Assembly: GCF_000003815.2 (NCBI RefSeq)
Contig: NC_049985.1
Location: forward strand, 315,678-379,677
Reading direction: 5' to 3'
DNA: 64,000 nucleotides
Source: Branchiostoma floridae
Lineage: Eukaryota > Chordata > Leptocardii > Amphioxiformes > Branchiostomatidae
The first letter of the stretch is position 1. Each line of letters opens with the position of its first letter. This document shows positions 1-64,000 of the stretch, piece after piece. Position numbers and translations under genes: made by a program. The notes below the pieces were generated by a model. That model was not told where the DNA came from and did no database searches. It was given only the letters and a program-made list of their open reading frames with translations.

Positions 1-3000
1 GAAAAGTAACACAGCTATCATTACTGAATTATCCTTTTGGTGGACGACGAAATGCTTTATTTTGGAGAAAAAAAACATTTAGAATTTTACGACAGTTTCT
101 TGTCGGGAAGGGAACTTTGCCATCCAAAGTCTGTGATTTTCTATTTTTATTTCGTGTTGATAGGATCTGCTTCAATTTGTCTTGGACAGACAAAGGTTTG
201 GCTAAACACTTCGGACAGTTAGGGATCAGTTCAAAAATAAAACTGACTTTGGAAACCGTTTTAACGTTGGAGTTTAGTTCATTACAATCAGTCAAATCTG
301 AGTCTAATTTCTCGTCCTTAAAAAGAGGTGAGCTCTACAGTTTTTATTTGAAGTCCTGTGCTTCGTTTCAAAAACTTATTTGAAGCAAAAAAAGAAAAAA
401 AAGAACCTCAAAAGATGGAAGAGATACTGAAGCAGATTAAAAAGCGTCCTCCTTTTTTTTTTTTCGTTTATATTTTTTACTTTCGTTGCTGAACGAAATG
501 CCCGGAAAATTTTCTCGTTGCTGACACTGTTTCTGTGCATCTGATGAAGGTACAACTGTTGATGGTACTGGTAGGTGCAAGTACGGGTCGGTCACGCTCG
601 GTAAAATTTTCTACGTGTATACCGTTTTGAGATCTGCACTGTTTTAAAGAAGCTGTGCTGACTGTTGAAGTCGATGCAGACTGTCCATTGGTGGGTGCCG
701 CGGCAACCTGCAATTGATAGAGGTTTGAATTAAGAATGACAGCCTGGCTCCATGCCAAGGAAAACTTGTTTATGGGTCTTTGAAAGAGGCCAAGGGCTGG
801 AAGTGGTCGTAAATACTCTGCATGTGTTGTCGTGGCAGTATGTGTTGACTGCCATTAAAAAAATGTCACTGGACTTTGTGGAATTTTTTTGCAACTTGAC
901 GTAGTACCAAACCAAATATGATGACATATTTGTTTTCAAACAAATCTGAATCGGTATCAAACATGTTACACGTTTCAGCAATGTCTTTTAGTTGTATATA
1001 ACACAAATTTTATTGAACATTTCTCAAATTTTATCCACAGCCCCTACACCCCATGAACAACAACAACAACACAAATTTTATGGACTGCAAGGAATAGGCT
1101 TCAACAGTCAAAGCTTCCTTCACTTTATTTGTTGTTGGCTGTAGTTCTGTATCATGTCACTGTAAGTCTGTGGATAGTTATGGGTACACAGGGGCTGACG
1201 TATTCCCGAAAACTTCCAGGTTTCGTGATATTGATAATTAACCCTTTTTACAGATCGTAACCTCAAAACAACACCTCGCAACAACATTCTGACATTTGAT
1301 TCAGTACCACACTGTAAATGCCGAAACTTTCGCAGTGGTTTTGTGTCATGTTAGGACAGAAAAGGGGATCAGCAGTGTTTAAATTTGCACTTGGAACAAT
1401 TCTAAATCATAGTAGTAAAACATATGGAGAACATATATTTGTAGAGTCACAACATGGCAATGGAGAAGGCACAGTAAAAATGAACCACTGCAAAAGTTTC
1501 ACATTTTACAGTATGTATTAATACTAATATCTACATCAACAAAGCAGTATTATGCCTCATGTTATGAGTATTATGGGTTATATTTGTGCTGGTGGGATCA
1601 GAATATTTTGAAGTAAATGTCATATTGACAGCTAGAAATATCAGGGAGGCTTGACTTATGAAACTCAAATCGTTAAGTCAATGGAGTGTTTTATGTGGAC
1701 CAATTTTCAAGTTGAGAAATCGGTTCGAACATAACACCAGTTTTTATATAGGACAGAATATGTTCAACATTCTTGTCAAAAGGATGAACATTGAAAGGTA
1801 CAAAATGTACAAATGGTCTTGACATATTTTCGTGTATTTTGATCCCAGAGCTTTTATATATCCATCCGAAGAAAGCACATCGCTTTGACAAAAGCGCAGT
1901 TCAATCGACATTACGAGCAAACCGTTGTACCTGTACCTAGTCATCCGTGCTTACACTGATGTATGCAAAGCAGGCCCTGCTGTGTTTTTATGAGTACAAC
2001 GGGTGTGGCAAGCATGCCATTGTTTCCAAAAGGCAAAAGAGAAAAGGCTGAGAAGTGTTGAGAAATGGTGCCGACACTTGGCCTCATGCAATGAGAAGGT
2101 TTTACCTGCTTTAGCTGCGATTTGTTATGCTGAGGGAAAAACTACCAAGGGAAATTATGATGTCCAGGGAACTCTGTGTTTGCTACAAGTAGCTCATTCT
2201 CCTTTAAATTGATGGTAGTGAGACGTATACAAAGAAACGCCAGCAAAAATACTGCTACTACTGTCAGTTAGTCTATACAGACTATGACATTACGCAAAAA
2301 AAGCACTCAAAAAGAGAGGAGATACAATGTTTGACAAAAAGTAAAAACAATGTTTTGTACATATAAAATTGTACATAAAAAAACACTAGTGTTCAGACAT
2401 GTTAATTTAAAACACTTAAAGTGTAAAATTTCTCAAAGCATGACAGATGAGTAATGATAAGGACAATGTAAAATTTTGATTTGAAATATGATAGTGATGA
2501 CAATAATATTCTATAATCACATGTATTATCCCGGAGTACTTCAGAAATGCTTTTTACTTTTTCTCAAGAATAATAAGACGATGTAATTAATATGCAGGAG
2601 AATGAGCTCAAATTTTTTTAAAGTTTCAAAAAAATAAACAGTAATGTAAAGTTTAGATCAGTTCAGTGTAGACTACAAAGCTTGTGGAATTGAAACCCTT
2701 TTAAATTGAAAAGAAAAGCACATATAGATCCTTCAAGATGATTTCTCGACAACAAAGCTTAAGAATAAAAAGTTATTCCTGGAAAGAAAGAAAAAAATAA
2801 ACTAGGACATGACAATTTCCCTTGGCTGTTTTAAGCATGCTCACATGAAACAACAACAAAAAAGAAGAAAATGCAAAGGAACATCTTTATTGTGCAAAAA
2901 AAAAAAGAAGTTAGAGAAAAAAATTGCATGTATTTTGCTGATTCAAGGTTGTGCTACCCACCTGAATTGCTGTATGATTGTACGCCCCTGAACCTTGTTG

Positions 3001-4350
3001 GGGGCAGCTAACTTTGAACTTGGGCGTCTGTTACGGCCATTCAAACACAGCTCTTAAGTGGTACAGGCTTAGGCCCTTTTGGACAGTTTTATTTCTTCTA
3101 ACTATGCACTTCAGTTTACATTTATAGTATACTTGACATTTAAACACAGCTTTAAGTGGTACAATCGTAGGCCCTTTTGGACAGTTATATTTCTTCAAGT
3201 ACACACTTCAGTTCACATTTAAACTTGACAAGGTGGGGAGAAGGGCAAGCAATTTTTCCCTGCATACATACAGAATCTTTCTACAATAGCCTCGCTTTGT
3301 TTGTACCTAGTGTGCCCCAATATAGGTCAACAGCAAACCACATTATACTAACTAGTCTTACAAACTGAAAATCGGGTACCATTTATTCAAAAGGCCTAGT
3401 ACAAGTGCACTGATGTCAAACGTTTAAAAAAAAACTTGTGACATAGTCAGCCAAAGTTTACAGTTAATAAAGCAAACATGTCGGTTGTAGAAGAGATTTC
3501 TGCTTTCTAAGGGAAAGATGAAGGGCCTAGAAGAGAGTCCTGAACCTTTGTCTCAAGTGCCAGCATGCATATTTGAACTTCTACTTGTTTACATGACATT
3601 ATACATGTACATACATACATATAACAAGCCTGCACCAGAAAGCAGCTCAATTGGAAGAAATCCAACTCTTATTCTTAGCTGTCTATTTGGAAGACATCCA
3701 ACTCTGGCAGTAAACAGGAAATATGTCACTTAACAACTGCTTTCTCCTGCAAAGCTATGGGAATCATTTGGACGCCTTAACTCGATTAATACGATTAAGC
3801 CGGAACCAAAGTATTTCATATATATTTCAAGGATAAATGCCCTGTACGTGAAGGCATCTGTAAAAAGATATGGCACATAAAATGATTCCCAGTGTGTTTA
3901 AGACAATTTCATGTCAGACTCAGTCTGAGTCAAAGGAAACCAATGTTTGAACTTTCTACCATTTTGTAGTCTGAAAACAATTTCAAGTTGCATGTTTTTT
4001 ATTCCAAAAGGCATCTATATTTCAAATGTTGTGTGCTATGTAAATGATAGAGCAATGTTTTGCTTAGTACTCTGTTTACACTCAGTACGATTTATGGTCA
4101 AGCGGATCAGAATTAAATGGAAGCAATGTTAGGACAGCCTGCTTCAAAAGGAAACTATCCTGGGGTGAACCCAATGTCCAAATATACATACCAGTGAGTC
4201 AGTGTCCTTGTAACAGGATACTGTAGATTGTTCTGGAAGGACCCTGGCAGCTGTACGGATGACACAGATTTTCAGGATGTCTTCATGTTGACTTTCAACT
4301 AAACTGATCATCTTTTACGAGGTGGGGAGAGTATAGGATTGAGGCCTAAG
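1..4350. other. No gene recognised; AT-rich non-coding DNA
   Basis: I see no open frame here with codon structure, splice sites or similarity I recognise. The frames present are short and AT-driven. The stretch has homopolymer A/T runs and two near-copies of a motif reading ACACAGCT(C)TTAAGTGGTACA around 3046 and 3145. The transporter gene that starts at 8980 lacks its first exons, and I did not find them here. Confidence 0.5.
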
Positions 4351-4450
4351 NNNNNNNNNNNNNNNNNNNNNNNNNNNNNNNNNNNNNNNNNNNNNNNNNN
4401 NNNNNNNNNNNNNNNNNNNNNNNNNNNNNNNNNNNNNNNNNNNNNNNNNN
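4351..4450. other. Assembly gap of exactly 100 N
   Basis: The run of exactly 100 N follows the usual convention for a scaffold gap of unknown size. The true missing length could be much larger. It lies upstream of the transporter gene, whose TM1-TM2 exons are absent from the window, so they may be lost here. Confidence 0.95.
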
Positions 4451-6032
4451 GTGTGCATTGCACAGATTAAATTTCAGATACTGTTTGATAGATAGAGCAT
4501 ATTGCACAATCCTGTGCAAAGACGTTAAGAGAAACAAGAAGTGATGATACACTTAAGTTTTATCAATTTTTGAAGACATCAGTGCCAAGTCTTGTTGTTG
4601 ACAGAATGTCAGCTTTGACCTTGGAATGCAGCCAAGGTCAGTTGGAAGGAAGACAGATAGCAAGGGTCCTCTGGTGTTGCAGCAGTTTTGTAATACGATA
4701 TTTAGATGGTTCTGGAAAGGATGAGGCAGATGAGCAGATGGCAATGGTGCCCGAGGGTTTCTGACAAATTTTCTACATTAAGGTTTTGCTGATGAACTTA
4801 TGTCAGGAGGGTTGAAACCAAAATGGCAAATTCATGCAAGTGTGCACCACGATTCTATTACATATTCATTAAAAGACTTGAGTACAAAGTCTTGTTAGGG
4901 TTCTTTGTAGAAATGTAGAGCAATATGAGAGGGGTGCTATACTATATAATTATTATAGTAACTCTGTAGAAAAAGGAACACAACAAATTTTGATGAACAT
5001 GAGAATTTTAGATTTGAACAGTGAAAACACGAACGATGTAGCGCCAATATCTGATAACAATTCCTATGGGAGAGCTGTGTTAGTCCCAAGTTCAAGTTGC
5101 TGACAGTTGCCCCAGTTTCAAACCTGGAACAAAGCCAAGTTCGTGTGAATAGCAGATGCAGACAGATTACGCCAGGGTCACATGTTAACCCAGTGGATGG
5201 TTGCTGATGCTCCAGATTTGTGGCTAGATATTTGACCTCTTTGGTGTGGCGCAATACTTCAAATATAGAAATCAAAGCTGTCATGATGATATTGGCACTC
5301 AATGGAAGCTGCTTGAGGGATTGTTTTTCGCCAAAGCTGCTATATATGATGTAGACATACTCCATGGGTGTCCAGATACTACTATTTGTAGATTCCAGAC
5401 TGCATGGGTGTCCATATACTACGGTTACATGTACATGTAGGTCAGTTTGGGGAAGGGTGGCTTGACTAGGGTCAAGGGAGGGAAAATTGTCTGCATTATA
5501 TACGTGTTTTTGTTAAGGTTCAGAAAGATTTTGAAAATAAAGTGGTGTTAGACTTGTGCGCTGCAGACTTGAAGTTGAAGGATACACTTCTCTAGAGTGG
5601 AATTGTATGGGTTTATCAGATGAGTTAACTTACAATTGTGAATAACTTCTTTTGAGGCCGTTCCAAAACTGCAAAAAAAAACTAGAAGACATGATTTTAG
5701 GGCTGCAAAATTGCAACTTTTAAAAGAATGGGAAAAAATTGCTAGAAATAATACAAGAGAGGTAAATACATTTCCAGACATAATGAAAAAAAAATTATTA
5801 AAAAGTTCAAAGCTTGAAACTGCAATGCTCCTGCATTTCCAACCAAAGCTGCTAGAGATCTGTCTACCAAAGAAAATCATGACCATAGCATGAAATATGA
5901 AAACAGGAAGTTCCACTGCAGTACCAAAGAAAGGCAATAAGGGGCCCAAAATCTAATTGTTACTTCCTTGTACCAACCCCTACACATTGTACCAAATATC
6001 ACAAAGATCTGTCTTTGACTTGCTGTGTTGTC
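4451..6032. other. No gene recognised
   Basis: There are open frames up to 142 codons on the minus strand (for example 4937-5365), but they show no domain or codon bias that I recognise and no clear splice context. I treat them as chance. Confidence 0.45.
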
Positions 6033-6425
6033 TTGCCCACAAACAAACAAACTGACACCCAAAAACGTAACCCTCAAATCGAAAGTAAAAAGTTGAGTGC
6101 CACATAACTTACGGGCTGACTGTTGCCCACAAACAAAGAAACTGACACACATTTGCACCCAAAAACGTAACCCTCAAAGCAAAAGTAAAAAGTTGAGTGC
6201 CACATAACTTACGGGCTGAGCGTTGCCCACAAACAAAGAAACTGACCCACATTTGCACCCAAAAACGTAACCTTCAAATCAAAAGTAAAATTAAAAAGTT
6301 GAGTGCCACATAACTTACGTATTATGTTGCCCACAAACAAACAAACTTGCAGATACCCAAAAATGTAACCTTCAAAGCGAAATTAAAAAGTTGAGTACCA
6401 TATAACTTACGGGCTGAGCGTTGAA
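6033..6425. repeat. Four-copy ~100-bp tandem repeat containing splice-donor-like motifs (minus strand)
   Basis: Units begin with TTGCCCACAAACAAA at about 6033, 6123, 6223 and 6327 (periods near 90, 100 and 104). Each unit ends in CATAACTTACG, which on the minus strand reads CGTAAGTTATG, a good splice-donor motif. The last donor (GTAAGT at 6405-6410) follows a short open frame. The array therefore resembles the junction minisatellites in the neighbouring transporter gene, but whether a real exon ends here is unproven. Confidence 0.75.
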
Positions 6426-6450
6426 TGGCCGTAGCAAGCATTAGGACCAT
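6411..6450 (-). CDS. Possible first coding exon, unknown gene (weak)
   Basis: On the minus strand an ATG at 6450 sits in a good context (GTGCCATGG). It opens a short hydrophobic frame, MVLMLATAIQRSA, that ends at a GTAAGT donor. This could be the signal-peptide start of a gene running toward position 1, or it could be chance. No second exon was found. Support is only the start context, the donor and the junction-type repeat beside it. Confidence 0.2.
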
Positions 6451-8979
6451 GGCACGTGGTCACTGGGACTTCCTCTCAAGTGTGATGCAGAATACCAATG
6501 TTACTCCACAATCTCACTGATCGTATCCTCTGTGTGGCTGTGTCCATATATAGGTGTGATACTACATTTCTAGGAGACACCCTACTATCTAACACACAGG
6601 GCCTAACTTTAAGGCCCCCGGACTACGTAGCATTGTGCAACCAAGCCAAGCCGCTCGGTCTGCTTCTGTGACGCAGTGGTGGCGAGACGGAGGCTAACCG
6701 CATGAGGGATGTGAGAGTGACAATAATACATGTGATGATGATGCCAATGTATACTACAGGTACAGGTAACGCACAACATCCACTCCTGGTCTGTAAAAAT
6801 GCTGTTGATGTTGATATTGTTGATGTTGCTATTGCAGAGTGACGCACTGACTAATCCTACACTTGGATCTTATAGGAACAACCCTCCTCTCCGCAGGCCA
6901 GGGTTAAGGCTCTGCGAAAAGGCGAACCATTGGGGACAAGTGCGCACGCATGATCCTCCGAACTACCGGCCCGTTGATTGGCCCGCACGCCTCGTGGGTA
7001 TGCCATGTCGAAAAGTGTCCCCCAGGAATTTGCTAGGTCGTGATGATGATTATGATGATCGTACTGTACTGTTTTCTCCTGCGCTATTTCGGTATGGTTC
7101 TTGTGTCTTGTGAGTCACTACTCTTCGCATCCTCTACTGGTGTAGATTATAATCTCTCTGAGCATGGCAATAGCAGTCTTCTATGGGTGAGCTTTGCACT
7201 AAAATCACGGATCAGATAGAGAAAACATTCTCAGCTTTTCTATGACTATGGTTCAGTGCAGTGTGATGTGTTGATGCCGATGTAGTGCACACAAGGTGGT
7301 CAGTTGCAACTTCAACGCAATTCTGACTTTCCTTTGCTCCAGCCTTCGCACTGTGTGCTAAATTCTTTTCGTACCTTTATCGCGTTCCTCAAGTAACAAA
7401 AGGATCGATATATTCTGATAGATACAAACATTTATCAGGAACTGAGAATGGTAATTTTGCTGTACAACAGCTCCCCCTGGCAATGAGCCCAAGAAGTACA
7501 ATCAAATACGAAATATGTCTAGTAAGGAAAGCCTAAGTCCAGGCTTTACCAATCCAGAAATGGCATATCCTTCCTTTAACTACATTGTACACGTCTGAAA
7601 CAAGGTCTTATCGATAGACAGGATGCAGTTCTTTTTTTACAACCAAAAGTAAAATTCATGGCAACACTTTGTAGTTATTCTGATGCTTTCCTCAGCGCAG
7701 GAATGACTGCAGGTAAAGGCTAAAATCGGCTGCTGTGTAGTGTGTTGCTCAGCTGGATTTATCTTCAAGTATTATGGAGTTTTTTCATAGGCATAGTAGG
7801 ACTTTGGTTTAATAAGACACGTTGCCCCAGTTAACAATAAGATGGCTTTTGGAAGAGAGTTTGTTATAGTGCGTGTGTCGGTTTTCCCAGGGACGGTCTT
7901 TAGGAAAGGAAAGAAAAGGATAGAAACATCTACCTAGATCCAACTTCGACTCATTGAAGAGCTGGTTATACATATTTTTGTACATTGGAAGTACCCTTTA
8001 TTTGGTTGGCAGGGAATGGCAAATCTGTTCTGAAGTTTTTGTGTGGCTACAAAACAGGAAGGTTGTGAAGGAAACTCCAAGAGCATGAGAAGAAATTTCT
8101 TTAAGGTTTTCAAGTCCAATGTCAGTTAGGAACGGAAAACGCGGAAGTTAAACATGGCTTGAAGCATGAAGGTTCCTAGCTGCAGTGGTTGGAACGTTAG
8201 TGTCTTGTCAAAACACCATGGAAGAATCGTACATAATAAACCACCCACAGCATGTATATATATAGAAATTGCGAACTTTCTCAACATGGCATACCCACGG
8301 TAGATCTGTTTTGTTTCCATCTTCCTCCTACTCCGGACGGAATTGGAGCCTCTCGATATAACCGCCCCTTTCGTTATTATAAGACAGGTCTCTCTAACAT
8401 TGGACACATACAAGTAGGAATGTCGCAACGCGGTGACACTGCTGGGGACTGGGATGGGTGAACTCTGAACTCTGACCCCTCATGGGGCCACTTTGAGGTG
8501 TCATCACCATCTGCATGAAAGATAGAATGATGATGGTTGTCTTGTGTCGCTTCTGACTCCATTCGGCATCATTTTTACGATCAGAAAAAAAAAAGAGTCG
8601 AAAAGTACCTACCAACTTACCTATCGAACAGTAAACATACTTCAAACACATACAAACAAAACTACAAGAAATAAAGAAACACAGTCAATTTTCAAGTACA
8701 AATTGGTGGTAGCTGAATTTTGACTGTTTGCCAAAAGAAATGCAAGGTACAAATTTGGTGCAAAACAGTCCAAAATTGTTTCCCACGGCTTGTCTTTTTT
8801 GATAATCTGAACGACAAAATTAACGCAACTAAAAACGTGTTGTAACGTCGCTTGCCTGCATATTGACTTGACCCCTCTAAGTGGCCATGCATAGTGATGA
8901 GGTGGTGGTAACAAAAGAACATGTCCGCCTATGTGTCCGTGCCGCACGGCTAACTCCCGTACCTTCGACCGCCCCCCAG
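6451..8979. other. Upstream/intronic DNA, no exon recognised
   Basis: I searched for the conserved TM1-TM2 exon of the SLC6 family (a GNVWRFPY-type motif) on the plus strand and did not find it. There is a GC-richer block at 6600-7050 with no protein similarity I recognise. It may be a degraded repeat. Confidence 0.4.
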
Positions 8980-11900
8980 GGATCGGCTATGGCATGGTGG
9001 TCGTGTCAGGGCTGGTCTGTATTTACTACAACGTAATTATCGCCTGGACTCTGCACTTCCTATTCTCATCGTTCACCTCGGCTCTGCCCTGGGCCTCCTG
9101 CGACAACGCCTGGAACACCGAGAACTGCACCCTGGCCGCCAACCATTCCGCGCTCGACGAGAACGTCACTCGCATCTCACCCACACAGGAGTACTGGAAG
9201 TAAGTCGTTAATGTTCAATTATGGTAAAGGTATACATGTAGATGTATCTGCAGCTACATTTTGTACATTTGTGGAACTGCATCTTGACTGGAGGAGAACA
9301 TCATCCATAGCTAACCTACACATGAGTACTGGTTAAATGTTGAATTAAGGTAAAGGTATAGTTACTTTAAGCTACATTTGTGGAACTACATTTGTGGCTA
9401 CTCATCAAAAAAACTCAGAAAAGAAAATTAAACACAGCCTTCCTATAAAGTTTAAATCCCTGACTTTTTCTGTGCTCTGTGTCCCCAGTAACCGTGTGCT
9501 GGGCATTTCGGCCGGTATCGAGGAGACCGGAACCATCCAGTGGGAGCTGGCGCTGTGTCTGCTGGGAGCCTGGGTCGTCGTCTTCTTCTGCCTCTTCAAG
9601 GGGATCAAGTCATCTGGAAAGGTAACTTATACAAACTGCTGCATTTGTAATAATGCATGTCAAGGTGTGTACTTTCCTATGATTGTGCTTAGGATATGGA
9701 TCAAAGCACCCACACTTTGGAAACAGAATTATTTTGCATAAAAGCACTAATAAAAAGTTGTGCAGGATTGGCAGAAAGAAGTCAAGCTCAAGCAGTAGCT
9801 TTGAGTGTTTGCATCTGTCATCAGGATCAAGTACCATCACTCAACAATGGCTAGATGGATTGGTTTTTGGTGTGTTGATAGGTTGTGCCAAAAACTGTTA
9901 ATGATTACATTTTGGGCCCCTGGCAGCTTTGGTGGGTACTGCAGTAGAACATCTGGTGTTGATACCTTTCTTCTGTCTGTTTAGGTTGTGTACTTCACAG
10001 CCACCTTCCCCTACATGATGCTGATTGTGCTGTTTCTGCGTGGGGTTACCCTGGAGGGTGCTGGGAAGGGTCTGGTCTACTACCTGACCCCGGACTTCAG
10101 CCGACTGGCCGACTCACAGGTGGGCTGGGGTTTATCTTTGTGTGTGTTATTGAGTTTGTGTCTGTGTGTGAATACGTATGCGTGTGTGTGTGTTTGATGT
10201 ATTGTGTAGGAGGTAAAAGTCTTCCCATGTGTTGTCAATCCATCTCTAACACTCAAAGTTACAGACAGGACTGAAACTTCACATTAACATCATGTATACA
10301 TGGAAAAACTGAATTGTTGTCCAGACGGATTAACAACAGACGTTAAACCGGATAGTTAGTGAGTGAGTTGTCCAAAATTCATAAGGCACACATTTACGAT
10401 CAGTGTTTGTGGTGAAGTGCATTATACACAATTCAGCCTGTGGGCTGTTTTACAAATAAACTATTCTGTCTTTGAAAGCAGTGGGATTGAACATTGACAT
10501 GTCAAATTTATCTTTCAGGTGTGGTACGACGCTGCCTCCCAGATCTTCTACTCCCTGGGGATCGCTTTTGGTGGGACCCAAGTCATGGCCAGCTACAACA
10601 AGTTCAACAACAACACCCACAGGTGAGAGCTCCAGGGATTTCGTACTTGGTAACTGATAAACTGTCACCAACCAGTCTTTTAAAAAAAGCGCTTTTTAAT
10701 AAGAAAGCTAGACACAATGCGTGGCTGGGGAATTCCAGTTTTTCGCTTTCAAGACACATTCTTACTATCATCGCACTCGGACATGTGGATACTGTGATTC
10801 TGTGGTAACTTCATTTTAGCAACAATTATTTGATTTCTCGGAGGCCAGCAAGAAAAACTGTTCTCATCGCTGAAATTAAATCCTGTGAGCTACTCTCTTT
10901 CACCCAAACAGCTAAAACTACTGAATGCCAGCAAATGGGTTTACAGTACTCCAGTAAGACCTGAATTTTAAACAGTAACTGAAGTAAGCTGTTATATCTT
11001 GTGCACCACTGACTTTTGACTCAGATGTGTTGATATAACATTCACTAAGACATTGCATGAACTGTTGTGTTTTAGGGACTCTGTGTTCATCGCCCTGAGT
11101 AACTGCTGCACCAGTGTGTTTGCCGGCGTGGTGGTGTTCTCGATCCTGGGCCACATGGCTCACAAGCTGGACATGGACGTCAAGGATGTGGTTGCAAACG
11201 GTACACAGATTTCTTTATCTTCCTGTAATGCACCAAGTCATGGAATATAAGACCTGAGAGGTTTAGATTTCTGTGTCTGATGTATATATCGTGGAAATTG
11301 ATTTTGGCAATGGTTAATAGATCATAACTTCACTCAAAACGCTAAAAAGTCTTCACTCCAGGTTTTCAAGCAGCTATGTCTGTGTTTACAGTCTGTCAAG
11401 GCCACACGCATTGATGTCTTAACACACTCCCTTGGTCTGAACTCTGTAGCCTGGTAACTGCAATTTGGAGTTGGACTTGCTAATGCAGCCACTGGTTCGT
11501 TCAACATCAGTACACTATTGTAAACACCACCCTTTCCCCTTCAGGCCCTGGCCTTGTGTTTGTTGCGTACCCGGAGGCCCTGACTCTGCTGCCCGTCGCA
11601 CCACTGTGGTCTTGTGTTTGTGTGTAGTTTGTAATGTTAACCTGTAGATATAGAACAGTAAGGGCTAAAGAATGCCATTTTTTCCTGTGACAGGCCCTGA
11701 CCTTGTGTTTGTTGCGTACCCGGAGGCCCTGACCCTGCTGACCGTCGCACCCCTGTGGTCTTGTGTTTGTGACATACATGTACATGTACAGTACTTCCTA
11801 TTGTTGATCAGCAAGGTTACACTGCTAACTGCTCCCCTTTCCCCCTTTAGGCCCCGGCCTGGTGTTTGTTGCGTACCCGGAGGCCCTGACCCTGCTGCCC

Positions 11901-14900
11901 GTCGCACCCCTGTGGTCCGTGCTGTTCTTCTTCATGATCTTCACTGTGGGACTTGACACACAGGTAAGCTGATGGGCTTATGAAGGGAGAGGGATGGGCC
12001 CTGCCTTCCAATACCGGCCACTAGACACAGTTGATAATAACGTACTGAGTAATTTTGCTGAAAACATGTCTGTCTCCCCCTGTAGTTTGTGATACTGGAG
12101 TCTTGTATTTCTGGAATCTGCGATAAAACGGGGGTCCTGTGTTTGAGGAGGTGCCTTGAGCACATACCAGCCTCATTACTCACACCTTGAATTAGGGGTG
12201 CGGCTTATTACCTCAAACACTGCTCTGTGTGGATGTATAATGTTACCTTTTTGTCTATATTAAAAACCTGTATCTGTTTTCACCTACAGTTTGTGATGCT
12301 GGAGACCTGTATTACCGGGATCTGTGACGAGTTTCCCCACATCATGGGGAAGTACAAGACTTTGGGAAGTGTAGACATGGATTGTTGTCCATTAACAAAG
12401 CTTATGTCTGTTTCCCCCTGTAGTTTGTGATGCTGGAGACGTGTATTACCGGGATCTGTGACGAGTTCCCCCACATCATGGGGAAGTACAAGACCTGGGT
12501 GCTGCTGGTGGTGTCTGTCGTCATGTATTTCCTGGGACTCACCTGCGTCACCAACGTAAGTTAGGGGAAAGGGAAAATGAGATTGACCAGACATACAACT
12601 GTGCCTGTTTTCCCCAAAACTGATAAACTGCAGGCCTGGGGCCTTTCCCTGACAGGAGTGGCTGCAAAGGTGTATGAACGCCTCCAACCAAACAGAGTAT
12701 CTACTTGGTTTATTGAATTTATTCCTTTGCGCCCAAACAAGAACTTTCCTGTCTATTGTTTGATAAAATAATCGACAAAATATAGAAGTTTATATATAGC
12801 AAAAGGAAGCAATCATCATTTAGGTCAATTCAAGACTGCGTACGAATAACATAAAGGGTAGGCAGCAGTCGGCTAGACTTCAAACTACGCTTCTAAGCGG
12901 CTATGTCAAGCGGGTTCACCCTAGTTAGACCACAGATTTTGTTGTCTCTTTAACACATCCTTGGTGTACCACAACCTCTGTTGCCTGACAACTTGTTGAT
13001 GGTGTTGATGCAGTCACTGGATCTTTCAACTTGCATTTTCAGGCTGGCATGTACTGGCTGAACCTGATGGACTGGTACTCTGCTGGGTTCTCTCTGATGG
13101 TGCTGGCTTTCTTCATGTGTGTGGCCATCTCCTGGGTGTACGGTAAGTACTGTGTGTGTGTGTCTGTGAGTGTGTCTGTGTGTGTGCACGTGTGTGTGTG
13201 GGGGGGGGGGGGTTTCCCTGGTGGTGCTGGCTTTCTTCATGTGTGTGGCCATCTCTTGGGTGTACGGGAAGTTCTGTTATGTACTGCATGATATATGCTG
13301 CATAGATTGTCAAACACTCTTCCTTTACACTAAGGGCTATGTGTGTGTGTGCGGCTTTGAACAATGCTACTATAGTATTTGATGGTAAAAGGTATGACCA
13401 TGTTTTTTGCTTTTTTCTCCAGGGTTCCAGCGTTTCTGTAAGAATGTTCAGGAGATGATCGGCTACCAACCCAACTACTACTTCAAGATCTGCTGGGCTG
13501 TCATCTCCCCCATGGTTCTGCTGGTATGTACTGAAGTAAAGTAGTGGTGGTGATAGTACATTTAGTAGTATTTGTTTGGGTAGGGGTAGAAGTGTTAGTA
13601 ATACAGCGATCAGACTGACAGTACTGTAGTCTCCATCATTGTTTAGTTCCTTTGCATAGAGTCGTAGTCTGTATAGACCGACTGACAGAAGTAGTGGTAG
13701 TTGTAGTTGTAGACAGAAGTACTAGGCATCCTTCTGTCTTACACTCTTACACATTGACAGTGGGCTCGAGGTTGCCAAAATGTGTAAAACTGTAGGCTTA
13801 TGATGACATTGTCAATATGTCATGCTAATATTGAAATGGTCCAGCATAGTTTTGTAAAATCCAATAAATTTCAAGCCTCTCATGCAATAAATACTATGTT
13901 TGTTTTTCCCTTAAGATCATAATGCTTGAGATTTACATTACTGTGAGCTATGAGTTGGCCATAGGTTTTGGAGGATCAATGTTGAGTGGCCCAGTATATA
14001 TCCTTGCGGTACACCTTTTTGACTGTGTTCGCCTTTCCCCCTACAGTTCATCGTGGTGTTCTCCATGGTTGTGCATGTGCCTGCGTACTACGGACCGTAC
14101 CAATACTCTAACTGTGCCATCTGTATCCCTGGTTCTTGTTTAATCAGTTCTTCTCTCCCTACAGTTCATTGTGGTGGTTGTGCACGTGCCTGCGTACCCT
14201 ACCAGTACCCTAACTGGGCCATCTGTATCCCTGGTTCATGTTTAACCATTGCTCTTCTCTCCCCCTTACAGTTTATCGTGGTGTTCTCCATGGTTGTTCA
14301 CGTGCCTGCGTACTACGGCCCCTACCAGTACCCGTACTGGGCCATCTGTATCTATAGTTCATGTTTTAATCACTGCTTTTCTCCCCCCCTTACAGTTCAT
14401 CGTGGTGTTCAGCATGGTTGTGCATGTGCCTGCGTACTACGGACCGTACCAGTACCCCAACTGGGCCATCTGTATCGGCTGGTTCTTGTTTAACCATTGC
14501 TATTCTCTCCCCCTACAGTTCATCGTGGTGTTCAGCATGGTTGTGCATGTGCCTGCGTACTACGGACCGTACCAGTACCCTAACTGGGCCATCTGTATCG
14601 GCTGGTTCATGTTTAACCATTGCTCTTCTCTCCCCCTACAGTTTATCGTGGTGTTCAGCATGGTTGTGCATGTGCCTGCGTACTACGGACCCTACCAGTA
14701 CCCCAACTGGGCCATCTGTATCGGCTGGTTCATGGCCATGCTGTCCATCGTCATGGTGCCCCTGTTTGTGGTGCTGGCCATCCTCAAAGCCAAGGGCAGC
14801 TTCATGGAAGTAAGTCTTCTCGCATTCAAGACTTGGTTGTATCTTCTAGTGCCTACGTTATACATGTGAGTCATTGGATGACTGGCGCCAGCTCTAAAAT

Positions 14901-15450
14901 TGCTGAAAGTTCATAGCTGGTTCCATAGAACCTTGATTAGTTGATAGTGTATTCTGTGAGCAGATTTTGTAGGGACCGTAACAAACTTTTGCCTACATTG
15001 TGCCTGTGTGTCGTTGGATGACTCAGGCCCAGCTCTAAAGCAGCTGAATGATCAAAGCTGGTTCTACAGATTGAACCATAGTGTATTCTGTAAGCGGATT
15101 TTGTACGGACTGTAGCTAACTCTTGCCTACGTTGTACCTTTTCCAGCGACTACGTTACGCCTGTGAGTGTTCAGACGGCTGGGACCTGGAGCCCAGCTCA
15201 AAAACTGCTGAAAGTTCACAGTTAGTTCGTGTATTCTGTAAGAAGCTTTTGTAGGCACTTTAACTAACTGTTGCCTATGTTATACCTTTTCCAGCGGCTA
15301 CGTTACGCCTGTGAGTCGTCTGACGACTGGGGCCCGGCTCTGGTGAACGCCAGCAGTGCCACATCCTCCCAGTCAGACGAAGCGGAGAAGAAGATCCCCC
15401 TGGAAGACACGGAAGGAAAGGGCAGCTCCACCTACATATCCACCATCTAA
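8980..15450 (+). CDS. SLC6-family Na+/Cl--dependent amino-acid transporter (glycine/proline transporter-like), 5'-incomplete
   Basis: A plasma-membrane symporter of the SLC6 family that should move an amino acid with Na+ and Cl-. Eleven exons: 8980-9199, 9489-9621, 9985-10119, 10519-10622, 11076-11200, 11851-11963, 12424-12555, 13043-13142, 13423-13523, 14642-14809, 15295-15450. Every junction is GT-AG and the phase closes throughout (494 codons plus TAA). Exon 1 gives TM3 and the large second extracellular loop, with its [10 protein letters not shown] cysteine pair and NHS/NVT glycosylation sites. Exon 3 has [10 protein letters not shown] (TM5), exon 4 the unwound TM6 (SLGIAFGG, then SYNKFNNN), exon 5 TM7, exon 6 GPG and TM8, exon 7 CDEFP and TM9, and exons 8-10 TM10-TM12. 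TM1-TM2 exons are missing from the window. The pattern fits the glycine/proline/ATB0,+ group, but a Phe stands where glycine transporters have Trp in TM6, so the substrate is open. Six junctions carry tandem partial copies, annotated separately. Confidence 0.92.
9181..9400 (+). repeat. Two-copy degenerate repeat over the exon 1 donor
   Basis: GAGTACTGG followed by the donor occurs at 9189 (GGAAGTAAGT, used). A degraded copy is at 9324 (GGTTAAATGT), followed in both by a similar GGTAAAGGTATA and AGCTACAT...GTGGAACT. The period is about 135 bp. The second copy has lost the GTAAGT donor. Confidence 0.65.
11545..11963 (+). repeat. Exon 6 acceptor array: two truncated exon copies plus the full exon
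   Basis: Copies beginning at 11545, 11694 and 11851 all start just after an AG acceptor and encode [16 protein letters not shown]-like residues (the second begins GPDLVF). The first two break off at the same place, after CTGTGGTC, and run on into TTGTGTTTGTG without any donor. Only the third (11851-11963) continues to a GTAAGC donor. Periods are 149 and 157 bp, so the copies are not in frame with each other. Confidence 0.85.
12086..12555 (+). repeat. Exon 7 acceptor array: two partial copies plus the full exon
   Basis: Copies start after TAG/CAG at 12086 ([14 protein letters not shown], most diverged), 12290 ([23 protein letters not shown], ends after AAGAC) and 12424 (full exon to 12555). 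The intron tail (GTCTGT..CCCCTGTAG) is duplicated with the exon start. Periods are 204 and 134 bp. Confidence 0.85.
13090..13275 (+). repeat. Exon 8 donor duplication with TG and G runs
   Basis: The end of exon 8 ([16 protein letters not shown], to 13142) recurs at about 13213-13272 after a (TG)n stretch and a 12-base G run. In the copy the donor GGTAAGT has become GGGAAGT, so it should not splice. The simple repeat between the copies may have helped the duplication. Confidence 0.8.
14047..14760 (+). repeat. Six-copy ~120-bp array over the exon 10 acceptor
   Basis: Copies start right after an AG at 14047, 14165, 14272, 14396, 14519 and 14642 (spacing 118, 107, 124, 123, 123). Each has a pyrimidine tract, an acceptor and the exon start coding [19 protein letters not shown]. 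Only the last runs on to a donor (14810). The last three copies lie in one uninterrupted frame, with 41 codons per unit. The first three have diverged more, and the second lacks about 16 bp. Confidence 0.92.
14840..15330 (+). repeat. Four-copy ~150-bp degenerate array over the exon 11 acceptor
   Basis: Related blocks start near 14845, 14990, 15120 and 15270. They share TTGCCTACRTTRTAC, then a CTACGTTACGCCTGTGAGT-type exon start and a GCCCAGCTCTAAAACTGCTGAA-like tail (shortest runs at 14887, 15031 and 15192). Only the copies at 15147 and 15295 keep TTTTCCAG and the RLRYACE start. The copy at 15147 runs into a stop after about 30 codons, giving a possible alternative C-terminus. The copy at 15295 gives the full C-terminal exon. 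Confidence 0.75.
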
Positions 15451-17859
15451 CCCCTGGCTAACATGTGTGAATGGGAAAGATGTACCTTACTCCTGATAGC
15501 ACTATTTCAGTATCTTGAGGATAATATATTGCTTAGTGATAAGGTTGTTCAGATTTGCCTACCGTAGAGACTGCTTGAAAGGCTTCGAAAGCAGACAAAT
15601 GTACTTCTAGAATGACCCTTGAAAAGAAAACCATTTTGGCCCAACTTTGAAAGCTTTTCAGTAGCTACATTTTCGCCGCAAAAAGTTATAAAATGAACCA
15701 TATACATTAAAAAAAACCTTTGAAAGGAAAACAGGATATGTTTAAACCAGTTTGGATGATCTAGAATTAACACACATGTAAGAAAGTCTACAAAACATTC
15801 TTTTACTAGTTGTGAACAACAAGTTGAGTGAAATCTGATAAGGGAAAGAGAAAACACTGGAGATAAGTCGAGATAAAACTCGAACGTTGTAAAATTTACA
15901 AGAACTGTACTTATTTATATCTCAAGCAAACCGGGTTTGTCGAGGAAGAAGTAATGTTGCCCCCTCCCCCCAAGGAAGACATGAAATGTCTTAGGAAAGA
16001 AAGCTTGAATGTGATGTGAAGAATGCAGAAGCAGCTCTGCGAACGTTGTGGTTCATTTTGAACCGGCAAGTTCCCGACCCCCCATATTGGGGCGACCCTT
16101 AGGCAGGGTGTCGTCCGGAGACTGTCCTATTTCTGTACTAAAACTGTTCTGTTTATTTGAGCCTCAGTCTATATTATACTCTGCATGAAACCTCTGCAGG
16201 CTGCTTTTATTATTGGGTGGGCAGATTACCCTCCCTTTGCAGCAAGGGGCTGAATTGTGAGGAGCTTACAATAGGCAGGGCTAAATCGCAAGGGTCTGGA
16301 GCGAGCTGACTTTTGACTTTTCATCGAAGTCATGAGGGAAGATGGAAGATACAAAATGAGACAAATCTACAGAAAGGTTCATTGCTCTGCTGAGAAACTT
16401 GCATGTAGACCAAGTTGGTACTGTTTAGGTTATGTAATCGGTCCGGGGTGGGTGAACTTTGACCACAAGAAAACAAATATAGATTCCCTACAAAAATATA
16501 GGGATACGATAATGACTATTAGAACCATGGGATCCGATGCTTTGTAGTCTATCTTTGCAAGAGGCCACAAAAGTGTTCAGTCTTGCATCTCAAATCTTTA
16601 CTTCATTGTAAAATTAGTAAAACCTTTTTTCATATGGATAAGGTTTGACTCGACTGGTACAAAAAAGAAAACAGCATTCATTGGGCAATTTTAGTCCCAA
16701 ACACAAACTCAGTTGTGAGAAACGAGTAAGAAATTTGAATGTCTGAAAACTCCTGTAAAATGACTATATATGTCCTGGACGACACTCTACCCAAGTCTTT
16801 GTCTACATATACAGAAATAGCCTTTATTTTGTGGAATGTGTACCTCACTAGATCCAACTCTTTAAGATAAGCACTTATAGCACATAAGTTAAGAATCAAA
16901 ACCAGGGTCCAAATCTTAAGTAAGGCTTAAGTGAGTGTGTGATGTGATGTGACAGGAAGACACGTAAATCTTAGACGCTTTTATAAGAAACTTTCATGTT
17001 CTTGAGAGCATATTGTATACATAACATGCCTGTTTTGCCAAGAATATGTGCAGGGAAGTTGATTGGATTATGCTAACATCATATCCGTGTGCGAAACTTA
17101 TATTTTTTGGTATTCGATCAGAAGGAATCATGGAAACGGCACTGGAAATTGCAGAGTTGAATATTGCAAAGTTGTATACAGTATTGCGTTCCTTTGCCAT
17201 GCACATTCAATGCAGTGATCTACTGTGCAAATAGCCAAAAATAGGCAGCTTGTTCCCAGTATTTATTTTTTTGCTTAGCAGTTTGCTTCCTAGTGATGTG
17301 ATGCACAAAAAGCTTGACGCTTGTGAGTCTTGAGATCGATGGTTAAAAGTGGAACTAGAGTACTGCTACTCTGGCTAGCTTGTTTTCTGATCCCAATAAC
17401 TGTTATGCTGCCTGTTGCAGTGCCATAACTACATTGTATATATATGTAGAAGTTTATGCATAGAACTGTGTGAGTTCCACAAATTTTAGGTCTGCAAAAT
17501 TTGTACGTACGTCTTGTGTACATTAGTGGCTGCAATTAGCATGAAAGTACATCTGTGTTCAGCTCGGCAAAACGCAATATGAGACGAATTCTGAACTGTG
17601 AAATTCCAATACCAAAAGATTTGGATGCATCCAAATGTTCAACTTTGTGCGATCCTTTGTCCTCAAGGAGTGACTCTACTACTGTCTTATGATCCACTGT
17701 TCAAGCAACTTCATCTTTTTCTTTAGCCAAGAAACTACATGATCCAATTCATTCATATGTTCAGGATTTGTTTCGGAAATGGCCAATGCTCTGTAACACA
17801 TTTTTACAACCACTTTCTGCTTCAACCGACATAGTCATCGCTGCACTCTATGTCTTTAT
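15451..17859. other. 3' flank of the transporter gene; no further gene seen
   Basis: This holds the 3' UTR and intergenic sequence. I see no convincing AATAAA close to the stop, no coding frame with a recognisable domain, and no RNA gene. Confidence 0.45.
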
Positions 17860-18178
17860 CAGGGCTCTAGCCAGCCTCTGTTTTTCCGTCAATTGACGGA
17901 AATTTGCTGCATGTGACAGAAAATTTTTTTAACAAATCCGTCAACCTTTACGGACAAAAATTCTTGGTGGAAACTACAGGCGGCTTGGGGACGCTGTCCA
18001 CGGTCGTAAAAGCCACACACTGTTTGTCTTGCTATTGTTATGATTGTTGACAATGTGTGTCTGCCCCCTTTCGCATACGATAATCTCATTAAAAACCCAT
18101 TGTCACGGTCTCAGTTCCATCTTTCTAACTTAATTTTCTTAATTTAACTTAACTAAAATTGAGCTGGCTAGAGCCCTG
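17860..18178. mobile_element. hAT-type non-autonomous DNA transposon (MITE), 319 bp
   Basis: The left end CAGGGCTCTAGCCAGC is matched by the right end GCTGGCTAGAGCCCTG (perfect 16-bp terminal inverted repeats). The flanks are GTCTTTAT (17852-17859) and GTCTTTAC (18179-18186), a near-perfect 8-bp target duplication. The CAGGG-type ends and 8-bp duplication are the hallmarks of hAT elements. There is no transposase frame inside. Its right part (from 18061) is included in the 392-bp repeat described next. Confidence 0.85.
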
Positions 18179-18452
18179 GTCTTTACAGACCTTTTGTCCT
18201 CACTGTAGTACCCAGAGCTTGCTTTGTCCACCCTTTGTTTTGAGAGTAACGTTCAGTCTTTTTTCTCTCCCCGATGTGTTTCTCTGTGTTCCTCACCTTT
18301 CCCTTCCCAACAACAGAATCCACAGGCAGTTCAACCGGCCTCCTGAGAGAGGGCTACCGGATAGACGTAGAGGCTTACATCTGACCTTTGACATCTGACC
18401 CTTCTGATCTCCAAGCAGATGTAAGAAACCAGCTCGTTCTTGCTGTTTTACG
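18061..18452 (+). repeat. 392-bp direct repeat, copy 1
   Basis: This block is repeated, apparently without differences, at 20053-20444 (offset 1992). It begins inside the MITE (CTGCCCCCTTTCGC) and extends past the MITE end and target duplication into ordinary flank, so it is not an LTR. A pyrimidine-rich tract ending CAACAACAG at 18317 precedes a short open frame that stops after DVEAYI. It could be a terminal exon, but this is weak. Confidence 0.9.
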
Positions 18453-20052
18453 GTTATAATAAAGGGATTGTTTATTTGTGTTTTGATCAAAGAAGTTGCT
18501 GACCCGACCACACACGGACCCACCAGGGTCAGCTTAATTAGCTACAGGCAGGCGGGACAATCCGGGGCTCATTCCCGGACCGCCCTTCAAAGCGTGCGGA
18601 CGCGAAACCTCTTCTCTCTCCAAGCGCGATGGCCGAGTTCGATTTTGCAGAATGGTCCCAGGCAGCGAAGCTGACCCCAGCTACGGTCAAGGCCTTGGCC
18701 AAGGCCGAACTTGCGGAGAAGGAAGCCCTTCTGTGTGTTACTACCGACATGCTGCAAATACTGGATCTCTCTGTTGGCCAGTACGCCCTGCTATGCAGGG
18801 CAACCACTAAACTGCAAGCGGCGGCCGGGGCAGCGAAGCCCGCCAAGACCAAGGCGACAGTCACCCTGGATGACCTGAAAGCGGACAAGGAGCTGTCCGA
18901 CCTCCTGTCCCAGGTGGAAGGACTCGACGGTCTCCTGACGGACGGCGCAGCGGCAGCTCAGCAGACCGGTGACGACCAGGCGTCTTTTTACCTGCACAAC
19001 AGCGCCCCAAAGCAAGGTGAGAAACCCCTACTTATACCGGAGTTCGTGGACTCCTTCACCCAGCCTGAGAACGACCACGAGATTGCACGCGACGGTCAGA
19101 CGTCCATCATACTGCGGACCAGCCGCTCCCGCCCAAAGCTGGAGTCGATCAAAATCCCCGCGTGGTCGGCTGCCAATGCTAAGATCATGGCCGCGCTTAT
19201 CCGCGCCGGAAAAATCTCCAACAAGCAGGACATCGAGGACTACCTCGCATATACGGTGAAAGTGTCCGAGTTGTTCGAGGTGTACGACGTACCGTCTGTC
19301 ATGTTGTACGACAACCAGTACAGAATCCTACAGAACCGTAACGGTTTTCGCTGGGGAAGGGATTCCGAGCACCTACACTCCCGCTTTCTGCGGATCCGGA
19401 TGGTGCCCACGTCGAGGCCCCAGCAGCGCAAGACCACAACATCCCGCGCGAAGACTTCAGACGGCCAGGAGATCTGCCTGAACTTTCAGAACCCCGGAGG
19501 ATGCAGGCGACCGGCAGGCACATGTCAATATGCCCACGTGTGCATTACACCGGGTTGCGGCGAGTCACACCCACAGTGCGAACACGCCAGGAAGACCACT
19601 AAATAGCAACTCATGGACAGTCCATTAAACCTGGCAACATGGGAAACAGAACTGCGAAATGACAAGGACCAAGAGTTCCTCTTAGACGGACTATCAAATG
19701 GCTTCAAAATTCTACCGGCAACCAGCGACATTACCCAAGTAGAGTGCGACAACTACAAATCTGCTACAGACCCAGCTCATCGCGGTAAAGTGGAAGCGCA
19801 ACTTAAGGAAGAGATGCGGAAAGGGAATTATGAACTGAGTCGAACAAAACCAGCCATAGTCAGTGCTCTCGGCGCCATCCCGAAAAAGGGTTCTGACGAT
19901 ATAAGACTGATCCATGACTGCAGCAGACCTGAAGGCTTCGCCCTGAACGACTACGCCGAGGCGGAGCGCTTCAGCTACCAGACACTAGACGACGCAGTAA
20001 AAATGCTACAACAAGGTTCCTACATGGCCAAAATAGACTTAAAGAGCGCCTA
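18453..20052 (+). mobile_element. Truncated DIRS/Ngaro-like (tyrosine-recombinase type) retroelement
   Basis: The segment holds a 5' leader (18453-18628), a gag-like frame (18629-19606) and the start of a reverse transcriptase (19613 on). It stops abruptly at 20052, where the 392-bp repeat begins. The RT remainder, RNase H, recombinase and 3' terminus are missing. The assignment to DIRS/Ngaro-like elements comes from the form of gag (a late Cys/His cluster) and of the RT N-terminus. The truncation coincides with a suspected assembly join rather than a natural end. Confidence 0.65.
18629..19606 (+). CDS. Retroelement gag-like protein (325 aa)
   Basis: The frame starts at an ATG in good context (GCGATGG). 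It has an Ala/Lys-rich helical first third, a central conserved-looking part (residues ~160-250; SRPKLESIKIPAWSAANAKI), a basic Ser/Arg stretch and a C-terminal Cys/His cluster: CLNFQNPGGCRRPAGTCQYAH, then CITPGCGESHPQC. That cluster is typical of gag from DIRS/Ngaro-type elements and would bind the element RNA. The codon use is GC-rich against an AT-rich surround, as expected for a recent insertion. The frame is intact. The neighbouring RT frame starts 6 bases after its stop. Family assignment is from memory of motif layout only. Confidence 0.65.
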   Translation: MAEFDFAEWSQAAKLTPATVKALAKAELAEKEALLCVTTDMLQILDLSVGQYALLCRATTKLQAAAGAAKPAKTKATVTLDDLKADKELSDLLSQVEGLDGLLTDGAAAAQQTGDDQASFYLHNSAPKQGEKPLLIPEFVDSFTQPENDHEIARDGQTSIILRTSRSRPKLESIKIPAWSAANAKIMAALIRAGKISNKQDIEDYLAYTVKVSELFEVYDVPSVMLYDNQYRILQNRNGFRWGRDSEHLHSRFLRIRMVPTSRPQQRKTTTSRAKTSDGQEICLNFQNPGGCRRPAGTCQYAHVCITPGCGESHPQCEHARKTTK

Positions 20053-20125
20053 CTGCCCCCTTTCGCATACGATAATCTCATTAAAAACCCATTGTCACGG
20101 TCTCAGTTCCATCTTTCTAACTTAA
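19613..20125 (+). pseudogene. Retroelement reverse transcriptase, N-terminal fragment
   Basis: The genuine part runs from 19613 to about 20052 (146 codons). It has LLDGLSNGFKI, SALGAIPKK, IRLIHDCSRPEG and MAKIDLKSAY, i.e. RT motifs up to motif A (the first catalytic Asp lies in AKIDL). The frame then continues about 24 codons into the 392-bp repeat, which is not RT sequence. Fingers and the first catalytic Asp are present; the YxDD box and everything after are missing. It cannot encode an active enzyme as assembled. Confidence 0.75.
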
Positions 20126-20444
20126 TTTTCTTAATTTAACTTAACTAAAATTGAGCTGGCTAGAGCCCTGGTCTTTACAGACCTTTTGTCCTCACTGTAG
20201 TACCCAGAGCTTGCTTTGTCCACCCTTTGTTTTGAGAGTAACGTTCAGTCTTTTTTCTCTCCCCGATGTGTTTCTCTGTGTTCCTCACCTTTCCCTTCCC
20301 AACAACAGAATCCACAGGCAGTTCAACCGGCCTCCTGAGAGAGGGCTACCGGATAGACGTAGAGGCTTACATCTGACCTTTGACATCTGACCCTTCTGAT
20401 CTCCAAGCAGATGTAAGAAACCAGCTCGTTCTTGCTGTTTTACG
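20053..20444 (+). repeat. 392-bp direct repeat, copy 2
   Basis: This is the same sequence as 18061-18452, from CTGCCCCC to TGTTTTACG. It includes the right part of the hAT MITE (to 20170) and its target duplication. It joins the truncated RT at CTAC|TGCCCCC without any N. Beyond it the sequence continues as AGCCATTAAAG, whereas copy 1 continues into the retroelement. Confidence 0.9.
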
Positions 20445-23400
20445 AGCCATTAAAGAAACCATTTCATGTTCGTCCCTCAAAATGAAGAAAACAGCATCTT
20501 CAAAGGAAATTCCTTGAGCATTTGGCGGTCGACAAAAATCTTTAATCAGCCAAAATAGGAGGACGTAAAAAATTGAGAGCTAGACACAGCCTTTGCTTGT
20601 TGTTGCTGGAGACTTGCAGTCTTCTAGGATTACCATTTTTCTCCTTCATCTGAATGATACCTTACATCTGCTTGAAGATTATGGATCCCCTCCCTATATA
20701 GAGTTGGCGGCCATTCATTCACCTCTAAATCAGGAGTTCAGGTATCTCTGTCACCATGGTAACCAGTCTATCGCCATGGAAACCAATCTATCACCATGGT
20801 AACCAACAGTTGATAGTCCAAAATTAGCTGATACATGTACCTGTTTTCCTGCCTTGGAGGTGTTGGCTACCAAGCTTATGAGGGTCTGGCCAATGAAAGG
20901 GGAAATGCAATTTTGTCAGGCTGTGTTTGACCAATCTGTAAGGATTCCTTTGCTGTATGTTGTGGACTGTGTTTTTTGCCAACCCTACTTCTACACCTGT
21001 ACCTCAGCCTTCCAAGGGTTACTCTTGAGCACTCCACATTTTGACCTCGGCTTTCGTAGGGTTAAGAGTTTGGCTGAAGCAAGTCGATCCATTTGTGCCA
21101 AGTCTTCTTATATTTAGTTTGTATCGCTCTGCTGCTATCCTTGTTATTATAGTCTTAGTATCTCTTAGTTTAAAGACAGTCCTTTGCTGCACATGAAAGG
21201 TGTAAGGTTTTGACACATTTATGGAAATGAGGACGTGTACAAATTTGTTGCTATATCATAGTTGCGAAAGGCTGTCACAAATTTTTGTCACATAAATGAA
21301 ATGTTCCTTTATTGGATGTAAAGTTGAAAGAATTGCTGTATTTTTTCATATTAAGATGTTAAGTTTGCTTTTTTTTTTAGTAGTAAGTGGCTTTGAACAC
21401 CAGGGTTGATCTCTGCACATCATTTATATGATTGTTCACTGTAAGACCTTTAGTAAGGAATATGTTTAAGTACAATCCTTGATGTGAAGTCTAAGAGTGT
21501 TGTCCTTATTAATTCAATCGGCTGGAAAAAGAAATAAGCGATCAAAAACCAACCAAAAAAATCAGGAATGTGATGATTGTGGGATTTAGAGTTTCCCTTT
21601 ATTCAGATTTGTGCAGAAATAACTGCATAGCCTTATCCGTGGTGGATTATACTCAAGGAAAATTTATATGTTTAAGTACTAAGGCTGGTGTAAATGTATA
21701 TATTGAAAGATTCTACCAAATGAAGAATTGTGCTAAGGGTATGCAAAGTTTCGTCTCTTTGTCCCCATCTTGAAGATGTGATGTGAAGAAGATGATGTCA
21801 TGATGATAAGACATTTTTCATGGTGACTTAAGATTCTTTCCAGGAAGAACACTGAGTAAGAACCAAGTGAGAAACTCTGCATGACTCTTGATGCCCTTTC
21901 GAAGAATTTTATAAGTAAAATGTACTTAAACATTCTATCGTGTTGCGAGTTCTAGGAATTATCGGGCTCGCTTTATTACGTATGATTACTCAATGCTGTG
22001 CTAGTTGAAGCTATAGTGTATATGTTGGCTCAAATGTTTATTTTTTCAAGGCCTGGGAAGTCTGAGTCTTTCTGTAACTGACACTGTTTCTGTGTTGTTG
22101 TTTTCTTCGGAGATTGTCAGAAAAAAAAATTGTGTTCCCAAATCTAATGTTGGTCAGTTGATTTATTTATTTATGTATCTCAAATGTGTATACGATTATT
22201 GATTAACAATGACAAAAGACAGGTGTGTTAACAATTGCCAACCAAGACAATTGCTTTGTTTGAACTTGTCAGATTTCACATATCCAAAATCCACACCTAC
22301 TATCCCTGAAGAAAAACCAGACATTTTTTAGACTGTCCCCTATAGGTCCTGATTTTCGAGAAGAAAAAGTAAAAGTTGTATATTTGACGACATAAAGACT
22401 CAGACTACCCTCATGCTTATCCAAGTCATTCCTCTTCGTGCAAGTTTTGTGTTTACCAAGATAAGTTCGGAAGTATTTTTGGAAAGCTTTGTTGAGATCG
22501 TTGTCACTAGTTTGTTGCATTAAAAAAATATGAGCACAATGTGACTGTGTGATGGTCCTCTGTGTTTCGGGTGAATCTGGACCAGGTATTTTTTGCCAAA
22601 AAGCGATTATACTGGCTATACAGATACGGAAGCTGGTGTGTTAAACTTAAAGGTTGGTAGGCTATGCGGATACAGAAGCTGGTGCATTATGCCAAAGGGC
22701 GGTTTTACTGCCTATACTGTAAGATACATAAAAATAGGTGTGTTATGCCGAAGGACGGTTATACTGGCTGTACAGGTATGGATACAATGACTTTTAGATA
22801 GGTACAGATACAATGGTTTTAAAGTTTTATGGCCCATTTATCTTTTTTTTTTAGACAATACAGCACTTTGGTACAAACCACTTCAATGAAACTATGTTTT
22901 GAAGCAAGGTACAGGAACTGAATGTGTTTTTAAAGTTCATAGTGGTACAATGTACAAGTATATGGAAATGAGCTAAAGTTTCCCTACTCTTTGCAAAGGC
23001 CACTTTTATTTCACCCCCAGCGGAATTCATCATATTGCAGCTGGCGCAATATTCAACTCACCCGAACAAACACAAAATTGACGTTATCCTCTACCATTTA
23101 CCACAGTTTCAACCTCGCTTACATGCACGGAAGAATCTCTATAAGGCCGTGTTTATTTGATTATATGAATGACATCCATTGGGCAACTAAAACTGATGCG
23201 AGCGTACGAATAAAAAGTTTGACCAAGAAAGTTGCCTTCATTATGAAATTGGTTGGAAGGTTGAAGAAATGACAACAGAACAGTAGATTCTTCTTTCATA
23301 TCTTCTTTGACCTTGGAATATTCATGACGTTAGTATGCGTTTTTCGATAATTGATTTTGCCATCTTCGGCATATATTTGCTTACGATTTACAGTATACTG

Positions 23401-23547
23401 TATGGTTGAAAACTTTTTGTTTTATTTTTGGAAACGGCCGAAAATTAATGCGCACGTGGATGTCATCCATGTAATTAAATCAACATGGCCTAATACGGCT
23501 TTGTCAAGTACAAGGACACGTTACTTTATACCCGAACTACGTACTAT
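20445..23547. other. No gene recognised; minor tandem repeats
   Basis: The region is AT-rich and without convincing exons. It includes a three-copy ~20-bp repeat ATCACCATGGTAACCAGTCT at 20748-20806. It also has a degenerate ~65-bp repeat (GGTTATACTGGCTATACAGATAYGGA... GTGTTATGCC) at about 22600-22800. Confidence 0.5.
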
Positions 23548-26496
23548 CTAACGGGAGAGTACCACGATGGGGAATGTATCAAGATAGTCCTCCCGACCCG
23601 TTATCTCCATGGCAACCGCGGCTAGCGTGCTGCCATTGGTGGGATGCTTCATGTTGGGAGAGATTTCAGCCAATGGCACAGCCACATGAGCGAACCGAAG
23701 GATGTCAGCGTCGGGCACTTTTTTTGGCGACGCCTCTGAGGCGAAGCCGTTACACTCGTGATCGAATTCCTCTTCCTTATCGACTACGCTATATTCCAGC
23801 ACCTCTGACCCCCAGAGGGAGATGTCAAGGTCGATTGTGTGGAGGCCATGCTTGTTGGGGTCGCGCACGCGCAGTAGCGACTTTTCTATCCCATAGAGGA
23901 AGGTTTTGAGGCTTGTCGGCGTCATTTCCGTCAGGATCTTCACGGCCATGTTGATGAAATCAGGCTGGTCGGTTTTAAGCTGAGGCGGTGTAAGGAACGG
24001 CGAAGACACCTTCAGCACCAGGACTTTCTTCCTCAGCAAGGCGAGGGCATCTCTAAGGTTCTTCCTCGGCTCGATGTTTGACCCGAGGGAGAGGTGGACC
24101 AGGCTGTCGTTGAAATCCTATGGTGTTCTCTCGATCAGGACACCGACTGGGTCGGCGAAGCGCAGGGCCTGTGGCTTGCGGACTCGCACTTGGATGCACG
24201 GGGCCTGGACATATTGAAATGAAAGTATTATGTTGGATGATAGTTTACTTTGGTAGACTTGTTTGTGGCAGTTAGGCTCGAAACACGGCACCCCTGGCCG
24301 GTAGGCAAGTTTTACTTTGGAGGGAGAGTTTTACTTTGACCTCATTCCGTTTCGGCAAGTTTTCTCAAAAGACAGTCGAGTCTTCGGACTCACTCTGCAA
24401 AATATGTTTTTTTATTCTACCCCGACAAAAAGGCATATGTAAAATGAGATACAAGCGTTCTACTGCAGTGCCAAAGAAAGCGGCCAGGGGGGCCCAAATC
24501 TTATCATTTTTTTATATCAAGAGCTAACCACATACTAAATTCCACAATGATCCATGAATCGCTTCTACATCATGCTGCATGCTAATTCACAGACAGTCAG
24601 GGCAATAATAAGCAATAGTTGAAATTTTCATTTTTTGTCATTAATGATGTTTAGATTAACATGTACATTAGTTACATAAAACGTACCTTGTAGAGAGCAG
24701 TGCAGATTCTGGCCACATCAGTCGCTAATTTCTCCACCAAGTCAAATGACGTTGACTCCACGTAACTAATGATGTTTTGGCAAACACCCGTGTAGTTCAC
24801 GGAATTGCTGACGTCACCACTTTTTCCTGCCTTGCGCACGTCACAACCCAGGCGCAAACTGATGACGACTTCCTGTTTTTTCCCGATCTCGTGCTGGCTG
24901 ATGCCGATCTCGGTGCGGCATCGCAGGTTGTCTATCTCGATTACGTCATAGCCTCTTCCGCTGGGAAGCCTACAAGTACTCAGTGACATCTGAAAATTGA
25001 TATGGGTATCATAGCATTAGTCGCACACCTCTGGAGCAAAGAATCTGTCATTTCTGTAACCTGAACAAGGTTGAAGATGAATCCCACATTTTATCAGATT
25101 GTAGTTTATATAGTAACGATATAGAAATATTCTTTTTAGTAATGTTATAGGAAAGTTCTCTCACTTTGAATCTTTGTCTAGTGTTGAAAAATTCATTTTT
25201 CTTAAGCTTAAGAGTTTTGATCAAACGATATTATACAAACACATCTCAAGCTACATTTTTAACATTACGAAGCAACGAGAAGAAGCCAAACAAATGTATT
25301 AGAATTTTTTAGAAGCCATGTTTTAGATTAGTCCTAGAAACCACGTGTACTGTATTACGACCTTTTGTATCTATATGCCTGTACTTAGCCCGATAGGGCA
25401 TGAATGTGCAATAAAGACTATTACCATTAAACCCTAGGGAAAATGTTGTGTTTCCTGTTTCCCTGCCTACCCTAGAAAAAAACTGCCGACCCTAGACTTT
25501 TTGGGGGGGTGGGCAGTGGAGTCACATAGCTTCCAGTTAGAATTTTTCAGCCTGCTTCCTAATGAAGTAAAAACACTGCTTGTCCTATCTAGTGAAGGAT
25601 GAATGCATCTATTATGCACAACATTCAAGTTTGACATTGAAAGACACTTAGTGTCCTCATGTATTTCAGTTTACTTTGTCTTTGTTCAACTGCATTGTAA
25701 CAAGTCACACTAAAGGTTTGGCCAGCCTAAAAAGATTACAAGAAAAAAAGATGATCCCTACCTACCGACCCCAAGTTTTTTAATGACTGGAATAGAAAAC
25801 GCAGCATACTTTCCTAGGCCTAATTTTTGTTTTTGTTTATTCATTGGTGGTAACTTTACAGTTACAGTGCATAATAGCACTCAAGGGTACTGTATTACAT
25901 ATTTAAGTTAAAATCTTTACAGATGAGACAACCAGATTACATAGTATTACACAAGTATACGACGTACTTCAGCCAACTACGACGTAGTTTTACAATTCAT
26001 AACGTACTTTTGCGAACTACGACGTAATTCGCACAACTGGCTCCAAAATAATTCGACTTAACTTCCTGAAGTACGTCGTTGTTGCTTGAGGTTCCATCTG
26101 ACCTAACTACGTCGTAATAAACATGTCAAACTATTTTCAGCCAAACTAAAAGTTAGTAAAACATTGCTTATAGTAGGGTTCATTAAGCACAACCAGGAGT
26201 ACTTACTTCCAACGTTTCGGTGTCTGTCAGACACCATCATCAGGGTAGAATGGCTGGATACGATTCTCGCTGCTACCGAAACGTTGGAAGTAAGTACTCC
26301 CTGGTTGTACCTAAAGAACTTCAGTACTATATGAATAATTGACAGCCTAAAGAAACTATTTACGGATACGACATGGCTGTATTACATCGTGTATGACTTA
26401 CTCCATCAACAATCTATAACTCACCTTGTCATGAACATTTATTTTTTCCCCGAACACAGAGAACAGGATTGTGGTAACTTTCTCACGTATCGCCAT
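23548..26496 (-). CDS. Dihydroneopterin aldolase-HPPK fusion (folate pathway), with one in-frame TAG
   Basis: Three minus-strand exons: 26425-26496 (24 codons, MAIREKVTTILF..), 24687-24989, and 23548-24204. Donors are GTGAGT and GTACGT, acceptors TTTTCAG and TGTCCAG, and the phase is 0 throughout; reading through the TAG gives 343 codons. Exon 2 and the start of exon 3 form a dihydroneopterin aldolase (FolB-type): the conserved Tyr (NYTGV), Glu (FDLVEKLA) and Lys (VRVRKPQAL) are present. Exon 3 continues as 6-hydroxymethyl-dihydropterin pyrophosphokinase (FolK-type): SLGSN near its start, DQPDFIN, GIEKSLLRVRD and TIDLDI with both metal-binding Asp. The usual GPR before DLD reads GLH. Fungal FOL1 fuses these two domains to DHPS; no DHPS follows here. 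A TAG at 24118-24120 lies between the domains. Animals are generally held to lack these enzymes. Contamination is unlikely given the introns. Confidence 0.82.
24118..24120 (-). other. In-frame TAG between the two enzyme domains, also a candidate splice acceptor
   Basis: The exon 3 frame reads ...GVLIERTP, TAG, DFNDSLVHLSLGSN. A single CAG to TAG change would explain it. The same AG could act as an acceptor (ACACCATAG|GATTTC): joined to the phase-0 donor of exon 2 it keeps the frame and removes the stop, but also deletes 28 aldolase residues including the conserved Lys. No pyrimidine tract precedes it, so this use is doubtful. Confidence 0.8.
25020..25430 (+). mobile_element. LINE 3'-end remnant in the folate gene intron
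   Basis: The plus strand at about 25022-25130 reads LEQRICHFCNLNKVEDESH then ILSDCSLYS. This is the C-terminal Cys/His motif found after the reverse transcriptase of many non-LTR retrotransposons. The segment ends with LARxGHECAIKT-like codons and AATAAAG near 25412, as such elements often do. Stops break the frame. It lies antisense in intron 1 of the DHNA-HPPK gene. Confidence 0.65.
25955..26115. repeat. Cluster of ACTACGACGTA motifs
   Basis: The core ACGACGTA or its reverse complement TACGTCGT recurs at about 25960, 25980, 26018, 26073 and 26103 with irregular spacing and both orientations, often as AACTACGACGTARTT. It may be a degraded array. No function is evident. Confidence 0.5.
26189..26308. 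repeat. Foldback element with ~33-bp arms
   Basis: The arms at 26189-26221 and 26275-26308 are inverted copies (ACAACCAGG(G)AGTACTTACTTCC, then AACGTTTCGGT) differing by one inserted base. The loop holds GTCTGTCAGACACCATCATCAGGG. It lies in the folate gene intron. A CCAACGTTTCGG...CATCAGGG pattern accompanies Penelope-like elements in several animal genomes as I recall; the link is unproven here. Confidence 0.75.
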
Positions 26497-26710
26497 TTTG
26501 AATACCAGAAGAATTCCCCGAGAGTAAGGTTTAGGTTCAGGGTTTTTTATGTCTAATCGGGAGGAAATAGCATGCTTTTCAAACCCTGTTCACAGAATCC
26601 AGCTTCATTCTGTCACCTAGAATTTGTACAGAAAAAATATTCCTACCTGTGCAAAAAATCGTTGACGGTGGAGTGACGCCCACCGGGCCTCTGGGCTAAT
26701 GTAGTCTCAA

Positions 26711-26902
26711 GTGTATCCTCTGCGATTCTTTCCTGTCCCAAACCAACCGTACCGACGTCCGACAGCAACCCCAAGTGTCAATGGGCTTTACAAGACCAAG
26801 CGACAGATACTGGACGAGTTACTGGTGATAATACGTGGCTCTGTGTTGTCTGTGGTTCTGAAAGAGGGAAAGAGAATTCACAGGTGTCGGCTTTGCAGGT
26901 GA
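26711..26902 (+). CDS. Possible first exon of a divergent gene (unrecognised)
   Basis: An open frame of 63 codons starts 215 bp from the folate gene start on the opposite strand. It includes GLYKTKRQILDELLVIIRGS and ends near a TTTGCAG|GTGACG donor-like site at about 26900. A shared bidirectional promoter would be plausible. I recognise no domain and found no second exon before the N gap, so this is only a candidate. Confidence 0.25.
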   Translation: MYPLRFFPVPNQPYRRPTATPSVNGLYKTKRQILDELLVIIRGSVLSVVLKEGKRIHRCRLCR

Positions 26903-27001
26903 CGATCTAGTAATTAATCACAATAACTTGATCACAATATATACGATCCAGTAATCAATCTAGCTAATTATATCAACCAATTATGGCTATGAGCTTCCAC
27001 C

Positions 27002-27175
27002 ATGAAAATGTCTGTCCAGTTCATCCGTTTCAAGATCCAAATTGCCACTTTGAATGTCAGAGGACTCACGCAGGTCAGCAAGCGACAGGAGCTGGATGAA
27101 CTACTTGCAAGGGAGAGAGTGAATGTGTGCTGTCTACAGGAGACCAAGGTTGCAAGGGAGGTGGAAAAACGGTAA
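27002..27175 (+). pseudogene. LINE endonuclease (APE-type) N-terminal fragment, 57 codons
   Basis: The short frame contains KIQIATLNVRGLTQ, then SKRQELDELLA and NVCCLQETKV. These are the first two conserved blocks (Asn of LNVRG and catalytic Glu of QETK) of the apurinic-type endonuclease that begins ORF2 of many non-LTR retrotransposons. It stops after VEKR and the N gap follows at 27301, so the rest may be lost or truncated. The fragment is too short to be functional. Confidence 0.8.
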
Positions 27176-27300
27176 AAATTAGCCAAATAGACAGAAAGCA
27201 TACCGGGAGGAGTCAAACGGCACAGATGGTGACATGTGGATTGTACCTGGCATGTTATCTGTCTATTTGGCCCATTTCTGCTGATTTTGCAGGGACATGT

Positions 27301-28092
27301 NNNNNNNNNNNNNNNNNNNNNNNNNNNNNNNNNNNNNNNNNNNNNNNNNNNNNNNNNNNNNNNNNNNNNNNNNNNNNNNNNNNNNNNNNNNNNNNNNNNN
27401 NNNNNNNNNNNNNNNNNNNNNNNNNNNNNNNNNNNNNNNNNNNNNNNNNNNNNNNNNNNNNNNNNNNNNNNNNNNNNNNNNNNNNNNNNNNNNNNNNNNN
27501 NNNNNNNNNNNNNNNNNNNNNNNNNNNNNNNNNNNNNNNNNNNNNNNNNNNNNNNNNNNNNNNNNNNNNNNNNNNNNNNNNNNNNNNNNNNNNNNNNNNN
27601 NNNNNNNNNNNNNNNNNNNNNNNNNNNNNNNNNNNNNNNNNNNNNNNNNNNNNNNNNNNNNNNNNNNNNNNNNNNNNNNNNNNNNNNNNNNNNNNNNNNN
27701 NNNNNNNNNNNNNNNNNNNNNNNNNNNNNNNNNNNNNNNNNNNNNNNNNNNNNNNNNNNNNNNNNNNNNNNNNNNNNNNNNNNNNNNNNNNNNNNNNNNN
27801 NNNNNNNNNNNNNNNNNNNNNNNNNNNNNNNNNNNNNNNNNNNNNNNNNNNNNNNNNNNNNNNNNNNNNNNNNNNNNNNNNNNNNNNNNNNNNNNNNNNN
27901 NNNNNNNNNNNNNNNNNNNNNNNNNNNNNNNNNNNNNNNNNNNNNNNNNNNNNNNNNNNNNNNNNNNNNNNNNNNNNNNNNNNNNNNNNNNNNNNNNNNN
28001 NNNNNNNNNNNNNNNNNNNNNNNNNNNNNNNNNNNNNNNNNNNNNNNNNNNNNNNNNNNNNNNNNNNNNNNNNNNNNNNNNNNNNNNNNNNN
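27301..28092. other. Assembly gap of 792 N
   Basis: This is a sized gap next to a LINE fragment; repeats probably caused the break. Any reading frame crossing it is meaningless. Confidence 0.97.
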
Positions 28093-31000
28093 CGGAAGCT
28101 ATATTACGGCTGGATACCAGGCTACAAAGGATCAGGTCCAGGCCTAGGTTCGGACCTGAACCTGGACCTGATTCAGTATGACTCATACCAATCGTCCATT
28201 TCACTACAAATAAATCTGTTTGGTGGAGTATTAGACTTACACCGGCGTTTTAAAATCCTACAACGCTAACTGCACCTGTACGATTGACTGTAAAACTTGG
28301 TAGAAATGACTATAAACTATACCCTACTTCACTCTTGTTATTTTCTTCCACTTGCAAGCGCCAAAGCTTGTGAATGCCTGATCAAATAATCTGTTGATTC
28401 CTAATAGGTCCAACATCCGGTCCACCTATTTCTTTTTAGAAAAACCCGGTTTTGTACTGGTACGCTGTAACCCAGCGCCAATAGGGAACTCGTGCGGTGA
28501 CGACTCAAGGATGACAGTGGACGCATAGTCGGGAGACATGGTCTATTGGCAACATCTAACTGGAACCCATGATAGTGAACAACAGGCACACGTCATGCGT
28601 GACGTAACCACTAGCGGACCCTACCACTATACACGTGGGTGGTGGTCCGAACCACCATAACAATCACTATACAATAGTGGCGCAGCCCTAATATGGAGCC
28701 TGGTAGAGACTACACGCAGTAGGTTGCTACAGCGAAGTACTACAGTGTTTACACGACAAGATAGGGGGCGTTGTAAGACTTTTAGTACGTATATGAATGT
28801 TACAACATCCAGGTGATATGATACTTGTGATATCTATTGATTTTTTTCCCGTGCCCCCCCCCCCCCCTCCTCCACTGGACCTCTGGGAAGAGCGGCGAAG
28901 ACCGGCAGTTTGAATAAAGGGAACTAAACTGATCTGAACCCAAGGTACCCGTTTTAGTTAACATTTAAGCAACACCTCCCAAAAAAAAAAAGATTAACCC
29001 AAGACTGGCAAGAAATTAAACCATCGTGGCCTTTGTTGCTGGTGACAACCACCCGCAGCCACCCCCCCCCCCCACACACACACACACACAAACCTGTTTT
29101 GCGATGACCTTCGATGACCTTCTTGCGTCTACCGACACCTGCTGTCAGAAAATAGGGCACTCAGCCCCTGGGGATAAATACGATTTGCATACAGGTTTCT
29201 CTTAAGAGATCTGTTCAAGGCAATTCAGTTAAGCTGCGTCGTCCTCGCTTTTGTAATCGCATTAAAACACTTAGGGTGCCACTAAAGCATCGTGTTCTGT
29301 TTGGGTGTCGGTCGTGATTAGCCACTCTGAAGATCTTGAAGATTCAACAACTGACGGTGTGTATCATATGTTTTTAACAATACTGCCCATGACTATGACT
29401 GTGAGCCAGGTCGTGGATAGACAGCGATCGTCATATGCCATCTGAGGTCATACGTGGGCATGTTTGTCCTGCAAAACTGTGGCTGTCCTGTCACAAAATA
29501 GCTCTTTGATTTAAGTTGATTTTAAGATCCTCCTTCGGTCCTGTCACAGCCTGATAGAAAGCTGTACGAAAAAAAATCAAAATGCATGCTATAGCCCACT
29601 TCGCCGTATTTAATAACTAGAGCCTCCAGAACATGACGAAAATTGTCATGGTAAACAGGTGTTTACCAAGTAATTAAACAGAATTCTTACTGCTCGGGTC
29701 AAACTGCATTTGAAACACCTGTACTCTGCATACATGTACCTCAAATTTTGCCTCAGCAAGCACTACTGACCTGGATGTGCAGATAGTACTTCGGACTATG
29801 TCATTAGCACTTAAAGCAAGGTCAACAGATTTTATCATTTTGTGAGGACTTCCTCGCTACTCAAACCTTCATTATATTAGCGGTTTGTTGACTAAATTCA
29901 AGAATGGACAGACGAAATACCAAACAACTCTCACAAAGCTGAGAACAGTAAAATAGCATTTACTAAGGATACGAACAAGTGTAAATCCAACATGGCTCGT
30001 GCCCTACTTTCAGGGACAATGACCTTCCGTCGCGTGAGGTCAAACACTTCGTACCAATTGTTGTTGTTTTTTTCTTATCGTACGGTATGATATGATATTT
30101 AGCCAGGTTATAATTGAACTGACTTCCCCCGACAAGGTACTGCGAAATCTTTTTTTTCTGTCAAAACATTGAAAAACTGAAGTTTTGGACTACACGGCAA
30201 TGTCCTCAATTCGCTGTCGTCAAATTATTGAAAGTTTGACCAAACACTTCACATAACCTCCTTTGAATTCTACATGGCTTTTCATTTTTGTTTAACCCAT
30301 GTATGTCTTGCTTTCTTATCGTTATATGTAAGTGTTTTGATCGCCACTGCTTTGTAATTTCCGTAGAGACGCGATAAGCCAAAATGCCAAGGCTGAAGAG
30401 TGCTGCGGGGGATTGTTGCCACAGAGGGCATTGACACCTCGCTTAGACCTACGTCACATTTCCTACCGTGGGCCCGAAAAGACAAAGTTTTTGCCGATAA
30501 ATATGCACAAAGCATGCCATTTTTGTCGTAGTTTTTTCGTTCCCCTTTGTGAAATGTGACCTTTTTTAACTGCCCGTGGTCTACATTCAGAACCATCGCG
30601 TGCAGGGATACTGTCATGTCCAGTTTGCCATAGCAACACATGTGTCATGAAATTTTAATACATCTCATGGGACTACTGAACGTCTAGGATTTGCATATAT
30701 TTCTACGAACAGGTCCAGCAATAAAAATACGTATTTTTTTGTTTGAAAAAAGTGGGGGGGGGGGGCGTCTGTACATAAAATCCTTATTACCAAACTGGTT
30801 GAACTGGCGACCTGTCTACAGTGTGTGCTGTGACTGACCTGATCATATCGGACATAAATTATGAATGGTTGACCTGAAAACCGCCAGAAAGGGGGAGGGG
30901 AGTTTCACTAAACAATGTATTTGCGTGTACATGGGGTTTTGCCACGTACGTGACCAATATTCCCGCAATTAAAATGTTTGCGGAGGATATGATATACATG

Positions 31001-31152
31001 TATTACGTTTGATATAACTAGAATAACATGAAATTAGGGAATACATTGATCTATTTATTGAGCTTTTCCGCAACAATGGCCCTGATTGGGTTATTTTGAG
31101 GTGGAAAAGAATTAGTAAGCCATTGTCTAAACCCTCTTCATTATTAGGAAAC
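28093..31152. other. No gene recognised; homopolymer C runs
   Basis: This stretch contains a C run (28854-28868), a C run followed by (CA)n (29061-29090) and a G run (30753-30767). No frame shows a known domain or splice structure. Confidence 0.5.
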
Positions 31153-33156
31153 ATGTACAGCGGCATGAGAAGAGTGATGATCCTGCTGCTAATCGTCCTG
31201 AAAGAGAGCAGGCCGGCAACTGCAGCCTGCAGCAGCATACTACCAGGTGCATACATGTTAGAAATATATGAATTTGTTGCGAAATTCTTAAATGTGATAT
31301 GATATAATATAATATATAGAAGAGTGCTCTCATTTCTAAGCTAACCGAAGTCTATCGCCACAGTCAGTAAGATATCTGAGTAAGTCTCTTATATAATTAG
31401 CAGGCAGAATAAAAGTTATGAACTAACTATGCGGCTCCAAATTCCTACCGTGCGATAGATGTCGGTTATATATTAGCTGACGTTTCAGACATCTTCCTGA
31501 GAGCTTCTAACGAAAATTCTGTTTATTGCAGCTTTATGTTGCTGATGTAGGTGGCGCTATGCGGAAAGAACACAATCCCAAACGTGGCTACATTTTTATC
31601 CCCTCTCGTCGTGGTTCATAACTGGATTTGTGTTCTCGCCGCAAAAGCGCCACCTACATCGGCTACATATAGCAACGAGAATCGGAACTCCACATAGAAG
31701 CTCTAAAGAACATGCCTGATTGGCATAGAAACGTCAGCTTAAATAGTTGTATAAACGAAACCTCTGCTATCCTAATCTCCAAGCAGATTCCCTCCGGTGG
31801 CATAAACCAGTAACATAAGCTGGGGAAGGACTTCAGCTTATGTAACTGTTTTATGCCACCGGAGGAATCTGCTTGGAGATTACTGCTATCCTACAACCTA
31901 CCAACCTAATGACATTGTTTTCGAATCTATGAACGTTATATTTATCATTTATCACAGTAAGCAGTTCTTGTGCAACGACACCAGCCTGCGTTTGCCGCAG
32001 TAACGAGCAGCTCACCGGCGTCCCGCAGGACCTGCCCTCCAACATCACCGCCCTCCTCCTGGACCAGAACTGGATGGAAGCCGTCCACCGGGACAACTTT
32101 TCCCGCTACGGGAGCCTCGAATACCTAGATCTTAGCGATAACTCGTTGTCACGCATCGACAGTAGAACATTCGCCAACCTGACAAACTTACGTCGGCTTG
32201 AGCTGTTCAGAAACCGCATCAACTCCCTCGCGGTTGACGCCTTCGCGGGACTCGACAATCTGGAGACCTTGGCTCTGAGCATAAACTACTTCGAGAGCCT
32301 GGTCGGCACCATGTTTGCTGGGCTGGGTAACCTGGTGAACTTGTACCTCAACGGTTGCTCGATATCATCCATCCAAGGGAACCCGTTCGCGCTACTCGGC
32401 AACCTGAAGGTCTTAAACCTTCATCAGAACCTCCTGACCAGCCTCAGTTCGGACATGTTTAACGGGCTCTACAGTTTAGAAACCCTCACTCTGGATTCTA
32501 ACAAAATCACCAGCATCGAATCCCGCACCTTCTACCACAATGGAAGGCTCAAACTCTTGTCAATGTCGGAGAACAAGATCAGCACCATTCCGGATGGCAC
32601 CTTCGTGAATCAGTACCAGATCCAGTATATTTTATTGTCGAAAAACAGCATCAGCGGCGCTTTTCCAGTTGGAGCGTTCCCGACAATTACGTGGTGGTCG
32701 TCCGTCGAGATGGGAGAAAACCGTATGGAGACCCTACCAGCCACAGCATACGACAAACTGGCCTCCTTTGCATCTGCCATAATCAGCGACAACCCGTGGC
32801 AGTGTGACTGTAGGATGGCTCCCTTTAAGCAAAAGATGAATGGGTCTCACGCGTTTGAAAGCCAGATCATATGTGCAGGGCCCGCTAGCCTTGCAGACAA
32901 AAGCTTGCTCCAAAACGTGAGCGTCGCTGAAATGGTGTGTGCGCAGACAGCGACGTCTCCACCAGATGCCACTCCAACAGCTAACAGTGTTCAGGGGAGC
33001 ACAAGTGCTGACTCGGGCGGGTCGAGTAGCACCACACGTGGACAGCCCGAAATGACGCAAGCCAATGCCGGACCCGCTATTGGCATGTCCTCCCTGCTCG
33101 TGATCCTTGTGGCTTTTCTGGGCAAATTAGCCGTAGTGCCTTATCAATGGCAATAA
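31153..33156 (+). CDS. Secreted/anchored leucine-rich-repeat protein with VLR-like layout
   Basis: Two exons: 31153-31246 and 31958-33156 (donor GTGCAT, acceptor ATCACAG, phase closes). The protein is about 430 residues. A signal peptide (MRRVMILLLIVL..) is followed by an LRR N-terminal cap with Cys (ACVCRSNEQLTGVPQDLP), about eight 24-residue LRRs (LEYLDLSDNSLSRID, LRRLELFRNRINSL, LKVLNLHQNLLTSL, LETLTLDSNKITSI ...) and a C-terminal cap (NPWQCDCRMAPFK.. CAGP .. MVC). A Ser/Thr-rich stalk and a short hydrophobic tail (SSLLVILVAFLGKLAVV) end the protein. The tail suggests membrane or GPI anchoring at the cell surface. The order (caps, LRRs, Thr/Ser stalk, hydrophobic tail) is that of lamprey VLRs and of VLR-like proteins reported in amphioxus, but many LRR receptors share it. 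The intron holds two foldback elements. Confidence 0.85.
31473..31742. mobile_element. Inverted-repeat element in the LRR gene intron
   Basis: The ends TTAGCTGACGTTTC (31473-31486) and GAAACGTCAGCTTAA (31728-31742) are inverted. Inner arms GCTGATGTAGGTGGCGCTA (from 31541) and GCGCCACCTACATCGGC (31647-31663) also pair. This fits a MITE or foldback element without coding capacity. Confidence 0.7.
31773..31882. mobile_element. Compact hairpin element, ~49-bp arms
   Basis: The arms 31773-31822 and 31834-31882 are inverted copies (TAATCTCCAAGCAGATTC, then CTCCGGTGGCATAAA, then CAGTAACATAAGCTG), with about 46 of 49 positions matching and an 11-base loop. TCTCCAAGCAGAT also occurs at 18408 and 20400, so the sequence may be a dispersed family. 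The hairpin ends about 75 bp before the exon 2 acceptor of the LRR gene. Confidence 0.85.
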
Positions 33157-33953
33157 CAATGATCTTTATTGCATATTCCTGCCCAACATGGGATAAATGC
33201 ATTGAGTTGGCATGGATAACTTAAGTATACGTGAAACAGGTTACATCTTATATCATCTAAAATCTACATAGTCTCTTTACTCTTTTTGAAACTTGTGTAA
33301 ACAAATGTACAGAGCTTTTCCAGTACGTTCTATTTATTAGTCGACATAATGTAGTTAAACATTTCGTCCTTGCTTAAACACGCATATTTATTATCTAGTT
33401 GTATTGTACTTATGAGATATTTGCGCATCTCGGTGTACAGTGGGCATTCTAAAAGAAAATGTACTTTATTCCCTACACATGTATCATGACTAGAAAGTAT
33501 ACCTTGGCATGTAAATGTAGCGCCACTTCACCTTTATCCGACAGGTATCCTATATCCGTGGCTTTAACAAAAAGTTACGTAGGGATATCATATCGATGGA
33601 CGGTGATTTCATATTGCAATATTTTCAACATATCTTTTTAGAATGTTGGAGCTTAAAACTACCATTCGTCGACTTATACTATGTTTAAAAAACAACGGAT
33701 ATAGGTTATCCCGCGGAAATAGGGTGGAAATAGGTGACCCAGCGTTTTGTATACAAACAGTAAATTCTTGAGTGTAAAACGTATTTAGATATCTTACACC
33801 GTTGTGATCCATTATATATAATAAGGATATGATCCTATGCAGTACAGTCAAAGCTGCCTAGACCACTGATAAGGGGACCGATAAAATCCGGAAGATAAGG
33901 AACCACTAAACTGTGGTAAAAAAGGTCAAAATGGCCAGGTGTTCCTGTTCTCT

Positions 33954-34026
<73 letters not shown>

Positions 34027-35775
34027 GTGTGTGCGCGTATGTGTGTGTGATTGTGTGTATGTGTGAGCAGCATAACTCGAGAAGACTTTGATGGATCCTG
34101 GTGATATTTAGTAGATGGGTAGGGGTCAGAGAAACGAAGGTCAAGCACTCTGCCACAAGGGATCGAGCTGATTTGCATACAGGGTTCTCAGAAGAGACTT
34201 GTTCTAGTCCAGAGAGATACAGTTCCTTTGTGGTGTCAGTTAAGGTTATTTGTAATATCATGTATTTGTATGTTGTGACCTACGATATGTTTCACCTGTA
34301 TTGTATTGTGGTGTAAAATAAAAAGGGAATTATGTGTCATTTCATTCAAAAACAATCCACTGAAATATCTAATAAAGGAATTTTTGTAAATGAATGTTTT
34401 ATTACGAAGAGGTTTGCACAACATGCAGTGGCAGCCTTCCGTGGATGAACTGCAGTATGATTTACAATTAAAAGTAATATACTAGCTACAAATTTTAAGA
34501 TATATAACGTTACATAAGCTAAACAGCAGACACAAAGCCCACTTTTAACTTATATATATATACTCGTTTAAATGTCAATTCACGCCACTAATAAGTTGAT
34601 GACCTTGTTTATTCACATAACAGAAATATAGTGACACAGTACCTCAGCTGACATATTCAAGACCTGTTCATATATAGAAATCTTTTTACAAAGTGACCTG
34701 CTTACTTTCTAACTTCTTAACCTAAATCACATTCTTTCTAAATTCTCTTCACAAAGCAAACTGGTCATCGTATAAATCGTACAGCAGTGAAGATCAAAGA
34801 AAACAGTGGCAATCACAACGAAAGCCTGTACAACGACACCCTTCACAGCAGCTAAATTTCAGTAAAATAAAACAACTGTTTCCTCGTCATCCCATCATAG
34901 TGCCCATGTGATGACGCCGAATTTTCTATGAAGCCTATATAATCTGATATCTTTACAAAAGACTGTATAGTGAAAGCAGCCCACATACCCTAGCTGATTC
35001 AGACCCCTACCATTTTATTATTGAGTTTGGGCATGCGCAATACTGCCCTCCTGTTGTCAAGGTAAAGCTCAAATGTGTAGAAATAAACGTGGTGAACACG
35101 TCTAAAACACACACGGAATGTACGTGTAGCGCCAACGAAGGCAAAAAGAAAACTCCGTTGAGCACATTATCTAAAACAAACAAATTTAAGTGTTAACTAG
35201 TTTACGGCAGAGAGATATATTGTGTTGCACCACACCGTTCGGGTTATACAATTTCATTTATTTAATCTAGCCAGGAGATACATTCTCAGGTCGTTACTGA
35301 GCCCTATTTTTCAGAAGTTCCTGGGAACAGTAAAAACACAACTGTTAACTTTAAGACAAATTAGCACAATTACTTGTACAATATCAATTACGTAAGTTCC
35401 TATCTTCGGGTAAGGATCGCTAGAAATAAAATCAATCGTTATTCCATTGTGCCTGCAGTTTACTTTTGAATTCCTTTATCGTGTTGCATCGTCTCTTTTC
35501 AGACGTTCCAGAGTTTGTTTGTTCAACCCAGGACTCGGTAACAAATAGACGCCGTGACCTAGCACCGGTGAGTACACCAAGGAGTACCCCAGTATCCGTT
35601 CAATTCACTCGGACAAAATTGTGGCTTCTGGGCCCGACCGGGGCTACATCCCTGACGAGCACCGGTGAAATGTGACCTCAACTTAACGGTAGAGAAGTCC
35701 ATGTAGAGCTATTATGTACGGGGCATTTTGTTCTAATTGCATTTTGTACTTATTTGAGGCTCTTATACTGTTCCT
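33157..35775. other. No gene recognised; TG microsatellite
   Basis: The (TG)n tract spans 33955-34060 and is interrupted near its end. The section at 33846-33915 (ACAGTCAAAGCTGCCTAGACC..) resembles the left end of the MITE at 60535. No coding exon is recognised. Confidence 0.5.
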
Positions 35776-38700
35776 TTATTCTATCAATGCTGTGTGTATG
35801 TCTGTAATCACTAAGATGTATCTAAGAATGCGCAAAGTCTTAAGTGAGACGTCGATGTCAGGATGTTCTGTGTCTTCGCCATGGATTCTCCGCCTCATCT
35901 GAAGTGCTTGCTCAATATAGCTTGCGGCCTTTCTGTAATCACCAAGGTCTCCCCAGGATTTACCCAAGTTGTGAAGTGAGTCGGCGATGTCAGGATGTGC
36001 AGTGTCCTCACCAAAGATACTCCGCACCATCTGTAGTGCCTGTTCATGATAGTTGACAGCCTTCCTGTGATCACCAAGTTTTCTCCAGTCGATACCTAAG
36101 CTGTTAAGTGATCTGGCGATGTCAGGATGTGCAGTGTCCTCACAAAAGATACTCCGTGTCATCTGTAGTGCCTGTTCATGATAGCTGACCGCCTTTCTGT
36201 AATCACCAAGGTTTACCCATCCGTTACCTAAGTTGTGAAGTGAGGCGGCGATGTCAGGATGTGCAGTGTTCTCACCATAGACACTCTGCCTCATCCGTAG
36301 TGACTGTTCATCATAGCTGACCGCCTTTCTGTTATCACCAAGTTTTCTCCAGGCGATACCCAAGTTGTTAAGTGAGCTGGCGATGATAGGATGTGCAGTG
36401 TTCTCACCATAAACAATCTTTTCCATCTGTAGTACATGTTCATGATAGGTAACAGCCTTTTTACAGTTGCCAAGCTTTGTCCAGGCGGTACCCAAGTTAT
36501 TAAGCGATTTCACGATGTCAGGATGTGCAGTTTCCTCACCATAGATACGCCGCATCATCTGACGTGACTGTTCATAATAGATGACCGCCTTTCGTTGATT
36601 CCCAAGGTCACTCCAGGCGTTACCCAAGTTGTTAAGTGAGCCGGCGATATCAGGATGTGCAGTGTTCTCACCATAGATAGTCCGCCTCATCTGTAGTGCC
36701 TGTTCATGATAGCTGACCGCCTTTCTGTAATCAAAAAGGTCGTACCAGGCTCCGCCCAAGTTATTAAGTGAGGCGGCGATGTCAGGATGTGCAGTGTCCT
36801 CACCAAAGAAACTCCGGTTCATCTGTAGTGCCTGCTCATAATAGCTGGTCGCCTTTCTGTGATCCCCAAGGGTTTTCCAGGCGGTACCCAAGTTGTTAAT
36901 TGAGATGGCGATGCAAGGATGTGCAGTGTCCTCACCATAGATACTCCGGTTCATCTGTAGTGACTGTTCAAAATAGCTGACCGCATTTCTGTTATCACCA
37001 AGCTCACTCCAGGCGGCACCCAAGTTGTTAAGTGAGTCGGCGATGTCAGGATGCGCCGTGTCCTCACCATAGATACTCCGCTTCATCTGTAGTGTCTGTC
37101 GACGATAGTTGACTGCCTGTCTATGATCACCAAGGTTCGTCCAAGCCATACCCAAGTTGTTAAGTGAGTCGGCAACATCACTATGTGTAGTGTTGTCACC
37201 ATGTTTCGATAGATAATTGTGCAGTGTTTGCTCTGTGCATGTCAAGAAATGGTGAAAATCGCACAGACTTTTATATACCTCTGCTTGCAGTTTTGAAGAA
37301 TTGTCAAAGAAGATCGGTGGCTTTTCCAAGTGCTGAGAATTGGCCAGATGTGAAATAAAGTGCTTCAGGGGTCTCTCTGTGTAATAGTACCTCATGAGCT
37401 GCTTTGTATTTGAGATGTAAAACACTTTCCGTAATTTCTCCCCAATGCCCGTATCGGACGATATTGACGATAAGATTGACATGTTCTCCACCTGCCCACG
37501 GTTATTCATGTATGTCCGCCGCCTCAGTTCTGCTGAGATACTGACCAGCACCATCAAGTGATGTGCGTTCTCACTACTGACGACTCCACTGTCTCTTAGG
37601 TTCTGAATAGTCTCCCAGATTGTGGTCGGTTCTATGCCATAAAGTAGCGCCCAATAGGACACTGCAAGACTCGAAAATCGATATATTTCCTTTTTTACAT
37701 TCAGCAGCCTCGCAGTAAGAACCTGGGTCTGAAACAGTGGTACATTGTCACTCAGCACAATATCTGCCATTAACAAATGAACTGTCCGGTCGTTTTCTTC
37801 CAGTTGCTGAGTCCATAACGACCTGTACTCATCGACCAAGCCCTGATCTCCTGCGATAAAGGACACATTTCCAAGTACACTAGCAAGGTGGTAGCCTTTC
37901 TTTAAATGGTACGTAAGGTCGTCTTTTAGGATGTTGGTCATGTTGCTTGGAGTGTGAATAAGTTCACTTGATACTGTGTTATTTCTACCTCTGCCCAATG
38001 GAGTCTTGCATGCATGCGGCATGGCTCCATCGAACGCAAAACCGCGCGGTGTTACTGAGTCATAAAACCAGCTGTCCAGTGGGTCGTTTGAGTAGAAATC
38101 ATTCAGAGACTTAATCCCCATGGCCGGGAAAATGGTTTCTCCCAGATTTATCACTTTGAGATGCAAATAATGAGTAAGATTGCGGAAATAACTAACGTTA
38201 TGTTCGGTTTCCTCCTCTACTAAAATGGCAAACTCCAGATCAGAGTATGGAGTTACCAACCCTGTGGCTTGTGAACCCAAACCTATCATTGCGTACTTAC
38301 AGGGAGGGGGACCCATTACCTCCATGCATTCATCTACAAGGCCAGCTATGAACGTTTTACGCTGATCAACAAGTGTCTGAAACAATGCTTTAATTGCTTC
38401 CACTCTCTGCATCTCCACTTCTTTTATCTTAGGGTCATTCTCATCAACACTATATGGATCTACCTCTTGTTCAATTCTTTTGATCTCTTTTTCTACGTAG
38501 TCCCTATCAGCCTTCAAACTCAATTTGTATTTCTCTGTATCATCACTGTCTACCTTCTGTTCCATCTTCAGGACTTCCTTGACAAATACTTGAGTTATTT
38601 TCTGAATTCTTTCCCCTATGTCTTCTCTCCTTGACCTTACCAGTGCTGCATTACAGAGTGCTGCAGCCTTGGTGAAGTCGCCTCCGTCCTTTGACTGGAT

Positions 38701-41239
38701 TCCTCTCTTCAGATAGACTTCGCCCAGCTTGTACAGGGGCTCTGCCTCCTTCCTGTGTTGACCTGTAACAAATGTTACAAATCATGATGATCGTAATGTT
38801 GTATTCTTATTCTCTTGTCTGTAGCCTTTTGAGTGTGAACATGCAGCACAATTTGGATGTTTTTGGTACCGATACAAATGAGGACCCTGTTTACATCATT
38901 GATATAATACGGAGGATCTTCAGAACTAGAGGCATGGTAGACTAATTTGACTAATTGATGATAATTTATGTAAGTCTTACCTTTAACATGAACGGTCTTA
39001 AGCGCAGCTGCAAAGCTTTGTTCTGCTGTGTCCAGGTCTCCACTTTTCATGGCATTGCAGCCCTCCTGTAGATGTTCTTCATATGTTCTGTAACAACGAA
39101 ATGCATACCATTCACAAAGTAACACAAAATTTAAAACTCTACAAAATGATTTATTAGTACGAATTTCATCTATTCTGGTGGTAAAACGCTACTGAAGTAA
39201 AGGGGAACTATTTTTCATTACTATGAGATCATGTACTGATAACAGTTTTAAAATTCTAGCATTCTTAAACTTTGTTTACTGCTACGCCAAAAGTAGTTAC
39301 TCGAGCAACTGGATATGATTTTAGAACCGGTCAGACGTTTCAACTACTATCCAGTACTTTTCATTAGTGACACTTTGCTTACTGCTGTTTGGCAAGGTAG
39401 AAATGGGCATTGCGTTCTTTTTTCACACTAATGTAAAATTTCAAACCTGTCCCCGTCGCCCTGTGTTGCGTTTGAAACTTGTCCTGTTGTTCTTCTGTAA
39501 AGAAAAATAAGGTTGTCATGAATCACATGTCCTAAATGGGTTAATGTATATTATGCACAAGTCATTTAGACTAATTGGATTAACTGGTGATAATTGTAAG
39601 TTAAGATTTTTGGGAGTAGTTTACGAACGGGTCCGAATCCTACAATCCTTACATTTTCCTTCCCACTATGACACCTGCCCAAAAAACAGATTCGACAAAC
39701 AGATTTTGTGTTATCTTCGCATATTTTTATCATATGATAAAGCTTGATTTAAAGCGTTAAGGTTCAACTCCTACAATTACAATCTTTTTAACAAGTTACA
39801 ATGATAAGAACTTATATCAAAGGATCATTTCATTTCAAACACTTATGAAAAACCAAAAAAGAAATGAGTGACACTAACTTGTCATCGTCAACTCGTATCG
39901 CGTTTTCAGCTTTCTGCAGTTCCGGGGCACTGATAAGGAATAATAAAATGTCTATTTTATGATTATTCTTCAATTCATATACATGTAACAGTCTGTAGAT
40001 ACCTGATACAAAGATAGTCAAAATCAAATCAGAAATAACCAGCCTTCCCTGTACCTACCTGTGCAGACGGCTCGTGCCGTCATCGATGACGTCGCTAGAG
40101 GGAGTAGCTGAGGAGGGAAAGACGTGGTCCTTCCGCCCTCTGACGTCATGTTGTCGCTGCGTACGTGCTGACCTCTACGTTAACAAGTCATGAATAATAA
40201 ACTGCTGTGAGATCGAGTTTTCAAACGCATAATTTTTTCGTGTGTATGTTGTAAATGTGATGACTGGCTCTTGGTATAGGAATAATTGAATGGATTCTTG
40301 ATTGTCGTCATGTCGTCCTTCGACAAGCCAGAACAAACATGGTGAAAATACACTCACTATTTTTTCCTAAAAATACAGAACACACGAAACGAAATCATAA
40401 CCTTGTAGGTACAAGAAAAACAATGAGCTGCCATGTCAATGATCATGAAATAAGTTACTATCGTTCTACTGGAAAACTTACCAACTAAATACTTCTGTTT
40501 CATGATTTTCCGTTCAATGTCTGCATAGTTCACTCACCTTGATGTTTTGTATGGTTATGTCCTGCCTGATTTTTGTCGTATGCAGTAAGCGATGAACAAG
40601 GACAACTGTCCCCTGAACGTTGTGACACCGCGCCAGTGCCTTGTTGTACAGAGCAGACGCTCTGGTCAAGTCTCTAGTGTCCAGAGTTTCTGTTCCTCTT
40701 TTCAGGTACACGTCACCGAGGCTTTTCATCGCTTCTGTTTCTAACATGCTATTGTCCTTTACAATTCCCTCTACCAACAACTGTGCGTATCCAACCAGCA
40801 CAGAGTCTGTGTTACCACCGGCAGCCCATTTCTTGTCCAGGTCTTGAAACTTTGCTGCCACCTTTGCAGGTGTAGTCGTCTCATTGTCTTTTGTTGGCTG
40901 TTCTTTACCCTGTGACCCCTTTGACAACACCCTTTGTAAAAGTTTCTCCGCGTATTCGTATCGGTGTTCTATACCTTCTCCCTGATCCCGATGGTCACAC
41001 CGGACCACAGCAGCTATGTAAAGCGCCAAAGCCCTGTTGAACTTCCCTACGTCCTTCCCGAGTCTTCCCTTCTCCAAGTTCACGTCGCCCAGACTTTTGA
41101 GCAGCTCCACTTCCGCCAGCCTGTCCATGTCAGCCATGGCGTCCACCAGGGCACGGAGGTAGCCTGTCTCCGCACGGGCTAGTCCGTACCTCCTGCCCTT
41201 CGCGTCCGCCTCACGGAGTTTCTCACAGACCCTCAACAT
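35776..41239 (-). CDS. Nucleotidyltransferase-TPR protein, 1330 aa
   Basis: Six minus-strand exons: 40538-41239, 40059-40156, 39879-39929, 39447-39494, 38981-39087 and 35776-38762. All GT-AG junctions close in phase (1331 codons with stop). I start at the ATG at 41239 (CGCCATGT). Part one (residues ~1-400) has three helical-repeat modules with a [10 protein letters not shown]-type signature ([36 protein letters not shown]), which look like degenerate TPRs. Next comes a nucleotidyltransferase-like domain around residues 480-650, with [20 protein letters not shown]: the G-S...D-x-E pattern of the GlnD/DUF294-type fold. The C-terminal ~460 residues are ten 44-residue kinesin-light-chain-type TPRs (SLNNLG.AW..LGD.RKAV.Y.EQ.LQM) plus a partial one. 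The substrate is unknown; similar genes are multicopy in some invertebrates as I recall. The stop codon is part of an AATAAA. Confidence 0.85.
35830..37200 (-). repeat. Ten-copy 132-bp coding repeat (TPR array)
   Basis: Each 132-bp unit encodes one 44-residue TPR ending in a [10 protein letters not shown]-like linker. DNA identity between units is visibly high (for example ATGTCAGGATGTGCAGTGTC recurs in most), so the array probably changes in copy number by unequal exchange. No stop or frameshift is seen within it. Confidence 0.9.
39286..39375. repeat. Dispersed repeat, partial copy (intron of the TPR gene)
   Basis: The core AGTAGTTACTCGAGCAACTGGATATGATTTTAGAAC...TCAGACGTTTCAACTA closely matches the foldback element at 54667-54830. 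Only the left part is present here. Confidence 0.7.
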
Positions 41240-41472
41240 GGCGAACCGCTGAGAGAACACTTGTAAAACTGGCAATCTGTACTGGTCTCCTTGTTAGCTT
41301 TGTGCTCGTGGCATAAACAAACACAGGTCTGGACAAACATCTCACTGGCACTGCTGGTTTCAACATTACATCATCCGTCCGTCGATAACAAGGTTCAAAA
41401 GTTTAGCATGGCATACCTTTGGACTTCGTGATAGACAGGCCTAGCTAATACTCATAACCACGACAGGTAGTG

Positions 41473-42054
41473 TACGAGGGGCGTGCAATAAGTAATGGTC
41501 CTGACCCACTTCCAGTTGTCTGATCTAAATGAAATTTTGTATGTGTAATAATTCATATCTCTATGGGTTATGTTGCAAAAGACAGCTCTGAACTAATTGT
41601 GGTTTCTGATCTACTGGTGTTTGAACTTAGTCAGGTGCGAAATGGACCAGGTGTGAAATGGAACCAGTTGAGTGTCGCGCAGTGATCCGGTTTTTGTATT
41701 TGAAAGGACGCACACCAAAGAAGACTTTTGATGAAATAAATGAAACTTATGGTGATGATGCCCCATAATATGACCTTGTAAAACGCTGGCATCCTGAATT
41801 CAAACGTGGCTGGAAGTCTGTGGAAACAGCTCCCAGACCTGGTCGTCCCTCTTGTGCCATTGATGAGGCATCAGTTGGAGGACCAACCTGGGGTGTCCTA
41901 CAAAATCGGTGTCCAGAGGTGCATCAAACGATGAGAGAAATGCATAACTCTGGGTGATTCCTATGAAGAGAAAGACTAATAACTGTGCCAAGTTTCATTA
42001 ATCTCCTGCTATGGGAAATGGGTCAGGACCATTACTAATTGCACGCCCCTCGTA
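41473..42054 (+). mobile_element. Tc1/mariner-type relic with ~34-bp inverted ends
   Basis: TA dinucleotides at 41473-41474 and 42053-42054 flank ends CGAGGGGCGTGCAATAAGTA and, inverted, CGAGGGGCGTGCAATTAGTA, both followed by ATGGTCCTGACCCA (one mismatch). Inside, from 41658, a frame reads MEPVECRAVIRFLYLKGRTP, then TFDEINETYGDDAP, stop, YDLVKRWHPEFKRG, APRPGRPS: the helix-turn-helix start of a mariner transposase. The catalytic DDE/D part has been lost, and a TAA (41767-41769) breaks the frame. It is a defective, internally deleted copy about 578 bp long. Confidence 0.88.
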
Positions 42055-43015
42055 CATCTATTTTTCATGTCAGGTCTCAAATTTAAGGGCTTCTCATAGT
42101 CGTTATAAGTCGATACAACGAGTCTACGACAGCAGACTGGGGGCATTCTTGCGGACAATCGTACAAAACTCAGCTGTCTTGTGACAGAAGTAGCCTGTCG
42201 CAGATCCCTGTCGACGGTGCAGTTTTCCGTTTCATAAACGGTCCTTTCCATATAACTAACCAGTTTCACCGGTATCGTAGCGTTTCATGACTTTTTGCAA
42301 CAAGAAGAAAATAAAAGTCTGAATATGGACCAACTTTTTAATCACAAATATACGGCAGTATTGTGTGGATGGTTAAAAAAAGTATTGAAAAGGGAAGTAC
42401 ATCACTTTGGGTTAAAACTTCAAAATCAAAGAGCTCGAGTCTAAACCCAAATCTTTAATCGAGTACAATTTGGATTACATAGAATTGCTAATTGCTACAA
42501 TTGCTAGATATACTTATTGGAACGGAGCGGTCATTATTTTAACATACCAGCAGTAATGATAATATATGCCAATGAACCATAGATGAATTAAGCATAGCTA
42601 GAAAGGCGTTAGTTGCAAGTAATACGGGATGTTTACCGTCACATGGTCTAGCCAAACACACCACCGCTCTGTTTATTCTAACACAAACACAGGCACATAC
42701 ATTGTGACCAGCATCTCCAGCTCTGTCCTACAACTTGCTACATTATGTGATCCCACCACCACGGGGTGTATGGGTTTGTATCTAGATATAGTCAACACTA
42801 GTATTCCAGTTGTCCCTTTGTATAACAATATTTATCACAGTTCATTATTGATGATATTCATCACAGTTCATTGTTACATTCATATTCCCTATCTTGTTTG
42901 TACCAAGTACTGGCAATTAGCCTACGGGCATGAACTTGCAAATAAAACTTTCCTTGTATTCACAACTTCTACAATCTTATCCAGGAGATTACATCTGATG
43001 AACACTGAAAGAAGC
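42055..43015. other. No gene recognised
   Basis: Intergenic DNA between the mariner relic and the 3' end of the decayed TRIM-like copy. No domain or splice structure is visible. Confidence 0.5.
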
Positions 43016-44049
43016 TCATTTCATAATCAAAACCTTCAAATGGCTGTTGGAAAAAGAAAATTCAGAAACGACCAAATGCTCGTCGAGAGTCAGCGCCAGT
43101 CCCGTTGGACTGAACAGTCCGTGATCTTCGTGTGTCAGCACGTGCCTGATAAACATGCCGTCCCGACTGAACACGGAAACGCGATCGTTCCAATAGTCAG
43201 CCACGATGATGTTGTCTTCGCCGTCCGTGATGACGGAACAGGGGTAATGCAGCTGACCAGGTCCGTAGCCACGTGACCCGCACGTGAACAGATGACGGCC
43301 GGCCATGTCAAATATCTTCACGTTGTGGTTGTCAAAGTCACTGACGATGATTTGGTCGCTGCTGTTCACGGTCACACGGAGGAAGGAACCAAACTTTTGC
43401 TAACCTTGACCTTTGTCCCCGAACTTCATAATGACGTCACCACTGGAACTGAGTACGCAAACTTGGTGCCCAATAGTGACGATGATGCGTCCCAAACCGT
43501 CAACAGCGACGCCTTTCGTAGTTTTACGTTTCTTTGCAGCCCCTGTCACCTGGATGACACGTAACTCCTTCCCTTCTTTGTCCAGTACGTGAATCCTGTG
43601 TTCGTCTCCTGTCACCAACAGCTCACCGTTTGTCAGTGCCGCCACACATTTTGGCTTGAACTCCAGATCGACTTTCCCCTTGAAAGACCCATCTTTGTCC
43701 AGAAATTGCAGACGTCACGGTCAGCAACAACAATGTCTCCCTCCGCGGTGACGGCAAGCGAAGTCGGAACCTTGAACTGTCCATCTCCACTGCCCCACTT
43801 CCCGACCGTTTTGACCAGTTTGAAACTGCCATCGCCATTCCCGATCACCGCGTTCGGTCGCACCTGCGTGGAAGCTCGGTTGAATTGCAGGTCTTGAATT
43901 TTGTGGGGCTTGGTCGCTTTCAACCGACGGTGGATGTAATAACATGCCTGACAGAGACATTCGGTGCAGTCCTCACAGTAAAACTCGGCCAAGTTCATAT
44001 CCTTACAAACCGTACAAGGGACTCCATCCTTTACTTGGAAATACTTCAA
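43016..44049 (-). pseudogene. Decayed B-box/NHL copy (partial tandem duplicate of the TRIM-like gene)
   Basis: It aligns with the B-box and NHL part of the gene at 44046-45441 but has no RING. It begins DGVPCTVCKDMNLAEFYC and keeps the B-box cysteines. A small deletion after VVADRDV (about 43709) shifts the frame, and the NHL repeats then continue in another frame (LQFLDKDGSF.. to about 43405). A TAG follows at GDKGQG (about 43400) where the paralogue has a Gln. The last blade (TVNSSDQIIVSDFDNHNVK.. to 43016) follows in the original NHL frame. Loss of the RING, one frameshift and one stop make it a pseudogene. Its 5' edge abuts the 3' end of the intact copy, so the pair arose by tandem duplication. 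Confidence 0.82.
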
Positions 44050-45441
44050 CTGGCCAGTATAAAAAGAAGATTCAGAAACGACCAGGTATAAAAAGAAGAT
44101 TCAGAAACGACCAGACGCCCGTCGTGAGTCATCGCCAGTCCTTGTGGACGGTTCAGTCCGTGTTCCTCCCGTGTCAGCGCGTGCCCAATAAACGTGCCGT
44201 CCTTATTAAACACGGAAACACGATCGTTCCAACTGTCAGCCACGATGATGTTGTCCTCGCTGTCCGTGATGACGGAACAGGGGTAGTGCAGCTGGCCAGG
44301 TCCCGAGCCATGTGACCCGAGCGTGTAGAGACGACGACCGATGACGTCAAATATCTCAATCTTGTGATTTCCCCAATCAAGGACGATGATTTCCTTGCTG
44401 CTGTTGACGGTCACGTAGAGAAAGGGACCCAGCTGTTGCTGACCTTGACCTTTGTCCCCGAACTTCAGAAAGACGTCACCACTGGGACTGAGTACGAAAA
44501 CCTGGTGCCCGATTGTGACAATGATACCCCCCCAAACCATCAGCAGCGACTCCCTTAGTAGTTTCACTTGTCTCTGCAGCCCCTGTCACCTGGATGATAC
44601 GTGACTCCCTCCCCTGTTTGTCTAGTACGTGAATCCTGTGTCTGTCTCCTGTCACCAACGGCTCACCGTTTGTCAGTGCCGCCACGCACCACGGCCTGAA
44701 CCCCAGATCGACCTTCTTCTTGAAGGAGCCATCTTTGTCCAGAAATTGCAGGCTATTGCTGTCATGGTCAGTCACTATGATTTCTCCCTCCGCGGTGACA
44801 GCCAGCAAGGCTGGAGCATTGAATGTTCCGTAGACGTCTCCATCGCCCCCTTCCCCAACGGCTTTGACGGGTATTAGACTTGCTCCACCAAGCAGTACTT
44901 CCGGTCGTACCTGCGTGATTTGAGGTGAGCGCAAATATGTTCTCACCTGGCCGTCGTCCGTAGCAACTTGTCTGGATTGCAGGTCTTGAATTGATACAAC
45001 TTTGTGTGCCGTAGTTGCTTTGAATTGACAGTGAACATCGTTACACGTCTGACACATGTATTCGGTACATTCCGTACAGTAAAACTGAGCCAAGTTGCCG
45101 AATCCACAAACCGTACAGGGAACTCCGTCCTCTCTTGCATCAGCATTTTGCCCTTGCAGCTGTTGTTGTGGCTGTTGTTCCAGAATGTTGCCTCTTTCCC
45201 CAACGATAAAGTTGGACTCCAGCCCATCAACGCCATTTTCTGGGAGGGGCACGTCATGTCGGCATGTTGGACAGTCCAGTTTCCCTGCCGGCTCTGTGGC
45301 CAGGAGCTTCTCCAGACACGGCTGGCAGAAGGTGTGAAGACACGGCAGCATTTTAGGCTGTTTGAAGTCCTCCAAACACACCTGGCAGACGTGAGATTTG
45401 TCGGTTACCTGGCTAACTGCGTTGGACGCCATTTTTACCAA
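44046..45441 (-). CDS. RING/B-box/NHL protein (TRIM2/3/71-like E3 ligase), one frameshift
   Basis: An intronless frame from the ATG at 45441 (a second Met, MASN, lies 3 codons on). The RING finger spans residues ~19-60 (CQVCLEDF..CLHTFCQPC..CPTC), the B-box about 107-148 (CTVCGFGNLAQFYCTECTEYMC), and NHL beta-propeller blades follow from residue ~205 (LLAVTAEGEIIVTDHDSNSL, VLDKQGRESRIIQ, NSSKEIIVLDWGNHKIEI, DSEDNIIVADSWNDRVSV). The RING should give ubiquitin-ligase activity and the propeller target or RNA binding. The usual coiled coil between B-box and NHL is not evident. At 44527-44533 a run of seven C (G on the coding strand) shifts the frame by one base relative to the paralogue (VDGLGRIIVTIG). 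This may be a sequencing error or a real break. The C-terminal ~14 residues come from a 28-bp duplication at the junction with the next copy. Confidence 0.85.
44055..44115. repeat. Two-copy 33-bp repeat at the TRIM-copy junction
   Basis: GTATAAAAAGAAGATTCAGA followed by AACGACCA occurs twice in tandem at the boundary between the two TRIM-like copies. A related AAAAAGAAAATTCAGAAACGACCA lies near 43050 at the end of the decayed copy. It marks the duplication breakpoint. Confidence 0.8.
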
Positions 45442-45517
45442 GTACTAAATGAGGACTTTGACACTTCCTCTGACACTTCGGGGGCGGTAACAGTGAAAAG
45501 CTTTGATTGCTTTTTTA

Positions 45518-46038
45518 TTACTATCAATTTTCTTTGAACAATGACTGTTTATTAAAGGTAGAGAACGTACCTCCAAATTTTCGAAGTCTGTCAGTACATC
45601 TTGGACGCGGAGAATGGTCTAGTCTCAATCTCGTGAGAGAATACGAGACTAGACCAGGCTTGATTAGATCATCTGCCCCCTCCCCCCGCCTCCTTGCGGA
45701 GAAGAGGTAGGTAGGACTTGGGAAGCTCCCAACCCTCGTTGCGGTTAAGTTTTGCTCCCTCCAGCTGGATGTGGATAGCCTCCTTGATCTTTCTGTGGGC
45801 CTTGCGTGCCTCAAGGTCAATGATTTCAATATTGTCCGAGATTGGCTTGGTAGTAACTAAGTGACGTGACTGCAGGTGGTGTTGGCTTAACGCGGATTTA
45901 CTATCCAGACAGTCTAAGGACTTTTGGTGTTCCATGTTCCGTTCCCCCAAAGACCTTTCCGTTTCACCTACATACACCTCACCACACTCCTCACACGCAT
46001 TGTCAAAACAGTCATTGTTCGAAGAAAATTGATAGTAA
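45518..46038 (-). mobile_element. Penelope-like element fragment inside ~32-bp inverted repeats
   Basis: The arms TTACTATCAATTTTCTTTGA+ACAATGACTGTTT (45518-45550) and the inverted AAACAGTCATTGTTC..AAGAAAATTGATAGTAA (46006-46038) flank the fragment, with one extra base in the right arm. Between them the minus strand carries a GIY-YIG endonuclease remnant. A perfect 12-bp stem (TGGTCTAGTCTC, 45615-45626; GAGACTAGACCA, 45645-45656) lies near the left end. Confidence 0.7.
45669..46010 (-). pseudogene. GIY-YIG endonuclease domain of a Penelope-like retroelement (fragment)
   Basis: On the minus strand the frame reads NACEECGEVYVGETERSLGER, then EHQKSLDCLDSKSALSQHH, KAHRKIKEAIHIQL, LNRNEGWELP. The Cys pair before VYVGET, the ER..EH pattern, the EAIHI and the LNR..G.EL are the C-terminal GIY-YIG module of Penelope-like elements (the Y-V-G here stands for GIY..YIG). 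The reverse transcriptase that should precede it is missing, so it is a 3' fragment. It would nick target DNA in an intact element. Confidence 0.8.
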
Positions 46039-47123
46039 CTTAAACATACGTGACTGATGAACCTCTTCAACGCTTTTTTATTAATATTTACCATGTCACG
46101 TTTACAACAGCCGACTCTGTAGGACTGATATCAATTAGGTTTTTGTCATGGTCAGTACTAGTATTGACCGAAGGAGGCCGTATACACGAGGTCGATCCAT
46201 TTTGGGTATTCGGAGGGGTGCAGACCTATTGTTGATAGGATGTGAAGGGGTAGGACACAATGATATGACGACTTTGAAATTCGACGAGCATCTGGCGATC
46301 AAGAAATTCAGGCGAACGCACAACCAAACTCTCCCATCGGTACAGGGGAGATTCTACGGGCAACTGTTGGCACCGCAGCCGCCTAGATATTCGGCATACC
46401 CCGCTGATTACCCTGCATAGGACTAGCTCGAACTGTTGCCCAAGTTTAGTTATTTTTAGTTTACTGATCATATTTACCTTCACAGAAAGTAAACTTACAA
46501 CTGTTTTCTCCGTTCCGTCTTTTGGTTCTTCTTCCTCTTTTCCCCTTTTTTGTTTTGTTCTTCTTTCTCCTTTTCTTTTTGTTCTTAGCTTCTTCCTCTT
46601 TTTTTCTTTCCCTTTGTTCCTCTTCCTCTTTTTCCCTTACCGAGACCAGACGGCTGCTGTCACCATGGTTACTGGAGGTGTAACAGACACGCTGTGGTGA
46701 CCTATCAAGTAGGAAGTGGCAGGACAGAGCTGGTCAGCTCTTGCGTTATTGTGCTGTTTCTTGTTGGAAAGGCAAGGCCAGCTGCGTTCGAAAGCAACCA
46801 CTCCTGTCACACCACTCCCACTCACAAAGGGCAAATTCGCAGTCCTCTTTAGAAACAAAACAAACACACGAGGCTTTTAAAGAGACGAGGAGGCTATACT
46901 TTATTTTGCATACTTTCGATTTTAAGGTCGACTCATAAGAGCATGACCACAGAATGCTTGAGGAAACATGGTTGCTGTTGGTTTCTGTCTACTACAGCGG
47001 CTATTGTAATTGCTGCTGTTGTTGTCACCAGGGGAATATAGAGCAGCCGTCCTCTCGCGCCATGGCCAATTGCTGTTGCTGTTGTTGTTATTGTTGTTAT
47101 GTTTGTTATTGCTGTTGTTGTTA
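46039..47123. other. Pyrimidine-rich tract and (TTG/CTG)n tracts; duplicated 3' exon end
   Basis: 46501-46640 is almost pure pyrimidine on the plus strand. At 47026-47067 a copy of the terminal exon end of the speriolin-like gene (CACCAGGGGAATATAGAGCA, then GCCGTCCTCTCGCGCCAT) stands between two (TTG/CTG)n stretches (46985-47025, 47068-47122). The stop region of that exon has therefore been duplicated too. Confidence 0.7.
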
Positions 47124-50100
47124 TCACCAGAGGAAAATGGAGCAGCCGTCCTCCCGCGCCATTGCCAGCAGACAGTCCAGCACCACCAGCATGTCGTACC
47201 GGAAGGGCTCGGGCACCAGACGGCCCACCGCCTCCCGGAGCAGCTCCGGGTCATGGTAACCTGGGGACAGAACACGGGTTACTATGGTAACCTGGGGGCA
47301 GAACACGGGTAACTATGGTAACCTGGGGGCAGAACACGGGTAACTATGGTAACGGGAACCAGACGGCCCACCGTCTCACGAAGCAGCTCTGGGTCATGGT
47401 AACCTGGGGACAGAACATTGGTAACTATGGTAACCTGGGGACAGAACATTGGTAACTATGGTAACGGGCACCAGACGGCGGGTAACTATCATGGTAACCT
47501 GTGAGCAGAACACGGTTTACTATGGTAACCTGGGGACAGAACACTTGTAACTATGGTAACGGGAACCAGACGCCCCACGGTCTCACGTAGTAGCTCCGGG
47601 TCATGGTAACCTAAGGACAAAGCACGGGTTACTTTTTTTTTTTTTACTCAATGGTCAGCACGTAACAAGACCTGAAGGCCACTCAAATTACTATGGTAAC
47701 TTGGGGACAGAACACGGGTAACTATGGTAACGGGAAACAAACGGGCCACCGTGTCACGGAGCAGCTCCGGGTCATGGTAACCTGGGGACAGAACACGGGT
47801 AACTATGGTAACCTGGGGGCAGAACACGGGTAACCATGGTAACCTGGGGACAGAACACGGGTTACTATGGTGGCCTGGGGACAGAACACGGGTAGCTATG
47901 GCAACCTGGGGATAGAACACGGGTTTCTATGGTCACCTGGGGACAGAACACGGGTAACCATGGTACGTTAGGGACATAACACGGGTAACTATGGTAACCT
48001 GGGAGACATACGACAAACAGTTATGGTAGCTTAGCAACATTGGTAACAACGGAACACAACAGCTGTAGTAACCTAGGAGACGGAATACAAGTAACTATGT
48101 TAACCTGGGCGACAGAACACGGGTACTTTGGTAACCTTGGAGATAGAACGCATGGGGCCCTGGTAACCTTGTAGACAGAACACAACAGCTGTATCTTGTA
48201 ACATTGGAGATGAAACACATGTTACTATGGCAACCTGGGGCCACTGTGGCCGCCGTTTGCTGATTCCTTAGATCACAGTCGCATCGAACCAATATATTGG
48301 TAATATGTTATTTGCAATGCGAACGGTGACCTATGTTATGCTTTCTGTCTTGCCCATTGAGCGCGTACCGTACACAGTCACGGCTATAAGTACCTTTCTG
48401 ATGTACGAAGTTGTACTTGTCCCAGTCGGTGGGGAACTTGCCGAAGCGCAGCATGACGTCAGTCATGAAGAACGGGTGTCTCTGGAAGTCGAACCCGTAC
48501 AGCCGCAAGGTGGCCGTGACGCGCCCCAGCTTCCGGGTCAGGAACTCTTTCTCATCCGGGTCACGCTCCAGACGCACCAGGTCGCCGATGGTGCGCAGGC
48601 TGAAGCTTTGGGCGGGAAAAGGAACGAGTGAATAAGTAAATGGGTGAACGAATGAATGATGACGGCTACGTTACATTGGAAAGAAAGAATTTCGATTATA
48701 ATGTATGTAACATGAAATCTAACCAATGTTGATAACATGGAGAACTTTTAAAGTGTGTTCCAACAAGAAAGATGCTGCATCGAATTTGTGACTGCCCGTG
48801 TGCAATCTTCATCAGGAGCGACTGACCAGTTCCTTAGGTCACGTGACCTTGCGGGGCCTCAGTGGATTACAGGTTACCAGTGTTGATTGATTTATCATGA
48901 TGACCTAAAATGATTGATTGATTGTTTGTTACCTGGAAGGATCGATCTTTTGTCTCGGAAAGACGGACACCAACACGCGCTGTTCCAACTGGTGGCACAC
49001 CTCCCCCAGTAGCCGGGCTTCTCTGACGTCATGGGTTTCGGACGTCCTTCGTGCTTTGCTATCCATCTTCTGTTCTCCCCCTGGAAAAGTTGCCCTCTCA
49101 GAAAAGCTCCCTCCAAGACCAGAGTCGTTGGGTTGAGCTGCCTCCTTTTTCTCAAACTGGACAGCAGTACCAGGGTGTTCCGCATGGGGGCGCGAGGTGT
49201 ACAGTGCTGAAACGCCTTCCCCTAAGCCGGCAGCACCTTGTTGCTCCGCATGGGGGCGTGGGATGTACAGTCTGGGTGCTGAAACGCCTTCATTTGAGCC
49301 GGGTGCGGGAAGAGCCAGCGTTCCTTGCCTTCTCACGTCGCGCCACAGACACTGGTGGTCGCGAACCGTCGAGTCCAGGTCGATCAGAGTTCGCTCCAGG
49401 TGGTGCAGAACCCGCTTGATCTCGCGCACCGAGCTCTCCAACCAGACGGGGTCGGGGCCTGATGCGTCCTGGGCCCGACGACGTGTCAACGAGTCTCTCG
49501 ATAACCGTACCGAGATGTCTTCCAAGACGGGATCGGGGAGTGTCTCCTTCCGTTCCCGACGGCGCGTGCCGGCTTCTCTCGCTGATCGGACCGAGCTCTC
49601 CAACGAGACGGCATCGGGGTCTGAAGCCTCCCGTGCCCGACGGTGTGTCTCTGCGTCTCTCGGTGATCGTTCCGAGCTCTCCTGCGAGACGGACTCGGGA
49701 CCTGACGCCTCCCGCTCACGACGGCGCGTTGCTGCGTCCCGCGGTGGACGGAGGGAGGCAAGTTCCTGCAGGCACCTGCTCAGTCTCCGTCCCGACACCA
49801 CCGAGGCGCCGCCGCTGCCGTCCTCGGAAGAGAGCTGCGACAGCTCCGAGAGGGACTCGCACTCGTCCGCGGAGATAAGGCCCTGGTGCCAGGCGATCAC
49901 AAGGCTGATGAGGGATATCTGTAATAGAAAACAGGCTTTCTCAGTCACTGCTGGAAGACAGTGACTAATACCTGAAAAATCTACCCACTTGCTTAAGCTT
50001 CATTCGAAATATAACGCTGATATCACCTTTATTCGCGGGTTATTCTATATCCGGTGTTCTTCAAAACTGGGAATTTAGGGACGGACGGTGGTATGTTTTG

Positions 50101-52092
50101 AAAATGATTGCAATATTTTAAAAATTAAACCCCGTCCATTGATTTGATATCTCTAAATACCCTGTGTTCAGAAACAACGGAAATAGGTTCCCCCAGCTTT
50201 TACTGAAATTTTCCCTGAAGCAGTGTATATGAAGTACCAACACAACTCAGACTTAACAAAAAGTCTACAAGATGGTATTTCAGATAAAGATTTCAGAAAT
50301 TTCAATGCAGGGACTACAAAGAAAATGGTCGAAGACAAAGATGACAACTATGCAGAAGATATGTGCCAAATTTGGTGATTTCAGACAAATCTATCTAATT
50401 TTCCAGCTATGCCGCTTGGATTATAACAAAATAAATAGAAAAATAAAATAAACCAAGTCTGACCTGTTTGAGCTCAGCGTTGCGCCTGAACAGTTTCAGC
50501 TGTTTCCGGAGAAGATCGTTCTCGTTGCACATCCGTTCGTTCATGTTCGTCAGCCTTCGGAGGATTTCGGAGTCGTCCGGCAATCCCGACGACGACTCGG
50601 CTCCGCTCGGGCCTGACCCTTGCGTCATCGCGGTTGCCTTGTGCCTGACCCCACCTAGCAACGATGACGATTCCCGTGTTGAAGTCTTCGACGTTGATCT
50701 TGGAGATCCCAAGGCTTCTGCTGAGCTTTCGTGACTCCTTCTGGGGCTCAAGACTGGGGTAGTTCCGACACTTGGTTCCTGAACTGTCTGCAGACTCGAA
50801 GTAGTGCTTTCTTGCGACGGCGCCGAAAACAACTTAGTTGTGGACCCAAACGACGTTTTGTTGCTAAGAGACGTGTCCATATCACTAGATTTTTCCTGAG
50901 AGGTCAACTCGGATGGCCCTGAAGAAACCCTTGCTAGAGGAGTATTAGCATCGTGCGATTGGTGAGAAGACTGGGACTGTAACGACGGCATCGAAGGGAA
51001 ATCTCTCGCGAAGGTGTCTCGGCTACGCTCGGCCGAGCCTGCGAACATTCTGGAAGACGCCGGAGTGGATTCCCTTGTCAAGACGTCGCCCTTTTCTTGA
51101 GATTTCTGTGGAGACAGTAGACCGGAGGACGAGGATGTGAGGTAGCCTCTTGGTAGGGAGTCCCAGGCTTCAAGGTCGTTGGTACAGAGAGTGGAGGGGT
51201 AGCGGTCGGACAGCGTGCTGCTGTCACGACGTAGCTGGTCACTTTGAGTCGACATGGTTCTGCTGTCCCGCCGTAGCTGAGCCAGCATACTGCTATCCCG
51301 ACGGAGCTGTCCAGACAGCACACTGCTATCCCTGTGGACCTGGTCGGACAGCAAGCTGCTGTCCCGGCGGAGCTGACCCCGGTCGGACTGCATGCTGTCA
51401 TTCCGGTGGAGCTGATCGGACAGCACACTGCTATCCCTCCGGGGCTGATCGTTGTCGGACAGCACACTGCTGTCCCGGCGGGGCTGATCGCTTTGGGCTG
51501 ACATGATACTGCTGTCGCGATGGGGCTGGTCGGACAGCACGTTGCTGTCTCGGCGTAGCTGTCCGTTTTCGTTCGACAAGGCACTGCTATCTGCGCGGTT
51601 TGATAGCACACTGCTGTCCCGTCGGAGCTGATCGCGGTCGGACAGCACACTACTATTACGGCGTAGCTGATCACTTTGAGTCGACAGGTTACTGCTATCC
51701 CGACGAAGCTGACCGGATAGTACACTGCTGTCCCGCCGTACCTGATCACTTTGGGTCGACAAATTACTGCTATCCCGACGGTCGGACAGCACACCGCTGT
51801 CCCGGTGGAGCTGTTCACGGTCGGATATGGTGCTGTTATTTCGGCGGAGCTGGTCGATGTCGGACAGCATACTGCCACTACTGTCCCGGCGAAGCTGTTC
51901 GCTGCTTGCTCCCCGCGACCTCTCGCTCTTCGGCGTGGACGTGAACATGACCTTGGAAGGTCTCCGACTGGCGGAGTCTTCCCCGCTTTCTGTTAAACGC
52001 GAGGACTGTCGGCTGACCGAGGGCGTCACCTGGGGCGTGCCCGAGGGCGAGATGGTAGACAGGGAGGACCCGGGCTCGAGAGGGCTCGCCAT
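47124..52092 (-). CDS. Speriolin (SPATC1)-like centrosomal/testis protein, 987 aa
   Basis: Four minus-strand exons: 50464-52092, 48933-49918, 48394-48605 and 47124-47260; the phase closes (988 codons with TGA). I recognise the C-terminal ~190 residues as the speriolin domain: LLGEVCHQLEQRVLVSVFP, LTRKLGRVTATLRLYGFDFQ, RHPFFMTDVMLRFGKFP, HDPELLREAVGRLVP, and the end MLVVLDCLLAMAREDGCSIF then LW. In vertebrates speriolin sits at sperm centrioles/centrosome and binds Cdc20. The first exon has ~22 copies of a QLRRDSSVLSD-type repeat (residues ~63-300), a Ser-rich middle and a short leucine-zipper-like helix at ~512-543 (NENDLLRKQLKLFRRNAELK), as speriolins have near the N-terminus. Exon 2 has 4-5 degenerate repeats of SRDxxTRRRxREASGPDPV type. 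Name is from motif memory; moderately sure. Confidence 0.7.
47260..48250. repeat. ~31-bp minisatellite (~25 copies) over the last acceptor of the speriolin-like gene
   Basis: The unit is GGTAACCTGGGGACAGAACA, then CGGGTAACTAT. On the coding (minus) strand it reads TGTTCTGTCCCCAG|GTTACCAT, i.e. the intron end, AG acceptor and exon start of exon 4 (47260). Longer exon-start copies (YHDPELLRETVGRL-type) lie at about 47345-47402, 47548-47612 and 47728-47782. The array degenerates toward 48250. Only the copy at 47260 leads into the full exon. Confidence 0.92.
51185..51905 (-). repeat. In-frame coding minisatellite, QLRRDSSVLSD-type
   Basis: About 22 irregular units, mostly 30-39 bp, encode (D)QLRRDSSVLSD(R/N)-like peptides with variants (QPHRDSSIMS, NLSTQSDQLRRNSS). 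RRDSS/RRNSS fits basophilic kinase sites (Arg-Arg-x-Ser). The frame stays open through the whole array. The opposite strand also stays open in two frames, a shadow of the repeat. Confidence 0.9.
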
Positions 52093-52093
52093 G

Positions 52094-52345
52094 GTTACAA
52101 CACTTCCAGTGAAGCTTGGGTTACAACGCCTTTCGTGAACGGTGTGCTACAACGCTTTCCGTGAAGTCGCGTCACACCACCCTCCGCGAAGCCTGTTACA
52201 ACACTTTTCCTGAAGCCAGTAGTGTGCTGAAAGACTTTTCGTGAAATATTTTACAACAATTTTCGTCAGGCCTGCTTTACAACACTCACCATGAAGGCTG
52301 TTTAACAACTTTTGTGAAGCCTGTGTAACAACAGCTTTCGTGAAG
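52094..52345. repeat. ~32-bp degenerate repeat just upstream of the speriolin-like start codon
   Basis: About eight units of TTACAACACTTTYCGTGAAGC type lie directly before the ATG (52092). At the far end the minus strand reads CGCAG|GTGAGCGCTTCAC (about 52351), a good donor. So the array may fill a short 5' UTR intron or the UTR itself. Confidence 0.75.
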
Positions 52346-52359
52346 CGCTCACCTGCGTC

Positions 52360-55300
52360 TTGTTAGGTAGACGTTAGAAGATTTGTTGTGCGCGTTGCTA
52401 TCTGATATTGTTACGTCACAATAGCTGTTCTCGAACACAACGAAATTATTGATACGAGACTTGCTCTTAAAGCTTCCGTCATTCTCTCGTATCTTATAAA
52501 AATTGTTGGAAAGGATAGCGTTTGCGCGTTACGGTCACAAGGTAAGCTTTTTGTTAAACCGAAATCCGAAGCCCTGCATTGAAATCTACGTTTGAAATGA
52601 CGTAAAGAAAACGCGTCATTGTGGATCGTCACCTACCAACTGTGCTTTTACGTTCTGGAACGTCTATCAAATATCACTTGCAGTGCTTGCGGATGGAACA
52701 TAGTGCACTGCATTTCAAGACAGATATGAGTCGCCATAATCTGTGAAAACATATTGCTTTCGCTGGTGTGTTCATATTTCTGTCAACAGCCAATTATCAA
52801 AGCTTAGAACTGCGTTAGGATATTAACTGTATGTTATAAATATGAGCATTTTTCCCTCGAACTCAATACTATAGGGCGAGCCTGACGTTATAGTATATAG
52901 AAGGGAGCATTTCTATCTGACTAGCCTAGCTTGTCGTAATCATCAGGGAACACACAGCAAATCTGACTACATAACACGACGAGGGTGATTATCAAGTATG
53001 CAGAATGTATCAAGAATTGAACAATTTAAACAAAACCTCCAAGAACTATGTTTTTTGTCAATGTCCAAACAACCACAAGAAAAAGAGGAAGTACAAAACG
53101 TCTTCAGAAAAGTATGTACATCTTTTATTCTTTACATACTGTCCCAACTTTCTATCACTATTAACCTTATCTATCACGATATATTTTTTACATTTTTCAC
53201 TCCATTTTTCTTCTGGATGAAAACCTCCCAAGTCCATATAACATTTCGCTATGGAAGAAGAACCAATAGACTTTTGAGACAAAGATTGGGATTTTGGGAC
53301 ACAGAAAATTTTACATATAGTGAGGGTCAGTTTCCCGTGCTAGCTCGCACAGATGTTGTGTCAACAAACGGTTGGTGAAAGAGATCATTTACTTGATCAG
53401 CGACCAGGATTACTTTAAGCATAATATAGCAAGGTCCTAGTGTAATCTTGGGGTATCCCAACTGCAAGAAATTTATATACTAGTAGTGTTTGGGGTAACC
53501 TACTAAGCTCCATAAATCCACCAAAGTTGGAGGTGGTAGAGAAGTTTTATGGTGAAGGGTCATGGCATGTTTTAGAACAAAGTCCCTCTCAGGACTTGCG
53601 ATTGCATGGATTGGATGGTAGATTGGATGGTAAGAGGAGGGGGAGGGGTGTTGGTGGGTGGATTTTCCAAAAAGTGGGAAAGACTTACACAGGATGCTAA
53701 AGAATCAACAACAGAAAATGAAGGAGTGACAGTAGGAAATAAGGCCGAGAAATCCTTCAAACTTTTTCCTGGAGCACTCTAGACCGATATCTGATGTATG
53801 TAATATAATGTATGAAAATATACTGTATGTTTGACCAGTGAAAAATTCACCCCCGACATTTGTCTAATATGTACATGGGTCATGATGGGATGTGATGGAA
53901 AAGTTGACCATGGAATAAATTTATCTTTCCACAAATGCATGCTGAAAATTTTGTTGTTATCAGCAAGAAGAAACCTCAACAACAGGTTCTGACATTTGCA
54001 CAACTTCTGATATACATTCTTTAGATACAGTATAGATACAGTTGGGGGCATTTGATGTCGTTATATTTAAAGGGAAGCAAAATTGAAAAGCCTACGGTTC
54101 TGTGTTATTATAATATACTCCAAAGCAAAGTTCTTTTTGTTTTACTCCCACAATACTGACGGTTACTCCACAGACGGATTGAATATGACTGTAACTTGAA
54201 AACGCCTGCTAACTATCTGATTTCCCTCTAATTTGCCAGAAAATTCCTCAAAGGCCATTTTCCCAAATTCCATAACTGATTGGACGTGAGAGTCAAATAG
54301 TGAGAGTCCTAAACTATAATCTGTAAAACGAGTGAGAACTTGACTTTGGCGTACATTTAGCATATTTTGTAGTACAGAAGGCTTCTCAATTTCAAGCTTT
54401 GTTGTCCTCTAAGCATCTGTAGAATGCACCCGAGGTACAGGAACATTGGAACAGGAGCTGCTTCAAAACTGGCCTACAATCGGCAAAGAACAATCTCCCC
54501 ACAGGTGGTTGGACTGGGTTTCCAACAAGAAGAAATCCCTAATTTGACATGTTTTGGCAAAATTCTTCCAGTCAACTGGTTTAGGATTTACGGGTAAAAC
54601 TGGGGGCTGTACATATTCCGAGGAAAACATGTCTTCATGCCATGATTCATAAGAACACTATTATATGCCAAAAAGCAGTTACTCAAGCAACTGGATATGA
54701 TTTTAGAAACAGACATTTCAACTAGCATCCATCAGTTTTCGTCAGTGACACTTAAGTTTTCGTCAGTGACATTGTGTCTGACCGTTTAAAAAATCACATC
54801 CAGTTGCCAGAGCAACTGCTTTAGGGCATATCTTATTACCTGGATGTCTAACCTTCATCAACGAACACTATCATACTTGTAACCTAGCATCTTTTATGTC
54901 AAAACCCCAAAACCCATACAGTCTAGTATTTGGCAACCTTAGGGTCAAACACATCTGTTGTTGACAGACAAAATGTTATACAATTTCTTACAACAACGTT
55001 TATATATATATATATATAATATATCTATTTCTTCTTCTTCAAAAAAGTTCACTTTGTATTTCATGGCAGAATAGGAAAATTGTTGATTTTTGCATAGAAA
55101 ATCTACTATTTCATTTCATAACAGACTCAGTTGAGAAAGATCAGTTGGGTACAAAAGTCTATTTCCTAACTATATGTTCATACAGGTAACTATTGGCCTA
55201 ACATCTTACATTAGGACTGTCCAGTTTCTTCAAAGCATGCAAGAAGTCTTCAATGAGAGTTTCCCTCCATAGTTTCACAGTCAGGACTTTCTTTGTTACA

Positions 55301-55740
55301 AAGATACCAAATGTACAGTTCATACTTCTATGGACAACCCCGATGCAAATAGCCATCTTTGTAAACTCTATAAGTCTTACAAGATTTGGACCTGAAGTCT
55401 TCTGGCAACGCAAGAGTTACATGAGCTTAAAACAGCTCATGATGTAACAGATTCAACAGTACGTTGTTTTCAAAGACTGCATTGGCATTACAGTATCTTA
55501 TACTATAGAAATTTATACAACAGTTCTATAGGTTGAGCACCGAATGGGCATGATGCCTGCAGTACCGCACCTTACCACTAGGGGTCATCGCAGTATACAT
55601 CTAGTGATTAGGTCATTGTCTGACACAGCCAAAGGGCAGAGATATACATCCACAAGGCCGGTAATACTAAGCAGGTGTCCTGAGATTGGCAGAAATGATT
55701 TGTTGTCTCCAGGGAAGTTCATGTAAACTGGCTTGTCACC
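52360..55740. other. No gene recognised; (TA)n at 55002-55023
   Basis: No exon with a recognised domain. A frame at 52998-53378 (+) has no similarity I can name. The (TA)n microsatellite is followed by CTTCTTCTTC. Confidence 0.5.
54667..54830. mobile_element. Foldback element
   Basis: The arms AAGCAGTTACTCAAGCAACT (from 54673; continues GGATATGATTTT) and the inverted AAAATCACATCCAGTTGCCA+GAGCAACTGCTT (to ~54822) pair with a few mismatches. The loop has a short GTTTTCGTCAGTGACA duplication. Related partial copies occur at 39286 and near 59320. Confidence 0.75.
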
Positions 55741-55749
55741 ACATCAGCG

Positions 55750-56010
55750 CTGGCCAGCCAATCACAATCTCCCTCCTACTGTTGGAGGGAAAGGTACCAG
55801 CCAATCAGGTCGCGGCCTACAGTCAAGAGGCAGCGTGATTGGCTGGTGGAAATCCTGGTGTCTTTTCCATCCAGCAACAACTGAGTAACTGATTGGCAAG
55901 CAAAGGCACCAGCCAATGGCGTTGCAGCCTACAGCCAAGAGGCAAGGTGATTGGCTGGTAGCTTTGGCTCCAGCGACAACAGAGTATCTGATTGGCTGAC
56001 AAAAGCAAGC
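55750..56010. promoter_or_regulatory. Cluster of seven CCAAT/ATTGG motifs in a two-copy ~110-bp repeat
   Basis: CCAATCA or GATTGGC cores occur at about 55758, 55801, 55837, 55891, 55912, 55949 and 55990 in both orientations, mostly as CAGCCAATC/GATTGGCTG. Units 55797-55907 and 55908-56009 are tandem copies. CCAAT boxes of this form bind NF-Y in animal promoters, so it could be a promoter or enhancer. It could also be just a repeat that carries the motif. No gene start was found beside it. Confidence 0.4.
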
Positions 56011-56099
56011 ACTGATGCAGTGAGAAGGACAAATTGTGGGCCTGGGTTGTTGACTGACATGTACATGTACAAGTGCCGGGCCTATCCTACGGGATGTTT

Positions 56100-56234
56100 G
56101 TGACTGTCAGTTTGAAGAGTTGAGTGTTGGTGTGCCTCCGTGCTTTGGTTTGCTGCTGTCCTGTGGTACTACTGGATCTGCCTGTGTGGGGAGGTGGAGT
56201 TGTTGCTGCTGTGACTCTGGTTCTTCGCTTCTGA
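56100..56234 (-). CDS. Possible terminal exon of the Q/S/P-rich gene (weak)
   Basis: On the minus strand an acceptor CTCTTGTTTCAG ends at about 56235. All frames behind it are Ser/Gln/Pro/Thr-rich. One gives EAKNQSHSSNNSTSPHRQIQ then stop; another gives SEEPESQQQQLHLPTQADPV and more. The frame depends on the unknown donor upstream, so neither the product nor the stop can be fixed. Confidence 0.3.
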
Positions 56235-57542
56235 AACAAGAGTCGGAACAGGAAACATTTAACAATCATCACGCAACACTGTCCCCTTGGGATGTCTTCC
56301 ATTGCTGTTGTTCTCCAGTATTAGTTCTTGACTTGACTTTATTCAGATCCACTTTTAGCTATTACAACAATGTCAAACATTAGTTCTCACTCCAGCTTTA
56401 CAAGCTTTCTTTCCCACTCATTGTTCGCAAGCCCATGTTGTTAAATTTTTGTCGATAAATCTCATTCTAAGCATAGGAAAATCACACTCGTGTCATGAAG
56501 TTCATATTGTTTGGAAAGAAAGATGTGAAGTTTTTTCCAATCCTGTTTTTTTTTTTTTCATTTCCGTCCCACTCACTTTTTGGAAGGCCATGTGTTGATT
56601 TTCACGATAGCTAAATCTTGTTTTAAGCAATGTGAAATTATGTTCGGATTGTTTGGAAAGAAACAATTTTTCCCCCCGGGTAAACAAATTTCCGTCCTGA
56701 AATGAAGAGATGGGTAGTAAAGCCAGCGCCAAGCTTGGGGTCCATCCAATTCTAGCTTCTGCTTTTTTGATAGTTTCAATGTAGAATAGTCTTGCACCAC
56801 ATTGTAATAGAGAAACATTTGACATTTGACGGGGGTACGAGGTTGACAGAAACATGGCTAGAAAGCAGCGTGGTTGTAAGGGTTTGCAAGAAACAACATT
56901 GTACACACCCTCTGGAACAACTTCAACACAGGAGAGCCTTTAAAAAAAGCCTTCCATCATAAATGTTGCATACAGCAATGGCATAAGCACGTCATCCTAC
57001 TACAACAGAAACTACAACATCTTTGCTGACATCATCATAGAATGCTACCAAAGTTGGCAACCCTTCACAAGGGCTGCACCTGTGCGGTCTATACTAATAA
57101 AAAGTTGTCTTGATTTCACAAGACATTCTGTGAGAACTTGGCAGAAGAAATAAGACATCTGCAAGTGCAAGTGAACAGAGTGCATGGCAGTGACTTGGTA
57201 GTACTGTACTCAGGCAAAGGCATGCATACAAGGAGTCACAGGCGAACATGCAATAAGTACAGCACAAAAGCTGCTCAATTTCTTAGAATTTTCTTCAAAA
57301 CCACAGCAAGTAAATCTTATGGATGCCAGACTTCAAATCGAATGGGAGAGCGCAAAGAAAGTATGACAGGCAAAATTTCAAAATAGATTTAAATTTTGTT
57401 TAAAAAATTGGATCAAAACTTTCAAAATTGATTCAGACTTGAGATTTAAAGTTTCAAAATAGTCAATAAAAAGGGTATTACAGCTGAAGAGTCTTTTATT
57501 CTTATATCCAAGAAGTGCAGAAAGTGACTCAAGTGTGGCAGC

Positions 57543-57858
57543 CTAGACTATAACTTCAATGAAGGCTATCAAACTAATATGACTTCTACAACTGCACTTC
57601 CAGAAGGGAACAGAAATTCCATGTTTGGTTTTTGTTTTTAGGCAAATATTGATGCACGAGCTGAAGTCATCCACAAAATGTACTTGCTGCGGCCTCAAAA
57701 GTTCGCCAAGCATCCCCAGTGTAGCAAGAGGGGGCTGCGTGAGTAGTAGAGGAGGTGCAGTGCAGTGCAGTGATAGGAGGAGGAGGAGAGATGAGCCACC
57801 TTTGGGCAGACCGCCACCCGAGCCGGGCCGACTCAGACATGCCATGATATCTGCGGAG
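57543..57858 (-). CDS. Possible 3' exon of the Q/S/P-rich gene (weak)
   Basis: The acceptor GTGCTCCGCAG at about 57859 is followed, in phase with the exon at 60953-61051, by DIMACLSRPGSGGGLPKGG. After that the frame stays open but looks like read-through (Leu-rich). A donor CCCAAAG|GTGGCT may end the exon there and join the candidate at 56234 in frame. I recognise no domain. Confidence 0.3.
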
Positions 57859-57909
57859 CACAAACACCAGTGAAAACAAGGGAGGACATGAGGGTGCTCT
57901 GAAGGCCAC

Positions 57910-60534
57910 TCCTAGTCTATATTATGTTGGTTCTCGGATTTGAATAAAGAACAACAATGCTCAGGGTTTTCACCAGCAGGGCTCAAAATACTTTTTTCTG
58001 CATACCTGCACTGGTGCAAGTAACATTGAAAATTACCTGCACCAGACAAATTTTACCTGCACCAGCCTGAATCTAGGAAGCACGAATCATACTAAAATTG
58101 TTCAAGAACCATTGCTATTTTTGTACCTTTTGTACACACACTTTCAATATAAATTTCAATGCATTCATTTACTTTTGCTTGGAAGTTAGAATCTGTGGTA
58201 GAATTTGGAAAAGGGGTTTCTACTGTGTTTTAAGTTCGCAACTGAAACAATTCTGTGGTAGACATTGGAAATGCATGGTCAGAATATCATGTGACAGTGA
58301 CGAGATTACCACAAAAACAATACCAGTAACCACTGTGAATGTTTCAATATTTCCAATTGTCAGATTCCAGTTTTCCTCACAGCTCTTTGCTTTCATCTTG
58401 ACTTTCTGATGAGTTTTTCTTAATACATTTATGCAGTGTACAAAATACTTTTCTGAGCCAGGTTGCACAGTGTGCAACCTGGGGCAAAAATAAGGTTGCA
58501 CAACTAAATTTCAAGTTGCACCACCTACAATTCACTAATTTCTGGAAAAAGAAAAAGGTACAATACAAACATGATTGGCTGATAAGAAACGGAGCTGCCT
58601 CGGCCCATTTATTTCTTCCAAGTAAATTAAGAACAAAATCAAGTTCTGAGGCTCAAAATCTAAGTTGCACCCTGAGTTTAGAAGTAAGTTGCACAAAAGC
58701 AAAAAGTGGTTGCAATGTGCAAGTGTGCAAGTGGTATTTTGCACGCTGATTTATGTAAACTAACCGAGAACCAATGAACTTAAAGAGAGTGGCCCGAGCA
58801 CCGTGCATGTCTGGTGTACTCTGTAGCAAGCATGCACCGAGAACACAGTCTGGAAAAGTTAAGAAGTGATTATGGAACAACAGAAAACTTTCACACTGCA
58901 GAAACTGACATGAGCAAAATAAAAGGACTCTAATACAGTAATGGATACTGCGATTTCACAGAAACATCAAATAGCTAGTTTACTACTGACATTAAGTCTC
59001 AAACTTAAAATGAAAACAGCAGTGGTTTCTATTAGCAAAGCATGCAGTATATCCACACCATACATTATACTGTGAACAATTGACTTACACAAAATGAGAC
59101 AAACTTTTCTATTTCATTTTGGTAAACTATTCCAAGTTTAGCTATATTTGTTAATGCTTAAAATGTGTGTCTGAAGCATTATAACGGTATGGCAAAGCTT
59201 TCAACAAAACAAGTACAACACAGACCAAGACATTTCTGCAAAATTCTAGTGCTCAAGGTTTTACATGTAAGATCAAAGTTCAGGTTGGTAGGTACATTAC
59301 TCATTGACTATATGATTGGTAGACAGTCAGACATTTCAGACTGCATCCGCTATTTTTTGTCAGTGACAAAACCAGAATCTGGCATTCAACAAGTATTTTA
59401 AGCCACTGGACATAGAAGTCCCATTTGTAGAAGTTCTAGAACACGAACACGAACATGGCTTCAGCTTCAGCAAGGAACAACATTGCATCATGCAGTTTTA
59501 GGGGGAATGAAGACAATAAGGAACAAAGCAAAGGTGGAAAAATGCAAGCGCATGCAGCAAGCAATAATTAGGCCTTGGAAATTAATGTTGTATTTCTGAT
59601 TAGACTGCCCTAAAAATAATCAGGGTCGTTACTCGTAAGCAAGGATGCTCTCTTTTTAAATGTCAGCTCAAGTCATCCGAAAGATACATTTACATGCATG
59701 TACACTGTACTTGACTTTGGTGGGCTGGTTTATATATAACTTTATCTTTTGCAACAGAAATACGGAAAACATTTTGGAAAATAAATCCTAAACAAAATTT
59801 CATCACTCAGATCGAAATCTAATGTTCCTTGTCAGCAAAAGGCTATATATTATGGAAGGTTTGTGTACAAACCCCATAATCGAAAACATTTTCATCACTC
59901 TGATGTCAGATCAAAATTTTTTATGTCCCTCGTCAGCAGTCAACCCTCACAAGGCTAGGGATGCCAGATTTTTGTAGAATAGTCCAAAATATTTTCATCA
60001 CACAGAGCAAAATTCTATGTTCAAAACCAGCAGTCTAACTCCCCACCCCCAAAGGCTATGGTCAGAAGGATTCTTCAGAATATTCCAAAACATTTTAATC
60101 AGTTACACTCAGATTGAAAATTTTATGTCCCTTGAGAGCAGTCAACCCCCACAAAAAGGCTAGGGGGAAGGTTTTTGCTAGCCTTGGTCGTGTAAGTTAC
60201 CAGAAACACAACTTTTTCCCCTAAGCAAGCAAGCAAGCAAGCAGGCAGGCAGGGCGGCAGGCAGGGCAGCAAAGTCAACAGGAAAAAAAGTCTAACCGTG
60301 GTGCCTCCCACTACCAAGGCTTTCAGGGACTGAAACATCAAATTTAATGCATGAATGACAAACACATAAACATCAATGTAAAAACACTCATCACACGGCA
60401 AAAACGTTCGTAATAAAAATCACTAACACATATTCCTGCCATACAGCATTAAAACATTGCAATGGGTGCAAAAAGTAGCTGTTAGTTTTGCTCTATTATC
60501 AGCTTAACACTGCAAAAAGTATCTAGTTAAAGTA
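57910..60534. other. Probable intronic DNA with degenerate repeats
   Basis: Contains ACCTGCACCAG duplications (58015-58065), a palindrome GGTTGCACAGTGTGCAACC (58463), four degenerate ~105-bp units beginning AAAACATTTT at 59768, 59883, 59982 and 60085, and a GCAA/GGCA microsatellite at 60224-60272. No exon was seen. Confidence 0.5.
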
Positions 60535-60881
60535 CAGTCAAACCTGCCTAAAAAGATCACTCAGGGGACTGATAAAATCTGGTTAGGATACTTATGCTTG
60601 TGCTATTATGGAAAATTCATGTAACGGACCACCAAATGGCGGTCACCATTGGCCTTGTGGTCCTTATGTTAAGGTACATTGCACATGGCAATATCAATCA
60701 TTTTCGGTAGATTTGACTTTGGCAATGTTACTTGGTGAGAAAGGTTAGCAGGTGCTGAAAACATGTGTAATAACTTATTGCTCGTGGTCAACTGATCAAC
60801 CTTTTCTCTATAGAGGCCACCTGTACAGAGTGGCCACATTTCTCCAGTCCCTTCAGTGACCGCTATAGACAGGTTTGACTG
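60535..60881. mobile_element. MITE with CAGTCAAACCTG ends and TA flanks
   Basis: The left end CAGTCAAACCTGCCTA and right end TATAGACAGGTTTGACTG are inverted copies flanked by TA on both sides. Inner segments (GGTCACCATTGGCC, AGTGGCCAC, CAGTGACCGC) are also partly paired. There is no coding capacity. The TA target fits Tc1/mariner-type mobilisation. A decayed relative lies at 33846. Confidence 0.75.
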
Positions 60882-60952
60882 TAGTTGAGAATGTAAACGT
60901 TGGCCACTCTGAGTCTGAGAGGTAAAACAGACGAAGAAGAGATGGCGCTTAC

Positions 60953-63763
60953 CGGAGAAAGCTTGTGAGAACTGGTTGCCTGGATACTGTTGCCGGGTGG
61001 GGCTGCTACGGAGGGTTCCGAATGGGGGCAGAGAGCCGCCTGCTGAGGGAACTGGGGGAAAATTAAGCATTTTCTGATGACTGTGAAAATGTTGTCGCTC
61101 GATTGTTGTTTATTTGAATTAAGACCCATGACATCCAGTTAGGGCCCGGTCATGTGTTGTACAGCCACAAACTGAGGGCACTCTATTCTCTAGCCATGCA
61201 TTTGTTCATAAAATCTAGCTGTTTTCTTGAAAATTCTGCAGTATCAAAGTCACACAATAACCTACGATGAATGTGACTGTGCCATAAGGTAAAATAAAGA
61301 GCACACTTTTAGCTTCAGTTGTAACATGAGGGTGCCCTAGCCTGGGTAGCATCCGGATAGTAGTTTGCTCCGACTTTTATCATTATCACTATAAACATGT
61401 ACAATCCCTTCTCGCTCCGACTTTTATCATACACCATATACAGTCGTTTCTGTGCAAATCCATCTAGGAAACTTGACATCTCTAATCGTCCAAATTTTGG
61501 CCGAGCGCACTGTTTGGTCCCTACACATGAGCAAATTAAGGAATGGGTTCAAGCACCCGTTCGATCAGGCGTTCCAACACCCGAAACACCCTCCGTTCAC
61601 TTGTGGGAGGACCTGTTGTTATCGAAAGCGCACTCTAGAACCTATTCCTTAATTCGCTCAATAACTGATGCTACCACTAAGACTAAGGTCTGAATGTGCA
61701 GGTCTCCAGACAAGTAACAGAAGCGAACATAGGAGCAAACTATAGTATTACCCGGATGGTACCCAGGCTAATAGTGCCTTGAGCATGATATAGACATAAT
61801 CAATAACAATAAGCAAGCAGCACATGCAGGTTTGCTTCTATTGGTGATAATGAATACACAGCAAGGTGTCATATTTCACCTTGGAAGGTCACTGTAGGTG
61901 GTTGACCTTTAACCTTGGAACTTGGACCCCTTCCTGCATCAGCAGGGTGGGTGGAACAGGGGTCATACAAGGTCAAGGTCAGATAAGATATCTACAACAT
62001 ACAGCACTACTAGATGCACACATTCAGCTTTTTTTTTCAAGACCTTTTTAAGAATTTTCAAGACCTTTTTAAGAATTTTTATGTCAAAAACTTCAGGCAC
62101 TTTTGCATCATTCATGCATGGTCACAAAATCTTCATTTTACTTGCTGGGGTGGAAAAAAATTCACCACTATGTCTATTAAATAAACAGCTGAAACTTGAT
62201 GTCTGAGTACATTGACAGATCTAACAATGAAAATTAACATGGGGATTGAAGGACGAAAAAATTGAGACAGGAGACAACCTCTAATGACTTTTACCAACAC
62301 AGATAAACTTTAAGTTAAGCCCCATACCTGGTCCGAAGGCCTGCACATGGTTGAAGGTACCGGGTGCCGGGCCTGTGATGATCGCGTCAGACATCGCCAC
62401 TCTCTGTCCGCCCGCCGGCGACGACTGGTCTCTTCTGGGGTCCGCCAGTCCCATCTGGTACACGGGCAGGGCCTGGGTCGTGGGGTGGGTCAGCTGGGCC
62501 TGGGACAGGCTGGGTCGGCCCGACCCGCGCTGGGGCTGGGGTAAGGAGGTCAGCCCGGGCAGCTGGAAGCTGCTGAGGTCGGGGGCGATGCCGCCCATGG
62601 AAGCCAGACTGGAGGTGAACTTGGGGCTGCTTGTGCTGTAACCCGTGGGTTTCTGGTGGGACAGGGGCGACGTGGGTGTGTAGCCCGCGGGTTTCTGGTG
62701 GGAGAGGGGTGATGTGGGTGTGTAGCCCGCTGGTTTCTGGTGGGATAGTGGGGACGTGGGGTTGTAACCCTGTCCGTGGGGGCTCAGGTTGGGTGAGCTA
62801 TGCGACAGTCCACTCTGTCGGGCCTGGTTGCCATGGGTTAGGCTGACCTGGTTGCCATGGGACTGGTTACCGTGGGATAGACTGCTCTGGTTGCCATGGG
62901 GTAGACTTGACTGGCTACCATGGGTTAGACTAGCCTGGTTACTGTGGGTTAGGATTGACTGGTTACCATGGGTTAGGCTGGACTGGTTGCCATGGGTTAG
63001 GCTAGACTGGTTACCGTGGGTGAGGCTAGACTGGCTACCATGGGTTAGACTAGCCTGGTTACTGTGGGTTAGGCTAGACTGACTGCCATGGGTTAGGCTG
63101 ACCTGTTTGCCATGGGTTAGGCTAGACTGGTTGACGTGGGCTAGGTTAGACTGGTTACCGTGGGTCAGGCTGGACTGGTTGCCATGGGTTAGGCTCATGC
63201 CAGTCTTGGGGCTTCCTTGCGTTGTTCGCTCAAACGGTGAGGTCTGGCCCTGAGAGGGGAACGGCTGCCCTTTGCTGGAGAACATGGGTGCCTGAGCAGC
63301 AGTCTGGGGCTGGCCTTTGCTGGAGTAAAGGGGTGCCTGAGGCGAAGTCTGAGACTGCCCTTTGCTGGAGTACAAAGATGCCTGAGGAGAGGTTTGAGGC
63401 TGGCTTTTGCTGGAGAACAAGGGTGCCTGAGGAGATGTCTGTGGGGGTTGGCTTTTGCTAGAGAACATGGGTGCCTGAGACAAAGTCTGGGGCTGGCTTT
63501 TGCTAGAGTACATGGATGCCTGAGTAGAGGTCTGAAACTGTGGTTTGGTGTAGGACTGAGGTTTGGCTTTGGGCTGCGAGCTCTGGATCTGAGTCTGGAA
63601 CTGGGCATACGGAGAGGTAGTGGTCGGCAGGTTCTGTGGGCCAGAGGCCGAGGGTTGTTGCCGTGCGGGCTGGGAGCTTGCCCCCTCACCCTGCTTGGGT
63701 AGAGAGAAGGCCTGCTGGATGGACTGTTCAAACAGTGCCTGGAACGACTTCCCAAACTGAGAC
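60953..63763 (-). CDS. Q/S/P-rich low-complexity protein with three coding repeat families (partial, unrecognised)
   Basis: Two well-supported minus-strand exons: 62328-63763 (acceptor TTTCTACAG, donor GTATGG) and 60953-61051 (acceptor CCCCCAG, donor GTAAGC). The phase closes and gives about 511 residues. It opens SQFGKSFQALFEQSIQQAFS, a conserved-looking helix. Then come five or six units of YSSKSQPQTSPQAPL type (16 residues), about 17 units of SLTHGNQS type (8 residues), four of SHQKPAGYTPTSPL type (14 residues), and a less repetitive part (FQLPGLTSLPQPQ, SDAIITGPAPGTFNHVQAFG, PFGTLRSSPTRQQYPGNQFS). Such composition is usual in RNA-granule or transcription-coactivator scaffolds, but I cannot name the family. 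5' exons lie beyond the window; 3' exons may be those at 57.5-57.9 and 56.1-56.2 kb. Confidence 0.7.
61338..61770. mobile_element. MITE, ~430 bp, TAGCCTGGGTA ends
   Basis: The left end TAGCCTGGGTAGCATCCGGA and right end TCCGGGTAATACT reversed with TACCCAGGCTA pair over about 35 bp with small differences, and both run inward to GTTTGCTCC. It lies in the intron between the two Q/S/P-rich exons. A 98-codon frame inside (61397-61693) has no recognisable domain. Confidence 0.7.
62815..63200 (-). repeat. 24-bp coding minisatellite (SLTHGNQS)
   Basis: About 17 units of the type CTAACCCATGGCAACCAGTC, then CAGC (coding strand), all in frame. Some units are almost identical in DNA, so recent expansion or gene conversion is likely. 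The opposite strand also has an open frame (WLPWVRLD-type), a shadow. Confidence 0.9.
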
Positions 63764-64000
63764 CTGTAGAAAAAAAAAGAGATTTCAAAAAATCAATAAG
63801 CGACCAATTAAGGCCATCAACAGAGAAGGCACATGCTGGATCAAGAAGGCTGTCTGGATCAGTTAATGTACACGAATCATGAAGAGACAGACACTTTTTA
63901 CCTTTGTTACGAAACAATCGGAAAGTCCCCTTCGCTCGTTGAAACACAGCGTAAAGGCCCTTATCACAAAGTAGGGGATTCAAATCACAGTGTAGGGGCC
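63764..64000. other. Intron upstream of the Q/S/P-rich exon, to the window end
   Basis: A T-rich pyrimidine tract (minus strand) precedes the acceptor at 63764. No further exon is recognised before the window ends. Confidence 0.5.

What the first reader, a model, noticed from the sequence alone, without database searches (positions are those of the whole stretch)
23548..26496. A spliced dihydroneopterin aldolase-HPPK fusion in an animal genome
Two consecutive folate-biosynthesis enzymes, normally absent from animals, are encoded in one three-exon gene whose phases close. Key aldolase residues (Tyr of NYTG, Glu of VEKLA, Lys of RKPQAL) and the HPPK DLD metal site are present. Unlike fungal FOL1 there is no DHPS domain, so the product could not complete folate synthesis alone. 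It may salvage pterins, work with another enzyme, or be a relic. The introns argue against bacterial contamination. An old horizontal transfer or retention from a common opisthokont ancestor are both possible.
Basis: partly seen in the sequence, partly recalled or inferred. Interest (0 to 1): 0.8.

Follow-up and report, generated by a model that had tools for sequence, protein, structure and literature searches.

The report
Interrupted copy of lancelet pterin gene

Summary
The gene is real, at the stated place, on the minus strand. Exons 2 and 3 are well supported; exon 1 is not. Splice phases close, but the frame does not: an in-frame TAG at 24118-24120 falls exactly between the FolB half and the HPPK half, so this copy, as assembled, encodes only the first enzyme. 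The same genome (513 Mb, most likely Branchiostoma floridae) holds three further copies on other contigs, with the same intron and a sense codon at that place. Codon models reject neutral evolution for both halves on every branch, this copy's HPPK half included, so the stop looks young, allelic or erroneous. Copies C3 and C5 keep the catalytic residues best. No dihydropteroate synthase was found. The lancelet folB-folK fusion, transcription of an orthologue in B. belcheri and a likely bacterial origin were reported by Maguire et al. 2014. Added here: four copies under constraint, the nonsense codon, a first domain that small trees place with FolX (epimerase) rather than FolB, and a GTP cyclohydrolase I locus about 30 kb from one copy.

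The parts
26425..26496 (-). Putative exon 1 (24 codons, GTGAGT donor)
   Evidence: borders, phase. No convincing counterpart at the other three copies. Tentative; may be a leader or untranslated exon.
24990..26424 (-). Putative intron 1; holds an inverted repeat at 26191-26306
   Evidence: inverted repeat
24687..24989 (-). Exon 2: most of the FolB/FolX-like domain; begins with ATG directly after the AG acceptor, as in all four copies
24205..24686 (-). Intron 2, phase 0, same position in all four copies
24121..24204 (-). Exon 3, first part: end of the FolB/FolX-like domain (Lys of RKPQAL; GVLIER)
24118..24120 (-). In-frame TAG between the two domains
   Evidence: the other three copies have a sense codon here
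23551..24117 (-). HPPK domain, 189 codons open, not reached by ordinary translation in this copy
   Evidence: Pfam HPPK 1.6e-21, NCBIfam folK 69.2 bits against cut-off 54.1
23548..23550 (-). Stop codon that ends the HPPK frame

Best explanation
The locus is one of four dispersed copies of a lancelet gene that encodes a two-domain pterin enzyme: a FolB/FolX-like domain followed by HPPK. In the best-kept copies (C3, C5) the protein is expected to take dihydroneopterin (or its triphosphate), made by the animal's own GTP cyclohydrolase I. The first domain would cleave or epimerise its side chain, and the second would add a pyrophosphate to 6-hydroxymethyl-dihydropterin. No DHPS was found to use that product for folate, so its use in the animal is unknown: a pterin branch outside folate, or exchange with microbes. 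The window's copy carries a nonsense codon between the domains, in this assembly or allele, and makes at most the first enzyme. Shown: copies, shared intron, stop, constraint, domain identity, no DHPS found. Inferred: species, activities, pathway, recency of the stop.
For: Profile searches of the whole genome find four HPPK and four FolB places, the same four loci (DNA search). Same phase-0 intron and same ATG in all four; between copies the exons are the best-matching stretches. Codon model: omega 0.23 overall, 0.13-0.37 by branch and half; omega = 1 rejected in 12 of 12 tests (p 0.0064 to 5e-9), the window copy's HPPK half included (0.37, p 0.0064). Catalytic residues kept best in C3 and C5. 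DHPS-specific model TIGR01496: 0 matches, while it rings in 13 of 14 control genomes. The broader PF00809 rings only at three neighbouring C1 exons; the two that were tested match methionine synthase at 7.7e-30 and 1e-25. GTP cyclohydrolase I matches lie at two loci. GC3 of the four copies (0.56-0.68) is like that of three neighbouring genes (0.49-0.65).
Against: HPPK residues L45, W89, H115, R121 and F123 (E. coli numbering) are replaced in all four copies; C3 also has Ile at 53, and C5 has Ser at 43 and Ala at 90. So pyrophosphokinase activity is not assured even in the best copies. No transcript data were available here. A sequencing or assembly error could explain the TAG. The omega tests use only four sequences on long branches. 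Exon 1 is unsupported. The third Pterin_bind exon (L019) was not tested on its own.
Confidence: 0.62

Rival explanations
1. The window copy is a working fusion gene and the TAG is a sequencing or assembly error, or a rare allele captured in this assembly.
For: The HPPK half after the stop has no further stop over 189 codons and aligns to its end with the other copies; it evolves under constraint. C3, C5 and C9 read through. In the HPPK half the copy has no more odd-one-out residues (13) than the others (13-16).
Against: This copy has Leu-His where C3 and C5 keep the Pro-Arg of GPR or APR. In the FolB half it has more odd-one-out residues (12) than the others (4-8). Its omega is the highest of the four branches, though not significantly so (p 0.16).
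Confidence: 0.33
2. The stop is bypassed: read-through, or splicing to the AG of the TAG itself, which would join exon 1 or 2 in frame to the HPPK half.
For: TAG ends in AG and the next codon is in frame 0 with the ends of exons 1 and 2. The HPPK half is still constrained.
Against: The 15 bases before that AG hold only 6 pyrimidines, against 10 and 11 at the two predicted acceptors.
Confidence: 0.05
3. The gene descends from the opisthokont FOL1 (folB-folK-folP) by loss of folP, not from a bacterial transfer.
For: Fungal and amoebozoan genes have the same domain order (Maguire et al., PMC4224340, passages). My trees hold no fungal FolB, so they cannot exclude it.
Against: Maguire et al. found folK with Planctomyces maris (1/94%; weak, 0.939/27%, with reduced taxa) and folB among prokaryotes only weakly (0.614/13%). 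Bacterial HPPKs of known structure score better (E 4e-13) than yeast FOL1 (1.5e-6) or the bifunctional protein 7mpy (2.5e-9).
Confidence: 0.2
4. Bacterial contamination in the assembly.
For: The proteins look bacterial.
Against: An intron shared by four copies on four contigs of 25-34 Mb; neighbours are an LRR gene, a TPR gene and a TRIM-NHL gene; GC3 like that of neighbours; Maguire et al. report a transcribed orthologue in B. belcheri.
Confidence: 0.01

Closest known systems
Branchiostoma floridae folB-folK fusion gene (Maguire et al. 2014, PMC4224340)
   Same: Same fusion, most likely same species; no folP; native contig; probable bacterial origin; orthologue transcribed in B. belcheri.
   Different: The passages that I read treat one gene, on AC150408.2. 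Here there are four copies, this one with an in-frame stop. Which copy theirs is could not be checked.
SulD-type bifunctional DHNA-HPPK, PDB 2cg8 (organism and gene name recalled: Streptococcus pneumoniae sulD)
   Same: Two domains in the same order, no DHPS (listed).
   Different: Only a distant relative: FolB E 2.7e-4, HPPK E 5.7e-6, weaker than many one-domain bacterial enzymes.
Fungal FOL1 (folB-folK-folP)
   Same: FolB then HPPK in one chain.
   Different: No DHPS domain here, and none found elsewhere in the genome.
FolX, dihydroneopterin triphosphate 2'-epimerase of gammaproteobacteria
   Same: First domain groups with FolX (100/99 and 100/98); 41.8% identity to Vibrio pelagius FolX; the C5 copy shares its KPHALRF-DSV stretch.
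   Different: Fails the NCBIfam FolX cut-off (94.2 against 152 bits); FolB-like C-terminus (GVLIER); long branches.

Membership tests
FolB, dihydroneopterin aldolase | Pfam FolB and NCBIfam folB equivalog scores above cut-off | tested here: met
   97.5 against 31.8 bits; 75.6 against 72.15 bits
FolB, dihydroneopterin aldolase | Catalytic Tyr, Glu and Lys (roles recalled) | tested here: met
   Present in C7, C3 and C5; C9 has a 7-residue deletion, Tyr to Asp and Lys to Arg
FolB, dihydroneopterin aldolase | Groups with FolB rather than FolX in a tree | tested here: not met
   Groups with FolX, 100/99 in 19 rows and 100/98 in 48 rows; long branches, no fungal or planctomycete rows
FolX, dihydroneopterin triphosphate epimerase | NCBIfam equivalog cut-off | tested here: not met
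   94.2 against 152 bits
FolX, dihydroneopterin triphosphate epimerase | Epimerase rather than aldolase activity | not testable with these tools
   Needs an assay
HPPK (FolK) | Pfam HPPK and NCBIfam folK scores above cut-off | tested here: met
   77.3 against 25.7; 69.2 against 54.1
HPPK (FolK) | DLD metal site and Asn55 | tested here: met
   D95, D97 and N55 kept in all four copies
HPPK (FolK) | Catalytic-loop W-G-P-R and the H115, R121, F123 set | tested here: not met
   R92 kept in C3 and C5, Cys in C9, His in C7; W89, H115, R121 and F123 replaced in all four
Trifunctional FOL1 | DHPS domain | tested here: not met
Working folB-folK fusion gene | One open frame over both domains | tested here: not met
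   TAG at 24118-24120 in this copy; open in C3, C5 and C9

The most novel reading that the evidence does not exclude
Lancelets keep a small family of acquired pterin enzymes (FolX/FolB-like plus HPPK) under selection for a pterin branch that is not folate. It is fed by their own GTP cyclohydrolase I, one locus of which lies about 30 kb from one family copy, and individual copies have shed one or the other activity.
Probability: 0.27. Interest if true: 0.62.

Novelty: already known. Interest (0 to 1): 0.36.

Why it matters
Animals are held to lack the middle of folate synthesis. A chordate that keeps two consecutive steps under selection, in several copies, without the third, raises a clear question of what the product is for. 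The gene itself was reported in 2014. What is added here is evidence that the genes are constrained rather than relics, and a warning that the copy in this window is not intact.

Tried and rejected
Contamination was rejected (shared intron, four large contigs, neighbours). That the genome's Pterin_bind hits might be a DHPS was rejected: the two of three exons that I tested match methionine synthase and the DHPS model finds nothing. Splicing at the TAG was considered and thought unlikely. An earlier argument of mine, that this copy lost a residue of the HPPK loop, was dropped: bacterial HPPKs are no longer there, so the other copies may have gained one. A pattern-based search for viral relatives of the HPPK half confirmed none of 65 candidate stretches; phages gave 7 records for the FolB half, at most 33.6% identity.

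Gaps: no planctomycete genome could be reached, so the published folK grouping was not retested. The genome-contig scan found 16 loci that share short exact stretches with the query (best segments 31-45% identity), so it does not show who is closest; 14 of the 16 went into the alignment (L005 and L016 left out).

Rows in the FolB trees: one search used 4 lancelet rows, 14 of the 58 plasmid records and one Salinicoccus row. One search used the 4 lancelet rows, 13 of those 14 (Azoarcus left out, and Salinicoccus too), 24 of the 25 loci fetched from the 241 matching genomes (one with a stop left out), and 7 of the 15 loci fetched from the 58 matching genomes (the other 8 gave no row in my tblastn at E 0.01).

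The count (25 of 25 genomes with folB just before folK) used rows that I picked by hand because both genes were listed on one contig; the fair statement is at least 25 of the 60 genomes.

The PTPS family search (PF01242) did not complete.

Full report
What is there. On the minus strand between 26496 and 23548 lie a FolB domain and an HPPK domain (Pfam E 9.2e-28 and 1.6e-21; NCBIfam folB 75.6 bits against a cut-off of 72.15, folK 69.2 against 54.1).

The spliced frame holds a TAG at 24120-24118, codon 154, directly after the end of the FolB domain (GVLIERTP) and before the HPPK domain (DFNDSLVHLSLGSN). As assembled, this copy encodes only the first enzyme. The first ATG in frame after the TAG lies beyond the LGSN stretch of HPPK (translation), so a start there would not give a whole HPPK.

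Copies. The window is G000:C7:315678-379677 of a 513-Mb genome in 431 contigs. A DNA search found three more places with both exons, on C3, C5 and C9, at 75-85% identity, and a short fragment on C9:18083534-18083713 whose frame holds a stop. Profile searches for HPPK and for FolB each return four places, at the same four loci. All four have the same phase-0 intron and an ATG directly at the start of exon 2. At the junction, C3, C5 and C9 have a sense codon. Among the 10-kb stretches compared, the exons are the best-matching parts. Outside them there are scattered weaker matches of up to 326 bases between full copies, one of them in intron 2 of C5 and C7 (197 bases, 68%).

Exon 1. At the other three loci I searched the 4.6-5.0 kb upstream of exon 2. 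The best local match, at C5, scores 47.5 against a maximum of 47.0 (mean 31.6) in 200 shuffles, at a place chosen because it matched. That is inconclusive, so exon 1 stays tentative.

Selection. A codon model fitted on the four copies (best unrooted tree C3+C9 | C5+C7; TAG column left out) gives omega 0.23. Letting one branch at a time have its own value gives 0.13-0.37, and omega = 1 is rejected in 12 of 12 tests (four branches, three site sets; p from 0.0064 to 5e-9). The window copy is the highest (0.32 overall, 0.37 in HPPK) but not significantly different from the rest (p 0.16, 0.21). So both halves were maintained for much of the time since the copies parted, and the stop is young, allelic or an error. 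Four sequences on long branches cannot date it.

Active sites. HPPK half, E. coli numbering: N10, T42, N55, E77, R82, R84, D95, D97 and I98 are kept in all four. R92 is Arg in C3 and C5, Cys in C9, His in C7; P91 is Leu in C7; P43 is Ser in C5 and C9; G90 is Ala in C5. L45, W89, H115, R121 and F123 are replaced in all four; position 53 is Ile in C3 and Phe in the others. The 14 bacterial HPPKs that I aligned all read WGPR. Passages of PMC3261883 describe Phe54 and Phe123 (S. aureus) as conserved ring-stacking residues and a contact of Trp89 with the pterin. The lancelet HPPK is thus atypical, and its activity is an inference.

Aldolase or epimerase. Among plasmid records the strongest matches of the FolB half are annotated FolX genes of Vibrio (41.8%, E 2e-18), against about 35% (E 4e-16) for enterobacterial FolB. 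In a tree of 19 rows the lancelet domain joins FolX with 100/99 support, and in one of 48 rows with 100/98. Passages of PMC3405516 say that FolX is carried only by gammaproteobacteria, and Maguire et al. quote that E. coli FolX has under 1% of the aldolase velocity. Against it: the FolX family cut-off is missed by far, the folB cut-off is met, the C-terminus is FolB-like, the branches are long, and other FolB-domain proteins of unnamed Pseudomonadota reach similar identity (39-47%). I leave the first activity open.

No DHPS. PF00809 rings at three C1 exons; the two that I tested match methionine synthase at 7.7e-30 and 1e-25. The DHPS-specific model finds nothing here while it rings in 13 of 14 control genomes, 12 of them over the cut-off. 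Small exons could be missed, but methionine synthase exons of about 50-62 residues were seen.

Origin. Maguire et al. 2014 (PMC4224340; I read the abstract, passages and one section) report the B. floridae folB-folK fusion on AC150408.2 among animal genes, a transcribed orthologue in B. belcheri, folK with Planctomyces maris (1/94%; 0.939/27% with reduced taxa), folB weakly with prokaryotes (0.614/13%), and a probable transfer. They also mention a questionable folB-folK of Nematostella and folB of Trichoplax. In the listings of my other searches (one search listed 20 of 459) I saw no other paper that, by title or abstract, treats the lancelet gene. I could not reach planctomycete genomes. In Pseudomonadota (phylum of Devosia, G006) the FolB half finds matches in 241 of 299 genomes (best E 2.3e-27), in Bacteroidota (G005) in 58 of 198 (best 2.4e-7). 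At least 25 of the 60 Pseudomonadota genomes have a folB match within 311 bases before a folK match on one strand, in another frame. A fusion could arise from such a pair; fungal FOL1 has the same order, so this does not decide the origin.

Neighbourhood. The window's neighbours include an LRR gene, a TPR gene and a TRIM-NHL gene. GTP cyclohydrolase I matches occur at two loci, on C1 and C5 (one exon of the C5 locus checked). The parts that I hold of the two loci match at about 87% over 585 bases. The last match of the C5 locus ends 30.4 kb before the C5 folB-folK copy, on the same strand.

Verdict. A real, native and already published kind of gene.

Noticed in passing
G000:C5:8617632-8624169 and C1:7079374-7085107 (parts in L100, L101): Two GTP cyclohydrolase I loci, similar to each other; the last match of the C5 locus ends 30.4 kb before the C5 folB-folK copy. 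Both show two places that match nearly the same profile stretch (about 46-84), possibly alternative exons.
   Followed up: partly
window 14196-14734: Tandem array of a 123-base unit, 4.4 copies, within a frame that matches Pfam SNF (sodium:neurotransmitter symporter), three stretches, the best at the C-terminal end of the profile: a repeated transporter exon.
   Followed up: partly
window 26191-26306: Inverted repeat in putative intron 1 that resembles the mir-2041 hairpin on both strands, below Rfam's gathering score (56.9 and 53.7 against 70 bits).
   Followed up: no
L031 (C9:1939000-1948999): The C9 copy keeps an open frame but has a 7-residue deletion in the FolB half, with Tyr to Asp and Lys to Arg, and Cys in place of the GPR arginine: a second copy that may have lost activity by another route.
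   Followed up: partly
L033 (C9:18083534-18083713): Fragment of the last 57 codons of the HPPK half with a TAA inside; a 417-base stretch directly before it is 87% identical to one about 2.6 kb upstream of the C9 copy.
   Followed up: no
window 35776-38781: 1001-codon open frame with about ten TPR units (132-base period, 79% matches) and a weak DUF294 nucleotidyltransferase match.
   Followed up: no
window 18542-20125: Two abutting open frames (354 and 172 codons) in a GC-richer stretch, no Pfam match at 0.01; looks like a mobile element remnant by eye.
   Followed up: no
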